Source: an uncultured Gammaproteobacteria bacterium (GTDB lineage Bacteria; Pseudomonadota; Gammaproteobacteria; Arenicellales; UBA868). From it: DNA of 50,443 bases. Made by a program: the position numbers and the translations under genes. The stretch covers positions 1 to 50,443 of the forward strand of contig CAJQRU010000060.1 of NCBI GenBank assembly GCA_905612355.1, given 5' to 3'. Shown here one piece after another: positions 1-50,443 of the stretch; the stretch's first letter is position 1; every line of letters starts with the position of its first letter. The notes under the pieces were generated by a model that was not told where the DNA came from, made no database searches, and worked only from the letters and a program-made list of their open reading frames with translations.

Positions 1-994
1 ATTTTCCTGCTGTCTTAAGCACTCGAACGTGTTCGCCAGCCTTGAGTTTGGTAATCACAGTCGAGCCGGCTCCAGTGGCTGGTTTTGAGCGGGCCCGGAC
101 TCCGGCCCCGCGAATAGTTGCTTGGTCACTATGACCGGAAACGTACTTGCCAAACACCCAAGCCAGAGCACCTGCAGGCGCATCTACCTGGGCCCAGCTA
201 TCGATTGCTGAGACGATCTTGATCGGTGTGCCCAACGTCAGTATGTCGAGCACAGTGGCAGAACGTTTCGGTGCTATGCGAAGAGAAGCTGCCTCAGCGC
301 TAATGATGCCCGCGGTGTAATCCTGCGGGTCGTCAGCAGTGGAGGTTTTGGTGGCATTGGTGTTCGCTACATGCGACTTCGAAGGTGCGCTGGCTGTGTC
401 TGTCGGCGTTGTAACTTCGTCTTTAGCCTGCGTCTCGCTGGTGCCAACCCCGGCCGAGAGGGTGGATTGGGTGGCGATGCGATTTTGAAGCGCGGGTAGT
501 GCGCGGCGGGCGCCGGCATGACCGCTATCGGCCGCTGACGCAAGCAATGCCTGAGCCTTGTCGTCGTCTCGTTCAGCCCCTTTGCCCAGGGAGTAGGCAA
601 GGCCAAGGTTGTACTGGGAAGCGGAGTCACCTTTAGCTGCCGCTTCCTTCCACCACCTCACCGCCGTGGCATAGCTTTTAGGTAGTCCCTTCCCCTCCCA
701 CGCAGCAACACCTAGATTAAACATGGCCTTTGGGTGTCCGTGATCAGCCGCTTTCTGAAACCACTCGAGTGCTGACTCTAGATCTTTGCGTACGCCCTGG
801 CCTTTGTAATGTATGACGCCGACGGCATACTGCGCGTCACGATCGTCTTCCTCGGCGAGGCGCTGCCAGATGGACAGCGCCGCAGTGTAATCTTTGTTCC
901 GATAGGCTTCAGCCGCCATCTCCCACTCGTTGGCTGAGACCGAGCCAGACACTAGCAGTAGTATCGCGAGAAACAGGAAGGCAGGCTTGGACAT
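1..994 (-). CDS. Secreted Sel1-repeat protein with SH3-like C-terminal domains (partial, 3' end off the window)
   Basis: Reading the minus strand from the ATG at 994 gives an open frame of 331 codons that reaches the left edge without a stop, so the C-terminus is missing. The first 22 or so residues are a signal peptide (MSKPAFLFLAILLLVSGSVSA, then NEW). Residues 23-165 hold Sel1-like TPR repeats, with units such as DAQYAVGVIHYKGQGV, KAMFNLGVAAWEGKGL and ASQYNLGLAYSLGKGA. A Ser/Thr/Ala-rich linker follows (about 175-220). Two bacterial SH3-like segments come next, the second truncated by the edge; each has the pattern ITAEAASLRIAP or IRGAGVRARSKP. Known relatives are periplasmic scaffold or envelope-binding proteins; no specific role can be given here. 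Confidence 0.8.
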   Translation of the reverse strand, partial: MSKPAFLFLAILLLVSGSVSANEWEMAAEAYRNKDYTAALSIWQRLAEEDDRDAQYAVGVIHYKGQGVRKDLESALEWFQKAADHGHPKAMFNLGVAAWEGKGLPKSYATAVRWWKEAAAKGDSASQYNLGLAYSLGKGAERDDDKAQALLASAADSGHAGARRALPALQNRIATQSTLSAGVGTSETQAKDEVTTPTDTASAPSKSHVANTNATKTSTADDPQDYTAGIISAEAASLRIAPKRSATVLDILTLGTPIKIVSAIDSWAQVDAPAGALAWVFGKYVSGHSDQATIRGAGVRARSKPATGAGSTVITKLKAGEHVRVLKTAGK

Positions 995-1072
995 TAGTCG
1001 GGAGTGTGAATGATGCGATGTGGACGATGCGTTAATGCTACAGGGTAACGAAACTTGGGCGACTTGGCGACA

Positions 1073-1690
1073 TCAGTACGGCCAGATACCCAGAAAGTCG
1101 GTAATTTCTCGGGTCCCATCCCAGATCATGATGGCGGCAACATAGATAATTACCGTAAAGCCAACGTAACCGATCCAACGATGATTCACCAGCAGTCGTG
1201 CCATGAGGCTGGCTCCTGCCGCCATTAAGGCGATCGAAAGGGTTAGCCCTATCATCAAGATGACTGGGTGATGACGGGCAATGCCGGCGATAGCCAGTAC
1301 GTTATCGAGTGACATCGAGAGATCTGCGATGACGATCTGGGTGATGGCCCGGGTCATCGATATCGAGGTTGACAGCGGATTCTCGAGTGCAGATTGGTCA
1401 GGGCCTGACGGTTGCCTAAGATTTTTCCACAGATGCCAGCACACCCACGATAGCAGTAGGCCACCGACCAACAGAAGTCCGGGCAGTAAAAGTAACTTTG
1501 CGGTTGCCAGTGCAAATGCGATCCGGGTGATTGCAGCAAACACAATACCGATTAGGATCACGCGTTGCCGCATGGCCGTGGGCACTGTCGCAGCGAAAAG
1601 ACCAATGACAATTGCGTTGTCGCCAGCCAGCACGAGATCAACGAGTATTACCTGTGCCAATGCACTCAGTTCGTCAATGGTCACAAACAT
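1073..1690 (-). CDS. TerC/YjbE-family integral membrane protein
   Basis: This 205-residue protein is almost entirely hydrophobic, with about six to seven membrane segments. It carries the two family signatures, each with paired acidic residues inside a helix: ILVDLVLAGDNAIVIG near the N-terminus (Asp18, Asp24) and VIADLSMSLDNVLAIAG in the middle. TerC/YjbE proteins are inner-membrane proteins linked to metal (notably manganese) export or to metal loading of exported proteins. The size matches the short YjbE-type members. The start is the ATG at 1690. Upstream on the same strand is a perfect TATAAT hexamer, but I found no recognisable manganese riboswitch. The exact ion is unknown. Confidence 0.85.
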   Translation of the reverse strand: MFVTIDELSALAQVILVDLVLAGDNAIVIGLFAATVPTAMRQRVILIGIVFAAITRIAFALATAKLLLLPGLLLVGGLLLSWVCWHLWKNLRQPSGPDQSALENPLSTSISMTRAITQIVIADLSMSLDNVLAIAGIARHHPVILMIGLTLSIALMAAGASLMARLLVNHRWIGYVGFTVIIYVAAIMIWDGTREITDFLGIWPY

Positions 1691-1725
1691 AATAAACGGG
1701 GTTCTTTAGTGATTGCGGTGGTTGA

Positions 1726-1755
1726 TTGACTTGACTGCCAACCACAAATTATACC
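1726..1755 (+). promoter_or_regulatory. Candidate sigma70 promoter upstream of gcdH
   Basis: TTGACT (1726-1731) and TATACC (1750-1755) are separated by 18 bases on the plus strand. This would give a leader of about 150 bases before gcdH. It overlaps the candidate -10 of the divergent TerC gene. Pattern match only. Confidence 0.3.
1748..1753 (-). promoter_or_regulatory. Candidate -10 element for the TerC-family gene
   Basis: The minus strand reads TATAAT at 1753-1748, about 58 bases upstream of the ATG at 1690. No good -35 hexamer lies 16-18 bases further upstream, so this is a candidate only. Confidence 0.35.
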
Positions 1756-1912
1756 GATTGGCACGCAGCATCTTGGTGAGCCAGCAATTGACGGCTGTTT
1801 TAATTGAATGTCCGCTTGACTGGGGCGGCATTGGAGGGGAGAGTTCCGTTCCATAGAGTATGGTTGTTGATGTGTGCTGGATTGCGCGAAATGGATGGAG
1901 GCCAAATAAGAA

Positions 1913-3100
1913 ATGAATAATTCGACCCGTGTCGAGTTTGATTGGAGTGATCCGCTGTTGTTGGAGCGTGCTCTGAGCGAGGAAGAGCGACTGGTGCGTG
2001 AGACCGTCCAGGCATATTGTCAGGAAAAACTGATGCCGCGTATTCTCAAAGCCCACCGGGAGGAGCAATTTGATCGACAGATTATGCAGGAAATGGGCAG
2101 CCTCGGGCTCCTGGGGGCAACCATTCGAGGATATGGATGCGCGGGTATGAGTTATGTGTGTTACGGGTTGATTGCGCGGGAGATTGAGCGAGTCGATAGC
2201 GGTTATCGGTCGGCCATGAGTGTTCAGTCGAGCTTGGTGATGTATCCTATTTATGCCTATGGGGACGAAGCACAACGTGAGCGCTACCTCCCTAAATTGG
2301 CCACCGGGGAGTGGATCGGGTGCTTTGGATTAACCGAACCAGACCACGGATCGGATGCGGGTAATCTGACCACTCGTGCCGAGGCGGTCGCGGGTGGCTA
2401 CCGACTGACCGGTGCCAAAATGTGGATTTCGAACTCGCCCATTGCCGACGTGTTTGTGGTCTGGGCGAAAGACCGTGACGGTGTCATCCGCGGTTTTATC
2501 CTTGAGAAAGGCATGAACGGGCTCAGTGCACCCAAGATCGAGGGCAAATTTTCTCTGCGAGCCTCGGTAACGGGCGAGATTGTAATGGATAATGTTTTCG
2601 TCCCGGACAATCATTTACTGGGTGGCGTCGAGGGCATCAAGGGGCCATTTGGATGTCTTAATCGTGCCCGTTACGGGATTGCCTGGGGCAGTATGGGTGC
2701 GGCTGAATTCTGTTGGCATGCTGCGCGAAACTACACGCTGGAGCGAAGTCAGTTTGGTCGACCGCTGGCAGCCAATCAGCTGGTGCAGAAGAAATTGGCT
2801 GATATGCAGACAGAAATTACGCTTGGTCTACATAGTTGTTTACGCCTTGGTCGGTTAATGGATGATGGACTTGCCGCGCCGGAGGCGGTGTCTTTGTTGA
2901 AGCGAAATAATTGCGGCAAGGCATTGGACATTGCCCGAACCTCACGGGATATGCACGGTGGTAATGGGGTTGCCGATGAGTATCACGTGATTCGTCACAT
3001 GATGAATCTCGAAGCGGTGAATACTTACGAAGGGACTCACGATATTCACGCGCTGATACTGGGGCGGGCGCAAACTGGCATTCAGGCGTTCACGGCCTAA
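1913..3100 (+). CDS. gcdH: Glutaryl-CoA dehydrogenase
   Basis: A 395-residue acyl-CoA dehydrogenase, the usual length. It has the GCDH-type N-terminal stretch ([10 protein letters not shown]), the [14 protein letters not shown] segment, the FAD/substrate motif [13 protein letters not shown], and the C-terminal signature [12 protein letters not shown] whose Glu373 matches the catalytic base. The family oxidises and decarboxylates glutaryl-CoA to crotonyl-CoA in lysine, tryptophan and glutarate catabolism, passing electrons to ETF. GGAGG at 1897-1901 precedes the ATG by 11 bases. A class III CoA-transferase follows after 9 bases. This pairing is a known arrangement for glutarate use and supports the assignment over other acyl-CoA dehydrogenases. 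Confidence 0.92.
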
Positions 3101-3109
3101 GGAGGCAGC

Positions 3110-4360
3110 ATGGCAGGTGCATTAGCCCATATCAGAGTGCTGGATCTCTCGCGCATCCTCGCGGGACCCTCGAGTACCCAAATCTTGGGTGATCTCGGAG
3201 CTGAAGTGATCAAGATAGAACACCCTGAGCGCGGCGATGACACGCGGGCCTGGGGGCCACCTTTCCTAGATAACCCTGCGATGGACGGCACTGCTGAATC
3301 AGCTTATTTTTTGGCTGCCAATCGTGGTAAGAAATCGGTTGCCGTGGACATCACCTCGACCCGTGGTAGTGCTCTTATTCAGCAGTTGGTAAGACAATGC
3401 GACATTGTCGTGGAAAACTTCAAGGTCGGTGGCCTGAAGAAATACGGCCTTGACTACGAGCATCTTTCGGCTATCAAACCGAATCTCATTTATTGTTCGA
3501 TTACTGGATTCGGTCAGACGGGCCCCTATGCTCATCGGCCCGGTTATGACCTTATGGCGCAGGCGCAAGGGGGTTTGATGAGTATCACGGGTGAGCGCGA
3601 TGATCAGCCTGGGGGCGGGCCCCAGAAAGTCGGCGTCGCCGCTGCTGATTTGATGACGGGAATGTATGCGTGCGTCTCGGTTTTGGCTGCGTTGGCTCAT
3701 CGTGAGCAGACTGGCGAGGGCCAACATACTGATCTGGCGTTGCTTGATTCACAGGTTGCAATGCTGGCAAACCAGGGCATGTTCTATCTCGTGTCCGAGG
3801 AATCTCCAGGCCGTAGTGGTAATGCGCACGCAACCGTTGTTCCCTACGGGACCTTTCCTGTTGCTGATGGAGAAATCGCGCTGGCCATCGGCAATGACAG
3901 TCAGTTTCAGCGATTTTGTAAGGTCACGGGCCTGGTCGAGACTGGAACAGACGAGCGTTTTAAGCACAATCGTAACCGCGTGGCAAATCGGGACGCACTG
4001 TTAACGCAGATGGGCGCAGTCCTGGTGACGCGGACGCGCGCTGAATGGCTGCTGGCGTTGGAAGAGGTGGGAGTACCGTGCGGCCCTATTAACAGCATCA
4101 GCGAGGTTTTTTCAGACCCCCAAGTACGCTCTCGTGACATGTGTTGGGAGGTCGATCACCCGTTTCGCCCGAAACTAAAGTTAGTGGCCAATCCTATTCA
4201 CATGTCGCGCACGCCGCCGGCACCTCAAGGCCCGCCCCCGTTACTGGGGCAACATACCACCGCGGTGCTGGGAGATCTCCTGAGTCTTACTCCGTCAGAG
4301 ATTGACGAGCTTGTTGCCCAGAAGGTGATTTTCTGCAATCCGGTGGTCCTAGCGCCTTGA
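3110..4360 (+). CDS. Class III CoA-transferase, probably succinyl-CoA:glutarate CoA-transferase
   Basis: A CaiB/BaiF (family III) CoA-transferase of 416 residues. It opens with LDLSRILAGPSSTQILGDLGAEVIKIE, interrupted here only for length by the family's usual variations, followed by NRGKKSVAVD and ITGFGQTGPY. Asp180 in the AAADLMTGMY stretch is at the position of the catalytic aspartate. AAGGAGG sits directly before the ATG, which lies 9 bases after gcdH. Because of this linkage it most likely activates glutarate to glutaryl-CoA for GcdH (the SUGCT/GcdG role). Family III enzymes also act on carnitine, formate/oxalate or itaconate, so the substrate is inferred from the neighbour. Confidence 0.85.
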   Translation: MAGALAHIRVLDLSRILAGPSSTQILGDLGAEVIKIEHPERGDDTRAWGPPFLDNPAMDGTAESAYFLAANRGKKSVAVDITSTRGSALIQQLVRQCDIVVENFKVGGLKKYGLDYEHLSAIKPNLIYCSITGFGQTGPYAHRPGYDLMAQAQGGLMSITGERDDQPGGGPQKVGVAAADLMTGMYACVSVLAALAHREQTGEGQHTDLALLDSQVAMLANQGMFYLVSEESPGRSGNAHATVVPYGTFPVADGEIALAIGNDSQFQRFCKVTGLVETGTDERFKHNRNRVANRDALLTQMGAVLVTRTRAEWLLALEEVGVPCGPINSISEVFSDPQVRSRDMCWEVDHPFRPKLKLVANPIHMSRTPPAPQGPPPLLGQHTTAVLGDLLSLTPSEIDELVAQKVIFCNPVVLAP

Positions 4361-4401
4361 CCGTTAATGCGTGGGGGGTGTTGCGGCGGAGTCCATTGTA
4401 T

Positions 4402-5913
4402 TCAGGTTTTGGAGCCCAATCGAAAATTAACGGGAATGTCATCTGATCGACTCTCTGGCAATGCAGTTTCCGGTAGAGGTTCATAACGCCAGTGCCGAAC
4501 AGCGTCCATGGCAGCGTTGTCCAGCAGTTTAAACCCGCTGCCGCGTTTTAGCGTGACTTTGCTGACGGCCCCGGTAGGTTGGATGCTAACGGTCAACATG
4601 ACATCACCTTGCAGGCGACGTTTGATCGCAAGACTCGGGTAAACTGGTTTGGGATTGCCGGCGACCTGTCGCGGCTGATGGTTTGATAAGGCATTTCCCA
4701 GTGGTGGCGACGCAGTTACCGTCGTTGGTGTCCGTGTTGTTGGGGTCGGGTGAAGGGTGGCGTTTGCAGGGAGCATTTTTTCTAAACGCTCAATTTCGGC
4801 TTTAAGTTTTTTTTCGGTAATGCTCGCGCGACGCACCTGATCTGTTGTTTGTTGTTGATGTGCTCGCAGTTGTTTGTTTTCAGTGTGAGCGAGTGCTAGT
4901 TGCGCACGAGTTGCATCCCGCGCCTCGGTTCGATTCGATTGATCCGTTTTAAGTTCGGCACGCAGCGCGTCAGCGAGTCGGGTCGCCGCGGTATGATGCT
5001 TTGTTAGGGCATTAAGTTTCCGCATTACTTGTTCAAGCTCGTTTTTGTGGCGTGCCTCTTCCCGGCCTGAGGTGGTCGATATAGCGGCCAGTTGGGCGCG
5101 TAGAACGTTGTTCTGTCTGGTGTTTTGAGTAGCAGCATCTTCGAGCAATTGCTTGCTTGATTCCAATTCCCAAGTAGCGTTGCGCAGGCTGTAGTTCGAC
5201 GCTTCGAGCGTAGCGACTGATTCTGTTAGACGGGTATGGTCGAGTTTGATCAGAGTCTCTCGCTCCTTCGCAGCGGCAATTTGATTAGTTTGGCTTAGCG
5301 CCTGGCTTTTCAGCTGTTGGTGTTTCTCGACTTGTGCTCTGTGGGCTTGTTCTTGGCGGCTGCTCGTTTGGTGGAGCGCCGCGTTCTGTGCAAGAGTGGT
5401 CTGTTGCGAGAGAGTCAGCTCCTTATGTTGGGCTTGAAGGGCTTTCTGGGACAGAGTCTGGCGCGTGATTTCATGACGCAGTCTCGAGTTGTCACGAGTG
5501 ATTGTTGCCTCCTTTCGTTGCAGTTTTTCAACCCTTGAGGCCTGTAGTCGGTTGCGCTGTTTCATGACGACAATGTTTTGAGTCTGGCTATCCAGAGCTT
5601 GGCGCAGTCGTTTGTACTGTGATTGCATCGCCGACAGGGCGGGTTCTAATGATTCACTGTGTGATGCTGCCGATACACGAGTGATTTCACTGCCCATGAC
5701 CTGGCTTTCGATCGTGATAACTGCCTGCATATCGGTGGCCAACGCAAGAGGCATGGGATCGGACGGATGAAGTCGATCAGCGCCAGCAAACAACGCGGCA
5801 TGAAGGCCTGCCGACAACACCAAACTCCAGACGATCGGATGTTTTAGCGTTCGCCACCTCGTGTGCAGGTCTGCTGTCGCAGAATGTGTATTTCTGGCTG
5901 TGTCGGACTTCAT
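4402..5913 (-). CDS. TonB-like energiser with a long coiled-coil spacer, under a cobalamin riboswitch
   Basis: From the ATG at 5913 the protein has 503 residues. A longer frame begins at 6099, but that start lies inside the riboswitch aptamer. A single membrane helix at about residues 25-44 contains SAGLHAALF, resembling the TonB/TolA-type anchor with a helix-embedded His. Residues of about 95-385 are a Gln/Ala/Arg/Leu-rich coiled coil with almost no proline. A short Pro/Thr linker leads to a TonB C-terminal domain at about 425-503 (VYPSLAIKRRLQGDVML, then VTLKRGSG and AVRHWRYEP). Ordinary TonB is about 240 residues with a proline-rich spacer. No exbB or exbD lies nearby. The cobalamin riboswitch upstream and the adjacent btu genes imply that it energises BtuB. 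Confidence 0.8.
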   Translation of the reverse strand: MKSDTARNTHSATADLHTRWRTLKHPIVWSLVLSAGLHAALFAGADRLHPSDPMPLALATDMQAVITIESQVMGSEITRVSAASHSESLEPALSAMQSQYKRLRQALDSQTQNIVVMKQRNRLQASRVEKLQRKEATITRDNSRLRHEITRQTLSQKALQAQHKELTLSQQTTLAQNAALHQTSSRQEQAHRAQVEKHQQLKSQALSQTNQIAAAKERETLIKLDHTRLTESVATLEASNYSLRNATWELESSKQLLEDAATQNTRQNNVLRAQLAAISTTSGREEARHKNELEQVMRKLNALTKHHTAATRLADALRAELKTDQSNRTEARDATRAQLALAHTENKQLRAHQQQTTDQVRRASITEKKLKAEIERLEKMLPANATLHPTPTTRTPTTVTASPPLGNALSNHQPRQVAGNPKPVYPSLAIKRRLQGDVMLTVSIQPTGAVSKVTLKRGSGFKLLDNAAMDAVRHWRYEPLPETALPESRSDDIPVNFRLGSKT

Positions 5914-5933
5914 TCCACCAACGCGTGCCTCAT
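5910..5933 (-). other. Possible 7-codon leader ORF overlapping the TonB-like start
   Basis: On the minus strand an ATG at 5933 opens a frame of seven sense codons. Its TGA (5912-5910) overlaps the ATG of the TonB-like gene (5913-5911) as ATGA. The run GTTGGTGGA ahead of the gene start is only a weak ribosome site, so coupled re-initiation is conceivable. It may be chance. Confidence 0.2.
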
Positions 5934-5972
5934 ATCGGAACCAGTGATCGTTTCGACGATACGCCGCCAGAT

Positions 5973-5990
5973 GGGTGTTGGCCCACACCC
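5973..5990 (-). promoter_or_regulatory. Leader hairpin between riboswitch and TonB-like gene
   Basis: GGGTGT and ACACCC form a perfect six-base-pair stem with a six-base loop, located 40 bases downstream of the aptamer and 60 bases upstream of the ATG. No U-run follows, so it is not a classical intrinsic terminator. It may be part of the expression platform. Confidence 0.35.
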
Positions 5991-6014
5991 TGGACATTTC
6001 CCGGTCCCGGATGA

Positions 6015-6195
6015 GCGACGCAGGCAGTGGCAGGTCTCCTGGCTTGCGGATCAGGGGCGGACTGATTGACCTTCCCGGCGTGATGCCAGTGGCCATCATA
6101 ATCTTCCGCTAGCCGCTTACAGTTGCGGGTACAGCCCGGACTGCCGTCAGTGTGGACGTTTCCGGTTCCCTATTAACCCCCAGTGGGGGCCAATG
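6015..6195 (-). promoter_or_regulatory. Cobalamin (B12) riboswitch, minus strand
   Basis: Read on the minus strand, the conserved blocks of the cobalamin aptamer occur in order: TTAATAGGGAA (about 6176-6166), GGGCTGTACCCGCAACTGTAA (about 6136-6117, one base over written in two overlapping parts: GGGCTGTACCCGC and CGCAACTGTAA), GGCCACTGG, CGGGAAGG, and CGCAAGCCAGGAGACCTGCC (6048-6029). This is a near-consensus match. The gene downstream on this strand is the TonB-like protein, whose annotated start must therefore be 5913. In the family, ligand binding lowers expression of B12 uptake or synthesis genes. Confidence 0.93.
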
Positions 6196-6279
6196 CCTAA
6201 GGGGGTTAGTAAAAACGAAAAGGGGGAACAATTCAAGCCGGTTTCAACACGGTCATGGAGCGCACCTAGAACATCTCGC

Positions 6280-6285
6280 TATACT
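6280..6285 (+). promoter_or_regulatory. Candidate -10 element for btuCD
   Basis: TATACT lies 41 bases upstream of the btuC ATG, in the divergent gap with the riboswitch of the TonB-like gene. The -35 is poor (TGGAGC at 18 bases). No cobalamin aptamer is visible on the plus strand between 6190 and 6326, so btuCD seem to lack the riboswitch control of their neighbours. Confidence 0.3.
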
Positions 6286-6325
6286 TGGTTGCTGCTTTTT
6301 TCATCCCCCTATCTTGCGCCTGCTC

Positions 6326-7309
6326 ATGCCTGCTCGACGTGCCTATTTCTTGCCGCTGCTTTTTCTGGGGGTCCTGGTAGCAGCCGCATGTTCTCTCGCA
6401 ATCGGCACGATCGAGGTGGATTGGCAACAGGTTTACCAGGGGTTGGTTGCGGGGCGGTCTAGCTTGCACTATGAAGTGGTTATGGGAATACGTTTGCCAA
6501 GAGCGGTGAATGCGTTTCTGGTCGGTGGAATGCTTGCGGTGGCTGGAGCGCTGATGCAGGTTCTTTTGCGAAACCCATTGGCTGATCCATATGTGCTGGG
6601 TGTGTCTGGCGGGGCGTCAGTTGGTGCGCTGCTGGCAATCATGCTGGGCTGGGCCGAGGCTGGGGTGTCTGGAGCAGCTGCTGTTGGTGCCTTGTTGTCA
6701 CTGTTTGTGGTATTCAGTTTAGCGCGTGGTGCGGGTCACTGGTCTTCAACTCGGTTGCTGCTAACCGGTGTTGTGATGGCGGCGGGTTGGGGCGCCGTGG
6801 TGAGCTTTTTGCTGGCGGTGAGTCCAGAAGCACACCTTCGAGGTATGTTGTTCTGGTTAATGGGGGATCTGACCGAACGTTTGCCAGGTGGTTTTCGGGT
6901 GGGCTTGTTGGCACTCGGGTTGGGCGTTAGTGTTTATGTCGCCAGAAGTCTCAATTTGTTAGCGACCGGTGAGCAGCGCGCCGCGAGCCTGGGGGTTAAT
7001 ACAGTGTTACTGCGCTTGATTCTCTATTTCACCGCTGGTGTGCTCACTGCGAGCGCTGTGACACTGGCGGGGGCGATCGGTTTTGTGGGCTTGGTAGTAC
7101 CCCATATCGTCCGACTCATGGTCGGTGCGGATCATCGTTTGGTTGTTCCTGGCTCTTTGCTCGTTGGCGGTGCATTGCTCATTGTCTCGGAGCTGGTTGC
7201 GAGAACTATCATGGCTCCCAATGAGTTACCTGTTGGCATCGTGACCGCGTTTATTGGCGTGCCTACCTTTCTATTTTTGCTGCAACGCAGTGCAGCCCCG
7301 CGATCATGA
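6326..7309 (+). CDS. btuC: Vitamin B12 ABC transporter permease BtuC
   Basis: A FecCD/BtuC-family permease of 327 residues from the ATG at 6326. The open frame extends upstream to 6152, but that stretch is hydrophilic, lies over the opposite-strand riboswitch and lacks a ribosome site. Family motifs are IRLPRAVNAFLVGGMLAVAG, LLRNPLADPYVLGVSGGASV, AGAIGFVGLVVPHIVRL and NELPVGIVTAFIGVPTFLF. About nine to ten membrane helices are expected. It ends with an ATGA overlap onto btuD. The neighbouring btuB, btuF and two cobalamin riboswitches point to cobalamin rather than iron-siderophore or haem import, which related permeases carry out. Confidence 0.9.
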   Translation: MPARRAYFLPLLFLGVLVAAACSLAIGTIEVDWQQVYQGLVAGRSSLHYEVVMGIRLPRAVNAFLVGGMLAVAGALMQVLLRNPLADPYVLGVSGGASVGALLAIMLGWAEAGVSGAAAVGALLSLFVVFSLARGAGHWSSTRLLLTGVVMAAGWGAVVSFLLAVSPEAHLRGMLFWLMGDLTERLPGGFRVGLLALGLGVSVYVARSLNLLATGEQRAASLGVNTVLLRLILYFTAGVLTASAVTLAGAIGFVGLVVPHIVRLMVGADHRLVVPGSLLVGGALLIVSELVARTIMAPNELPVGIVTAFIGVPTFLFLLQRSAAPRS

Positions 7310-8073
7310 CCGAATTAAGTGTCCACGATCTGCGTGTTGAGATAGGAGATGTGGTTGTTTGCCGTGATTTGTGTGCGACATTTAAGCCAGGGCAGGTATG
7401 GACGATTTTGGGCCCCAATGGAGTAGGTAAATCGACACTGCTCAAGACTTTGGCAGGCCTTTATCAACCCATTGTGGGTAGAGTGGCTGTTGCTGGGCAG
7501 TCGCTTGTCGAGATGCCGCGACGCGAAAGGGCGCGGCAGATTGGCATCCTATTCCAGGATCACGCCGATGTGTTTCCTTTGACAGTGACGGAAACAGTGC
7601 TAACGGGAAGGCATCCATGGTGTTCTCCTTTGCAGGGGGAAAGTTCCGTGGATCTGGAGCGGGTAGATCAAGTACTCGACGAAGTGGGGCTCGATGGTTT
7701 GCAGGATAGGAGTCTCTTTTCCTTATCAGGTGGGGAGCGTCGGCGGGTTGATCTGGCAGCATTGGCTGTCCAGGATTCGGCCGTCGTATTGTTGGATGAG
7801 CCCAGTAATCACCTCGATCCCCGTCATCAGGTCACATTGCTCGGGGGCATGATAGGCAAATGGCGTCGTGCGCGCCGTGCAGTGATCATGGTGTTACATG
7901 ACATTAATTTGGCTGTGAGGTTCAGTGATTATCTGCTCTTTCTCTATGGTGATGGCGAGGCATCTCATGGCTTAGTGACGGAAATGGCTACCGAGCCGCA
8001 TTTTTCAAGACTCTACGATCAGCCGATGGGCCGTTATCAGGCGCATGATCGTGATCTATTTTTCCCGCTTTAA
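7306..8073 (+). CDS. btuD: Vitamin B12 ABC transporter ATPase BtuD
   Basis: A 255-residue ABC ATPase of the BtuD/FecE/HmuV group. The Walker A is GPNGVGKST (residues 37-45), the signature SLSGGERRRVDLA, the Walker B VVLLDEPSNHLD and the switch histidine MVLHDINLA. It overlaps btuC by four bases, so the two are translationally coupled and form the inner-membrane importer. The next feature downstream is the btuB riboswitch, so btuCD and btuB are probably separately controlled even though they run in the same direction. Confidence 0.9.
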   Translation: MTELSVHDLRVEIGDVVVCRDLCATFKPGQVWTILGPNGVGKSTLLKTLAGLYQPIVGRVAVAGQSLVEMPRRERARQIGILFQDHADVFPLTVTETVLTGRHPWCSPLQGESSVDLERVDQVLDEVGLDGLQDRSLFSLSGGERRRVDLAALAVQDSAVVLLDEPSNHLDPRHQVTLLGGMIGKWRRARRAVIMVLHDINLAVRFSDYLLFLYGDGEASHGLVTEMATEPHFSRLYDQPMGRYQAHDRDLFFPL

Positions 8074-8117
8074 TTGACCCGCAAATCAACGATATGTTCT
8101 AACGCCAGAGAATATGG

Positions 8118-8147
8118 TTGACAGTTACTGAGGCGACGTCGTAACGT
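8118..8147 (+). promoter_or_regulatory. Candidate promoter for the riboswitch-btuB transcript
   Basis: A perfect -35 TTGACA (8118-8123) is followed after 18 bases by TAACGT (8142-8147), a weak -10. Transcription would begin just ahead of the aptamer, which fits the position. Confidence 0.35.
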
Positions 8148-8164
8148 GCAGCCTCTCGATGTGG

Positions 8165-8362
8165 GTACCGTGTGACTTCTCAGACGCACGGTGAAACGGG
8201 AAGCCGGTGCGCTAAAAACGTTGATTTGTGCAAGGCCGGCACTGCCCCCGCAACGGTAAGTGGTAGGGATTCAGCACATTGCCACTGCGGCGATCGCCGT
8301 GGGAAGGCGCTGAGTTCTTGGCAGCGGCAACGCCGCCTGACCACGAGTCCGGAAACCGGTCC
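8165..8362 (+). promoter_or_regulatory. Cobalamin (B12) riboswitch upstream of btuB
   Basis: The conserved aptamer blocks appear in order on the plus strand: GTGAAACGGGAAGCCGGTG (8191-8209), CCGGCACTGCCCCCGCAACG with GTAAG (from 8236), AGCAC then TTGCCACTG (8273-8287), CGTGGGAAGG (8298-8307), and CACGAGTCCGGAAACCGGTCC (8342-8362, last block written from CACGAGTCC on). An inverted repeat ACCGTG/CACGGT (8167-8172, 8187-8192) forms the 5' helix. It should repress btuB when cobalamin is plentiful. Confidence 0.93.
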
Positions 8363-8381
8363 ATATCGAAACCATTTAGTT

Positions 8382-8408
8382 GCCACGGTGGGTGGTGGCT
8401 GGGGTTTT
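8382..8408 (+). terminator. Possible expression-platform terminator of the btuB riboswitch
   Basis: GCCAC (8382-8386) and GTGGC (8395-8399) pair, followed by a short TTTT (8405-8408), between the aptamer and the btuB ribosome site. The stem is short, so this may instead be a site that competes for the leader structure. Confidence 0.35.
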
Positions 8409-8475
8409 CGTTAGAACTCCTCAGTACCACTCACCTCGCATGAAACGCGCACGGGTGGTGCGTAAGGAGTTACAA

Positions 8476-10290
8476 ATGCTTTGTATGAAGTGCTGGCGTG
8501 GTGTCCGATGGATTGGGTTAATGGTGCTGGCGTTCCCCGCTTACGCTGCGGAAACCGTGATTGTGACTGCAACACGAACTGCAGAGATGGTTGATGAGAC
8601 GTTGGCACCAGTTACCGTCATCACGCGCAAAGAGATTGAAGCCCTCCAAGCCAGCAGTGTCGCAGATGTTTTGCACACTGTCCCCGGTGTGATCCTTACG
8701 AACAACGGTGGTCTCGGTCAGGCGACGTCGTTGTTTCTGCGTGGCACTAATTCTGGGCACGTTATCGTTTTAGTTGACGGGGTTCGTGTCGGCTCGGCAA
8801 CCCTTGGCACTACGCCATTCGAACTGATTCCATTGGCACAGGTGGAGAAGATAGAGATCGTTCGCGGTCCAAGATCCAGTTTGTATGGGGCAAACGCCAT
8901 TGGTGGGGTGATTCAGATTTTTACCCGATCTGGTGCAGCGACTAAAAAAATGTCTGTGAAGTCGAGTTTGGGTACAGACGGTTTTCGAGAACTGACGGCG
9001 GGTTTTGTTTCGAACTCGAAAGCTGGGATCAGTGTTCGGTTCAGTCATCTTGGGAGCGATGGATTTGATGCCTGTACCGGCGCCGCGGGCGGTTGTTACG
9101 TGGACGAACCTGATCGTGACGGGCATGAAAAAACGGCGTTGGCAATACGTTTTGACCGTCAGTTATCGGCAGCCGCTGAACTGGGGTTGCATTTTATGTA
9201 TTCGGATGCTGATACAGACTATGACGGCAGTTTTTCCAATCAAACCGAGACCCAAATGCGTGTGATCGGCGGTCGTCTTGTCTTGGATCCAAGCACAAAC
9301 TGGCGATCGACTGTCGCCGTTGGTCAGAGCCTGGATGGGGCTGAAGACTTCAAGGATCGTGTCTTCAGTAGTCGTTACGAAACCCTCCGAAATTCACTGT
9401 CTTGGCAGAACGATGTAGCACTGGGTAGTGCTGGACTGCTGACTGCCGGTGTCGATTATCAGAATGACACGGTAGACAGCGACACGGTCTTTACTGTGAC
9501 CTCACGTGATAACACCGGGGTGTTTATCCAATATCAAAAAGACGTCGAGCAATATGGTGTCCAGTGGGCGTTGCGACATGACAACAACGAGCAATTCGGC
9601 GACTACAGCACGGGTAGTGTCACGCTCGGCGTTGACACAGCTAAGGACCAACGGGCTACCGTATTTTACGGTACCGCTTTTAAAGCGCCGACTTTCAATG
9701 ACTTGTATTATCCCAATTGGGGTAGTCCCGTGTTGGAACCGGAAGAGTCGAATACGATAGACCTGGGTTATCGTGTGTTGCTGCCTGATCGACGCTGGAC
9801 CGTTAATGTTTTCCAAACGAATATTGATGAATTAATAGCTTACGATCCGATTGCCGCAGGTCCGGCTAACATAGACGAAGCGCAGATACGTGGTGTTGAA
9901 GTGGGTCTAACGATGAGCCGTGACGCGTGGCGATGGTCCAGTGCGTTGACCCTACTCGATACGGAACAAAGGAGTGGTGCTAATCGGGGGAGGGCGTTAC
10001 CTCGTCGGCCAAGTGAAGCGCTCTTTTTGAACCTCTCTCGCGACTTGGGTCGGTACGGGGCAGGCATTCAGGCCACATTCAACGGCAAAACCTATGACGA
10101 CCTCGCCAACACTTCGTTGCTGGATCGTTATGTCGTCGTCGACCTTGTTGGTCACTGGAAGATGAGTGATAACTGGTGGCTAAACGGCAAGATAAAGAAT
10201 GTGTTTGACGAGGACTATGAGACCGCGGCGTATTATCGACAGCCCAGGATCGGATGTTTTGTTTCTGTTAGTTACAAGAAAAGCGAATGA
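8476..10290 (+). CDS. btuB: TonB-dependent vitamin B12 outer-membrane receptor BtuB
   Basis: The start is the ATG at 8476, chosen because AAGGAG (8464-8469) precedes it and a signal peptide follows (membrane stretch, then AFPAYA before AETVIV). This gives 604 residues, close to E. coli BtuB (614). The open frame starts further upstream at 8380. A TonB box is visible at the mature N-terminus (ETVIVTATR). The plug domain contains VADVLHTVPGV and VEKIEIVRGPRSSLYG, and the rest is a beta-barrel ending in VFDEDYETAAYY and a final strand. The riboswitch directly upstream and the btuCD/btuF neighbours make cobalamin the substrate. The final strand reads FVSVSYKKSE and lacks the usual terminal aromatic residue. 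Confidence 0.92.
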   Translation: MLCMKCWRGVRWIGLMVLAFPAYAAETVIVTATRTAEMVDETLAPVTVITRKEIEALQASSVADVLHTVPGVILTNNGGLGQATSLFLRGTNSGHVIVLVDGVRVGSATLGTTPFELIPLAQVEKIEIVRGPRSSLYGANAIGGVIQIFTRSGAATKKMSVKSSLGTDGFRELTAGFVSNSKAGISVRFSHLGSDGFDACTGAAGGCYVDEPDRDGHEKTALAIRFDRQLSAAAELGLHFMYSDADTDYDGSFSNQTETQMRVIGGRLVLDPSTNWRSTVAVGQSLDGAEDFKDRVFSSRYETLRNSLSWQNDVALGSAGLLTAGVDYQNDTVDSDTVFTVTSRDNTGVFIQYQKDVEQYGVQWALRHDNNEQFGDYSTGSVTLGVDTAKDQRATVFYGTAFKAPTFNDLYYPNWGSPVLEPEESNTIDLGYRVLLPDRRWTVNVFQTNIDELIAYDPIAAGPANIDEAQIRGVEVGLTMSRDAWRWSSALTLLDTEQRSGANRGRALPRRPSEALFLNLSRDLGRYGAGIQATFNGKTYDDLANTSLLDRYVVVDLVGHWKMSDNWWLNGKIKNVFDEDYETAAYYRQPRIGCFVSVSYKKSE

Positions 10291-10422
10291 AGACGTTTTT
10301 CTCAACGGTGTTCGGGCAGGAAAGAGCCGTTTGTTCGAACAAGTGGCCATTGAGGGTTCATTATCAGTGACAGACGTCGCGACAGTGGTTAGCGGTGACA
10401 ACCATAGGCATTGCTGCCGCAT

Positions 10423-11328
10423 TTATTGGCCCGAACGGGCTCGTTGGATGAGTTCACACAGGGTTTGCATGCCCGTAAGAATCCTGGGGGTTGCCCGATT
10501 AATAAGATCAGGGTCAATGGTAAACAAGTGCTTTTTCTCTACCGCGCGTAGGCCGGACCAGCGTTGCCACGATACTAGCCAGTTGTGTGCCCTTGATGCC
10601 GGCGCTGCTGCAATAATGATTTCGGGGTCTGCGCCAATGACGGCTTCTCGTGATACGGTGGGCGCGAGCGAGTCCACATGCTCGAAGATATTGACTCCGC
10701 CACAATGACGAATCAGGCGGCTCACCAAGTGTTTGCCATTCAACGTCATTAGTGGATCCTGCCACACCTGATAGAAGACCCGCATCGGAGAACGCCCGTT
10801 GTACTGTTTTTTCAATGCTGAAGCCTCGGCGAGAAACGTTTTGGCCAGGCGATGGCCGCGATCTTCCACGCCGGTTAAGCGACCCAGTCGGCGCAGTGTG
10901 GTGGCAATATGTTCGAGTTGACGCGGTTCCGAGCGAAAGATTGGGATGCCCAGTCGATGGATCCGAGTGAGTTCAGAAGTGGGGTTTCCGCTGTGCCAGG
11001 CTAAGGCCAGATCTGGCCCCAGGGCAATGGTCGCTTCAAGATTAAATTTTTGGTGAGAACCAATCCGAGGGATTAATTTCGCCTTGGCGGGATAATTGCT
11101 GTACTCCACTGCGCCTACGATCTGGTCATCGACGCCGAGGTGGAACAGGTATTCAGTTAGGTGTGGGGCAAGACTAATGATACGTTTGGCCGGTGCCGAG
11201 AGAACCAGTTTGATGCCAGTATCGTCCTGAACCACGATCGGGCGGTCCGCACTGGCCGGTCCGGTCGCGAATAGCAGTAACAGGGCGGTGACACCCGTCA
11301 GAATGGACCTGTGAATCGCCCTGAACAA
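10423..11328 (-). CDS. btuF: Periplasmic cobalamin-binding protein BtuF
   Basis: A 301-residue class III solute-binding protein with an N-terminal signal peptide (LTGVTALLLLFATGPASA). Family stretches include KRIISLAPHLTEYLFHLG, GAVEYSNYPAKAKLIPRIG, LEATIALGPDLALAW, CGGVNIF and EAVIGADPEIIIAA. It delivers B12 to BtuCD. It starts at a TTG (11328); no ATG is available ahead of the signal peptide. It lies convergent to btuB and 19 bases downstream of coq7 on the same strand, with no riboswitch in front. It is therefore physically in the B12 island but apparently transcribed with the coq7 run. Confidence 0.88.
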   Translation of the reverse strand: MFRAIHRSILTGVTALLLLFATGPASADRPIVVQDDTGIKLVLSAPAKRIISLAPHLTEYLFHLGVDDQIVGAVEYSNYPAKAKLIPRIGSHQKFNLEATIALGPDLALAWHSGNPTSELTRIHRLGIPIFRSEPRQLEHIATTLRRLGRLTGVEDRGHRLAKTFLAEASALKKQYNGRSPMRVFYQVWQDPLMTLNGKHLVSRLIRHCGGVNIFEHVDSLAPTVSREAVIGADPEIIIAAAPASRAHNWLVSWQRWSGLRAVEKKHLFTIDPDLINRATPRILTGMQTLCELIQRARSGQ

Positions 11329-11347
11329 AGTCCGCTAGGTCAGGGTT

Positions 11348-12022
11348 TCAGAGCCGATAGGCGGTTGACGTCATGACCCGGCTGGCAAGGCGCATGATCG
11401 ACCGGATCGGTCTCGGCAGGGTGGTTGCACCGGCTCGTCGGGCCATACGAGCATGGCGCTGCTCGTCTACGCGCATTTGTGTCAAGACGGCATGACTTTT
11501 ATGGTCGGAACGTGGCAATCGTTTAAGATGATTACTGAGGTGTTTCTCAACCTGCTGTTCTGTTTCTTCCACGAAGCCGAGATTGGCGCCGTCTCCCATT
11601 ACCCCCGCGACAGCACCCATCACAAATGCGCCGCTGTACCACAGTAGATTCAGGCGGCTCTCGCTGCCCCCAAGCGTCTGGATCCGGCTTTTGCACCATC
11701 GCAGATGATCATTTTCTTCTATCGAGGCCTGTTGCAATGCTTGTCGCACGGTCTCGTTACGTGAAGTCAGTGATTGTCCTTGGTACAAAGCCTGCGCGCA
11801 GATTTCACCCACGTGGTTTACTCGCATTAATCGCGCAGCTTCTTCCCGTTCGCCTTGGGTTAAGTCGTCTTGTTTCACACCGTCGGCTGGATTGTCGCGC
11901 CCGCTACCGGTCGGCATGCCGGCGACCGTAATCAGCGCGTTGTCCAGTGCGATCAAAAGGCGGTCAAGCGATGTCAGGTGGCGATGATGGGTTTTCAAAG
12001 TCGGGTGCCTCGCGGCGCTCAT
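11348..12022 (-). CDS. coq7: Ubiquinone biosynthesis di-iron hydroxylase Coq7
   Basis: A 224-residue Coq7/CLK-1 family protein. The four-helix di-iron ligand motifs are present: RVNHVGEICAQALYQGQ (Glu and the ExxH-type pairing), IEENDHLRWC, VEETEQQVEKHL and MRVDEQRHARMA. It hydroxylates the demethoxy-ubiquinol ring, the oxygen-dependent late step replacing UbiF in some proteobacteria. It acts at the inner membrane face. An N-terminal extension of about 60 residues precedes the catalytic domain, as in many bacterial Coq7 proteins. Its presence points to an aerobic, ubiquinone-using proteobacterium. Confidence 0.93.
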   Translation of the reverse strand: MSAARHPTLKTHHRHLTSLDRLLIALDNALITVAGMPTGSGRDNPADGVKQDDLTQGEREEAARLMRVNHVGEICAQALYQGQSLTSRNETVRQALQQASIEENDHLRWCKSRIQTLGGSESRLNLLWYSGAFVMGAVAGVMGDGANLGFVEETEQQVEKHLSNHLKRLPRSDHKSHAVLTQMRVDEQRHARMARRAGATTLPRPIRSIMRLASRVMTSTAYRL

Positions 12023-12059
12023 TCTATCGATGTGAGTCAGCCATTGCAGATTCTTGCGA

Positions 12060-12839
12060 TTAAATAATCAGCCGCCGTCGAATGAGGATGATAGTCAAGC
12101 ACGTGCCTACGGCGCCAAAAGCGATCAGTACGAGCAGGTGTTGGAACGGCGCAATCAATTCCTGACCGGTTACTAGCGGTCTCACTAAGGCAACGGCATG
12201 AGTCAATGGCAGAAACTGTATCACTTGTTGCATTCCCTCCGGCAGTGTTGTCGTCGGATAGAACACTCCGCACAGTATGAACATTGGTGTGATCACCAGC
12301 GTAATGTAGTAACTAAAGAATTCGTAGCCGTGGGCCAGTGCCGTAACGATCATTGCCAGGGCTCCAAAACAGAAACCGATGACAAACAGTAATGGAATGG
12401 ATAGCAATGCGGACAGATCGCTGACGGCACCGAGAAAAACGGCAACAATGAGGATAGCGCATCCGGCAATCGTGCTCTTGGTTGCACACCAGAGTAACTC
12501 ACCAACAACGATATCATCTACTTCAATGGGTGTTGCTAGGAGCGCTTCATAAGTGCGTTGCGGCACCATTCGGGTATATACCGACCACATTGCTTCGAAG
12601 CTAGCCGTGTTCATGGCAGAGGAGGCGATGAACCCGGATGCTAGAAACGCGAGATATGGCATGCCTGCCATTTTTCCGATGAATAGGCCAAGGCCATAAC
12701 CTAGCCCGAGTAGATAAATTAACGGCTCACCGAAGTGGACCACCAGGCTAGGGGCAATCAGTTTTCGCCAGACAAGGAAGTTCCGTTGCCACACAGCAAG
12801 GGCTTGATGACGAATCAGAGGTTGCCGACGGCGCTTCAA
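12060..12839 (-). CDS. ABC-2 type exporter permease (NodJ-like)
   Basis: This 259-residue protein has six predicted membrane helices and the ABC-2/NodJ stretches FGEPLIYLLGLGYGLG, YLAFLASGFIASSAMNTASFE and TPMFILCGVFYPTTTLPEGM. It pairs with the ATPase just upstream; its TTG start overlaps that gene's stop (TTGA), and no ATG exists near the N-terminus. NodJ-type permeases export lipo-oligosaccharides or other lipid-linked compounds. Outside rhizobia the substrate is unknown, and no substrate gene is visible here. Confidence 0.82.
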   Translation of the reverse strand: MKRRRQPLIRHQALAVWQRNFLVWRKLIAPSLVVHFGEPLIYLLGLGYGLGLFIGKMAGMPYLAFLASGFIASSAMNTASFEAMWSVYTRMVPQRTYEALLATPIEVDDIVVGELLWCATKSTIAGCAILIVAVFLGAVSDLSALLSIPLLFVIGFCFGALAMIVTALAHGYEFFSYYITLVITPMFILCGVFYPTTTLPEGMQQVIQFLPLTHAVALVRPLVTGQELIAPFQHLLVLIAFGAVGTCLTIILIRRRLII

Positions 12840-13825
12840 TCTCGTATATCCCGGCCGGTTAGGCGAAGAAAGACATCCTCCAGATTGGCCTGACGGTGAA
12901 GCACTTGCTCTAACCCCAGGCGATCTATTGCTGTGGTCAGTGTTGTCGGGTCATCTGCATAGGCATAGGTGGTATCACCACTGTATTCAAGTCGTGTTGC
13001 TGCATTCTGGATGGTTTGTTTCTGCAACGGATCCAGTGTGTTCCTGATTTCCAGTACCGTTTTTTCACAATGTGTCGCAATCAGTTCCTTGGTGGTCCCA
13101 CGGGCGACGACATGACCGTGATCGATGAGTACAAGGTTGTCACACAGTCGTTCCGCTTCTTCGAGGTAATGGGTGGTCAGAATGATCGTTTTGCCTGATC
13201 GTTTCAGGCCATGGATCAAGGCCCATACCAGGTGGCGTGCTTGTGGATCAAGTCCCGTGGTGGGTTCATCAAGCACTAGGAGTTCAGGATCATTGACTAG
13301 CGCGCGGGCAATCGTGAGCCGCCGTTTCATCCCGCCGGATAACGTACTCACACGACTGTGGCGGCGGTCACTGAGTTCGACCAGGTTTAGCAATTCGTCA
13401 ATTTCATGCTGCATAACATCTGGGCGCAGTCCAAAATAACGAGCATAGATAGTGATGTTCTCGATCACGCTGAAATCCGGGTCGAGTGTATCGGCCTGGG
13501 GCACAACGCCGGTTCGGGCACGAATGTCGCGACCGTGGTGCCGAATGTCTTTGCCGAACACTTCAAGAACTCCGTCGCTCGGAGGCGATTGACCCAATAT
13601 CATTCGTAGAGTGGTTGATTTTCCCGCGCCGTTCGGTCCGAGCAGCCCGAAACAGGTGCCTGCCGGAATGGTCAGATCAAGATCATGTATGACAGTTAAT
13701 TCGCCGAAGGACTTGCAGAGCCCTTTACATCTGATGAGGGCATCGCCAGCAGAAGGGATCGGTGTTGGTGCGTCGACGGCTGTCTTTGACAACATGGTTA
13801 GGCTTGGAATGTCTCGCGATACCAT
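12836..13825 (-). CDS. ABC exporter ATPase (NodI/DrrA-like)
   Basis: A 329-residue ATPase with Walker A GPNGAGKST, signature TLSGGMKRRLTIARAL, Walker B LLVLDEPTTGLD and switch TTHYLEEAERLCD. The C-terminal 90 residues form the accessory domain typical of NodI/CcmA-like exporters. Start choice is uncertain. The ATG at 13825 overlaps the HAD gene by 28 bases, while an in-frame ATG at 13795 starts just after the HAD stop. Neither has a strong ribosome site. It energises the NodJ-like permease. Confidence 0.85.
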   Translation of the reverse strand: MVSRDIPSLTMLSKTAVDAPTPIPSAGDALIRCKGLCKSFGELTVIHDLDLTIPAGTCFGLLGPNGAGKSTTLRMILGQSPPSDGVLEVFGKDIRHHGRDIRARTGVVPQADTLDPDFSVIENITIYARYFGLRPDVMQHEIDELLNLVELSDRRHSRVSTLSGGMKRRLTIARALVNDPELLVLDEPTTGLDPQARHLVWALIHGLKRSGKTIILTTHYLEEAERLCDNLVLIDHGHVVARGTTKELIATHCEKTVLEIRNTLDPLQKQTIQNAATRLEYSGDTTYAYADDPTTLTTAIDRLGLEQVLHRQANLEDVFLRLTGRDIRD

Positions 13826-14586
13826 TTAGGCAATGCGCCAATCGAGGGCAGTTCCCAGTCGCTGTCTACCGGGCTCGGCACATTGGCATTGGCACCACTT
13901 CGAACGAATAATGTTTTTAGACCAACTGAGCGGGCGCCCCGGATATCCGCATCCAGGCTGTCACCGATCATGATCGTATGTTCAGGATCAAATCCCGATT
14001 TGGCCAATGCCAATTGAAAGAATCCAGCGTTGGGTTTGCCGATGGTGGTAATCGGTATATCAGTGACCGACTCTAGCGCTGCAACGATACCGCCAAGCCC
14101 AAGACGCATGATGCCCCCGTCAGGAAAGGTAGGATCCCGGTGCATGGCAATCGCTTCGGCGCCACCTTCGATCAAGTGCCAGGCAGCATCAAGTTGTCCA
14201 AAATCGGGCCATTTGCTGATTCCCATCACGACGACATCGGCGTCGCGTGGTGAGGCATCCTGGATTACGGTATGACCGGCCTGTCGAAACATATCCTCAA
14301 CCGAGTCATCGGTGATTAGGAAACAACGTGCCCTGCCATAACGTCGGGTCACATAGTCGATTGTTGCCTGCGAAACCGCAAAAATTTCTTCACCGGGGAT
14401 GTCATAGCCGAATCTGGTGAGTTGCTCTTCCACCCGACTGACCGACATGCGTGTCGTGTTGGTGACGAGCAAAATCTGGCCACCGATACTACGGATGAAG
14501 CGAATCGCTCCGGGCCCGCCTTCGATCGGGAGATTGCCGTCGTATAAGACGCCGTCAATGTCGATAAAAAAGTCAAAATGAGGCAA
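13798..14586 (-). CDS. HAD-IIA family phosphatase (NagD/LHPP-like)
   Basis: This 262-residue protein has all HAD motifs: FIDIDGVLYDG with nucleophile Asp9 and acid Asp11, LLVTNTTR, GKPN and MIGDSLDADIRGA. The cap between motifs I and III is of the C2/NagD type, and the length fits LHPP-like members. The family dephosphorylates small phosphates (nucleotides, sugar phosphates, pyrophosphate or phospho-amino acids), so no substrate can be named. The start is TTG at 14586 with AAGGA about nine bases upstream; the next ATG would remove the catalytic aspartates, so the TTG must be real. It follows the transporter operon by 36 bases. Confidence 0.87.
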   Translation of the reverse strand: MPHFDFFIDIDGVLYDGNLPIEGGPGAIRFIRSIGGQILLVTNTTRMSVSRVEEQLTRFGYDIPGEEIFAVSQATIDYVTRRYGRARCFLITDDSVEDMFRQAGHTVIQDASPRDADVVVMGISKWPDFGQLDAAWHLIEGGAEAIAMHRDPTFPDGGIMRLGLGGIVAALESVTDIPITTIGKPNAGFFQLALAKSGFDPEHTIMIGDSLDADIRGARSVGLKTLFVRSGANANVPSPVDSDWELPSIGALPKWYRETFQA

Positions 14587-14622
14587 GGTCAGAGTCCTTG
14601 TCTGTACTACGGAAGCCTTAGT

Positions 14623-15570
14623 TTAACGACGACTGGGTCGTTCAGGTGTTCCTGTGTCAACTTGGTGTTGAGGTATGTCGCCAGACCTGTCGTGCGAGTG
14701 GTGATCTTTGTCGTTCAAGCCGGACAAGTCGGAGTTGTCTGTGGTTGCTATCTGTAGATCGCGATCTCGCTGCTGTTGTTGGCGCAGCAGCAGCCAGCCG
14801 GCGATGAATACCCCTACTGCTACGACCAGGATAATGATCGTTGCGAGCGCGTTAATGTCGGGCCGAAGACCCAGGCGTACCCTCGAGTAAATCAACATAG
14901 GCAGTGTATTCGCGCCGGGCCCAGAGACGAAACTCGCAATCACCAGGTCATCCAATGACAGGGTAAAAGCGAGCAACCAACCCGCCACAAGGGCAGGTGC
15001 CAGCAGGGGCAGGGTAATGTCCAGCAGCACTCGAAAAGGCTTTCCACCAAGGTCCTGCGCGGCTTCTTCGAGATGCTGACCAATGCCTGCGAGGCGTGCG
15101 CGGATGATGATCGCGACATAGGCCATAGAAAATGTGATATGTGCGATGGTGATTGTCGTCATGCCTCGCTCACTGGGCCAGCCGATGATACTGTTCAGAG
15201 AAATAAAGAGCAGGAGAAGTGACAGGCCGGTAATGACTTCAGGCATCACTAGCGGGGCAGTAATCATTCCCGTGAATAGGGTCCGCCCTTTGAATCGACC
15301 GATGCGAGCTAGAGCTAGGCCCGCCAGCGTGCCCAGTACGGTGGCGAAGGTCGCGTTAAGGAGCGCAATTTTCAGACTCAACATGAGAGCTGACCAGATC
15401 TCCTCGCTTTCGAAGAGTACGCGGTACCAGCGTATGGAAAAGCCCCCCCAAACAGGAACTAGTTTTGAGTAATTAAATGAGTAGACCACCAGCATGGCCA
15501 TGGGGATATAAAGAAAAGCGAGTCCAAAACAGAGCATAGAGAAGAGAAATACGGAAGGCTTCTTGCCCAT
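14623..15570 (-). CDS. potI: Polyamine-type ABC importer permease PotI/PotC-like
   Basis: A 315-residue MetI-fold permease with about six helices. The EAA-type cytoplasmic loop is LEEAAQDLGGKPFRVLLDITLPL, here given in part as EEAAQDLGGKPF. The stretch FTLSLDDLVIASFVSGPG is characteristic of PotC/PotI. It is separated from potH by three bases. The C-terminus carries an unusual hydrophilic tail of about 45 residues, rich in Asp, His, Gln and Arg, after the last helix. It forms the importer with PotH, PotG and PotF. The tail has no counterpart that I recall in E. coli PotI. Confidence 0.85.
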   Translation of the reverse strand: MGKKPSVFLFSMLCFGLAFLYIPMAMLVVYSFNYSKLVPVWGGFSIRWYRVLFESEEIWSALMLSLKIALLNATFATVLGTLAGLALARIGRFKGRTLFTGMITAPLVMPEVITGLSLLLLFISLNSIIGWPSERGMTTITIAHITFSMAYVAIIIRARLAGIGQHLEEAAQDLGGKPFRVLLDITLPLLAPALVAGWLLAFTLSLDDLVIASFVSGPGANTLPMLIYSRVRLGLRPDINALATIIILVVAVGVFIAGWLLLRQQQQRDRDLQIATTDNSDLSGLNDKDHHSHDRSGDIPQHQVDTGTPERPSRR

Positions 15571-15573
15571 GAG

Positions 15574-16500
15574 TTACCCGTTGGTCTCTTTTGATTGAAT
15601 GTGCTGATACAGCATCATGGGAATCACTAAAACCAGAAGAAGAACAATGGCGACGGCTGATGCCACCGGCCAATCGTGGTTGGCGTTAAATTCGTTGTAC
15701 AGCACACGACCAATCATCAACACATTGCCACCGCCAAGAAGGTCAGGTATGACAAATTCGCCCGTAGCTGGGATGAAGACCAACAGTGAGCCTGCCGTGA
15801 TGCCGGGGATCGTCAGGGGTAAGGTCACGGTCAAAAATGTCGTAAAAGGTCGAGCCCCGAGATCTGCCGCGGCCTCGTGAATTGTGTGATCCAACTTTTC
15901 CATGTTGGCGTAGAGCGGCAGAATCATGAACGGTAGATAGGAATAGACAATTCCTATATGGACCGCGAATTCGGAGTACATCAAACGGATGGGCCGATTG
16001 ATCAACCCGAGGTAAATCAGAATATTGTTGATCGTGCCTTGATCGGCAAGAAGTCCCATCCAGGCATAAATTCGCAGCAGGAAGGATGTCCAAAAGGGCA
16101 AGATGATCAACATGAGGAGCACGAAGCGCGTTGTCGGCGCTGATCGGACTATTGCATAAGCAATTGGATAGCCGAGTAGCAGGCAGAGCACAGTCGAGAT
16201 CGTTGAAATCCTAATCGAGTTGACATAAGTTTTGATGTAAAGCGAGTCCTCCCATAGATAAGCATAATTATCGAACACAAGGTGTACCGATAGCGCACCG
16301 TTGTGCGCGATGTCAAAAAGTGGGGAGAACGGGGGGCTCGCAATCAAAGACTCAGCGACGCTGATTTTGAAAATGATAACAAATGGCACCAGGAAAAAAA
16401 TTAGAAGCCAGTAAAACGGAATCGCAATGATGACGCCGTTCAACGAAAACTGCAGTTTTCGGGCTAAGCGGGTCATTCGGTGCGGTAACGCCGGTTCCAT
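15574..16500 (-). CDS. potH: Polyamine-type ABC importer permease PotH/PotB-like
   Basis: This 308-residue permease has about six membrane helices and a signature loop HEAAADLGARPFTTFLTV. The stretches LPFWTSFLLRIYAWMGLL and GEFVIPDLLGGGNVLMIG are typical of PotH/PotB. It lies between potG and potI in the usual FGHI order. The N-terminus begins with about 20 residues of basic character before the first helix. Together with PotI it forms the channel. Substrate class is inferred from the binding protein PotF. Confidence 0.87.
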   Translation of the reverse strand: MEPALPHRMTRLARKLQFSLNGVIIAIPFYWLLIFFLVPFVIIFKISVAESLIASPPFSPLFDIAHNGALSVHLVFDNYAYLWEDSLYIKTYVNSIRISTISTVLCLLLGYPIAYAIVRSAPTTRFVLLMLIILPFWTSFLLRIYAWMGLLADQGTINNILIYLGLINRPIRLMYSEFAVHIGIVYSYLPFMILPLYANMEKLDHTIHEAAADLGARPFTTFLTVTLPLTIPGITAGSLLVFIPATGEFVIPDLLGGGNVLMIGRVLYNEFNANHDWPVASAVAIVLLLVLVIPMMLYQHIQSKETNG

Positions 16501-16528
16501 CGGTCCCGCCCCGCGAAGATTCTGTTGA

Positions 16529-17674
16529 TCATTCGCTCAGCAGCACCGAGTCGGCTGATGTCCAGTGAAGATAAACGGTGTCATCCCAATCAGCAATCAG
16601 CTGACTGCCCCGCGAGCGACTCTGATTGGGGTGAGTTACCTCAACAATGTCGCCGGACTGTGTCTTTACGCGATAGGTCGAAAGATTGCCCGTGTAAGCA
16701 ATGTCATCGACCGTACCCATCAGCTGATTGAGCCCTTCGCCGGCTAGAGGCGTTGTGGACAGCGTAATCTTTTCGGGACGCACCGCGACCCAGATCGGGC
16801 TTCCGTTATCAAGATGTTGCGTGTGTTCGATCTGACATTGAAGGTCATGTTTGTTCAATGCGATGGTGTAGAGATCATTATTGCGCGTGAGCGTGTGCCC
16901 AGCGAAGAGATTGACGGATCCGATGAAGCTTGCGATAAACCGGTTATCCGGATTTTCGTAGAGTTCAGTGGGTGGCCCGATCTGAATAAAGCGACCTTCA
17001 TTCATCACAGCAATTCGCGTAGAAAGGGTCATTGCTTCTTCCTGGTCATGGGTGACGACGATGAAGGTCACCCCGAGTTGCTCCTGAATGCGCATCAATT
17101 CGAATTGAGTCTGTTCGCGCAGTCGTTTATCGAGCGCAGCCAGGGGTTCATCAAGAAGCAGCACCTTGGGGCGTTTGACGAGGGCGCGGGCAAGCGCCAC
17201 GCGTTGCCGTTCGCCGCCGGAAAGTTGATGTGGTTTTCGTTTTGAAAATCCCGAAAGCTCTACCATCGTGAGCATCTGGCCAACGCGCTGGACGATTTCC
17301 TCTTTGGGGATGCCGTCACGTTTGAGTCCGTAGGCCACATTCTGTGCAACGTTCATGTGTGGGAAGAGCGCGTACGACTGGAACATCATGTTCACGGGCC
17401 GTTCGTACGCAGGCAGCTGCGTGATGTCGACGCCATCGATCCATACCTTGCCAGATGTCGGCGTCTCAAGCCCCGCAAGAATACGGAGAAGCGTAGTCTT
17501 TCCGCAGCCAGATGCTCCCAGTAGGGAGAAAAGCTCACCGCGAAAAATCTCCAGATCCACCTGGTCGACTGCGGTGAATCCACCGAACTTTTTGGTGATC
17601 CCATCCACCTTGATAAATGGCGCTGTGTCTGGATCAAGCCAGGGTCGATCCGAGTGGTCGAGGGTGTCGGACAT
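16529..17674 (-). CDS. potG: Polyamine-type ABC importer ATPase PotG/PotA-like
   Basis: From the ATG at 17674 it has 381 residues; a TTG four codons earlier is an alternative. Walker A is LLGASGCGKTT, the signature LSGGERQRVALARAL, the Walker B VLLLDEPLAALD and the switch VTHDQEEAMTLS. After the ATPase domain comes a TOBE-type C-terminal region (IWVAVRPEKITLS, then VDDIAYTGNLSTY), as in PotA/PotG. It is preceded by an intrinsic terminator that follows potF, so its transcript level is probably lower than that of potF. Confidence 0.9.
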   Translation of the reverse strand: MSDTLDHSDRPWLDPDTAPFIKVDGITKKFGGFTAVDQVDLEIFRGELFSLLGASGCGKTTLLRILAGLETPTSGKVWIDGVDITQLPAYERPVNMMFQSYALFPHMNVAQNVAYGLKRDGIPKEEIVQRVGQMLTMVELSGFSKRKPHQLSGGERQRVALARALVKRPKVLLLDEPLAALDKRLREQTQFELMRIQEQLGVTFIVVTHDQEEAMTLSTRIAVMNEGRFIQIGPPTELYENPDNRFIASFIGSVNLFAGHTLTRNNDLYTIALNKHDLQCQIEHTQHLDNGSPIWVAVRPEKITLSTTPLAGEGLNQLMGTVDDIAYTGNLSTYRVKTQSGDIVEVTHPNQSRSRGSQLIADWDDTVYLHWTSADSVLLSE

Positions 17675-17713
17675 GCGCTGGCTCAAGTCAGGCAGTGGTG
17701 TGGATTGTGATCA

Positions 17714-17750
17714 ACAAAAAGGGGTGCCACCACGTCGGTGGTGACACCCC
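17714..17750 (-). terminator. Intrinsic terminator/attenuator between potF and potG
   Basis: On the minus strand a stem of about 13 base pairs (GGGGTGTCACCACC paired with GGTGGCACCCC, one mismatch) is followed immediately by TTTTTG. It lies 17 bases after the potF stop and about 40 bases before potG. Partial read-through would give an excess of binding protein over transporter, a common design in importer operons. Confidence 0.82.
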
Positions 17751-17766
17751 AGAAAGAGGCGGTGCG

Positions 17767-18885
17767 CTAGTTTCCAGACTTGAACTTGACCCATGCCCGT
17801 GTCCGAGCTTTTTCAACCTTCGGTGGGACGACGGCCAGGGTATACATTTGTGCGACTGCGTCTGCCGGTGGATAGGCAGCCGTGCTGCCCGTGACTGCCG
17901 GATCCACCAGCGGCAAGGCACCCTGGTTTGCTGTGGCGTACCAGGTGTAGTTACTGTCATTGGCTGCGACTTCCGGTCTCATCATGTAATTTAGAAAGAG
18001 ATGGGCATTCTCGATATTCTTTGCGTCTGCGGGAATAACCCAACCATCGATCCACACATTGGCAGCGCCGGGTCCGGGCGGTGAAAAGAAATCCAATACA
18101 ACGCCCGTGTTGGCTTCTTCAGCGCCAGACATAGCTAGCAGTCCGTCTGGCCCCCACGTGACGGCCAAGCAGAATTCTTTCTGCGGCATTTTCTGATAGG
18201 CATAGTTATCGAACGTTTTAATGTACGGACGTATCTTCAATAACATGTCGGCTGCTTTGGCGTAATCTGCAACGTCTTTGGAGCTTGGATCAAGCCCCAG
18301 GTAGGCCAAGGCCATCGGGATGACATCGGTCGGAGAATCAAGAAAAGCAACGCCACACTGCGCGAGTTTTTTCATATGCTCGGGTTTGAAGATTAAATCC
18401 ATTGAGCCAATTGGAGCATTCGGCAACACGCTACGAACCAGTTCTTCGTTATAAGTCACACCGTGGGTGCCCCACATAAAAGGAATCACATATTGGTTGC
18501 CTTCATCCCAATTGCTCGCCAGTTGACCCATGACATCGGTCCGCATATGTTTGAGATTCGGCAACTTCGACTTATCAAGAGGTTGCAAAATGTTGGCGGC
18601 TGGGATCAAGCGACCAATGGCCGAACCGCTGTGGCTGACAACGTCGTAGCCGGAGTGGCCCGCTAGGAGTTTCGCGTCTGCGGTTTCCACCGAGTCGTAA
18701 TTGTCGTAGGTCACCTTGATGCCAAATTCCTTCTCAAAATCGGCGATGGTGGTTTCGCCGATATACTCGGCCCAGTTGTAGACGTTGAGTGTGCCAGCGG
18801 CAAACACTGGCACTGCGATCAGAGTGACTACCAGTGCCAACAAACCTGCCAGGGTGAATTTTGGTGTGAGGGAAAAAACTTTCAT
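17767..18885 (-). CDS. potF: Periplasmic polyamine-type binding protein PotF-like
   Basis: The start is the ATG at 18885, preceded by GAGGAAGG and followed by a signal peptide (LLALVVTLIAVPVFA); the frame is open to 18927. The 372-residue protein aligns by eye along its length with E. coli PotF: VYNWAEYIGETT, LQPLDKSKLPN, FKPEHMKKLAQCGVAFLDSP, FLNYMMRPEV and the C-terminal KARTRAWVKFKSGN. Residues that bind the amine in PotF appear largely kept (the Trp of YNW, Trp and Asp in VTWGPDG, Asp in WIDGWVIP, Tyr in WYATAN). PotF Glu185 is replaced by Asp. A cationic amine ligand is likely, though not necessarily putrescine. Confidence 0.87.
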   Translation of the reverse strand: MKVFSLTPKFTLAGLLALVVTLIAVPVFAAGTLNVYNWAEYIGETTIADFEKEFGIKVTYDNYDSVETADAKLLAGHSGYDVVSHSGSAIGRLIPAANILQPLDKSKLPNLKHMRTDVMGQLASNWDEGNQYVIPFMWGTHGVTYNEELVRSVLPNAPIGSMDLIFKPEHMKKLAQCGVAFLDSPTDVIPMALAYLGLDPSSKDVADYAKAADMLLKIRPYIKTFDNYAYQKMPQKEFCLAVTWGPDGLLAMSGAEEANTGVVLDFFSPPGPGAANVWIDGWVIPADAKNIENAHLFLNYMMRPEVAANDSNYTWYATANQGALPLVDPAVTGSTAAYPPADAVAQMYTLAVVPPKVEKARTRAWVKFKSGN

Positions 18886-19076
18886 GGTCCTTCCTCGGGT
18901 TAGTCCTATGTTCGTTGGGAAACACAACGTGCACCGACCGGGGTTGGCAGGAGCCTTCTGGTTCGATAGTGTATCTATGTTTGTTGGCCCGTGTGCAAAT
19001 ACGAGTGCTGACGCTGACGTGAGGTTTAGGTAGTCACGCCAATTGTTGGTCTGGCGCGGGAAAAGTGCTGGAAACC

Positions 19077-19095
19077 GATCGTGGTTACCGCGATC
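19077..19095. promoter_or_regulatory. Candidate operator palindrome in the pot/Rieske divergent gap
   Basis: GATCGTGGTTACCGCGATC matches its own reverse complement at 16 of 19 positions, with five-base outer arms (GATCG/CGATC) and GGT/ACC inside. It is central in the 265-base gap between divergent potF and the Rieske gene, where a shared regulator would bind. No regulator gene is visible nearby. Confidence 0.4.
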
Positions 19096-19121
19096 CTAGA
19101 CATATCGTCAGGCCCATTAAC

Positions 19122-19136
19122 CTGATAATTGATCAG
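19122..19136. promoter_or_regulatory. Short inverted repeat before the Rieske gene
   Basis: CTGAT and ATCAG flank AATTG, forming a perfect five-base dyad 15 bases upstream of the ATG at 19151. It could be an operator half-site pair or chance. Confidence 0.25.
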
Positions 19137-19150
19137 TTGAGTGCACTAGA

Positions 19151-20362
19151 ATGTTCAAAGAGTATCAGCCGACAAATGAAGCTGAAAGTGATGTTCATGG
19201 CAAGATTTCGAGAACGGATATGCTTGCACCTTGGACCTATCGTTCGGAAGAACTAACAGCCCTAGAGTTGGAAGCGCTATTTCTTAGGGATTGGTTGTTG
19301 GCAGGTCATGCGAGCGAGATTCCAAACAGTGGGGACTACACCACCTTTAACATCGGTGGTGAGCGAGCCGTCCTGATCCGCGACGAAGAAGGGCGAATCG
19401 GCGCATTTCACAATGTCTGTCGTCACCGAGGGAGTCGAGTGGTTGGCGCAGACCGTGGACACTGTCGGCGCACTATGGTTTGCCCGTTTCACGGTTGGAC
19501 TTATCATCTGGATGGTCGACTGAAACAGATCCCATCACCAGGCACCTTCGCCCAACTGGAGATCGCGTCGAACGGACTGATTCCGATCGAACTTGAAGTG
19601 TGGCATGGATTTCTTTTTATTCGTTTTCGCTCGGGTGGGCAGTCGCTCGCTGCGCGTTTGGCTGCAGTTGAGGAAAAGGTTGCGCACTATCGCTTGAGCG
19701 AACTCCTGCCGCTTGGCAGTCGGCGTGTTGTCGAGTTGCCCTATAACTGGAAACTGATCCACGACGTCGACAACGAAGGTTATCATGTCCCGAGTGCCCA
19801 CCCGTCGTTGCACTCGCTGTATGGCAGAGATTACCGGGATTCATTGATGGGCGATGTGCCGATCTCCACCGCTCGAGTGGATAAGAATGTGTCATCGTTT
19901 TGGAGTGTTGATCACTATAAGAAATTGCTGCCATCGTTCGATCATTTGCCACCATCGGAACAGCGTGTTTGGTTTTACTTTGCGGTGTTCCCGAATCTTG
20001 TTTTTGTGTTGTATCCCGAAATGGTGGAGTTCTACATGACTGTGCCTGTGTCGGCGGGTAAGTCATTGATGATCGGACAATGTTTTGGACTGCGGGACGA
20101 TCGACGGGAGACACGAGCCGCACGTTATCTCAATCAAAGGATTAATGAACAGACCGCGCGTGAGGACGAAAACCTTGTCTTATGGCTGCAGGAGTCTTTC
20201 GCTACTAGCGTTTATCCTCGTGACAACTTGTCGACTCTAGAGTTTGGAGTTGCCTATTTTCATCGGCAGCTGAAGATGAAGTTGCCGGTATTGGGTTTGG
20301 AGATGGCGCCGCAGGCAGGTCATTTGGCTGCACGGACTCAGAAAATGTTGAATGGCGCATGA
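19151..20362 (+). CDS. Rieske non-haem iron oxygenase, quaternary-amine demethylase type
   Basis: This 403-residue protein has a Rieske [2Fe-2S] site with C90-R-H92 and C111-PFH114, and a SRPBCC catalytic domain. The mononuclear iron ligands are probably His212 and His217 (YHVPSAHP) with an acidic ligand near 338-339. The residue bridging the two centres, three before His212, is Glu209, as reported for carnitine oxygenase CntA, rather than the Asp of naphthalene dioxygenase. This places it near enzymes acting on carnitine, glycine betaine or stachydrine, which oxidise an N-methyl group and release formaldehyde. No reductase partner is present in the window. Its stop overlaps the next start (ATGA). 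Confidence 0.85.
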   Translation: MFKEYQPTNEAESDVHGKISRTDMLAPWTYRSEELTALELEALFLRDWLLAGHASEIPNSGDYTTFNIGGERAVLIRDEEGRIGAFHNVCRHRGSRVVGADRGHCRRTMVCPFHGWTYHLDGRLKQIPSPGTFAQLEIASNGLIPIELEVWHGFLFIRFRSGGQSLAARLAAVEEKVAHYRLSELLPLGSRRVVELPYNWKLIHDVDNEGYHVPSAHPSLHSLYGRDYRDSLMGDVPISTARVDKNVSSFWSVDHYKKLLPSFDHLPPSEQRVWFYFAVFPNLVFVLYPEMVEFYMTVPVSAGKSLMIGQCFGLRDDRRETRAARYLNQRINEQTAREDENLVLWLQESFATSVYPRDNLSTLEFGVAYFHRQLKMKLPVLGLEMAPQAGHLAARTQKMLNGA

Positions 20363-22425
20363 CTGAGCGTGACTCTCGTTTCGATTGTTTATTCGAATCG
20401 GTTGCGATTGGTCCAGTCACCGCGAAAAATCGTTTTTATCAGGTGCCTCATTGCAATGGCATGGGGCACGCGATGCCGAATAGTGTCGCGGCCATGCGCG
20501 GGGTAAAGGCCGAAGGCGGTTGGGCGGTGGTGTCAACGGAGGAGTGCGATATTCATGCTTCCACGGATGTGTTGCCGTATCCTGAAGCACGACTATGGGA
20601 TGCAGAAGATGGTAGACGCATGGCGTTGATGGTCGAGGCGGTGCATGCCCAAGGGGCACTAGCGGCAGTCGAGTTAGTTCACAATGGGCATGCAGCGTCT
20701 AATCGCTACAGCCGGCTTCCGGTGATGGGGGTTTCTGATCTCCCGGTGGCTGCGTTGGAGCCGAGCCAGGCATGTGCCATGACTCGGCGTGATATCTCGG
20801 ATGTCCGGCGTTGGCATCGGCAGGCGGCTTTGCGGGCACGCGATATCGGCTTCGACATCGTATATGTCTATGCAGGTCACGATTTGACACTGGGTATGCA
20901 TTTTCTGAGTCGGCGTTACAACCGTCGCGGCGACGAATACGGCGGTTCGTTGACTAACCGACTTCGGTTAACGCAAGAACTGTTGGAAGACACCCGCGAG
21001 GCGGTCGGCGACCGTTGTGGTATTGCATTTCGTTTTGCTGTTGATGAACTTCTTGGAAGCGAGGGTTTGTCTTGTGAGGCTGAGGGTCGTGATGTTGTGG
21101 AGATGCTTGCAGAACACCCGGATTTATGGGACGTGAATCTAAGCGATTGGCCGAACGATTCAGTTACCGCACGGTTTGGAGAGGAGGGTGCTCAGGAGCC
21201 TTATGTGAAGTTTGTCAAACAGGTCACCAGCCGTCCGGTGGTCGGCGTGGGTCGATTTACATCACCGGATGTCATGGTGTCGCAGATCCAGCGTGGAATA
21301 CTGGACATGATCGGGGCAGCGCGACCGTCTATTGCTGATCCTTTTCTACCACGAAAGATTGAAGAAGGACGTTTAGACGATATCAGAGAGTGTATTGGTT
21401 GCAACATTTGCGTGATGGGGGACTGGACCCATACGCCGATTCAGTGCACGCAGAATCCGACGATGGGGGAGGAATGGAGACGAGGTTGGCATCCGGAGAA
21501 CATGAACCGCAAGGGACATTCCAAACGAATTCTGGTGGTGGGTGCGGGGCCAGCGGGTTTAGAAGCCGCGATGTCTCTCGGCCGGCGCGGCTACGAGGTG
21601 GCACTTGCTGACACCAATGAAGGCGGGGGGCGGGTCGTTAAGGAAGCTGGACTTCCTGGCCTGTCTGTTTGGCGCAGGGTGGTTGACTACCGACTCGGTC
21701 AGATTGAGAAACTAAACCAGGTGACGTTTTATCCAGGCAGCCATATGGACCGGGACAGTATTTTTTCGTACGGTGCAGAGCATGTTGCGATAGCGACGGG
21801 TTCGCGTTGGCGGCAAGATGGCCTCGGGCGTGCCAACTGGGAGTCGCTAGAGGGGATTGCAGATCATGGAAGTGTATTCACACCGGATGACATTGTGGAG
21901 GGCAATCTGCCAGTAGCAGGGCCCGTGGTGATCTATGATGACGATCATTACTACCTGGGGGGAATCATTGCACAGATGTTGGCGCAGGCGGGACTATCTG
22001 TCACGCTCGTAACGCCAGGACCGGAAGTGTCCCACTGGACTCGTTACACAATGGAACAACCACGTATTGAGGCACTGCTCCGGCGGCTGGGTGTTCATCT
22101 TGAGGTCAATCACAAGTTGACCGGCGTGTTTCCAGATCGGGTTGTTGCTGTATCAAACCTTACGGCTGAAGTGCAGTCGATCGATGCAGTGTCTCTGGTG
22201 CTGGTGACCGCACGAGATCCTGTTAACACACTGTATTTTGAGATGGCGGGTATCGAAGAAGAGAGACGGGAAGAACTGCCATTTACGCTCGAACGAATTG
22301 GAGACTGTTGTGCACCATCGACCATTGCGGCATCGGTATATCACGGTCATCGGTATGCGCGCGAACTTGACCTTGATATAGATAGAGATGACGTGCCGTT
22401 TCGGCGAGAGTATGCGGTGATCTGA
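20359..22425 (+). CDS. Trimethylamine-dehydrogenase-like iron-sulfur flavoprotein (amine demethylase)
   Basis: A 688-residue protein with an N-terminal FMN barrel, a [4Fe-4S] cluster and C-terminal nucleotide-binding domains. Cys32 in FYQVPHCNGMG matches the Cys that carries 6-S-cysteinyl FMN in trimethylamine dehydrogenase (TMADH). Cluster cysteines are 345, 348, 351 and 363. Tyr171, His174 and Asp267 match TMADH active-site residues. The aromatic bowl differs: TMADH Tyr60 corresponds to Glu62, Trp264 is kept, and Trp355 aligns with Asp355 (Trp356 is adjacent). GAGPAG near residue 395 is the dinucleotide motif. The family oxidises N-methyl amines to formaldehyde plus the demethylated amine and passes electrons to ETF. 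Coupled to the Rieske gene by a four-base overlap. Confidence 0.87.
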   Translation: MTERDSRFDCLFESVAIGPVTAKNRFYQVPHCNGMGHAMPNSVAAMRGVKAEGGWAVVSTEECDIHASTDVLPYPEARLWDAEDGRRMALMVEAVHAQGALAAVELVHNGHAASNRYSRLPVMGVSDLPVAALEPSQACAMTRRDISDVRRWHRQAALRARDIGFDIVYVYAGHDLTLGMHFLSRRYNRRGDEYGGSLTNRLRLTQELLEDTREAVGDRCGIAFRFAVDELLGSEGLSCEAEGRDVVEMLAEHPDLWDVNLSDWPNDSVTARFGEEGAQEPYVKFVKQVTSRPVVGVGRFTSPDVMVSQIQRGILDMIGAARPSIADPFLPRKIEEGRLDDIRECIGCNICVMGDWTHTPIQCTQNPTMGEEWRRGWHPENMNRKGHSKRILVVGAGPAGLEAAMSLGRRGYEVALADTNEGGGRVVKEAGLPGLSVWRRVVDYRLGQIEKLNQVTFYPGSHMDRDSIFSYGAEHVAIATGSRWRQDGLGRANWESLEGIADHGSVFTPDDIVEGNLPVAGPVVIYDDDHYYLGGIIAQMLAQAGLSVTLVTPGPEVSHWTRYTMEQPRIEALLRRLGVHLEVNHKLTGVFPDRVVAVSNLTAEVQSIDAVSLVLVTARDPVNTLYFEMAGIEEERREELPFTLERIGDCCAPSTIAASVYHGHRYARELDLDIDRDDVPFRREYAVI

Positions 22426-22493
22426 GTTTTTTGGGTATCGCGAATGGCGCGGGGATAGTGACTACCCTAACGAATGACACAGGAGCGGGAACC

Positions 22494-23894
22494 ATGGAGC
22501 GAGACGATCCTTTGAGTGTATCGACCGATGAAATTCTGCGCATGGATCAACAGGTGGTTCATCCGTGGGAAAGTTTTGATCTGCCGCACGAGAACCGCAT
22601 GGTGGTTGGCCATGCGTCAGGCCTTTATGTGCAAGACAGTGAGGGCAATCGTTTACTCGATGCGCCAGCTGGGATGTGGTGTGTGAATGTCGGCCACGGA
22701 CGACGGGAAATTATCGACGCGATCGTGCAGCAACTCTCACGGCTAAGTTATACCAGTCCGTGGAGTCATCCAACAGAACCCGCAGCGCGACTTGCAGATC
22801 GTTTAAGTCATTTGTCGCCAGGCGATTTAAATCATGTGTTCTATACCACCGGCGGATCTACCGCGGTCGACTCTGCGCTTCGGTTTGTCGCGTTCTACAA
22901 CAATGTGCGAGGCCGGCCAGAAAAAAAACATATCCTCTCGCGGCACGATGCCTACCATGGGAGCACTTACCTTGCAGCGTCAGTGTCGGGGAAACCGCGA
23001 GATCGCAGTTGGTTTGATTTCGAAACCCGCACGATTCATTACCTGGCCTCCCCCAATCCTTATCGTCGAGAGGTCGGCCTCAGTGAAGAGGCATTCCTGG
23101 CGCAGTTGCTCGCTGAGTTAGAGGATAAGATTCTCGAGATCGGAGCCGATCGAGTTGCTGCGTTTATTGCTGAACCTGTGCTCGCCTCTGGTGGTGTGAT
23201 TGTGCCACCTGATGGTTATCACGCGGCTTGCCTGTCGATATGCCGGCGTTACGATGTGCTTTACATATCAGATGAAGTGGTCACAGGTTTTGGGCGTCTT
23301 GGTCATTGGTTTGCGTCGGAAGATGTGTTCGGTGTCGTGCCTGACATTATTACTACTGCCAAGGGAATTACCTCGGGATATCAGCCGTTGGGCGCTGTTC
23401 TGATTTCAGATCGGCTAATTAGAGAGATCGGAGGTGATGCAGATCGGGCGGCGGTTTTTGCCAATGGGTTTACTTATTCGGGCCACCCGGTGGCTTGCGC
23501 GGCGGCGTTGGCCAATCTGGATGTGATCGAGAGCGATAACTTGCTGGAACACGCACGGGAAGTCGGCCCTTATCTTCAAGATCAACTCAAAACGTTAAAT
23601 GATCTACCGATTGTTGGCGATGTGCGTGGCGTTGGGCTTATGGCATGTGTTGAATGTGTGGTGAGCAAGGGAAGCCGGCAAACACTTCAAATAGATCACG
23701 CTGTGGGCAAACGTATAGATGCCCACTGTCAGTCGATGGGCCTTATTATTCGCCCCTTGATCAATATGTGTGTTCTGTCACCGCCTTTGATCATCAAACG
23801 GCCTGAAATCGACGAGATGGTTGACATATTGCGCCGGGGAATCGAGAAAACAATGAACGACTTGCGGTCCGAGGGCATAGGGGATTTTGGCTGA
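22494..23894 (+). CDS. Class III aminotransferase, omega-amine/polyamine:pyruvate type
   Basis: The start is the ATG at 22494, with AGGAG eight bases upstream; the frame opens at a TTG at 22431. The 466-residue PLP enzyme has the phosphate-binding stretch FYTTGGSTAVDSALR, the HDAYHGSTYLAAS motif, Asp260 (YISDEVVTGFGR) and the Schiff-base Lys290 (TTAKGITSGYQPLGA). It resembles the polyamine:pyruvate (SpuC) and omega-amino acid:pyruvate group. It follows the TMADH-like gene by 68 bases. In this context it would remove the primary amine left after demethylation, or transaminate a free omega-amino end. Exact substrate is not evident. Confidence 0.87.
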   Translation: MERDDPLSVSTDEILRMDQQVVHPWESFDLPHENRMVVGHASGLYVQDSEGNRLLDAPAGMWCVNVGHGRREIIDAIVQQLSRLSYTSPWSHPTEPAARLADRLSHLSPGDLNHVFYTTGGSTAVDSALRFVAFYNNVRGRPEKKHILSRHDAYHGSTYLAASVSGKPRDRSWFDFETRTIHYLASPNPYRREVGLSEEAFLAQLLAELEDKILEIGADRVAAFIAEPVLASGGVIVPPDGYHAACLSICRRYDVLYISDEVVTGFGRLGHWFASEDVFGVVPDIITTAKGITSGYQPLGAVLISDRLIREIGGDADRAAVFANGFTYSGHPVACAAALANLDVIESDNLLEHAREVGPYLQDQLKTLNDLPIVGDVRGVGLMACVECVVSKGSRQTLQIDHAVGKRIDAHCQSMGLIIRPLINMCVLSPPLIIKRPEIDEMVDILRRGIEKTMNDLRSEGIGDFG

Positions 23895-23961
23895 GATGGT
23901 ACGCAAAGGTGAAGTCCTCAGCCTGTATAAGCAAATGTGGAATGGCTAGGCTGTTGGCGGA

Positions 23962-24843
23962 ATGAGGCGACGAGGGCTGGATTTGCCGGTGTCGTTTGCT
24001 GAGCAATACCGAGTAATTGAGATGCCGCCCTGGGAGGGTGTCATCGATCGAAAGTGGGAGGGAATTCTCACGTCAGATGCTAGGCAGGAGTGGCGTCAAT
24101 TGATTATTCAATCGCTTTCTCCGCGTCGATTTAAGCTGCGCGAACGGAGCCGGCGTTGTCTCTTCTCCAAAGTTTATGAATCACACGGGATTTGGTTTAA
24201 GTCTTATCCAAATGTTAGTCTGAGTCAGCGCGTTGCCCGGTTGCTGGGTCGAAACAAGGCGACCAATGCATGGCGCAATGCATGGTTTCTTATTCAGTGT
24301 GGCATCACGACCCCCCGGCCTGTCTTGGCATTGAATGCGCCTTGGTGGCGGCGCCAGCCAGAATGGTTGGCATTCGAAGATTTTGCGAATGCGCAAACCT
24401 TTACCAGCTGCTACTCAAATCAGATCGCCAGTGAACGCGGTATGCAGAAATTGCTTATAGCGGTTGGTCAATTTGTCGGTCAGTTGCACGAATCACGCTG
24501 GTGGCATCGTGACCTCAACAGCAGTAACTTATTGGTTAGAGTAAGCGCTGATTCAACCTATGATTTTTGTATAGTAGACATCAACCGAATGCGTCGCACT
24601 CATCGCATGAACCAATACAAACGAATCCACGATTTGGTTCGGCTAGGTATTTCTCGTTCTGATTATGGGACGTTGCTCAAGTCGTATGCTGATGCCACGG
24701 GCGTTGCGGTCGATACGAGCATGTTGCGTCGAGCGTTGGATCATAGTCAACAACTGCATGCGGCGCGTCAGGCAGGATCCTACCTACGTTGGTGGTTCAA
24801 AGTGAGTTATCAATTAGGAAAAATTCGCAATCTCGAGGCATGA
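23962..24843 (+). CDS. WaaP/Kdo-kinase-like lipopolysaccharide kinase family protein
   Basis: This 293-residue protein has a protein-kinase-like fold of the Kdo/WaaP family. The probable nucleotide Lys is Lys80 (IWFKSYP), the catalytic loop is WWHRDLNSSNLLV (His182, Arg183, Asp184, Asn189), and the metal-binding motif is VDINR with Asp206. Such enzymes phosphorylate sugars of the lipopolysaccharide core, mainly at heptose or Kdo, at the inner membrane. No core glycosyltransferase lies nearby. A SAM methyltransferase follows after four bases and probably works with it. Confidence 0.75.
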   Translation: MRRRGLDLPVSFAEQYRVIEMPPWEGVIDRKWEGILTSDARQEWRQLIIQSLSPRRFKLRERSRRCLFSKVYESHGIWFKSYPNVSLSQRVARLLGRNKATNAWRNAWFLIQCGITTPRPVLALNAPWWRRQPEWLAFEDFANAQTFTSCYSNQIASERGMQKLLIAVGQFVGQLHESRWWHRDLNSSNLLVRVSADSTYDFCIVDINRMRRTHRMNQYKRIHDLVRLGISRSDYGTLLKSYADATGVAVDTSMLRRALDHSQQLHAARQAGSYLRWWFKVSYQLGKIRNLEA

Positions 24844-24847
24844 AGTA

Positions 24848-25477
24848 ATGAGTCGGGAACAGGATCAAGCAAGTTATCTGCGACGGCGTTATAGAGGGTC
24901 TCAGGCAATTATCGACCGGCGGGAGAGAAGAATAGTAGGTCAGTTTCTAAAGCGCCTCGGACCACAGATTGGTGGCGTGCTGGATGCGCCAAGCGGGGTC
25001 GGGCGGTTCACCGCTCAGTTAAGAGAGTTCGCCTCGGAAAGGCTGGTTTGTGGTGATTTATGGGGCGAGACCCTACAGGCGCTGCGGCGGGCGGAACAGC
25101 ATCACGATGGCGTGGCAATCGAAACAACGGAAGTTGACCTTTACCGAGTGTTACCGTTTACGCGAGGTGAGTTTGATCTGGTGTTCAACTTTCGATTTTT
25201 TCATCATATTCGAAGCGCTGAACAGCGTAATCACGTGGCGGCAGAGTTGGCCCGTGTTACATCCCGCTATTTGATCGTGTCGTATTACGCGACTGCGTCT
25301 ATTCACGCGTGGCAAAAGCGCATATGGCGGCGTAAGGGGCATGCTCGTTCTCTGCCAATGATCCCACTTAGCGAATTCCACCAATTGTTTGCTCGGCATG
25401 GCATGCGGGTCGTTGAAGATCGACCGGTCTTGCCGCTACTTCATGCACACCACATTGCGTTGTTGGAACGCCAGTAG
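24848..25477 (+). CDS. Class I SAM-dependent methyltransferase
   Basis: A 209-residue protein with the SAM-binding motif I VLDAPSGVGRFTAQL (about residues 44-58), an acidic end of strand two (VCGDLWGE) and motif IV-like FDLVFNFRFFHHI. It resembles type 11/25 methyltransferases. The start ATG is four bases after the WaaP-like kinase stop. The shared transcript suggests modification of the same envelope sugar or lipid, but that is inference and the substrate is unknown. Confidence 0.75.
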   Translation: MSREQDQASYLRRRYRGSQAIIDRRERRIVGQFLKRLGPQIGGVLDAPSGVGRFTAQLREFASERLVCGDLWGETLQALRRAEQHHDGVAIETTEVDLYRVLPFTRGEFDLVFNFRFFHHIRSAEQRNHVAAELARVTSRYLIVSYYATASIHAWQKRIWRRKGHARSLPMIPLSEFHQLFARHGMRVVEDRPVLPLLHAHHIALLERQ

Positions 25478-25504
25478 GGTTGGTAAGGCGGCAATGGGGC
25501 AGAA

Positions 25505-25524
25505 GGTCGGATCAATGACCGACC
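25505..25524. terminator. Hairpin between convergent genes
   Basis: GGTCGG (25505-25510) and CCGACC (25519-25524) form a perfect six-base stem with an eight-base loop, in the gap between the methyltransferase and dsbA. No T-run on either side, so termination activity is uncertain. Confidence 0.35.
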
Positions 25525-25551
25525 CGCATACATGCACACGACTGGTGATGA

Positions 25552-26175
25552 CTAGCGTTCTTCTTGCGCTTTGGCGGCAAGGTGATTGATCAGGTCGATC
25601 AATTCATTAGGGCCGCCAGCCATTGACACTTTTGTTTGATAGGTGCCATCCACGATGATGGTGGGGACGCCGTTGGTTTGGTAGCGTCGCGTCATGTCGC
25701 TGGCGTAGGTTACCTTTGTGCTGACGCCAAAAGATGTGAATGTCTCAAGCACTGCCTGGCGATCAGCGCCATGGGTGGCCGCCCAGTCAGCAAAGTGTTC
25801 TGGTGTAAAGATGCGCTTACGTTCCTCGTGGATGGCATTGAAGTACGCGTCGTGAAGCAGTTTGGTTAGACCAAGCGCTTCCATAGTGTAAAACGCGTGT
25901 GCATCGAAAGCCCAACTGTTGTTGAGGATAGCTGGCATGCGGACATACTCAACATTATCCGGCTTGTTCTTGAGCCAACGCTTAAGATAGGGTTCGAGTT
26001 TGTAGCAGTGGGGGCATTTGTACCAGAACAGTTCTAATACTTCGATTTTTGGGCCTGTTTGAACCGATTGCGGTTCGGCGAGGCGAACGAAGTTAACGCC
26101 TTCTGCTACTTCCTGCGCAGAGGCAGGTAGTGAGAGCCAGCAGAAGGTCAGGCATGTGAACAAGATTCGCTTCAT
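25552..26175 (-). CDS. dsbA: Thiol:disulfide interchange protein DsbA
   Basis: This 207-residue protein has a signal peptide (FTCLTFCWLSLPASA, then QEV) and a thioredoxin fold. The active site is WYKCPHCYKLEP (Cys54-Pro-His-Cys57), the DsbA dipeptide, and the cis-proline loop is NGVPTIIVDG. It introduces disulfides into periplasmic proteins and would be reoxidised by DsbB, which is not in the window. An alpha-helical insert lies between the CXXC and cis-Pro segments as expected. It is 31 bases downstream of mpl on the same strand. Confidence 0.92.
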   Translation of the reverse strand: MKRILFTCLTFCWLSLPASAQEVAEGVNFVRLAEPQSVQTGPKIEVLELFWYKCPHCYKLEPYLKRWLKNKPDNVEYVRMPAILNNSWAFDAHAFYTMEALGLTKLLHDAYFNAIHEERKRIFTPEHFADWAATHGADRQAVLETFTSFGVSTKVTYASDMTRRYQTNGVPTIIVDGTYQTKVSMAGGPNELIDLINHLAAKAQEER

Positions 26176-26206
26176 GACAAATATCTCCTGTCGAAAAATG
26201 TCGAGA

Positions 26207-27580
26207 TTAATTAGGCGTGCTCAATTGGTTAATCAGTCGGTCGGCAAGCCCGTCAAAATCTCCGTTACTCATTAGCACAATTTGATCCCCCGGATGGGTT
26301 GTTGTGTTCAGCAGTCCTAGTATGTCTTCCACTGAGTTACAGACCTCTAGTGTAGTACTGCCATTGGGAATGGCAAGTTGAGCCGGATCCCAGGTCAGGT
26401 CAGGTCGCCGCCAAATGATGACGCGATCGGCAGCGCTGAGGGCCTGCCCCAATTGACCCAGGTGGTGTCCTAGTTTCATCGTGTTTGAGCGCGCCTCGAG
26501 TACCACCATCAGGCATTGTTGGGGATGTTTTTGCCGTAATGCATCAAGTGTTGCCGTGATGGCGGTGGGGTGGTGTGCAAAATCGTCATAGACTCGCAGT
26601 CCATTGTGGTCTCCAAGGTGCTGTAGTCGTCGCTTCGGTGGTATGAAGGACGACAAGGCGGTGCAGGCATCAGCGGGTTTGACGCCAACAGCGTTGGCAG
26701 CGGCAATGGCGGCGAGTGCGTTTGCCATATTGTGTTGACCGAACAATGGCCAAACGATCTGACCTACAGTGTTCCCCCGGTAACGGACTGAAAATTCTGA
26801 GCAATCGCGGGACTGCGGGCATACGGTCCACAGCGCGTCAGCGTCAGGACGAGCATCAAACCACTCAAGTCGACTCCAACATCCCATTTCGATTGCACGG
26901 GCAAGATTTGTATCGGCCTGGTTGACAATCAGGGTGCCATTCGCCGACACCGTTCGAACGAGATAATGAAATTGTCTGATGATGTCTTCTATCGACGAGT
27001 AAATGTCGCCGTGGTCGAACTCAAGATTGTTGAGTATGGCAACGTGTGGGTGGTAGTGGACAAACTTGGGCCGCTTGTCGAAGAAGGCGCTGTCATATTC
27101 ATCTGCCTCAATAACAAAATGTTTGCCGCGGCCGCAGCGGGCAGAGGTTGAAAAAGTGCTGGGTACTGCGCCGATCAGGAACCCCGGTTGTTGCCCGCAC
27201 CGGTCGAGCAGGTGGGCCAGCATGGCGCTGGTGGTGCTTTTCCCGTGCGTGCCGGCAACGGCAATCACGGTGCGAGTGCTAAGGACTTCTCTGGACAACC
27301 ATGCCGGGCCTGATTGGTAGTCGAGGCCGGTGGTCATGGTGGCCTCAACGGTTGGGTTGCCGCGCGATAGAGCGTTGCCGATCAATATACAGTCCGGCGC
27401 GGGGGCGGGCAGTTCTCCGGTGTAGCCTTCGGTCAGATTGACACCGTGTTCGCTAAGTAGGGTACTCATTGGGGGATAGGCGCCCGCATCGACGCCCGTG
27501 ACCTTGTGACCGAGTTCTCGGGCGATCAGGGCTATACCGCCCATGAAGGTTCCGCTAGCGCCAAGGATGTGTAGATGCAC
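26207..27580 (-). CDS. mpl: UDP-MurNAc:L-Ala-gamma-D-Glu-meso-DAP ligase Mpl
   Basis: A 457-residue Mur-ligase family protein starting at GTG (27580). It shows the N-terminal UDP-binding stretch HILGASGTFMGGIALIAREL, the ATP loop AVAGTHGKSTTSAML, ILNNLEFDHGDIY and DDFAHHPTAITATL. The FMGG and the family's short length distinguish Mpl from MurC. It reattaches recycled murein tripeptide to UDP-MurNAc in the cytoplasm, implying a peptidoglycan recycling route with meso-DAP. Found in many gamma- and betaproteobacteria. Confidence 0.93.
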   Translation of the reverse strand: MHLHILGASGTFMGGIALIARELGHKVTGVDAGAYPPMSTLLSEHGVNLTEGYTGELPAPAPDCILIGNALSRGNPTVEATMTTGLDYQSGPAWLSREVLSTRTVIAVAGTHGKSTTSAMLAHLLDRCGQQPGFLIGAVPSTFSTSARCGRGKHFVIEADEYDSAFFDKRPKFVHYHPHVAILNNLEFDHGDIYSSIEDIIRQFHYLVRTVSANGTLIVNQADTNLARAIEMGCWSRLEWFDARPDADALWTVCPQSRDCSEFSVRYRGNTVGQIVWPLFGQHNMANALAAIAAANAVGVKPADACTALSSFIPPKRRLQHLGDHNGLRVYDDFAHHPTAITATLDALRQKHPQQCLMVVLEARSNTMKLGHHLGQLGQALSAADRVIIWRRPDLTWDPAQLAIPNGSTTLEVCNSVEDILGLLNTTTHPGDQIVLMSNGDFDGLADRLINQLSTPN

Positions 27581-27610
27581 GGGTCAGGAAACTGCTATGT
27601 CTTGGTTGCG

Positions 27611-28210
27611 TTACATCAGAATGTTCAAGATCACTATCCACACCGGGAACACTACCACTGAGTAGCCGATGACAATGGTGAAAGCGATCCAAAGCGGCAC
27701 CTCGATCGCATGTCGGAGGATAGAAGACTGAATGCATAGAGCCCAAATAACGATTGCCCACGTCATATAGTAGGCTATGGAGAGCTGGATTACTGGGGTA
27801 GGATAATCGACTATGCCCGCATTGATGGCCTCTACGAGTTCACGCGCCATTTCCTCAATGTATTGTTTGTCCTGCCTGACTCCTGAGGCCAATGGCCAAC
27901 GGATGAGTTTGGTTAGTGCCAGTGTCCCGAAAATTGCTGTTGCGGTTTGTCGCCAGCGTTCAGCGACGCCATTGCTTTTTAGAATGACCAGCACAACGGT
28001 ACCGAGAAGCATAGCCCACAGGGAGTATGCGAATGCTTTTTCCGGCAAAGAGTAACTACTGTTGTACAGATGGCTGTCGCTGAGGACACAAAACAGTACA
28101 AGCGTGACCGCGGTGCCTAGAAGTAAGTTATTTGAGGTCGGTACATTCTCAGTACGTTGCCGGAAAAGACAAAGGTCAGTAAAGAATCTAAGCGTGGGTG
28201 TGATAGACAT
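27611..28210 (-). CDS. Hypothetical membrane protein with about five helices
   Basis: I do not recognise this protein. From the ATG at 28210 it has 199 residues; the frame is open to 28273, but the extra N-terminus is of low-complexity hydrophilic type. Hydrophobic segments occur at about residues 27-45 (LLLGTAVTLVLFCVL), 60-80, 95-110, 140-165 and 175-199, with a charged amphipathic stretch of EEMARELVEAINAG between the third and fourth. This layout resembles Yip1-like proteins, without a firm motif match. It lies 30 bases upstream of mpl in the same direction. Confidence 0.6.
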   Translation of the reverse strand: MSITPTLRFFTDLCLFRQRTENVPTSNNLLLGTAVTLVLFCVLSDSHLYNSSYSLPEKAFAYSLWAMLLGTVVLVILKSNGVAERWRQTATAIFGTLALTKLIRWPLASGVRQDKQYIEEMARELVEAINAGIVDYPTPVIQLSIAYYMTWAIVIWALCIQSSILRHAIEVPLWIAFTIVIGYSVVVFPVWIVILNILM

Positions 28211-28399
28211 GAAAATTCCAATACAGGCTGTGGTGTTTGGGGCCGGATGGTGTCTAGGTGGTGATGATATCATCGGTGTTCTGGCTATTTTCGGAAAACA
28301 AGCATCGTTTAGGACAGTGGCTAAATTGATGCGGGTTTAGGTGCTGTTGCGTTTTGTGTTAATTACATTATTCCCTTTTGATCGTTTATTGACCTCAAC

Positions 28400-29518
28400 A
28401 TGATCGATTTAATTCAGTGTCAGGATGAGCTCGCTAGATTTTGTCAGAGCGCGATGCGGGCGCCGTGGTTGGGTCTTGATACGGAATTTGAACGAGTGCG
28501 AACCTATTACCCACGCTTGTGCTTGCTTCAGTTGTCAACGCTGGAACGGACTGTGTGTGTCGATCCGTTGCAAGGGCTCGATCTGGATCCGTTAGCGCAG
28601 TTAATCAATAAGGCCTCGCCGATCACGATATTGCACGCGGCACGCCAGGATCTCGAGGTGCTTCAATATGCATTACAGGTGTCGCCCCAACGAGTTTTCG
28701 ATACCCAGATAGCGGCGGCCTTGTTAGGTCACGGCGAACAGGTGGGTTATGCCTACCTGGCGAAGACACTTTGTGGCGTGGACCTAGCCAAGCAGCAAAC
28801 GCGAAGCGACTGGACTCAGCGGCCCCTAAGCGATGCGCAGATTAGTTATGCGCTCGATGACGCTCGTTATCTAGGCTCGTTTTATGAACAATTTGTCGAG
28901 GAACTTGATAATCGACAAAGACTGGAGTGGGTTATCGAGGACTGCGCTGCTCTGGTCGAACGCGATTTGTTGGGCGAGGCCGCAGACACTGCTGTGATGC
29001 GAACCCATGCCCGTTCCCGTCGACTTACGCATGAGCAGCAGAGTGTGGTTTTGGCGCTCGCTCGCTGGCGTGAGCGCACGGCCCAAGAGAGCGATCTTCC
29101 ACGCGGCTGGGTTTTGCCCGATAACGCGGTATTAGACATCGCGCGTGAAATGCCTGGTAATGCTAACGCATTGGGTTCGATCGAGAGTTTCTCTTCTAAA
29201 AATAGAGAGCGTTGGGGCGGCATCCTGATGGGTGTCATTGATGACGGGCGTCGAAATAAAAACAAAATTGAACCATTGCTTGTCGAAGTGCGGCCGACAC
29301 CGAAGACGAAGAAGTTGGCCGATGGGTTGTGGGCCCAATTAAAGTCGCGATGTGCCGATGAGGGCATCGCAACCAGTGCGGTTGCACGACGGGAACAACT
29401 GGCAGCGCTGGCATCCGGTCAGGACAGTGTTGCCTTACTAAGTGGGTGGCGAGGACGATTTATTGGCAGTGAATTCAAGCGTTTTTGTGATGGCGTCTTA
29501 TTGGACGAGAGTTGCTAG
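28400..29518 (+). CDS. rnd: Ribonuclease D
   Basis: A 372-residue 3'-5' exoribonuclease, the usual length for RNase D. The DEDDy exonuclease motifs are present: WLGLDTEFERVRTYYP (motif I), ILHAARQDLEVL (motif II) and SYALDDARYLGSFYE (motif III with Tyr). Two helical HRDC-like regions follow. It trims tRNA precursors and other structured RNAs in the cytoplasm. It is transcribed divergently from the hypothetical membrane protein, with its own 126-base leader region or more. Confidence 0.94.
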   Translation: MIDLIQCQDELARFCQSAMRAPWLGLDTEFERVRTYYPRLCLLQLSTLERTVCVDPLQGLDLDPLAQLINKASPITILHAARQDLEVLQYALQVSPQRVFDTQIAAALLGHGEQVGYAYLAKTLCGVDLAKQQTRSDWTQRPLSDAQISYALDDARYLGSFYEQFVEELDNRQRLEWVIEDCAALVERDLLGEAADTAVMRTHARSRRLTHEQQSVVLALARWRERTAQESDLPRGWVLPDNAVLDIAREMPGNANALGSIESFSSKNRERWGGILMGVIDDGRRNKNKIEPLLVEVRPTPKTKKLADGLWAQLKSRCADEGIATSAVARREQLAALASGQDSVALLSGWRGRFIGSEFKRFCDGVLLDESC

Positions 29519-29572
29519 AATGAGGCGTGAAAGTAAGATCTATTACACTCTTATTGTAGGCAGGAGGTCGTG

Positions 29573-30427
29573 ATGACAAAGCTTAAGTCAATTCTGTTGC
29601 CGTTCAATAATGTATTGCCAACTGCAGTTGCTATCAATGCCGCGAGAACACTCGGTCAGCAGTTTGAGGGCTATATAGAAGGCGCATTTTGTCGTCAGTT
29701 GTTGCCGGTGATCGCAGGTGAAGGCATTACTTTGCCCGGAGACTATCTAGCGGAGTTTGAGGAGGAGGGGCGTCGACAGAGCGAAGAAGCGCGCGATGTT
29801 TTTTTTCAACTGATCGGTGAGGTAGATATCCCAGAAGCTGATCTCGAGGACGCAACCGTCGGCCTGCGCGCCGGGTGGACTGAGATGGTGGGTACCGGTA
29901 CCGGCGGTGTCGCCGAGTATGCCCGACTTTTTGATCTGAGTATTGTTGCCCGTCCGGACGATGAAATCGCTGTTGAATGGAAATCGACGATTGAGGCCCT
30001 ACTTTTTGAAAGTGGTCGCCCGATATTGCTGGTTGGTGATGAGGTGCCAAGCGTAGTGGGTGATCGGGTAGTGGTTGCCTGGAATGGAAGTGTTGAAGCT
30101 GCGCGGTCTGTGGTCATGAGTGAGGCACTGTTGCTAAACAGCAGCGAGGTGGTAGTCGTTACTGTTGCGAGAGCCACTGTTCCAGGTCCTTCGGGTAAAC
30201 AGCTAGCAGCGCACATGTGCGCGCGTAACATCAACGCACGAGCTGAAACCATTGAGCGGGGTGACGCGACGGTTGGGGGTGCGCTGCTTGACTATGCGGA
30301 GGATTTTGACGCCGATCTGTTGGTCAAGAGTGCGTTTACTCAAAGTCGTTTTCGTCAGTGGGTGTTTGGCGGAGCCACCAAGGAAATTATTTCAACAGCA
30401 TCCATGCCTGTGTTGATGTGCCATTGA
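29573..30427 (+). CDS. Tandem universal stress protein
   Basis: AGGAGG (29562-29567) sets the start at ATG 29573 rather than the GTG one codon earlier, giving 284 residues. Two UspA-like halves are visible. The N-terminal half (ILLPFNNVLPTAVAINAART) is divergent. The C-terminal half keeps the nucleotide-binding pattern VVAWNGSVEAARSV and, near the end, SRFRQWVFGGATKEIISTA with PVLMC. Tandem UspA proteins bind ATP or act as stress chaperones. The neighbouring mdh starts 33 bases later and may be co-transcribed. Confidence 0.88.
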   Translation: MTKLKSILLPFNNVLPTAVAINAARTLGQQFEGYIEGAFCRQLLPVIAGEGITLPGDYLAEFEEEGRRQSEEARDVFFQLIGEVDIPEADLEDATVGLRAGWTEMVGTGTGGVAEYARLFDLSIVARPDDEIAVEWKSTIEALLFESGRPILLVGDEVPSVVGDRVVVAWNGSVEAARSVVMSEALLLNSSEVVVVTVARATVPGPSGKQLAAHMCARNINARAETIERGDATVGGALLDYAEDFDADLLVKSAFTQSRFRQWVFGGATKEIISTASMPVLMCH

Positions 30428-30460
30428 GACAATAAAAAATGATGAGAGGGAAGCTATAAG

Positions 30461-31438
30461 ATGAAGTCACCAGTCAGAGTTGCTGTCACGGGCGCAGCGG
30501 GACAGATCAGTTACGCGTTATTATTTCGGATAGCGGCCGGTGACATGCTAGGGCCTGATCAACCGGTCATTCTCCAATTGCTTGAAATTCCGCCGGCGAT
30601 GGAGGCGCTTGAGGGTGTTTTTATGGAGTTGGCTGACTGCGCGTTTCCGCTTCTTACAGACATTGTTCGCAGTAGCGATCCAAACGAGGCGTTCGCCGAT
30701 GTCGATTATGCGCTGCTGGTGGGCGCTCGGCCACGTGGGCCGGGAATGGAACGCAAAGATCTGTTGCTTGAAAACGCGAAGATTTTCTCGGCACAGGGCA
30801 AGGCGCTCAACGATCATGCGAGTCGTGCTGTTCGGATACTGGTTGTTGGCAATCCCGCCAACACGAATGCGCTGATTGCCTCTGCGAACGCACCCGATAT
30901 TCCCTCGCGCCAGTTCAGCGCCATGATGCGTCTGGATCACCACCGGGCAGTGGCGCAACTGGCTGAATATCTGGGCGTGTCGACGAATGCGGTACAACGA
31001 ATGACGATTTGGGGCAATCACTCAGCGACTCAATATCCTGACCTTTCTCATGCTACGGTAGAGGGCAAGCCCGCCGCCGACTTGGTTGATGAAGCGTGGT
31101 TGGCAGAGGAATTTATTCCCATCGTGCAGCAACGCGGCGCAGCCATCATTCAGGCTCGTGGCGCTTCAAGTGCGGCGTCAGCCGCTGCGGCGGCTATTGC
31201 TCATGTTCGAACATGGGTGTTGGGAACACCAGTCGATGACTGGACAAGTATGGGGGTCATTAGCGACGGAAGTTATGGGATTGGCGAAGGGATTTATTAT
31301 TCTTTCCCGGTGACTTGTTCGAATGGGGAATACCAGATTGTTAAAGGACTTGAGATCAGTCATTTCAGTCGGGTTCGAATGGATGCGACGCAGGCGGAGT
31401 TGGAAGAGGAACGTAATGGTGTTCGTGATCTCCTTTAA
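30461..31438 (+). CDS. mdh: NAD-dependent malate dehydrogenase (type 2)
   Basis: This 325-residue enzyme has the N-terminal NAD loop [16 protein letters not shown], the substrate-loop Arg pair in [28 protein letters not shown] and the active-site His in [12 protein letters not shown]. These define the cytosolic-type (type 2) MDH of proteobacteria, a TCA-cycle enzyme. The catalytic-Asp segment reads MMRLDHHRA where most relatives have MTRLDHNRA, a small departure near the active site. Length and other motifs are normal, so activity is expected. Confidence 0.94.
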
Positions 31439-31492
31439 CGTACGAAGAGCAAGCTCTCAACGGTACTTCCGGTATCGGTCGGTGGTGTCGTG

Positions 31493-32290
31493 ATGACGCG
31501 TATTGCTGTGTCGGGAGCATCCGGTCGTATGGGTCGGACGTTGATTGAGGCAATAGACACTGATGGCAATAGTGAATTAGTGCACGCGTTCGAACAACCG
31601 GCTTGTGATCAAATCGGCATGGATGCGGGAGCGGTGGCCGGATTGACCCCGCTCAATGTTTTGGTAACAGATTCCATCGATGGCCCAATGTTTGATGTTC
31701 TGATTGAGTTTACAACGCCCTTGGCAACGCTTAGCCACCTCCAGTTCTGTCGACAGCACCGGCGTTGCATGGTGATTGGTACTACAGGGTTGGCAGAGGA
31801 ACAGCAAGTAATGCTAAAGGCTGCGTCAAAGGACATTGCGATTTTGCAAGCTCCCAATATGAGTGCGGGTATTAACTTGACCCTTAAGTTATTACAGGTT
31901 GCGGCACAGGCTTTGGGTGACAGTGTGGATGTTGAGATCATCGAAGCCCATCACCGTCACAAAGTCGACGCGCCTTCTGGAACCGCGCTGCGGATGGGTG
32001 AGGTAGTGGCTGAGGCACTCGGTCGAGACCTTGACACGCATGGCGTGTTTGCGCGGCACGGACTCACGGGTGCGCGCGGACCCAAGACCATTGGTTTCTC
32101 CACGATCCGTGCATCGGACATCGTTGGCGAACACACGGTCATGTTTGCAGGACCTGGCGAACGCATTGAAATCACCCACCGTGCCACTAGCCGGATGACT
32201 TTTGCCGCCGGCGCTGTACGGGCTGCTAACTGGATCATCGAGCAGCCTCCGGGGCTTTATGACGTGCAGGATCTTTTGGGGCTAAATTAA
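31493..32290 (+). CDS. dapB: 4-hydroxy-tetrahydrodipicolinate reductase
   Basis: From the ATG at 31493 (a GTG one codon earlier is possible) it has 265 residues. The motifs are the dinucleotide loop [37 protein letters not shown] and the substrate motif [20 protein letters not shown]. DapB reduces the dihydropyridine intermediate in the diaminopimelate/lysine pathway, supplying meso-DAP that Mpl-type recycling also handles. It sits 54 bases after mdh. The carAB genes that often follow dapB in gammaproteobacteria are absent; greA follows instead. Confidence 0.94.
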
Positions 32291-32425
32291 GTAGAACGCT
32301 GCTCGGATTGCGCACTTGATGAGGGAATTCACGGGTCAAATGATGGGGTTGCTTTAATTGTGGTCTGAGCATTGGCCAATTGCAGTGGTAGCCGTTACAG
32401 TTACTTTGTAAAGGGGAGACGGATC

Positions 32426-32908
32426 ATGGATCGCGTATTACTAACTACTGCGGGTTCCGAGCGATTGTGGCAGGAACTTGAGCACCTTAAGCATGAAAAA
32501 CGCCCACGAGTGATTGAGGCTATCGCCGAAGCTCGGGCGCACGGGGATCTGTCGGAGAATGCGGAGTATCACGCCGCCCGAGAGCAGCAGGGTTTTATAG
32601 AAGGGCGTATCGGGGAGCTTGAGGACAAGTTAAGTCGGGCAGAGGTGATCGATTCGGCCAAACTCGATCCCGGGGGAAAAGTGGTTTTCAGTGCGCGTGT
32701 GAGATTGTGGGAGGAAGCTGGTGACCGGGAAGTCAGTTACCAGATTGTCGGTGAACTAGAGGGGGACATCGACCAAGGACTGATATCGCACAGTTCGCCC
32801 CTGGCTCTCGCCTTGTTGGGCAAGATGGAAGGCAATGAAATTGAGGTTGATGCGCCGGGTGGTATCCAGCGTTACGAGATCTTGTCTGTGGGCTACGGTA
32901 ACAACTAG
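32426..32908 (+). CDS. greA: Transcription elongation factor GreA
   Basis: The start is the ATG at 32426, preceded by AAGGGGAG; a longer frame from 32372 lacks support. The 160-residue protein has the N-terminal coiled-coil with [20 protein letters not shown]-type tip (here [20 protein letters not shown], with the acidic tip residues Asp and Glu) and a C-terminal FKBP-like domain ([22 protein letters not shown]). GreA enters the RNA polymerase secondary channel and stimulates transcript cleavage in paused complexes. The cupin gene follows 19 bases later. Confidence 0.94.
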
Positions 32909-32927
32909 AGAATCAAAGGTGATCGGT

Positions 32928-33458
32928 ATGGCGACGAATCTCGAGAAAGACCTTACACAGCATCTGATTCGGTTTAAGGGGATTGATCAGCACCAGTCTG
33001 GTTTTCGGCCTATTGACATGGCATTGGCGCGGTTCGATAGGCGGCGCTTTTCTGTCATTGGCAGACCGAGTGAAGCGACTAGCGATTCGAAATCCTTGAA
33101 TAGTGTTGAAGCCTTCAACATGGTCTATGTTCAGTGTGACCCCGGTAAGGGGATCGGCCTTCACAAGCACAACACAGCGGAGATATTTATTCCAATGACT
33201 GGCATGTGGGAGGTCGGGATGGGTGACGAGGGCGAATCATTGGTCACACTGGGGCCATGGGATATTCTGAACGTGCCGCTCAATGTCATGCATTCGGCGA
33301 CCAACGTGTCCAACGCGGCAGCTTTTCTGATGGTGATTAGTACGGATCAGAGGGGTCCAGAGATATTTTGGGATCCAAAAATCATTGCCGAGATCAACGA
33401 GGGTGGTGGTCATGTGTCTGCCACGGAGATCCCGAAAGGCGATTTCAAATCCAGTTAA
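32928..33458 (+). CDS. Single-domain cupin protein
   Basis: The start is ATG 32928 (the open frame reaches into greA). The 176-residue protein holds one cupin domain. The metal-binding motif 1 is GLHKHNTAEIFIPMTGMWEV (two His and a Glu) and motif 2 includes GPWDILNVPLNVMHSATN with a His. The family includes dioxygenases, isomerases and ureide enzymes; AllE ureidoglycine aminohydrolase is a larger two-cupin protein, so this is not a clear AllE. It sits between greA and the ureide cluster and may belong to either transcript. Function unknown. Confidence 0.75.
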   Translation: MATNLEKDLTQHLIRFKGIDQHQSGFRPIDMALARFDRRRFSVIGRPSEATSDSKSLNSVEAFNMVYVQCDPGKGIGLHKHNTAEIFIPMTGMWEVGMGDEGESLVTLGPWDILNVPLNVMHSATNVSNAAAFLMVISTDQRGPEIFWDPKIIAEINEGGGHVSATEIPKGDFKSS

Positions 33459-33486
33459 GGGGTAGCCACTGATCAATTGTCAATGT

Positions 33487-34311
33487 TCAACAGACCTCGC
33501 TTGGCACATCAGTGATTAACATCGACCCCGGTGTGTGCGTGATGACCAAAGGTATCGATGCATGTTGAATGGCGTTTTGTGGTGTCACGCCACAAGCCCA
33601 GAAGACGGGTACCTCTCCTTTCCGGATTTCGCTCGCATCACCCCAGTCGGGTCGTGTGAGATCGCTGATTCCAATGTCCGATGGGTCGCCCACATGCACT
33701 GGCATGCCGTGGGTATGTGGAAACCGAGCGGTGATTGCCGATGCACGAATGGCTTGTGCCGGGGACATCGGGCGCATTGAAACGACCATGCCACCGGAGA
33801 ATGGTCCGGCAGGTGAGGTTTTAATAGCGGTTCGGTACATCGGTGCTGTTCGGTCTAGTTCGATATGTCGCAACGGAATGTTGGCCTTCAGCAGTGCTTC
33901 TTCAAAGGAGAAAGAACAACCCAGGACAAACGCCACTGAGTCCTCAGTCCAGAGGTCGATGATATCGGGGGTCGATTGCTCAAACTGACCCTCACGGTAC
34001 ACGTTGTAACTGGGCAGGTCTGTTCGAATATCAAGATCGGCTCCGAGAGGTTGAATATTTGGGTTTCCAGTGTCGGAGATACCGACCAGAGGGCAAGGTC
34101 GCGGATTGCGTTGGCAAAATCGCGCAAAATCGAGTGCATAGCGGCTTGGGAGTATTGCGACGTTGCCTTGGGTAAAGCCGTTCGCCATATTGGCAGTGGT
34201 GCCCGTGAACCCACCCGTGCGAAAAGCCCTGCGCAAGTGTGCCGGTTCAGCGGTCTCGGTATCCAAAGGTAGCGGGCGTTCGGAAGCGGAATGAATGGGT
34301 TGAAAAGCCAT
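33487..34311 (-). CDS. DUF1445 / D-glutamate cyclase-like putative hydro-lyase
   Basis: This 274-residue protein matches the UPF0317/DUF1445 family by its conserved stretches: RTGGFTGTTANMANGFTQGN, NVYREGQF, FVLGCSFSFEEALL, and CGVTPQNAI with ITHTPGSMLITDV at the C-terminus. GGAGAACC precedes the ATG by seven bases. Mammalian and some bacterial members have D-glutamate cyclase activity, and others are annotated only as hydro-lyases. It is 90 bases upstream of the ligase on the same strand. Its place beside a carbamoyl and ureide operon suggests an amide or lactam substrate, but that is a guess. Confidence 0.85.
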   Translation of the reverse strand: MAFQPIHSASERPLPLDTETAEPAHLRRAFRTGGFTGTTANMANGFTQGNVAILPSRYALDFARFCQRNPRPCPLVGISDTGNPNIQPLGADLDIRTDLPSYNVYREGQFEQSTPDIIDLWTEDSVAFVLGCSFSFEEALLKANIPLRHIELDRTAPMYRTAIKTSPAGPFSGGMVVSMRPMSPAQAIRASAITARFPHTHGMPVHVGDPSDIGISDLTRPDWGDASEIRKGEVPVFWACGVTPQNAIQHASIPLVITHTPGSMLITDVPSEVC

Positions 34312-34401
34312 GAGGGTTCTCCAATGAGATAGTGATAACCCGTTAACGGCGGATCACCGGTACCGGGAAGATGAACATTTTACGGGTTCGTTGATCAAGA
34401 C

Positions 34402-35994
34402 CTAAGTCCCGCTCCGAGTCTGTTCGACCAGCACGCGTCTTAGAATCTTTCCCGATGCCGATTTTGGTATCTCGCTACAGAATTCAATGACCCGAATACG
34501 TTTGTGCGGTGAAACCAGTTCTGCCATGAAGGCCATGATTTGGGCCGCAAGTGGCTCGTTGTCCAAATCACCTGTTCGGGTTACAACATAGGCCTTCGGA
34601 AGTTCACCGGCTTCTTCATCGGGCATTGGGATCACGGCTACATCCATGATATCTGGGTGTGTCAGTAGCAATGCCTCCAGCTCAGCCGGGCTGACCTGGA
34701 GGCCCTTGTACTTGATGAGTTCTTTCACTCGATCAACAATATAGAAGAAACCCTCTTCGTCGGCATAACCGATGTCACCTGTGCGGTACCACCCGGCTTC
34801 ATCGATGCTGTCAGCGGTTGCCTTCGCTTGGTTGAGGTACCCGCGCATAATTTGTGGGCCGCGAATCCATAGTTCTCCCTCAGCATTTGGCCCCTGATCA
34901 GCACCACTGTCGACGTCGACAATGCGGACTTCCGTCATGGGGATTACTTTTCCGATCGATCCAGGCTTTCCGTTCTTGGCGTTCTTGGGGGAAAGATGTG
35001 TGACTGGACTCGCTTCGGTCATGCCATACCCCTGTACAACGGGGCAGCCCACGCGATTTCCGGCTTCGATAGAAAGTTCGGCACCAAGCGGTGCCGCGCC
35101 ACAGAATAGGGTGCGCAGACTGGATAGATCGTATTGATCAACCAATGGTGATTTAGCAAGGCCGAGCACCATCGGCGGGACCATAGGTAGGGTTGTAATG
35201 CGGTAACGTTGTATTAAAGAGAGAAAATCGGCCATATCAAAGCGCGGCATGGTCACCACTGTGGCACCGTGTGCGAGGGCCAGTTTCATTACCACGACCA
35301 TGCCATAAATATGAAAGAACGGCAGGACGGCAAGAACAATGTCGTTTTCTTCTAGGCGCGGTTGCGATTCAAAGCCGTGAAACTGACACAGGTTAGCGAC
35401 GAGGTTATGGTGGGTCAGCATGACGCCCTTGGGCAAGCCTGTTGTTCCGCTTGAATAGGGTAGAACGACAAGATCGTCTCTTGGATTAATTGTGACATGG
35501 GGCGGTGAGTCACCCATGCTAAGCAGATCGGAAAAGGGAGTAGCGCCGGTTGCTTCACCGAACACAAAGATTTCCTCTACTGATGATCCGATAACGGCCT
35601 CCAGCGCTTTATCGAGAAAGAGCGGGGTCGTGACGAGAAAGCGCGCACCGGCATCGTTCAACTGGTTAAGCAGTTCGCGAACGGTGTAGAGTGGATTGAT
35701 GGTTGTGTTGATGCCGCCTAGTTGAGCTACCGCGTTGAATACCACGGCGTATTCAGGCACGTTTGGGCAGTAAATCGCGAGCACATCGCCTTTGCTGAAA
35801 CCTCGAGCCGCAAGTCCCGTTGCCGCTTGTCCAACCTGGATATGCAGGTCTGCATACGACAGGGTGTTTCCACTGGGACCGTCAATCAAAGCTGCCTTGT
35901 CGCCCAGACGCTTGGCGTGGCGAAGTGCGTAGTCGTTGACTGATATTTCCGGAATCTCAAGTGGATCTGCGGTTGGGTCATGGGTATAGATCAA
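34402..35994 (-). CDS. AMP-forming acyl-CoA ligase (4-coumarate/long-chain/oxalate ligase type)
   Basis: The start is set at TTG 35994, because AAGGAGG stands just upstream and the protein then begins with the family's IYTHDP-type opening; the frame is open to 36048. The 530-residue enzyme has the P-loop PYSSGTTGLPKGVMLTH, the YGMTEASPVTH motif, the adenylation hinge WYRTGDIGYADEEGFFYIVD and the catalytic Lys in PKSASGKILRR. It makes an acyl-adenylate and then an acyl-CoA. The family includes 4-coumarate, fatty-acid and oxalate ligases. An oxalate role would fit the neighbouring oxamate pathway, but the sequence alone does not decide it. Confidence 0.85.
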   Translation of the reverse strand: MIYTHDPTADPLEIPEISVNDYALRHAKRLGDKAALIDGPSGNTLSYADLHIQVGQAATGLAARGFSKGDVLAIYCPNVPEYAVVFNAVAQLGGINTTINPLYTVRELLNQLNDAGARFLVTTPLFLDKALEAVIGSSVEEIFVFGEATGATPFSDLLSMGDSPPHVTINPRDDLVVLPYSSGTTGLPKGVMLTHHNLVANLCQFHGFESQPRLEENDIVLAVLPFFHIYGMVVVMKLALAHGATVVTMPRFDMADFLSLIQRYRITTLPMVPPMVLGLAKSPLVDQYDLSSLRTLFCGAAPLGAELSIEAGNRVGCPVVQGYGMTEASPVTHLSPKNAKNGKPGSIGKVIPMTEVRIVDVDSGADQGPNAEGELWIRGPQIMRGYLNQAKATADSIDEAGWYRTGDIGYADEEGFFYIVDRVKELIKYKGLQVSPAELEALLLTHPDIMDVAVIPMPDEEAGELPKAYVVTRTGDLDNEPLAAQIMAFMAELVSPHKRIRVIEFCSEIPKSASGKILRRVLVEQTRSGT

Positions 35995-36046
35995 GCATCC
36001 TCCTTCACCCCTAAAACAATCCATTTGGGGTTGTTCTTTCGCGGCC

Positions 36047-36078
36047 AATTCGCCTACAGTGCGCTCGCTACGCGAATT
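36047..36078. promoter_or_regulatory. Inverted repeat in the ligase/ureide operon divergent gap
   Basis: AATTCGC (36047-36053) and GCGAATT (36072-36078) form a perfect seven-base dyad with an 18-base spacer in the 150-base gap between the ligase and the divergent operon. It could be an operator. No regulator gene lies nearby. Confidence 0.35.
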
Positions 36079-36146
36079 CGTAATCGGTCACTTACGTTCG
36101 TTCGGTAATGATCCACAATAGACTTGATTTCAAGGACCAGACCACT

Positions 36147-37178
36147 ATGGCACTAACCGCTGATTTTGGGCCCAAGGATATCCGTTCGCAGATACAACGT
36201 ACAGATATTCAGGGTCGCCATTTAACCTTTATCGACGATCTCTCAGAAAGTGAGCTTCTGAATCTGTTTGTCACGGCGGAAATGCTTGAACCCTACTGGC
36301 GAAGTGGCATCGATTTATTGAGAAATCGTATTCTTTGTGCCTTGTTTTTTCAGCCCAGCACACGAACGCGTTTCAGTCATGAGACGGCTATGTTTCGTCT
36401 GGGCGGCAATGTATTGACGGAGTCCAACCCTCTGATCAGTTCGTCAGCGGCCAAGAACGAGTCGTTGTACGATTCGATTCGAGTGATATCACAATATGCG
36501 GACGTATTAGTGCTTCGCCATCCTGACGATGAACGAGTATTGGCTGACATCAAGTTGTTGGGGAAAGATACAGTACCGATCATCAGTGGTGGCTATGGGG
36601 ATGTGACCCACCCAACGCAGGGTTTGCTAGATATGTATACCGCGTGGCGTTGGTTGGGGGGTGATTTCTCATCGATGACGGTCATGATTGCGACCCCCGA
36701 CCTGTCGCGCGCCCGGTCAGGACAGTCGTTCGCACTAGGCCTGGCTCGTATGGGAGCGACGCTGCACTACTCTGGCACGACAGGATTACGTACGCCGGAT
36801 GTTATTCGGGGAAAACTCGATGCAATGGGTGCGAACTATACTGAGCACAGTGATCTCACTATCAGTCAGCAGGAAGACCTGATCGCAGATGAAAAGATCG
36901 ATCTTCTTTATCTGCCGGGTTGCTCAGTGAAAAAAGGCGATCCCGGGCGAGACGATTTTATGAAAAAGATGCAGGAGTATTATTTCACCCTTGAGGGAAT
37001 GCAAAGAATTGAAAGCCGTAGTGGCAAGACCGTTGGCGTAATGCATTCATTGCCTCGCAATGAAGGCGAATTCGATTTTTCCATTGATGCGAGTCCCTAC
37101 CAGTTGTATTTCAAGCAGATTGGATTTTCAGTGCCACTCAGAATGTCGCTGATAGCGAACATCATCGGTCTCGGTTAA
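36147..37178 (+). CDS. Aspartate-transcarbamylase-like enzyme with altered substrate pocket
   Basis: The start is probably ATG 36147 (343 residues, AAGGA ten bases upstream); ATG 36108 is an alternative. Carbamoyl-phosphate motifs are intact: FFQPSTRTRFSHETA, a Lys in SAAKNES at the 80s-loop position, HPTQGLLDMYT and MHSLPRNEGEF. Arg167 of E. coli PyrB has a match in LSRARSGQSF. The loop with PyrB Arg229 and Gln231, which bind the aspartate side chain, reads YLPGCSVKKGDP, giving Gly and Ser. Aspartate is therefore an unlikely acceptor. Operon context with carbamate kinase and oxamate carbamoyltransferase homologues suggests another small carbamoyl donor or acceptor. Confidence 0.8.
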   Translation: MALTADFGPKDIRSQIQRTDIQGRHLTFIDDLSESELLNLFVTAEMLEPYWRSGIDLLRNRILCALFFQPSTRTRFSHETAMFRLGGNVLTESNPLISSSAAKNESLYDSIRVISQYADVLVLRHPDDERVLADIKLLGKDTVPIISGGYGDVTHPTQGLLDMYTAWRWLGGDFSSMTVMIATPDLSRARSGQSFALGLARMGATLHYSGTTGLRTPDVIRGKLDAMGANYTEHSDLTISQQEDLIADEKIDLLYLPGCSVKKGDPGRDDFMKKMQEYYFTLEGMQRIESRSGKTVGVMHSLPRNEGEFDFSIDASPYQLYFKQIGFSVPLRMSLIANIIGLG

Positions 37179-37201
37179 CTGATAAGGAGCAGGTATCCGG
37201 T

Positions 37202-38194
37202 TTGGCTCGGCAGGCACATATTCGAATTATTGCTACCGGCGGTACCATTGCGGGTCGCGGCGATTCACCCACCGAGGTGGCCTACGCATCGGCACAAGTC
37301 TCTGCTGATGAGTTGGTGCTCGCAGTGCCCGGTCTTAGCGAGTTAGCGGAGATCTCGACCGAGACGCTTTTTGCGTTGGATTCGAAGGAGATGGGCTTCA
37401 GTCATTGGCGCTCGCTGGCCGCGTTGATTGATCGACGACTCGCAGATGCAACGTGTGACGGTGTTGTGGTCACGCACGGTACCGATACGCTGGAAGAGGC
37501 TGCTTGGTTCCTTGATCTGGTTGGTCGATGGAGCAAGCCCGTTATTTTGGTGGGTAGCATGCGCCCAGCCACTGCTTTATCTGCTGATGGGCCAGCTAAT
37601 CTGTATCAAGCCGTGAGTGTTTGCGCTGATCCCGCTGCTGCCGGTCGTGGCGTGATGGTCGTAATGGCAGCCGACATCTTGTCGGGTTGGCGTGCTGTGA
37701 AGATCAGCGCGACCGCACTGAATGGATTTCACGCTTATCCCGGCGGGTCGGTTGGTTACGTCAGTGGTGATCAGGTCTTTTTCCATCAGGGGCCAGATCC
37801 GAGTCCGTTGGCGGGTCGCTTTTCTGACCTTATCAATGATGGGCGGCCGCTGCCATTGATCGGCATTCAATTCTGTACAGCCGGTTGTGCTCAGTTGCAT
37901 AACCAATGGTGGCCGCAGGGGCGAGATGCCGGCTTGGTGGTGGCAGGGTTTGGCGGTGGCACTGTGCCCGATACGATGGCAGATGCGTTGCGAGAAAGGG
38001 CGAGCTCCGGTACCAGTATCGTGATTTCCTCAAGGGTGCCCAAGGTAACGGTATTGCCGGAGACGATGACGCTTGTAGAAAGCGATCGGGTGGTAGCGTC
38101 ACGTTACCTTAACCCACAGAAAGCGGCTGTACTGTTGTCGCTCAGCCTCGCCGCCGGTTGTACACCGCTATCGTCTTTTGAGGCATTGCATTAG
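37202..38194 (+). CDS. Asparaginase-like amidohydrolase
   Basis: This 330-residue protein belongs to the asparaginase family. It has the first catalytic loop IIATGGTIAGRG with Tyr in EVAYASAQV, and the second VVTHGTDTLEEAAWF, plus SMRPATALSADGPANL. It starts at TTG 37202, 23 bases after the transcarbamylase-like gene, with AAGGAG 11 bases upstream. No signal peptide is present, so it is cytoplasmic. Asparaginases hydrolyse side-chain amides. In this operon the enzyme may act on another amide, such as oxamate, but the family's known substrates are asparagine and glutamine. Confidence 0.85.
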   Translation: MARQAHIRIIATGGTIAGRGDSPTEVAYASAQVSADELVLAVPGLSELAEISTETLFALDSKEMGFSHWRSLAALIDRRLADATCDGVVVTHGTDTLEEAAWFLDLVGRWSKPVILVGSMRPATALSADGPANLYQAVSVCADPAAAGRGVMVVMAADILSGWRAVKISATALNGFHAYPGGSVGYVSGDQVFFHQGPDPSPLAGRFSDLINDGRPLPLIGIQFCTAGCAQLHNQWWPQGRDAGLVVAGFGGGTVPDTMADALRERASSGTSIVISSRVPKVTVLPETMTLVESDRVVASRYLNPQKAAVLLSLSLAAGCTPLSSFEALH

Positions 38195-39175
38195 ATGAAT
38201 TGTGACGATCCACGCAACGCGTCACGCGATCGGTTATTGATTGCGGTAGGTGGCAATGCCATCCACCCAGAGGGTATTCGCGGGACTTCAGAAGAACAGA
38301 TGCAGGTTGCGGCTGAGACTGCTTCGCACCTTCTGCCATTGTTGCAGCAGGACAATGAATTAGTCATTACACATGGCAATGGCCCGGGTGTAGGTAAGAC
38401 CATGATGCGTCAGGTGTTGGCCCGACACCGCGTTGCCCCCATGTCGTTGGATATCTGTGTTGCGAATACGCAGGGTGTGACAGCTTATATTTTGACGCAG
38501 GCATTTGAGAATGCACTGCGCCGGGTGGGCAACCCGCGACATGCTGTGGGGCTGGTGACGCAGGTTGAAGTGGATCCGGCCGATCCAGCGTTCACACACC
38601 CCTCAAAGCCGGTGGGGTACTTTTATAATGAGTCAGAAGCATCCGATCTGGTCGCAGAATTTGGCTGGGAAATGAAAGAAGATGCCGGCCGTGGTTGGCG
38701 GCAGGTGGTGGCATCACCTGAGCCGCGCCATGTTTGTGATATTTCCTTGATTGATGCGCTTGCGCGTCGCGGCACAATTGTAATTGCTGGGGGGGGTGGT
38801 GGTGTGCCGGTCGTGCGAGATAACCTGGGTGTTCGCCACGGCATTGAAGGTGTAATCGATAAGGATTTAACTTCCGCACACATGGCGAGGGTGTTAGGTA
38901 TTCCGCAGCTAGTGATTCTGACCGGCGTATCCGGGGTATCGATTAATTTCGGCCGCGATGACGAAGAAAAGATCGGTCGAATTGGTGTCACCGCACTCCG
39001 GCGGTTACAGGATGAGGGTCATTTCCCAGCAGGCAGCATGGGGCCAAAAGTTGAGGCGGCATTGCGCTTTGTTGAGAAGGGTGGAGCGCGTGCGATTATT
39101 ACTGGCCTGGAAGAGGCGGTTCCAGCCCTCGCCGGAGAAACTGGCACCCATGTGGTGCCTGATGAAGCACTGTAA
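38195..39175 (+). CDS. Carbamate kinase
   Basis: A 326-residue amino-acid-kinase-family protein. Typical motifs are LLIAVGGNAIHPEG, VITHGNGPGVGKTMMRQ, VCDISLIDALARRG with IVIAGGGGGVPVV, and EGVIDKDLTSAHMA. The enzyme makes ATP, ammonia and CO2 from carbamoyl phosphate and ADP, or the reverse. It starts immediately after the asparaginase-like stop with no intervening base. E. coli has a local carbamate kinase (YbcF/AllK) beside fdrA-ylbE-ylbF, and this gene fills that place here. Confidence 0.92.
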   Translation: MNCDDPRNASRDRLLIAVGGNAIHPEGIRGTSEEQMQVAAETASHLLPLLQQDNELVITHGNGPGVGKTMMRQVLARHRVAPMSLDICVANTQGVTAYILTQAFENALRRVGNPRHAVGLVTQVEVDPADPAFTHPSKPVGYFYNESEASDLVAEFGWEMKEDAGRGWRQVVASPEPRHVCDISLIDALARRGTIVIAGGGGGVPVVRDNLGVRHGIEGVIDKDLTSAHMARVLGIPQLVILTGVSGVSINFGRDDEEKIGRIGVTALRRLQDEGHFPAGSMGPKVEAALRFVEKGGARAIITGLEEAVPALAGETGTHVVPDEAL

Positions 39176-39187
39176 AGGAGCAAGTGG

Positions 39188-40447
39188 TTGATTATGAATG
39201 ACGTCGTAGCCGGTAAGGCGAATGATCTATTTGAAGCGCTCGAGCCTGAGCCCCGCCTACTGATGGGACCTGGGCCGGTGGATGTTTACCCGGCTGTCCT
39301 GCGTGCCCTGTCGTTACCGATGCTGGGCCAGTTTGATCCACAGTTTACTGGCTATATGAATCAAGTGATGACGCTTTACCGCCGGATTTATCGTACGGAC
39401 AACCAGTGGACTTTATTGGTAAATGGGACTGCGCGGGCTGGAATTGAAGCGTGTTTGAGTTCAATGATTTCCCCAGGTGACCGTGTGCTGGTCCCTATCT
39501 TTGGTCGATTTGGTCATCTGCTCACCGAGATCGCCGGTCGTTGCCATGCTCAAGTGATTAATATTGAGACGGAATGGGGCAGTACCTTTGAGGCAGATCA
39601 AGTAGCAGACGCGATACGTCGGCATAAACCTCGCATCGTGGCGCTGGTTCACGGCGACACATCCACCACCATGGCCCAGCCGTTGGCAGACATTGGTCCG
39701 ATCTGTCGTGAGGCAGGCGCGTTGTTGTACGTCGATGCCACAGCGACTTTGGGCGGCATGCCGGTCGAGGTTGATGCCTGGTGTTTGGATGCAGTCACCG
39801 CGGGTTTACAGAAGTGTCTTTCGGGACCACCGGGTTGCTCACCCATCACCATCAACGATCGTGTTGCCGAAATAATTAATGCACGCAAGCATGTCGAGGC
39901 GGGAATTCGTGCCCAGGACACGGTCAATGCCGATGGCGCTATTGTGCAATCCAATTATTTTGATCTTGGCATGTTGATGGATTACTGGAGTCCGTTGCGG
40001 TTGAATCACCACACCGAGTCGACGTCGATGCTTTACGCGGCGCATGCCTGCGCCCGAGTGGTGCTTGGCGAAGGCCTTGACGCGGGATTTGCTCGCCACC
40101 GGTCTGCCAGTAAAGCCTTGCGAGCGGGATTGATGTCAATGGGCCTGAAGCTGTTTGGCGACCCGGAACACCGAATGGATAATGTGACGGGTGTTTATAT
40201 TCCTGAGGTGCTGGGTAACGGTGATTCCGTACGGGCGCACTTACTCGAGGATTTTGGCATCGAGATTGGCACGTCTTTTGGTCCATTACAGGGAAAGATT
40301 TGGCGCATTGGCACGATGGGCTACGGCTGCAGAAAAGCCAACATACTGCGATGCCTTGGGGCGCTCGAAGCCGTGATGAGGCGACAGGGGTTCGCATCCG
40401 CTGCCGGTGTTGGAGTTGATGCCGCCTACGCGGTCTACGACGCATGA
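39188..40447 (+). CDS. pucG: PucG-type (S)-ureidoglycine-glyoxylate aminotransferase
   Basis: A 419-residue class V PLP aminotransferase. The PLP Lys is Lys209 (AGLQKCLSGPPG) and Asp183 lies in YVDATATLGG. It resembles alanine-glyoxylate aminotransferases, but LGQFDP (Gln48) and RLNHHTESTSM look like the ureidoglycine branch (PucG), as I recall it. That enzyme transfers the amino group from ureidoglycine to glyoxylate, yielding oxalurate and glycine. AGGAG at 39176-39180 favours the TTG start at 39188; ATG 39194 is an alternative. The following small gene overlaps its stop. An ordinary serine- or alanine-glyoxylate aminotransferase remains possible. Confidence 0.78.
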   Translation: MIMNDVVAGKANDLFEALEPEPRLLMGPGPVDVYPAVLRALSLPMLGQFDPQFTGYMNQVMTLYRRIYRTDNQWTLLVNGTARAGIEACLSSMISPGDRVLVPIFGRFGHLLTEIAGRCHAQVINIETEWGSTFEADQVADAIRRHKPRIVALVHGDTSTTMAQPLADIGPICREAGALLYVDATATLGGMPVEVDAWCLDAVTAGLQKCLSGPPGCSPITINDRVAEIINARKHVEAGIRAQDTVNADGAIVQSNYFDLGMLMDYWSPLRLNHHTESTSMLYAAHACARVVLGEGLDAGFARHRSASKALRAGLMSMGLKLFGDPEHRMDNVTGVYIPEVLGNGDSVRAHLLEDFGIEIGTSFGPLQGKIWRIGTMGYGCRKANILRCLGALEAVMRRQGFASAAGVGVDAAYAVYDA

Positions 40448-40665
40448 GCAAGACGTCTGAATTGCCGCCAGCGCAATCGCCACTCGAGGTAAAGGCTACG
40501 CCGGTGTCTCTTATTCAGGGGTCGCCTCGCGTCGTTAATGTGGGGTTGAGCGGGTTTGCAGAAGCATTGGCGGCGCAGGGTGTTGCTGTTATCCAGGTGG
40601 ACTGGTCACCTCCAGCGCGCGGCGACGCAGACCTTGCGACGTTACTTTCCAAGTTAAGCGACTAA
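40444..40665 (+). CDS. Free-standing FdrA C-terminal-domain protein
   Basis: This 73-residue protein contains RVVNVGLSGFAEALAAQGVA and VIQVDWSPPARGD, the pattern of the C-terminal domain found in longer FdrA-type proteins. It overlaps the aminotransferase stop by four bases (ATGA) and its own stop shares one base with the next start (TAATG). It therefore lies between pucG and the DUF1116 gene and is translationally coupled to both. It likely serves as a subunit of the FdrA/YlbE/YlbF complex. Confidence 0.8.
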   Translation: MSKTSELPPAQSPLEVKATPVSLIQGSPRVVNVGLSGFAEALAAQGVAVIQVDWSPPARGDADLATLLSKLSD

Positions 40666-41927
40666 TGAGTGACGTCCGGCAGGTACTGCGCGAAGCCAAC
40701 GCGGAGGCCGTGCGCCGGATGCTGGCAGCAGAACCCGTCTTGATCGATGTGGTGGCTGCAGCTGATGCCATACCCGAGCTGGGTGAGGGCATGATTTTAC
40801 ACGCGGGTCCGCCTATCTCATGGGAGCGCATGTGTGGACCCATGCGTGGCGCGGTGGCCGGAATTGCCGTTTTTGAAGGTTGGGCGAATGATCTTGATGC
40901 TGCCGCTGCGTTGGCTGCTCGGGGCGCGTTTCAGTTTCGTCCCAACCATGACTTTGCCGCGGTCGGCCCCATGACGGGAATGACAACCGCGAGTCAGCCG
41001 GTCATGGTGGTCGAAAATCAAGCAAGCGGAAATCGTGCTTTTTGTACCATCAACGAAGGCCTTGGCAAGGTGATGCGATTTGGAGGAAACGATGCTTCGG
41101 TATTGACCCGTCTTGCCTGGCTGCGGGATGTGTTGGGCCCAGCTCTTGGCATGGCGTTGCGTTCGAGTGAAGGCATAGAGCTGAAGTCGCTAGTGGCGCG
41201 CGGTCTCACCATGGGTGATGAAATGCACCAACGCAATGTTGCTTGTTCTAGCTTGCTCCTACGAAGCTTGGTAGCCGCGCTGGCTAGTACCTGCGGTAAT
41301 CGCACTATTTTGACCACAATCCTGTCATTCATCGCCTCGAACGATCAGTTTTTTCTGAATATTGCCATGGCGATGGGAAAGGCGATCACCGACCCGGTGC
41401 GTGATATTAAAGGTGCTAGCGTCGTTACCGCCATGAGCCGCAACGGTACGGATTTCGGTATTCGAGTCAGTGGGCTTGGGGACGAATGGTTTACAGCGCC
41501 GGTGGAAATGCCCGATGGTTTGTATTTCCCCGGGTTCAGTGCCGTCGATGCCAATCCTGATATGGGGGATTCCACGATTGTCGAGACGATAGGGCTTGGC
41601 GGTTTCGCGATGGCAGCGGCGCCAGCGGTCGCAGGCTTCGTGGGCGCCGGCGCGCCATCGGATGCGGCCCATATCACCCATACGATGCGTGAGATCACGT
41701 TGGCGGAAAATCCGGAATGGACAATTCCTGCGCTTGATTATCAGGGAGTGCCGACGGCTATTGATATCCGACGGGTAGTGGAGACCGGCATTGCCCCGAT
41801 GATTAACACAGGGATTGCGCATCGCGAGCCTGGCGTCGGGCAGGTGGGTGCTGGTGTGGTTCGTGCACCGCTTGCGTGTTTTGAGTCTGCTTTGTGGGCG
41901 TTGGGAAAACGACTGGGGGTGACATGA
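40665..41927 (+). CDS. DUF1116 protein, YlbE/AllG homologue (oxamate carbamoyltransferase subunit)
   Basis: This 420-residue protein aligns by eye over its length with E. coli YlbE: LHAGPPISWERMCGPMRGA, CTINEGLGKVMRFGG, RGLTMGDEMHQRN, TAMSRNGTDFGIRVSGLG, PDMGDSTIVETIGLGG and the C-terminal RRVVETGIAPMINTGIAH. YlbE, FdrA and YlbF have been reported to make up the oxamate carbamoyltransferase of anaerobic allantoin use in E. coli (AllG, AllF, AllH), converting oxalurate and phosphate to oxamate and carbamoyl phosphate. The stop overlaps the next start (ATGA). Confidence 0.92.
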   Translation: MSDVRQVLREANAEAVRRMLAAEPVLIDVVAAADAIPELGEGMILHAGPPISWERMCGPMRGAVAGIAVFEGWANDLDAAAALAARGAFQFRPNHDFAAVGPMTGMTTASQPVMVVENQASGNRAFCTINEGLGKVMRFGGNDASVLTRLAWLRDVLGPALGMALRSSEGIELKSLVARGLTMGDEMHQRNVACSSLLLRSLVAALASTCGNRTILTTILSFIASNDQFFLNIAMAMGKAITDPVRDIKGASVVTAMSRNGTDFGIRVSGLGDEWFTAPVEMPDGLYFPGFSAVDANPDMGDSTIVETIGLGGFAMAAAPAVAGFVGAGAPSDAAHITHTMREITLAENPEWTIPALDYQGVPTAIDIRRVVETGIAPMINTGIAHREPGVGQVGAGVVRAPLACFESALWALGKRLGVT

Positions 41928-43417
41928 GTGTAGTCGTCAATCAGGTTCGCACGGGTGTCTTTTTTGACTCGGTCGTGTTGATGCGTATTTCACGTGAGCT
42001 CGCGGATTTTGAGGGCATTGAAGAAGCAGCGCTGATGATCGGTACACCATCGAACCTGGCCATTCTTGAGAGCGCGGGTCTTTTGAGCGAGTTAGGTCGT
42101 CAGGCCGGTGGAGGGGACCTAGTCCTGGCTGTTCGGGCGAGAGATGCCGCAACGGCAGAGCTCGCAGCGACCGAGGCAGAACGGGTATTGGAACGGCCAT
42201 CGAGAACCGGGGGCGGGGCTGAAACATGGCAGCCCCGCACCTTGCGTTCGGCCTGTTCGGTGATGACAGATACCAATCTTGCACTGATTTCTGTGCCGGG
42301 CGACTTTGCAGCGGCTGAGGCAAGAAAAGCACTGCGTCTCGGTCTGCACGTCATAATCTTTAGTGACAACGTGCCGCTGGAAGAGGAAGTCGCCCTCAAA
42401 CGCGAAGCGACGGAAGCGGGTTTGTTAGTAATGGGACCGGATTGTGGCACGGTGATTATTGATGGGGTGTCATTGGCGTTTGCCAATCAGGTGCCACGTG
42501 GTGATATTGGGTTGATCGGTGCATCCGGCACGGGAATACAGGAAGTCTCGTGCCTGATTGCGCGCCTTGGCGGGGGGGTTTCTCATGCACTAGGAGTGGG
42601 TGGTCGTGACCTGAGTGATGCGGTGGGAGGAAGCAGTACGCTCGCTGCCCTCAAACTATTAAATACTGATCCTGGTACGAGGCATGTCGTGTTGATTTCA
42701 AAGCCCCCCTCTACGGCTGTTGCCAAGGCCATTTTGACTGGGGTGGCTGCCAGTGACAAAACATTCAGTATTTGTTTTATTGGTGCGGCTCCTTTATCGG
42801 TGCCATCTAACGCCACGTTGCTACGCACACTGAAGGCAGCTGCCGAGCACGCGGTCGGCGCATCGATAAACGCGGTGGCGAAAGAGTGGGGTGACGGGAG
42901 TGTGTTACCTGGGGCGGGACGCAGTCGAATAGTTGGTCTTTTTTGTGGTGGAACTCTGGCAGCGGAGGCGCAGGTTATTTTTATCGATGAGGCGGTGTCG
43001 GTAGCATCTAATGCGCCGATTCCAGGCGTCAGCCAGTTGGTGCCGGTAAGTCATCATGTGTTAGTGGATCTGGGTGACGACAGTTACACACGTGGCCGCC
43101 CACATCCGATGATCGACCCGGCAGTTCGTGAGGGCGAATTAGTGCGGGCCCTGGGTGATCCTACGGTCGCAGTGGTGCTTTTGGACGTGGTCATTGGCCA
43201 CGGCGCACATGTCGATCCAGCGAGCGCCATCGCCCGTGTTTTGTGTAAGACATCGCCCGACAGACCTGTTGTGATCGCGTCGGTCACGGGTACTAAGCGT
43301 GATCCGCAGGACTGTGACACGCAGGCCTCCATCCTGAGAGGCGCGGGTGTCCTGATGGCCCCTACTAATGCAGATGCGGCCCGCCTTGCGCTGACGTGTC
43401 TTTCGCTCATCGATTAA
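41924..43417 (+). CDS. fdrA: FdrA-family protein (AllF homologue)
   Basis: A 497-residue protein from ATG 41924, which overlaps the DUF1116 stop; the frame is open from 41894. FdrA proteins have a succinyl-CoA-synthetase-like fold. The stretches VMGPDCGTVIIDGVSLAF, IGASGTGIQEVSCLIARLGG, VGGRDLSDAVGG and the C-terminal RPHPMIDPAVR are conserved. The chain stops at about the point where the small domain found in longer FdrA proteins would begin, matching the separate 73-residue protein encoded two genes earlier. It is the likely catalytic partner of the YlbE- and YlbF-like proteins. Confidence 0.9.
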   Translation: MSVVVNQVRTGVFFDSVVLMRISRELADFEGIEEAALMIGTPSNLAILESAGLLSELGRQAGGGDLVLAVRARDAATAELAATEAERVLERPSRTGGGAETWQPRTLRSACSVMTDTNLALISVPGDFAAAEARKALRLGLHVIIFSDNVPLEEEVALKREATEAGLLVMGPDCGTVIIDGVSLAFANQVPRGDIGLIGASGTGIQEVSCLIARLGGGVSHALGVGGRDLSDAVGGSSTLAALKLLNTDPGTRHVVLISKPPSTAVAKAILTGVAASDKTFSICFIGAAPLSVPSNATLLRTLKAAAEHAVGASINAVAKEWGDGSVLPGAGRSRIVGLFCGGTLAAEAQVIFIDEAVSVASNAPIPGVSQLVPVSHHVLVDLGDDSYTRGRPHPMIDPAVREGELVRALGDPTVAVVLLDVVIGHGAHVDPASAIARVLCKTSPDRPVVIASVTGTKRDPQDCDTQASILRGAGVLMAPTNADAARLALTCLSLID

Positions 43418-43440
43418 CCACGGTCGGTTACCCCGAGTTG

Positions 43441-44400
43441 ATGCCACTGAACGTGAATTTATCTGCCTCTCCGAGTGGGGTGCCGGGTCACGGAGTTCAG
43501 ATAGGCTGTTTTGCTCGTGACGTGATTGACGGTGCTCGCTCCGGTTGCGTTACCGCAGTGTTCGAGCGCAGTGGATACATCGAGATCGATGGAGACTGGG
43601 TGTGCGTGGCCAACGTTGACGCAGGTTATAACGCTGTCACTATCAGTGTGCGAAGTAGCCCTTCCAATGACTGGCTCGACTATTTTCAAGTGGGTGCACC
43701 GGTTGTGATTACACCGTCGTTACTTTCGATCAGTGATCGTCCGGCAGTCAACTTGTCACCGCTAATGCTCTGGTCTCCAGCTGTGGCTCGGTGTTGGTCG
43801 TTGGCAACACTGAGTCGTGGTTTGCAAGCGTTGGCAAAGTGGGCGCCTGACGCTCGGCTACCTGCGGATGGACTGGGGCAATATCTGTACGGGTCCCAAG
43901 CAATTGGCGTTGCCACCAGAGAAAGCAATGCTGCTGGTGGCGCGATTGCGGATTTGACACAGTGGTTGTGCGGAGTTGTCGATCCCACAGGCGAATCGGG
44001 AGTCTTGGCTCGGTCTGTGAGAACCTTGATTGGACTTGGCCCGGGTTTGACACCTTCCGGTGATGATTTTCTAGCTGGTATGTTGATCGCACTGTCAGTC
44101 TGTGGTGCGAAACGTTGGCAACATCAATTGGGCAATGCGGTGCAGGCCGGTCTTCAGGGGACGGGATCAGTCAGTCAAGCCCATCTAAAAGCTGCAGTGA
44201 AAGGTGAGGGTGGTGAAGCATTACATCAGGCCTTGGTGGCTCTCATGGCGGGCGAGGGCGATCGCCTCGGGTCTGCTCTTTCAGCGCTTGACCGAGTGGG
44301 TCACACCTCGGGGTGGGATGGGTTGGCTGGTGTGGTCACCGTGTTGCGGGCGATTATGGGTAGGCCATTCCTTGTCCTCGATGGGCACTGTTTGAGTTGA
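43441..44400 (+). CDS. DUF2877 protein, YlbF/AllH homologue
   Basis: This 319-residue protein begins at ATG 43441; a GTG at 43396 overlapping fdrA is an alternative. The hallmark is IGLGPGLTPSGDDFLAGMLI, with flanking SQAHLKAAVKGEGGEAL and VTISVRSSP segments. YlbF is the third component, with FdrA and YlbE, of the E. coli oxamate carbamoyltransferase set. It ends the operon, followed after eight bases by the convergent MFS transporter gene. Confidence 0.88.
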   Translation: MPLNVNLSASPSGVPGHGVQIGCFARDVIDGARSGCVTAVFERSGYIEIDGDWVCVANVDAGYNAVTISVRSSPSNDWLDYFQVGAPVVITPSLLSISDRPAVNLSPLMLWSPAVARCWSLATLSRGLQALAKWAPDARLPADGLGQYLYGSQAIGVATRESNAAGGAIADLTQWLCGVVDPTGESGVLARSVRTLIGLGPGLTPSGDDFLAGMLIALSVCGAKRWQHQLGNAVQAGLQGTGSVSQAHLKAAVKGEGGEALHQALVALMAGEGDRLGSALSALDRVGHTSGWDGLAGVVTVLRAIMGRPFLVLDGHCLS

Positions 44401-44408
44401 TATCGACG

Positions 44409-45791
44409 TTACACCGAGGGTCCCTCGGGCACGTCAGTGGTCCTCGCCCCATTGGCTTCAAAAAACTCTGCTGAAGTTGTTTCGACGTTGACGTCGGTAA
44501 GGTGTGTATCTGGAGTCACCAGGGTATCGGCCCCTGTGTCGTAGTTTCCGCTGACGCTTGCGCGGGGATCGAGTTCGCTCACAATGACGGGTGCATGGGC
44601 GTCGGGGAGTGCGACGTACAGCTCCTTTTTAATGATACCAGCCCACATGCGCACCCGCATTCGCCACAGCGTGAAGAGCGTGAGACTGGATGCAACGAGA
44701 ATCTCGAAGAGAAACAATCCGCTGGGTCCGGTCCAGCGCATGGCGAGAGAGGCCCCGATCGGACCCAGTGCCGCGCCCACACTGAAGGCCAGAACAAAGC
44801 CGCTGCCCATAGTAATCACGTCGTCGTGTTCAAGATAGTCATTGGCGTAGGCAAGACTGAGTGGGTATAGGGTGGATGTGAATCCGTAGTACAAAAAGAT
44901 AGCGCCGAGCAAAGCGGGGAAGGGTAGCGCAGGGCCAAGGACCAGGCCGATTGCGACCAGTCCGCCCAAGAGTGTCGTCCCTAGCAGCACACTGCGTCGG
45001 TCCAGGCGGTCTGATAACCGACCGATGGGCAGTTGAAAGAGGAGCCCGCCGACGAGTGCCGCACTCATGAACATTGCCACCTGGTTCACACTCAGGCCGA
45101 TGTCTCTGGCGTAGATGGGCGCGAGACCCCATAGGGCACCAATCGCAAGGCCAGCTGCAAAACAGCCGGTCACCGCCGCCGGAGAGGTAAACAACAGGCG
45201 CCGCAGGTCCAGTCGCGGCGATGGGACTGGATCAGGGTGGGTCGCGCGGGTAAGAGAAACTGGGACCACAGCTAGTGATAGACAAATTGCCACCAGCAAG
45301 AACAAATTGGCTTCAGCGGGATCCGACCAAGGGAGTACTTGCTGGCCGATGGCAGCGGCTAGGTAGCCAATCATAATGTAGATCGCGAGCACGGTGCCAC
45401 GGGCCTTGTTACTGGCACGGTTATTCAGCCAACTCTCTGCCACCACAAACATGCCTGCGATGCTGGCTCCCATGATAAGTCGGGCCAGCAGCCATGCCCA
45501 TGGATGTATGACCAGTACAAAGCACAAGGTGCATGCAGAGGTGATTGCCCCGAAGGCGGCGAAACTTCGAATGTGTCCAACGCGATTGATCAGCGGGCCG
45601 GAGCGGAACGTACCAATGCAAAAGCCAATAAAGTAGACGGACATGGTGAGACCGATGAATTCATTGGAATAGCCCTCAATCTTTCCGCGTAGCGCAAGCA
45701 GGGTAGAAAACAGGCTGTTGCTCAACATGAGCAGGGCAACCGAGATCATTAGCGCAGATAGGCTGCGCATCAGTTTGAAAGCAAGAAACAC
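44409..45791 (-). CDS. YcaD-like MFS transporter
   Basis: This 460-residue protein has about twelve membrane helices and a cytoplasmic loop GRLSDRLDRRSVLLG typical of MFS carriers, with MSVYFIGFCIGTFRSGPLINRVGHIRS after the second helix (quoted in part as FIGFCIGTFRSG). It resembles the YcaD group. The C-terminal 75 residues form a hydrophilic, Asp/Thr-rich tail. Start GTG 45791 has AGGA nine bases upstream; ATG 45770 is also possible. Convergent on the ureide operon, it might carry a ureide or purine product, but the family has no fixed substrate. Confidence 0.82.
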   Translation of the reverse strand: MFLAFKLMRSLSALMISVALLMLSNSLFSTLLALRGKIEGYSNEFIGLTMSVYFIGFCIGTFRSGPLINRVGHIRSFAAFGAITSACTLCFVLVIHPWAWLLARLIMGASIAGMFVVAESWLNNRASNKARGTVLAIYIMIGYLAAAIGQQVLPWSDPAEANLFLLVAICLSLAVVPVSLTRATHPDPVPSPRLDLRRLLFTSPAAVTGCFAAGLAIGALWGLAPIYARDIGLSVNQVAMFMSAALVGGLLFQLPIGRLSDRLDRRSVLLGTTLLGGLVAIGLVLGPALPFPALLGAIFLYYGFTSTLYPLSLAYANDYLEHDDVITMGSGFVLAFSVGAALGPIGASLAMRWTGPSGLFLFEILVASSLTLFTLWRMRVRMWAGIIKKELYVALPDAHAPVIVSELDPRASVSGNYDTGADTLVTPDTHLTDVNVETTSAEFFEANGARTTDVPEGPSV

Positions 45792-46268
45792 TCCGAAAAT
45801 CCTCGGTCAGGGAGCGGCGGGCGGCGCGCAGTATAGGGGCGCACTTACCGTAGGTCTATGGTTTTTTGGTGGGTGTTCAGCGGCGTGTGAGCTCCGGCAC
45901 AACGCGGCCTTGCAGGAGATAGCCCAAGCGTATTCACGTTAGTGGTTGTTGCGACGCGAGCGGTGCATGTCAGCAACTGGTTGCTTGGGTTCGCTAGGTG
46001 TTGATGGGGCAGTTTAGAAGGGGTCGATACACAGGCTAGTTCAACAGTACAAGATAAATGTCTCTTTCAGCAGTAGCATTGTTGTGTGGTTCTGAATTTT
46101 TCCCTAAAACACTTAAAAAAGTAAATTAAATCAAAGAAATATGTTATTTCAGGCTCCGAGTTGAGCGTGGATTCGTGAGCGGGTTGCTAACAAATAACAC
46201 TAAAAAGAATAAAATTGACTCCGTTAAGGAGTATCCGTATTTTCGCTTATCTAGTAGGAGGAAATGGC
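45792..46268. other. 477-base intergenic region, AT-rich in its second half
   Basis: No gene is evident. The first 230 bases are GC-rich and carry no convincing ORF. From about 46085 to 46215 the sequence becomes AT-rich, including a run of A and T around 46105-46150. ACTCC-GTTAA-GGAGT (46218-46232) is a perfect five-base dyad in the leader, and AGGAGG (46256-46261) is the ribosome site for the next gene. The AT-rich tract may contain the promoter; no clear hexamers stand out. Confidence 0.5.
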
Positions 46269-49200
46269 ATGCAAAAACGGTTGGTCACAAGACAGTCAGA
46301 CGAGGCGGCGCTGCCGATTTTTCGTGTGCTCGGTCGTCGTTGGCGTGATCGATCGTTGGCACCCATGATTGCCTTGACCATCGCAGTGAGTGGCATTGGT
46401 TCGGCGTTGGTAATGCTGCTTACAGTGCGTCTTACACGTCCGACTTTTGTCGAAGGCCAGGTAGTTATCTGGAGTAATGCTACCGATTCGACGTCTGCTG
46501 TAACGGTGGCGCTAGCGTTTACGACTCTTCTGTCATTGATGGTTGCATGGTTTGTGTTACGCCTGATGGGTGCTAAGCAGGTGGCCATTCATGAGTTGCG
46601 GCGGGAACAACAGGAGGCGGCAGTACAAAGGCGGGACCTGGCCAGCCGACGCGAAGAAGATGTCGCACTTGCTCGTTCGCTTCAGGCGTTACCCGATGCA
46701 ACCTGGATAATCAATGTCAAAGGAGAGGTCACTGTCTGGAATTCTGCAATGGAAAGGCTGAGTGGTGTGTTGGCCTCAGATATGTTGGGTAAGGGCAACT
46801 ATGAACACGCGTTACCCTTTTACGGGGAGCGCCGCCCCTTATTAATCGATTGGGCGCTCGATTGGGACGTTCGGTCTCGCGATCATTATGTTTCTATTCA
46901 GCGTGATGAGGAAGGGTACCTTAGTGCAGAAAGTCAAGATCCTAGAGGGCGGTGGCTCGCTGGGTCTGCCCGTGCGCTTTACGATGGTGAAGGGCACTTG
47001 GTAGGCGCCATTGAGACGGTTCGGGATATTACTGATCAGAAAGAGCATGCTCTCGAACGTATAGAAATGCTTAAGGCTGCCGAAGAGGATTTGGCAGGGC
47101 TCGAAGAGTATCGCCTAGAACTGGAGACGGTTCAACGGACCGCGCTTTTCGGAACGATTACGGTCGACAGTAACCTGGTTATCCGGTCGGCTAATCCCGC
47201 CGCAGGTGAGATGTTTGGTTACGAGGTCACTGATCTGGTCGGTCGGCGGGTGACTGAAATTGGTGCCGATGATGAGAACTGGTTTCGCCATGAAGCCGCC
47301 GTGCGACATTACTGGCAGGCAGGTAACGAAGCACTGTTTGACCGAGTGTTTGAGGGGACCGCGCGGCGGCGCGATCAAACTGCTTTTCCAATCGCGCTGC
47401 GTCTTTCGGAGATTACTCGCAGTGGCGAGCCCTTATTGGCGTACTCCTTGCAGAACCTGAGCGAGCGGAATGTTCAACGGGAGGGGTTGGATGAGAAGGA
47501 AAACCGCATTCAACAACTTGAGGCAACGATGGGTATCGATGCGTTGTCAGGTATCGATCAAGGTGTTCTGCTGCTTGATAATGAACTCAATGTGGTGCTG
47601 CTTAATGAAGCGTTTTCAGCATTTCACAGTATTCCTGAGCGTATGCGTCAAGTGGGCACAGCGTATGATGCATTATTGCGTTACGCGGCGGAAGAAAATC
47701 TTTTTGGTGATGTTGACGTTGATGAATTAGTAAGGGAAAGAAGTGCTTTAGTGCGAAGGGGGGAAGGCTATACGACTGACTTCGTTACCCGTCAGGGGAA
47801 AACGTTATTGGCGACGGGCCGCTCTTTACGCAGTGGCGGTTATTTGTTTCTGCACAGTGATGTAACAGAACAACGCTTAAAAGAGCGGGAAGCGGGAAAG
47901 AAATTAGAGCACCTGGAACACGTCCTCAGTCTCCAGGCAATCGATCATCTCGCGGTGGGTATGAGCGTCATTGACGAAACGATGAATCTATTGTTTTGCA
48001 ATCGTGCGTATCAAGATATTTATGGATTTCCGGCAGACCTGTGTGAACCAGGTGTCAGTTTGACTTCAATCGTACGTTATTTGGCCGAGCGGCGCGTCTA
48101 TGGTGACGGAAACATAGAAACCCTCGTGACAGAGCGGGTTGAGATGACTCGTCATGCCCGGGAATATCAGCGCGATTTGACGCTGCCGAATGGTCGCATC
48201 ATTGAAGTGATAGCACGCTATCTTGCTGGGGGAGCATCTGTGCTCGTTCATACTGATGTCACTCTTGAGCGACGTCGGGTACAAGAAAAAGAACAACGTA
48301 TCGAAGAACTCGAGCACTCAATGGGCCTCGATACTTTGTCAGATATTGACCAAGGCGTGCAGATTATCGGGCCAGATCTTGAAGTGGTATTGGTGAACAA
48401 TACCTTTGCGTCATTTTATGGTTTGCCACGGGAATTGTGTCGGCCCGGTACGCTCTACACAACATTGGTTCGTTATGTCGCTGAAATGGGCGTGTTTGGT
48501 GAAGTCGATGTTGAGCAGGAAGTGGCCAATCGAACTGCCATGGTACGCCGTGGCGACAGTTACACCACCGAGTTTTCGCTGGCCGATGGCCGTGTCATCT
48601 TGGGTCGAGGGCGTTCGTTACGCGGCGGCGGCTATCTGTTATTACACACTGATGTGACGGAGACTCGTCGGAGAGAAAAAGAGAAAGAACACCGCATTGA
48701 AGAACTGGAGAGTCGCATTGGGCTCGAAGCGTTGGATCATGTGGGAGTCGGTGTAAATATTGTTGATGGTGACTTTAACTATCTCTATAGCAACGAGCAT
48801 TTTCAGTCCATATATGGACTAGACGCGCGGCTGGCTTCTCCTGGAGCATCGTTTGAATCTGCGCTGCGGTTATTTGCTGAAAAGGGATTTTATGGTGAAG
48901 GTGAAGTAGAAGAGTTGGCTGCGTCAAGGATGGCGTTTGTTCGCTCGCAAGAAACCGGTCGAGTTGATGTCAAGCTGCCCTGTGGACGAGTAATGAATGT
49001 TCTATCGCAGCGGCTTGGGTCGGGCGGCTATCTGTTTATACATACGGATGTAACTGAGGAGCGTCAGGAAGTTGATCGGCTTCGGTGGACCGATCGGGTC
49101 ACGGGTCTGCCCAATGCAAATGAAATGAGGGCGCGGGGCAAGAAACGGTTACTGAAGGCCCAAGAAGTGGGAGCGGGAGTTGCTGTGCTGCAAGTTCAGA

Positions 49201-50441
49201 TTGACCGATTTTCACGAATCAACGAGACCTATACAGCCACAGTCGGTGATGAGCTTCTTGCGCAGGTGGCAACACGAATAAAAGGCGCTGTTCGCGGTGT
49301 CGATTTTGTAGCACGTGGCGGTAGCTACCAATTTGTTGTGGTTGCGGCGGCTCCGAATGCCAAGCTCATCGCAGCACAAATCACTAGCGCCATCCGAATG
49401 GTCATGGTCGAGCCATTTAACCTGCTCAATGTTTCGGACGCTGGTGCGGGATCAGTTGTAGATAAGGTGCGTTTGACCAGCAGTCTTGGCGTAGCTGTGT
49501 ATCCCAAGGATGGCGATGATTTTGATCAATTGATACATAAGTCGGGACTCGCGCTGCGGGCTGTTATCGAGAAAGGCGGTGACGCTTGTCTGGATTTTGG
49601 TTGGGAGGTAACACGGCGCCGGGATCATAGTCGGGACCTGGTGTTGGAGGCACAGCTGCGCGAGGCGATCGAGACTCAACAGTTAACGCTTTACTATCAG
49701 CCGCAGGTCTCTCTGGTTGACGAGACTGTCATTGGCGCCGAGGCGCTTGTTCGTTGGAAACACCCGGAGCGCGGGATTATTCCACCGGACGAGTTTATTC
49801 CGATGGCGGAAGAGACGCAGTTAATCATTCCCATGGGCGATTGGATTCTAGATGAAGCCTGCCGCCAGGCGAGCGAATGGCGGGCGAGTGGTTTGCCCGA
49901 TCTCACTGTTTCAGTGAATCTATCGCCAGTCCAATTTCGCCAACCCGACCTCGTCGCCCGAGTGCGTCAGGCTCTTGAGCGGCATGGACTCCAAGGTATT
50001 GATTTGGAGCTGGAGATCACAGAATCGGTCGTGATTGATGATGTGGACAGTGTCACTGATACCGCTAACGCGATTAGATCTCTAGGTGTGTCCCTTGCGA
50101 TGGATGATTTTGGTACTGGTTACTCGGCCTTGAGTTATTTGACTCGATTACCGTTCCAAAAATTGAAAATCGATCAGTCATTTATTCGAGATCCGAATGG
50201 AAAGAACTGGCCGATTGTGGGGGCAGTGATTCAACTTGCGCGTGAACTGGGAATGCAAACCATTGCCGAGGGGGTGGAGAGCCGCGAACACGTAAGCCAG
50301 TTGACCGAGCTTGGTTGTGACATAGGGCAAGGGTACCTGTACAGCAAGCCGGTATCGGCTGCTGATTTTTCCGAGTGGCGTGTCGAGCAATCAATAAGTT
50401 CTGTGCCATCTCAACGAATATTGGGAAATCAAGTGCCGTGA
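46269..50441 (+). CDS. Membrane-anchored multi-PAS, degenerate-GGDEF, EAL protein (probable c-di-GMP phosphodiesterase)
   Basis: The start is ATG 46269, seven bases after AGGAGG; the frame opens at a TTG at 46215. The 1390-residue protein has two N-terminal helices, a coiled linker, two PAS domains (about 46700-47040 and 47120-47470), and four PAS_7-like units (anchors at 47556, 47943, 48348, 48735). The GGDEF domain has lost its signature: RGGSYQF stands where RYGGDEF is expected, although an RxxD I-site-like RGVD remains. The EAL domain looks complete: AEALVRWKHP, VNLSPVQFRQ, LEITESV, MDDFGTGYSALSYL, KLKIDQSF, EGVES and GYLYSKP. Hence it probably degrades c-di-GMP, with the GGDEF as a regulatory domain. 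Confidence 0.9.
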   Translation: MQKRLVTRQSDEAALPIFRVLGRRWRDRSLAPMIALTIAVSGIGSALVMLLTVRLTRPTFVEGQVVIWSNATDSTSAVTVALAFTTLLSLMVAWFVLRLMGAKQVAIHELRREQQEAAVQRRDLASRREEDVALARSLQALPDATWIINVKGEVTVWNSAMERLSGVLASDMLGKGNYEHALPFYGERRPLLIDWALDWDVRSRDHYVSIQRDEEGYLSAESQDPRGRWLAGSARALYDGEGHLVGAIETVRDITDQKEHALERIEMLKAAEEDLAGLEEYRLELETVQRTALFGTITVDSNLVIRSANPAAGEMFGYEVTDLVGRRVTEIGADDENWFRHEAAVRHYWQAGNEALFDRVFEGTARRRDQTAFPIALRLSEITRSGEPLLAYSLQNLSERNVQREGLDEKENRIQQLEATMGIDALSGIDQGVLLLDNELNVVLLNEAFSAFHSIPERMRQVGTAYDALLRYAAEENLFGDVDVDELVRERSALVRRGEGYTTDFVTRQGKTLLATGRSLRSGGYLFLHSDVTEQRLKEREAGKKLEHLEHVLSLQAIDHLAVGMSVIDETMNLLFCNRAYQDIYGFPADLCEPGVSLTSIVRYLAERRVYGDGNIETLVTERVEMTRHAREYQRDLTLPNGRIIEVIARYLAGGASVLVHTDVTLERRRVQEKEQRIEELEHSMGLDTLSDIDQGVQIIGPDLEVVLVNNTFASFYGLPRELCRPGTLYTTLVRYVAEMGVFGEVDVEQEVANRTAMVRRGDSYTTEFSLADGRVILGRGRSLRGGGYLLLHTDVTETRRREKEKEHRIEELESRIGLEALDHVGVGVNIVDGDFNYLYSNEHFQSIYGLDARLASPGASFESALRLFAEKGFYGEGEVEELAASRMAFVRSQETGRVDVKLPCGRVMNVLSQRLGSGGYLFIHTDVTEERQEVDRLRWTDRVTGLPNANEMRARGKKRLLKAQEVGAGVAVLQVQIDRFSRINETYTATVGDELLAQVATRIKGAVRGVDFVARGGSYQFVVVAAAPNAKLIAAQITSAIRMVMVEPFNLLNVSDAGAGSVVDKVRLTSSLGVAVYPKDGDDFDQLIHKSGLALRAVIEKGGDACLDFGWEVTRRRDHSRDLVLEAQLREAIETQQLTLYYQPQVSLVDETVIGAEALVRWKHPERGIIPPDEFIPMAEETQLIIPMGDWILDEACRQASEWRASGLPDLTVSVNLSPVQFRQPDLVARVRQALERHGLQGIDLELEITESVVIDDVDSVTDTANAIRSLGVSLAMDDFGTGYSALSYLTRLPFQKLKIDQSFIRDPNGKNWPIVGAVIQLARELGMQTIAEGVESREHVSQLTELGCDIGQGYLYSKPVSAADFSEWRVEQSISSVPSQRILGNQVP

Positions 50442-50443
50442 CT

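Follow-up and report, generated by a model that had tools for sequence, protein, structure and literature searches.

A riboswitch-linked TonB with a predicted coiled-coil spacer in the B12 uptake locus of an uncultured gammaproteobacterium

The TonB of Escherichia coli serves several receptors and is not known to be under riboswitch control. In the same organism, the linker of TonB is about 115 residues long and includes proline-rich segments, and the linker of TolA has about 300 residues and is predicted to be a coiled-coil helix; in other species, proline-rich TolA linkers are found (PMC12905483). There are also dedicated TonB proteins, such as HasB and TonB1341 of Helicobacter pylori (PMC3602595), and the uptake of B12 in Anabaena depends on TonB3 (PMC10878165). 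A literature search, with most subscription papers outside its reach, found no description of a coiled-coil TonB or of btuB-tonB operons and, within the same reach, no statement that tonB genes linked to B12 riboswitches are common.

The window, i.e., the whole stretch of 50,443 nucleotides analyzed here, comes from an uncultured member of the Arenicellales (UBA868) with a draft genome of 2.14 Mb that is 62% complete. Its close relatives include the metagenome-assembled genomes (MAGs) named Acidiferrobacteraceae SAT1331 and ALOHA_A2.5_35, and the family was sampled through 33 genomes, all of them drafts. The window carries a gene for a 503-residue TonB-family protein beside genes for B12 uptake. 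Quite probably, this protein acts as the TonB in a Ton system that has one substrate, B12, and one receptor, BtuB; it would be controlled by a riboswitch and would transmit force through a coiled-coil spacer.

The B12 uptake locus and its receptor

Three of the uptake genes are on the plus strand. The first is btuC, a FecCD permease gene at 6320..7309 (PF01032, 287 bits; the best NCBIfam matches are BtuC models, below cut-off), followed by a btuD-like ATPase gene at 7306..8073 (PF00005) and by btuB at 8440..10290, the gene for the TonB-dependent B12 receptor. The exact start of btuB is uncertain, and its match to TIGR01779 (543 bits, E 7e-163) is below the cut-off of 600 for that model. The TonB box of BtuB reads ETVIVTATR (about 8548-8574, plus strand); the box is conserved in the family and is of the VxVTATRTA type in relatives. 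The gene for the periplasmic B12-binding protein, btuF, is on the minus strand at 10423..11328 (PF01497; BtuF model E 3e-50, below cut-off). Near the B12 locus, there are also genes for a NodJ-type ABC-2 permease and an adjoining ATPase (12060-13825, minus strand). A YjbE-family TerC-like metal membrane protein is encoded at 1073-1690 on the minus strand (TIGR03717, 183 bits), and no yybP-ykoY riboswitch reached the threshold within the window.

Two cobalamin riboswitches accompany the uptake genes, and both are far over the RF00174 gathering score of 31.5 bits. The aptamer of tonB is at 6012..6209 on the minus strand, where cmscan matches model positions 1-189, which is the full length (98.2 bits, E 2.1e-23). 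The first-pass annotation had already recognized this minus-strand riboswitch, with an end at 6195 that is about 14 nt short of 6209. The second riboswitch, also of full length (108 bits), is at 8146..8378 on the plus strand, ahead of btuB.

The pairing of riboswitch and tonB is conserved in the family. A protein of this kind with a strong TonB_C match is present in 24 of the 33 genomes (in two more, it is truncated at the end of a contig), and in all 22 genomes that have both elements on one contig, the riboswitch is directly upstream of tonB on the same strand. In the window's genus, btuCD lie between tonB and btuB. Several members of genus g4 have tonB and btuB in divergent orientation, with a separate riboswitch for each of the two genes.

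The receptors of the family follow the same trend. At least one Plug domain is found in 25 of the 33 genomes; in all 25, the best-scoring one is on a riboswitch-bearing contig, and in 21 of them, including the window genome, BtuB is the sole Plug protein, with the absence of other receptors being provisional in draft genomes. These counts, as well as the retention of the gene's own B12 riboswitch across genera, make it improbable that the protein is a general TonB that serves several receptors and is in a B12 locus by chance, even though most TonBs of other bacteria are shared and four of the 33 family genomes have two to four Plug proteins.

A dedication to B12, as the first-pass annotation had proposed, is well supported by the sequence data because the riboswitch-tonB pairing is kept, BtuB is usually the only TonB-dependent receptor, and CbiC is absent from genomes that have B12-binding enzymes. 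CbiC (PF02570), the marker used for synthesis of the corrin ring, was found in none of the 33 family genomes and B12-binding domains in all of them, and the family therefore appears to use corrins but not to make them. A second, yqgE-linked TonB-like gene occurs in at least some relatives, and its product could serve BtuB. As a separate observation, the activation domain of MetH (PF02965) is found in the window genome (G000:C38:4874-5689) and in none of the other 32, and many family genomes have a B12-binding frame of about 1100 amino acids, the size of MetH. The lone PF02965 could be explained by contamination of this MAG or by a variant form of MetH that the family carries.

The TonB protein and its spacer

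In the list of open reading frames, the tonB frame is open from 6099, and ATG 5913 is the best choice of start, not a proven one; it gives the 503-residue protein at 4402..5913 on the minus strand. A single N-terminal transmembrane helix, placed by hydropathy at about residues 27-45 (5779..5835, minus strand), contains a Ser-x3-His pair, S34 and H38, and the SxxxH pattern is present in 19 of 19 relatives. In E. coli, the SHLS motif contacts ExbB, and Ser-x3-His is the ExbB-contacting part (PMC12905483). By inspection, the Leu and the second Ser of SHLS are out of register in the window's anchor. Inspection also finds a short strand-like motif soon after the anchor in most relatives; in the window, it is QAVITI at residues 63-68 (5710..5727, minus strand), and it may be a counterpart of the described D-box (PMC12905483).

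The TonB C-terminal domain is at residues 421-499 (4417..4653, minus strand) and overlaps the conserved motif GNPKPVYP. It scores 71.6 bits against PF03544 (cut-off 24.6, E 8e-20), and TIGR01352 agrees (61.6 bits, cut-off 27.1). The PDB sequence matches of the protein are to TonB structures only, there is no TolA family match in Pfam or NCBIfam at E 0.001, and a distinct tolA gene is present next to tolQR on contig C105 of the window genome, so an identity as TolA was rejected. The long helical spacer does resemble the TolA linker of E. coli (PMC12905483), and one could consider a TolA-like envelope protein with a structural or division role that was recruited to the B12 regulon and does not energize BtuB. 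With a TonB C-terminal domain and a separate TolA, such a role is very improbable.

For the TonB of a B12 system, the spacer is the part that departs from the usual design. The stretch from the anchor to TonB_C comprises 375 residues and has a proline content of 2.9%; about 290 of these residues are predicted to form a coiled coil (residues 91-385; 4759..5643, minus strand) with a break at 279-283. The proline-rich spacer usual in TonB, which the profile does not require, is absent. COILS-type scoring with a scoring window of 28 assigns 232 of the 375 residues to coiled coil, compared to a mean of 37 and a maximum of 109 in 50 shuffles; the shuffles, rather than the absolute scores from the MTIDK weights, are the real yardstick. 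AlphaFold2 predicts helices at residues 91-278 and 284-385, mostly with pLDDT 70-90, from an alignment of three sequences only. The ends of this model are unreliable, since the anchor and TonB_C are below pLDDT 50 and TonB_C is not folded. Three lines of evidence support the predicted coiled coil, namely the COILS-type score, the low proline content, and the AlphaFold2 helices. Thus, the first-pass picture of a TonB-type anchor and a TonB C-terminal domain joined by about 290 residues of proline-poor coiled coil is borne out.

The same picture had the coil build the span across the periplasm, and this part is doubtful. At 1.5 Å per residue, the two helices would be 28 nm and 15 nm long, a total of 43 nm if straight. 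The periplasm has been put at 10-20 nm (PMC3602595), and because the predicted length exceeds this, the coil is unlikely to stand as a straight strut; it could possibly fold back at the 279-283 break, tilt, or partially unfold under load. Coiled-coil spacers are found in all 19 family TonBs that are sufficiently complete, and 18 of them score above every shuffle. The coil is also no fixed ruler, since spacer length varies almost three-fold among relatives, from 170 to 459 residues. Two loci of one genus and the same kind, L019 (G012) and L025 (G008), have spacers of 170 and 458 residues, about 288 residues apart. The ends of the two proteins match, which means that there was a large in-frame length change within the coil.

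Proposed riboswitch control and mechanism

The leader between the aptamer and the tonB start codon is at 5914..6011 on the minus strand and is the presumed expression platform. In a nucleotide alignment, the DNA from the aptamer to ATG 5913 is kept across four members of the genus. By inspection, most of the changes in this stretch would be non-synonymous if it were read in frame, so it looks like an RNA leader rather than coding sequence. The MFE hairpin spans the region before the tonB ATG and is no more stable than shuffles (z 0.01), and a translational expression platform was for this reason rejected as proven. Judging by the RNA family, B12-responsive control of tonB would be the usual meaning of such a riboswitch. 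That its target is instead the divergently transcribed btuC, or that it is a relic, leaving tonB free of B12 control, is hardly credible: the btuC start is about 110 nt from the aptamer and the leader fold is not exceptional, but the aptamer shares its strand with tonB, points towards tonB in 22 of 22 genomes even when btuB is divergent, and is conserved together with the leader. Two riboswitches of the family, L015:608-799 (43.5 bits, towards btuB) and L105:7084-7276 (65.9 bits, towards tonB), are weaker than the usual score of about 100 bits and are possibly decaying or diverged copies.

The mechanism proposed for a riboswitch-controlled TonB that serves BtuB is as follows. When B12 is plentiful, the cobalamin riboswitch would lower tonB expression, as is expected of this RNA family, and the second riboswitch ahead of btuB would act in parallel. 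When B12 is scarce, TonB would be made, anchored in the inner membrane through the Ser-x3-His helix, and docked on an ExbBD motor that is presumably encoded elsewhere. In the window's draft genome, the search for ExbBD found TolQ only. An ExbBD pair is present in a comEC-exbBD-msbA-lpxK cluster, which was read in the genomes of two relatives, and an ExbB of the length class of this cluster is found in most other family genomes. This cluster is the likely source of the motor, with TolQR as the alternative. The C-terminal domain of TonB would then take the TonB box of BtuB, and force would pass through the long alpha-helical coiled coil, as proposed for TolA, and not through a polyproline strut. 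The coil would probably be kinked, folded back, or oligomeric, since a straight helix would be longer than the periplasm. A more specific version, in which this is a minimal single-receptor Ton system and the TolA-like coil transmits force by changing its compaction or by folding back, is tentative and rather unlikely as it stands. How TonB converts the rotation of its motor to a pull across the periplasm is an unsettled question, and a natural TonB that has a long helical linker like that of TolA and, according to the drafts, serves one client receptor would be a clean test case.

Riboswitch-linked tonB genes and known systems

The link between a cobalamin riboswitch and tonB extends beyond the family. 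RF00174 was searched in 184 gammaproteobacterial genomes, 120 riboswitch neighborhoods were sampled, and tonB was detected in them by a TonB_C profile built from sequences of the present analysis. It was found in 23 of the 120 sampled loci (23 genomes from 22 families), which shows that riboswitch-linked tonB is widespread; the idea that such control is unique was rejected on this count. In 21 of the 23 loci, tonB comes after btuB in the same orientation, and the gap between the two is small or absent; at one locus (L182), no BtuB was recognized. At L124 (G170), ExbB-like and ExbD-like ORFs lie between btuB and tonB, the four ORFs standing in a row at 3279-7349 near a cobalamin riboswitch, and this B12 locus seems to have a motor of its own in addition to a TonB. 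With linked genes this common, B12 uptake would often have its own energizer.

The spacers of the 23 control TonBs have 99-231 residues and 1.6-25% proline. Only L208 has a coiled coil among them, and it covers 64 residues (the anchor of L140 is poorly located). Within the sample, the long coiled-coil spacer is a mark of the window's family, and its combination with a riboswitch-linked tonB is seen in this family only, apart from the weak case of L208. The first-pass annotation knew of no described case with both traits; riboswitch control turns out not to be unusual, and it is the combination that stays particular to the family.

Another family of the same order has its own riboswitch-tonB unit in two genomes (L108 and L110), with proteins of 693 and 852 amino acids. 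At L108:6018-11688 (G055), RF00174 matches are found at 6018-6203 and 11503-11688, the former overlapping the first CobN-like ORF; the CobN-like ORFs are split among three reading frames, and at 10594-11049 there is an ExbB/MotA-like ORF. TonB_C proteins of about 573-582 amino acids from another family of the order (L238-L244) were considered as possible coiled-coil TonBs and set aside, as their membrane helix is preceded by a long, unrelated N-terminal region.

Among known systems, the TonB of E. coli with BtuB (2GSK complex) shares with the window TonB a Ser-x3-His N-terminal anchor, a TonB_C domain, and a BtuB partner with a TonB box; the window TonB differs in its coiled coil of about 290 residues and its own B12 riboswitch. 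The gammaproteobacterial riboswitch-btuB-tonB operons likewise have tonB in a B12 uptake locus behind a cobalamin riboswitch, but their tonB usually comes second, after btuB, and, with the exception of L208, has a spacer without a coiled coil, whereas a separate riboswitch precedes the window tonB. In L108 and L110, as in the window, the riboswitch is directly followed by tonB and the proteins are unusually long, but the spacer in that family is not coiled-coil-like by eye and has 8.8% proline in the partial protein of G042 (L030). HasB and TonB1341 of H. pylori also serve one uptake system, but their substrates are heme or nickel rather than B12, and the spacer of HasB is proline-rich and unstructured. 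TolA, like the window TonB by prediction, has a long helical coiled-coil linker from its anchor to its C-terminal domain, but that domain is its own, its partners are TolB and Pal, and its gene is beside tolQR. The window protein is a TonB whose middle part resembles that of TolA, and its unusual part is the spacer, not the riboswitch link.
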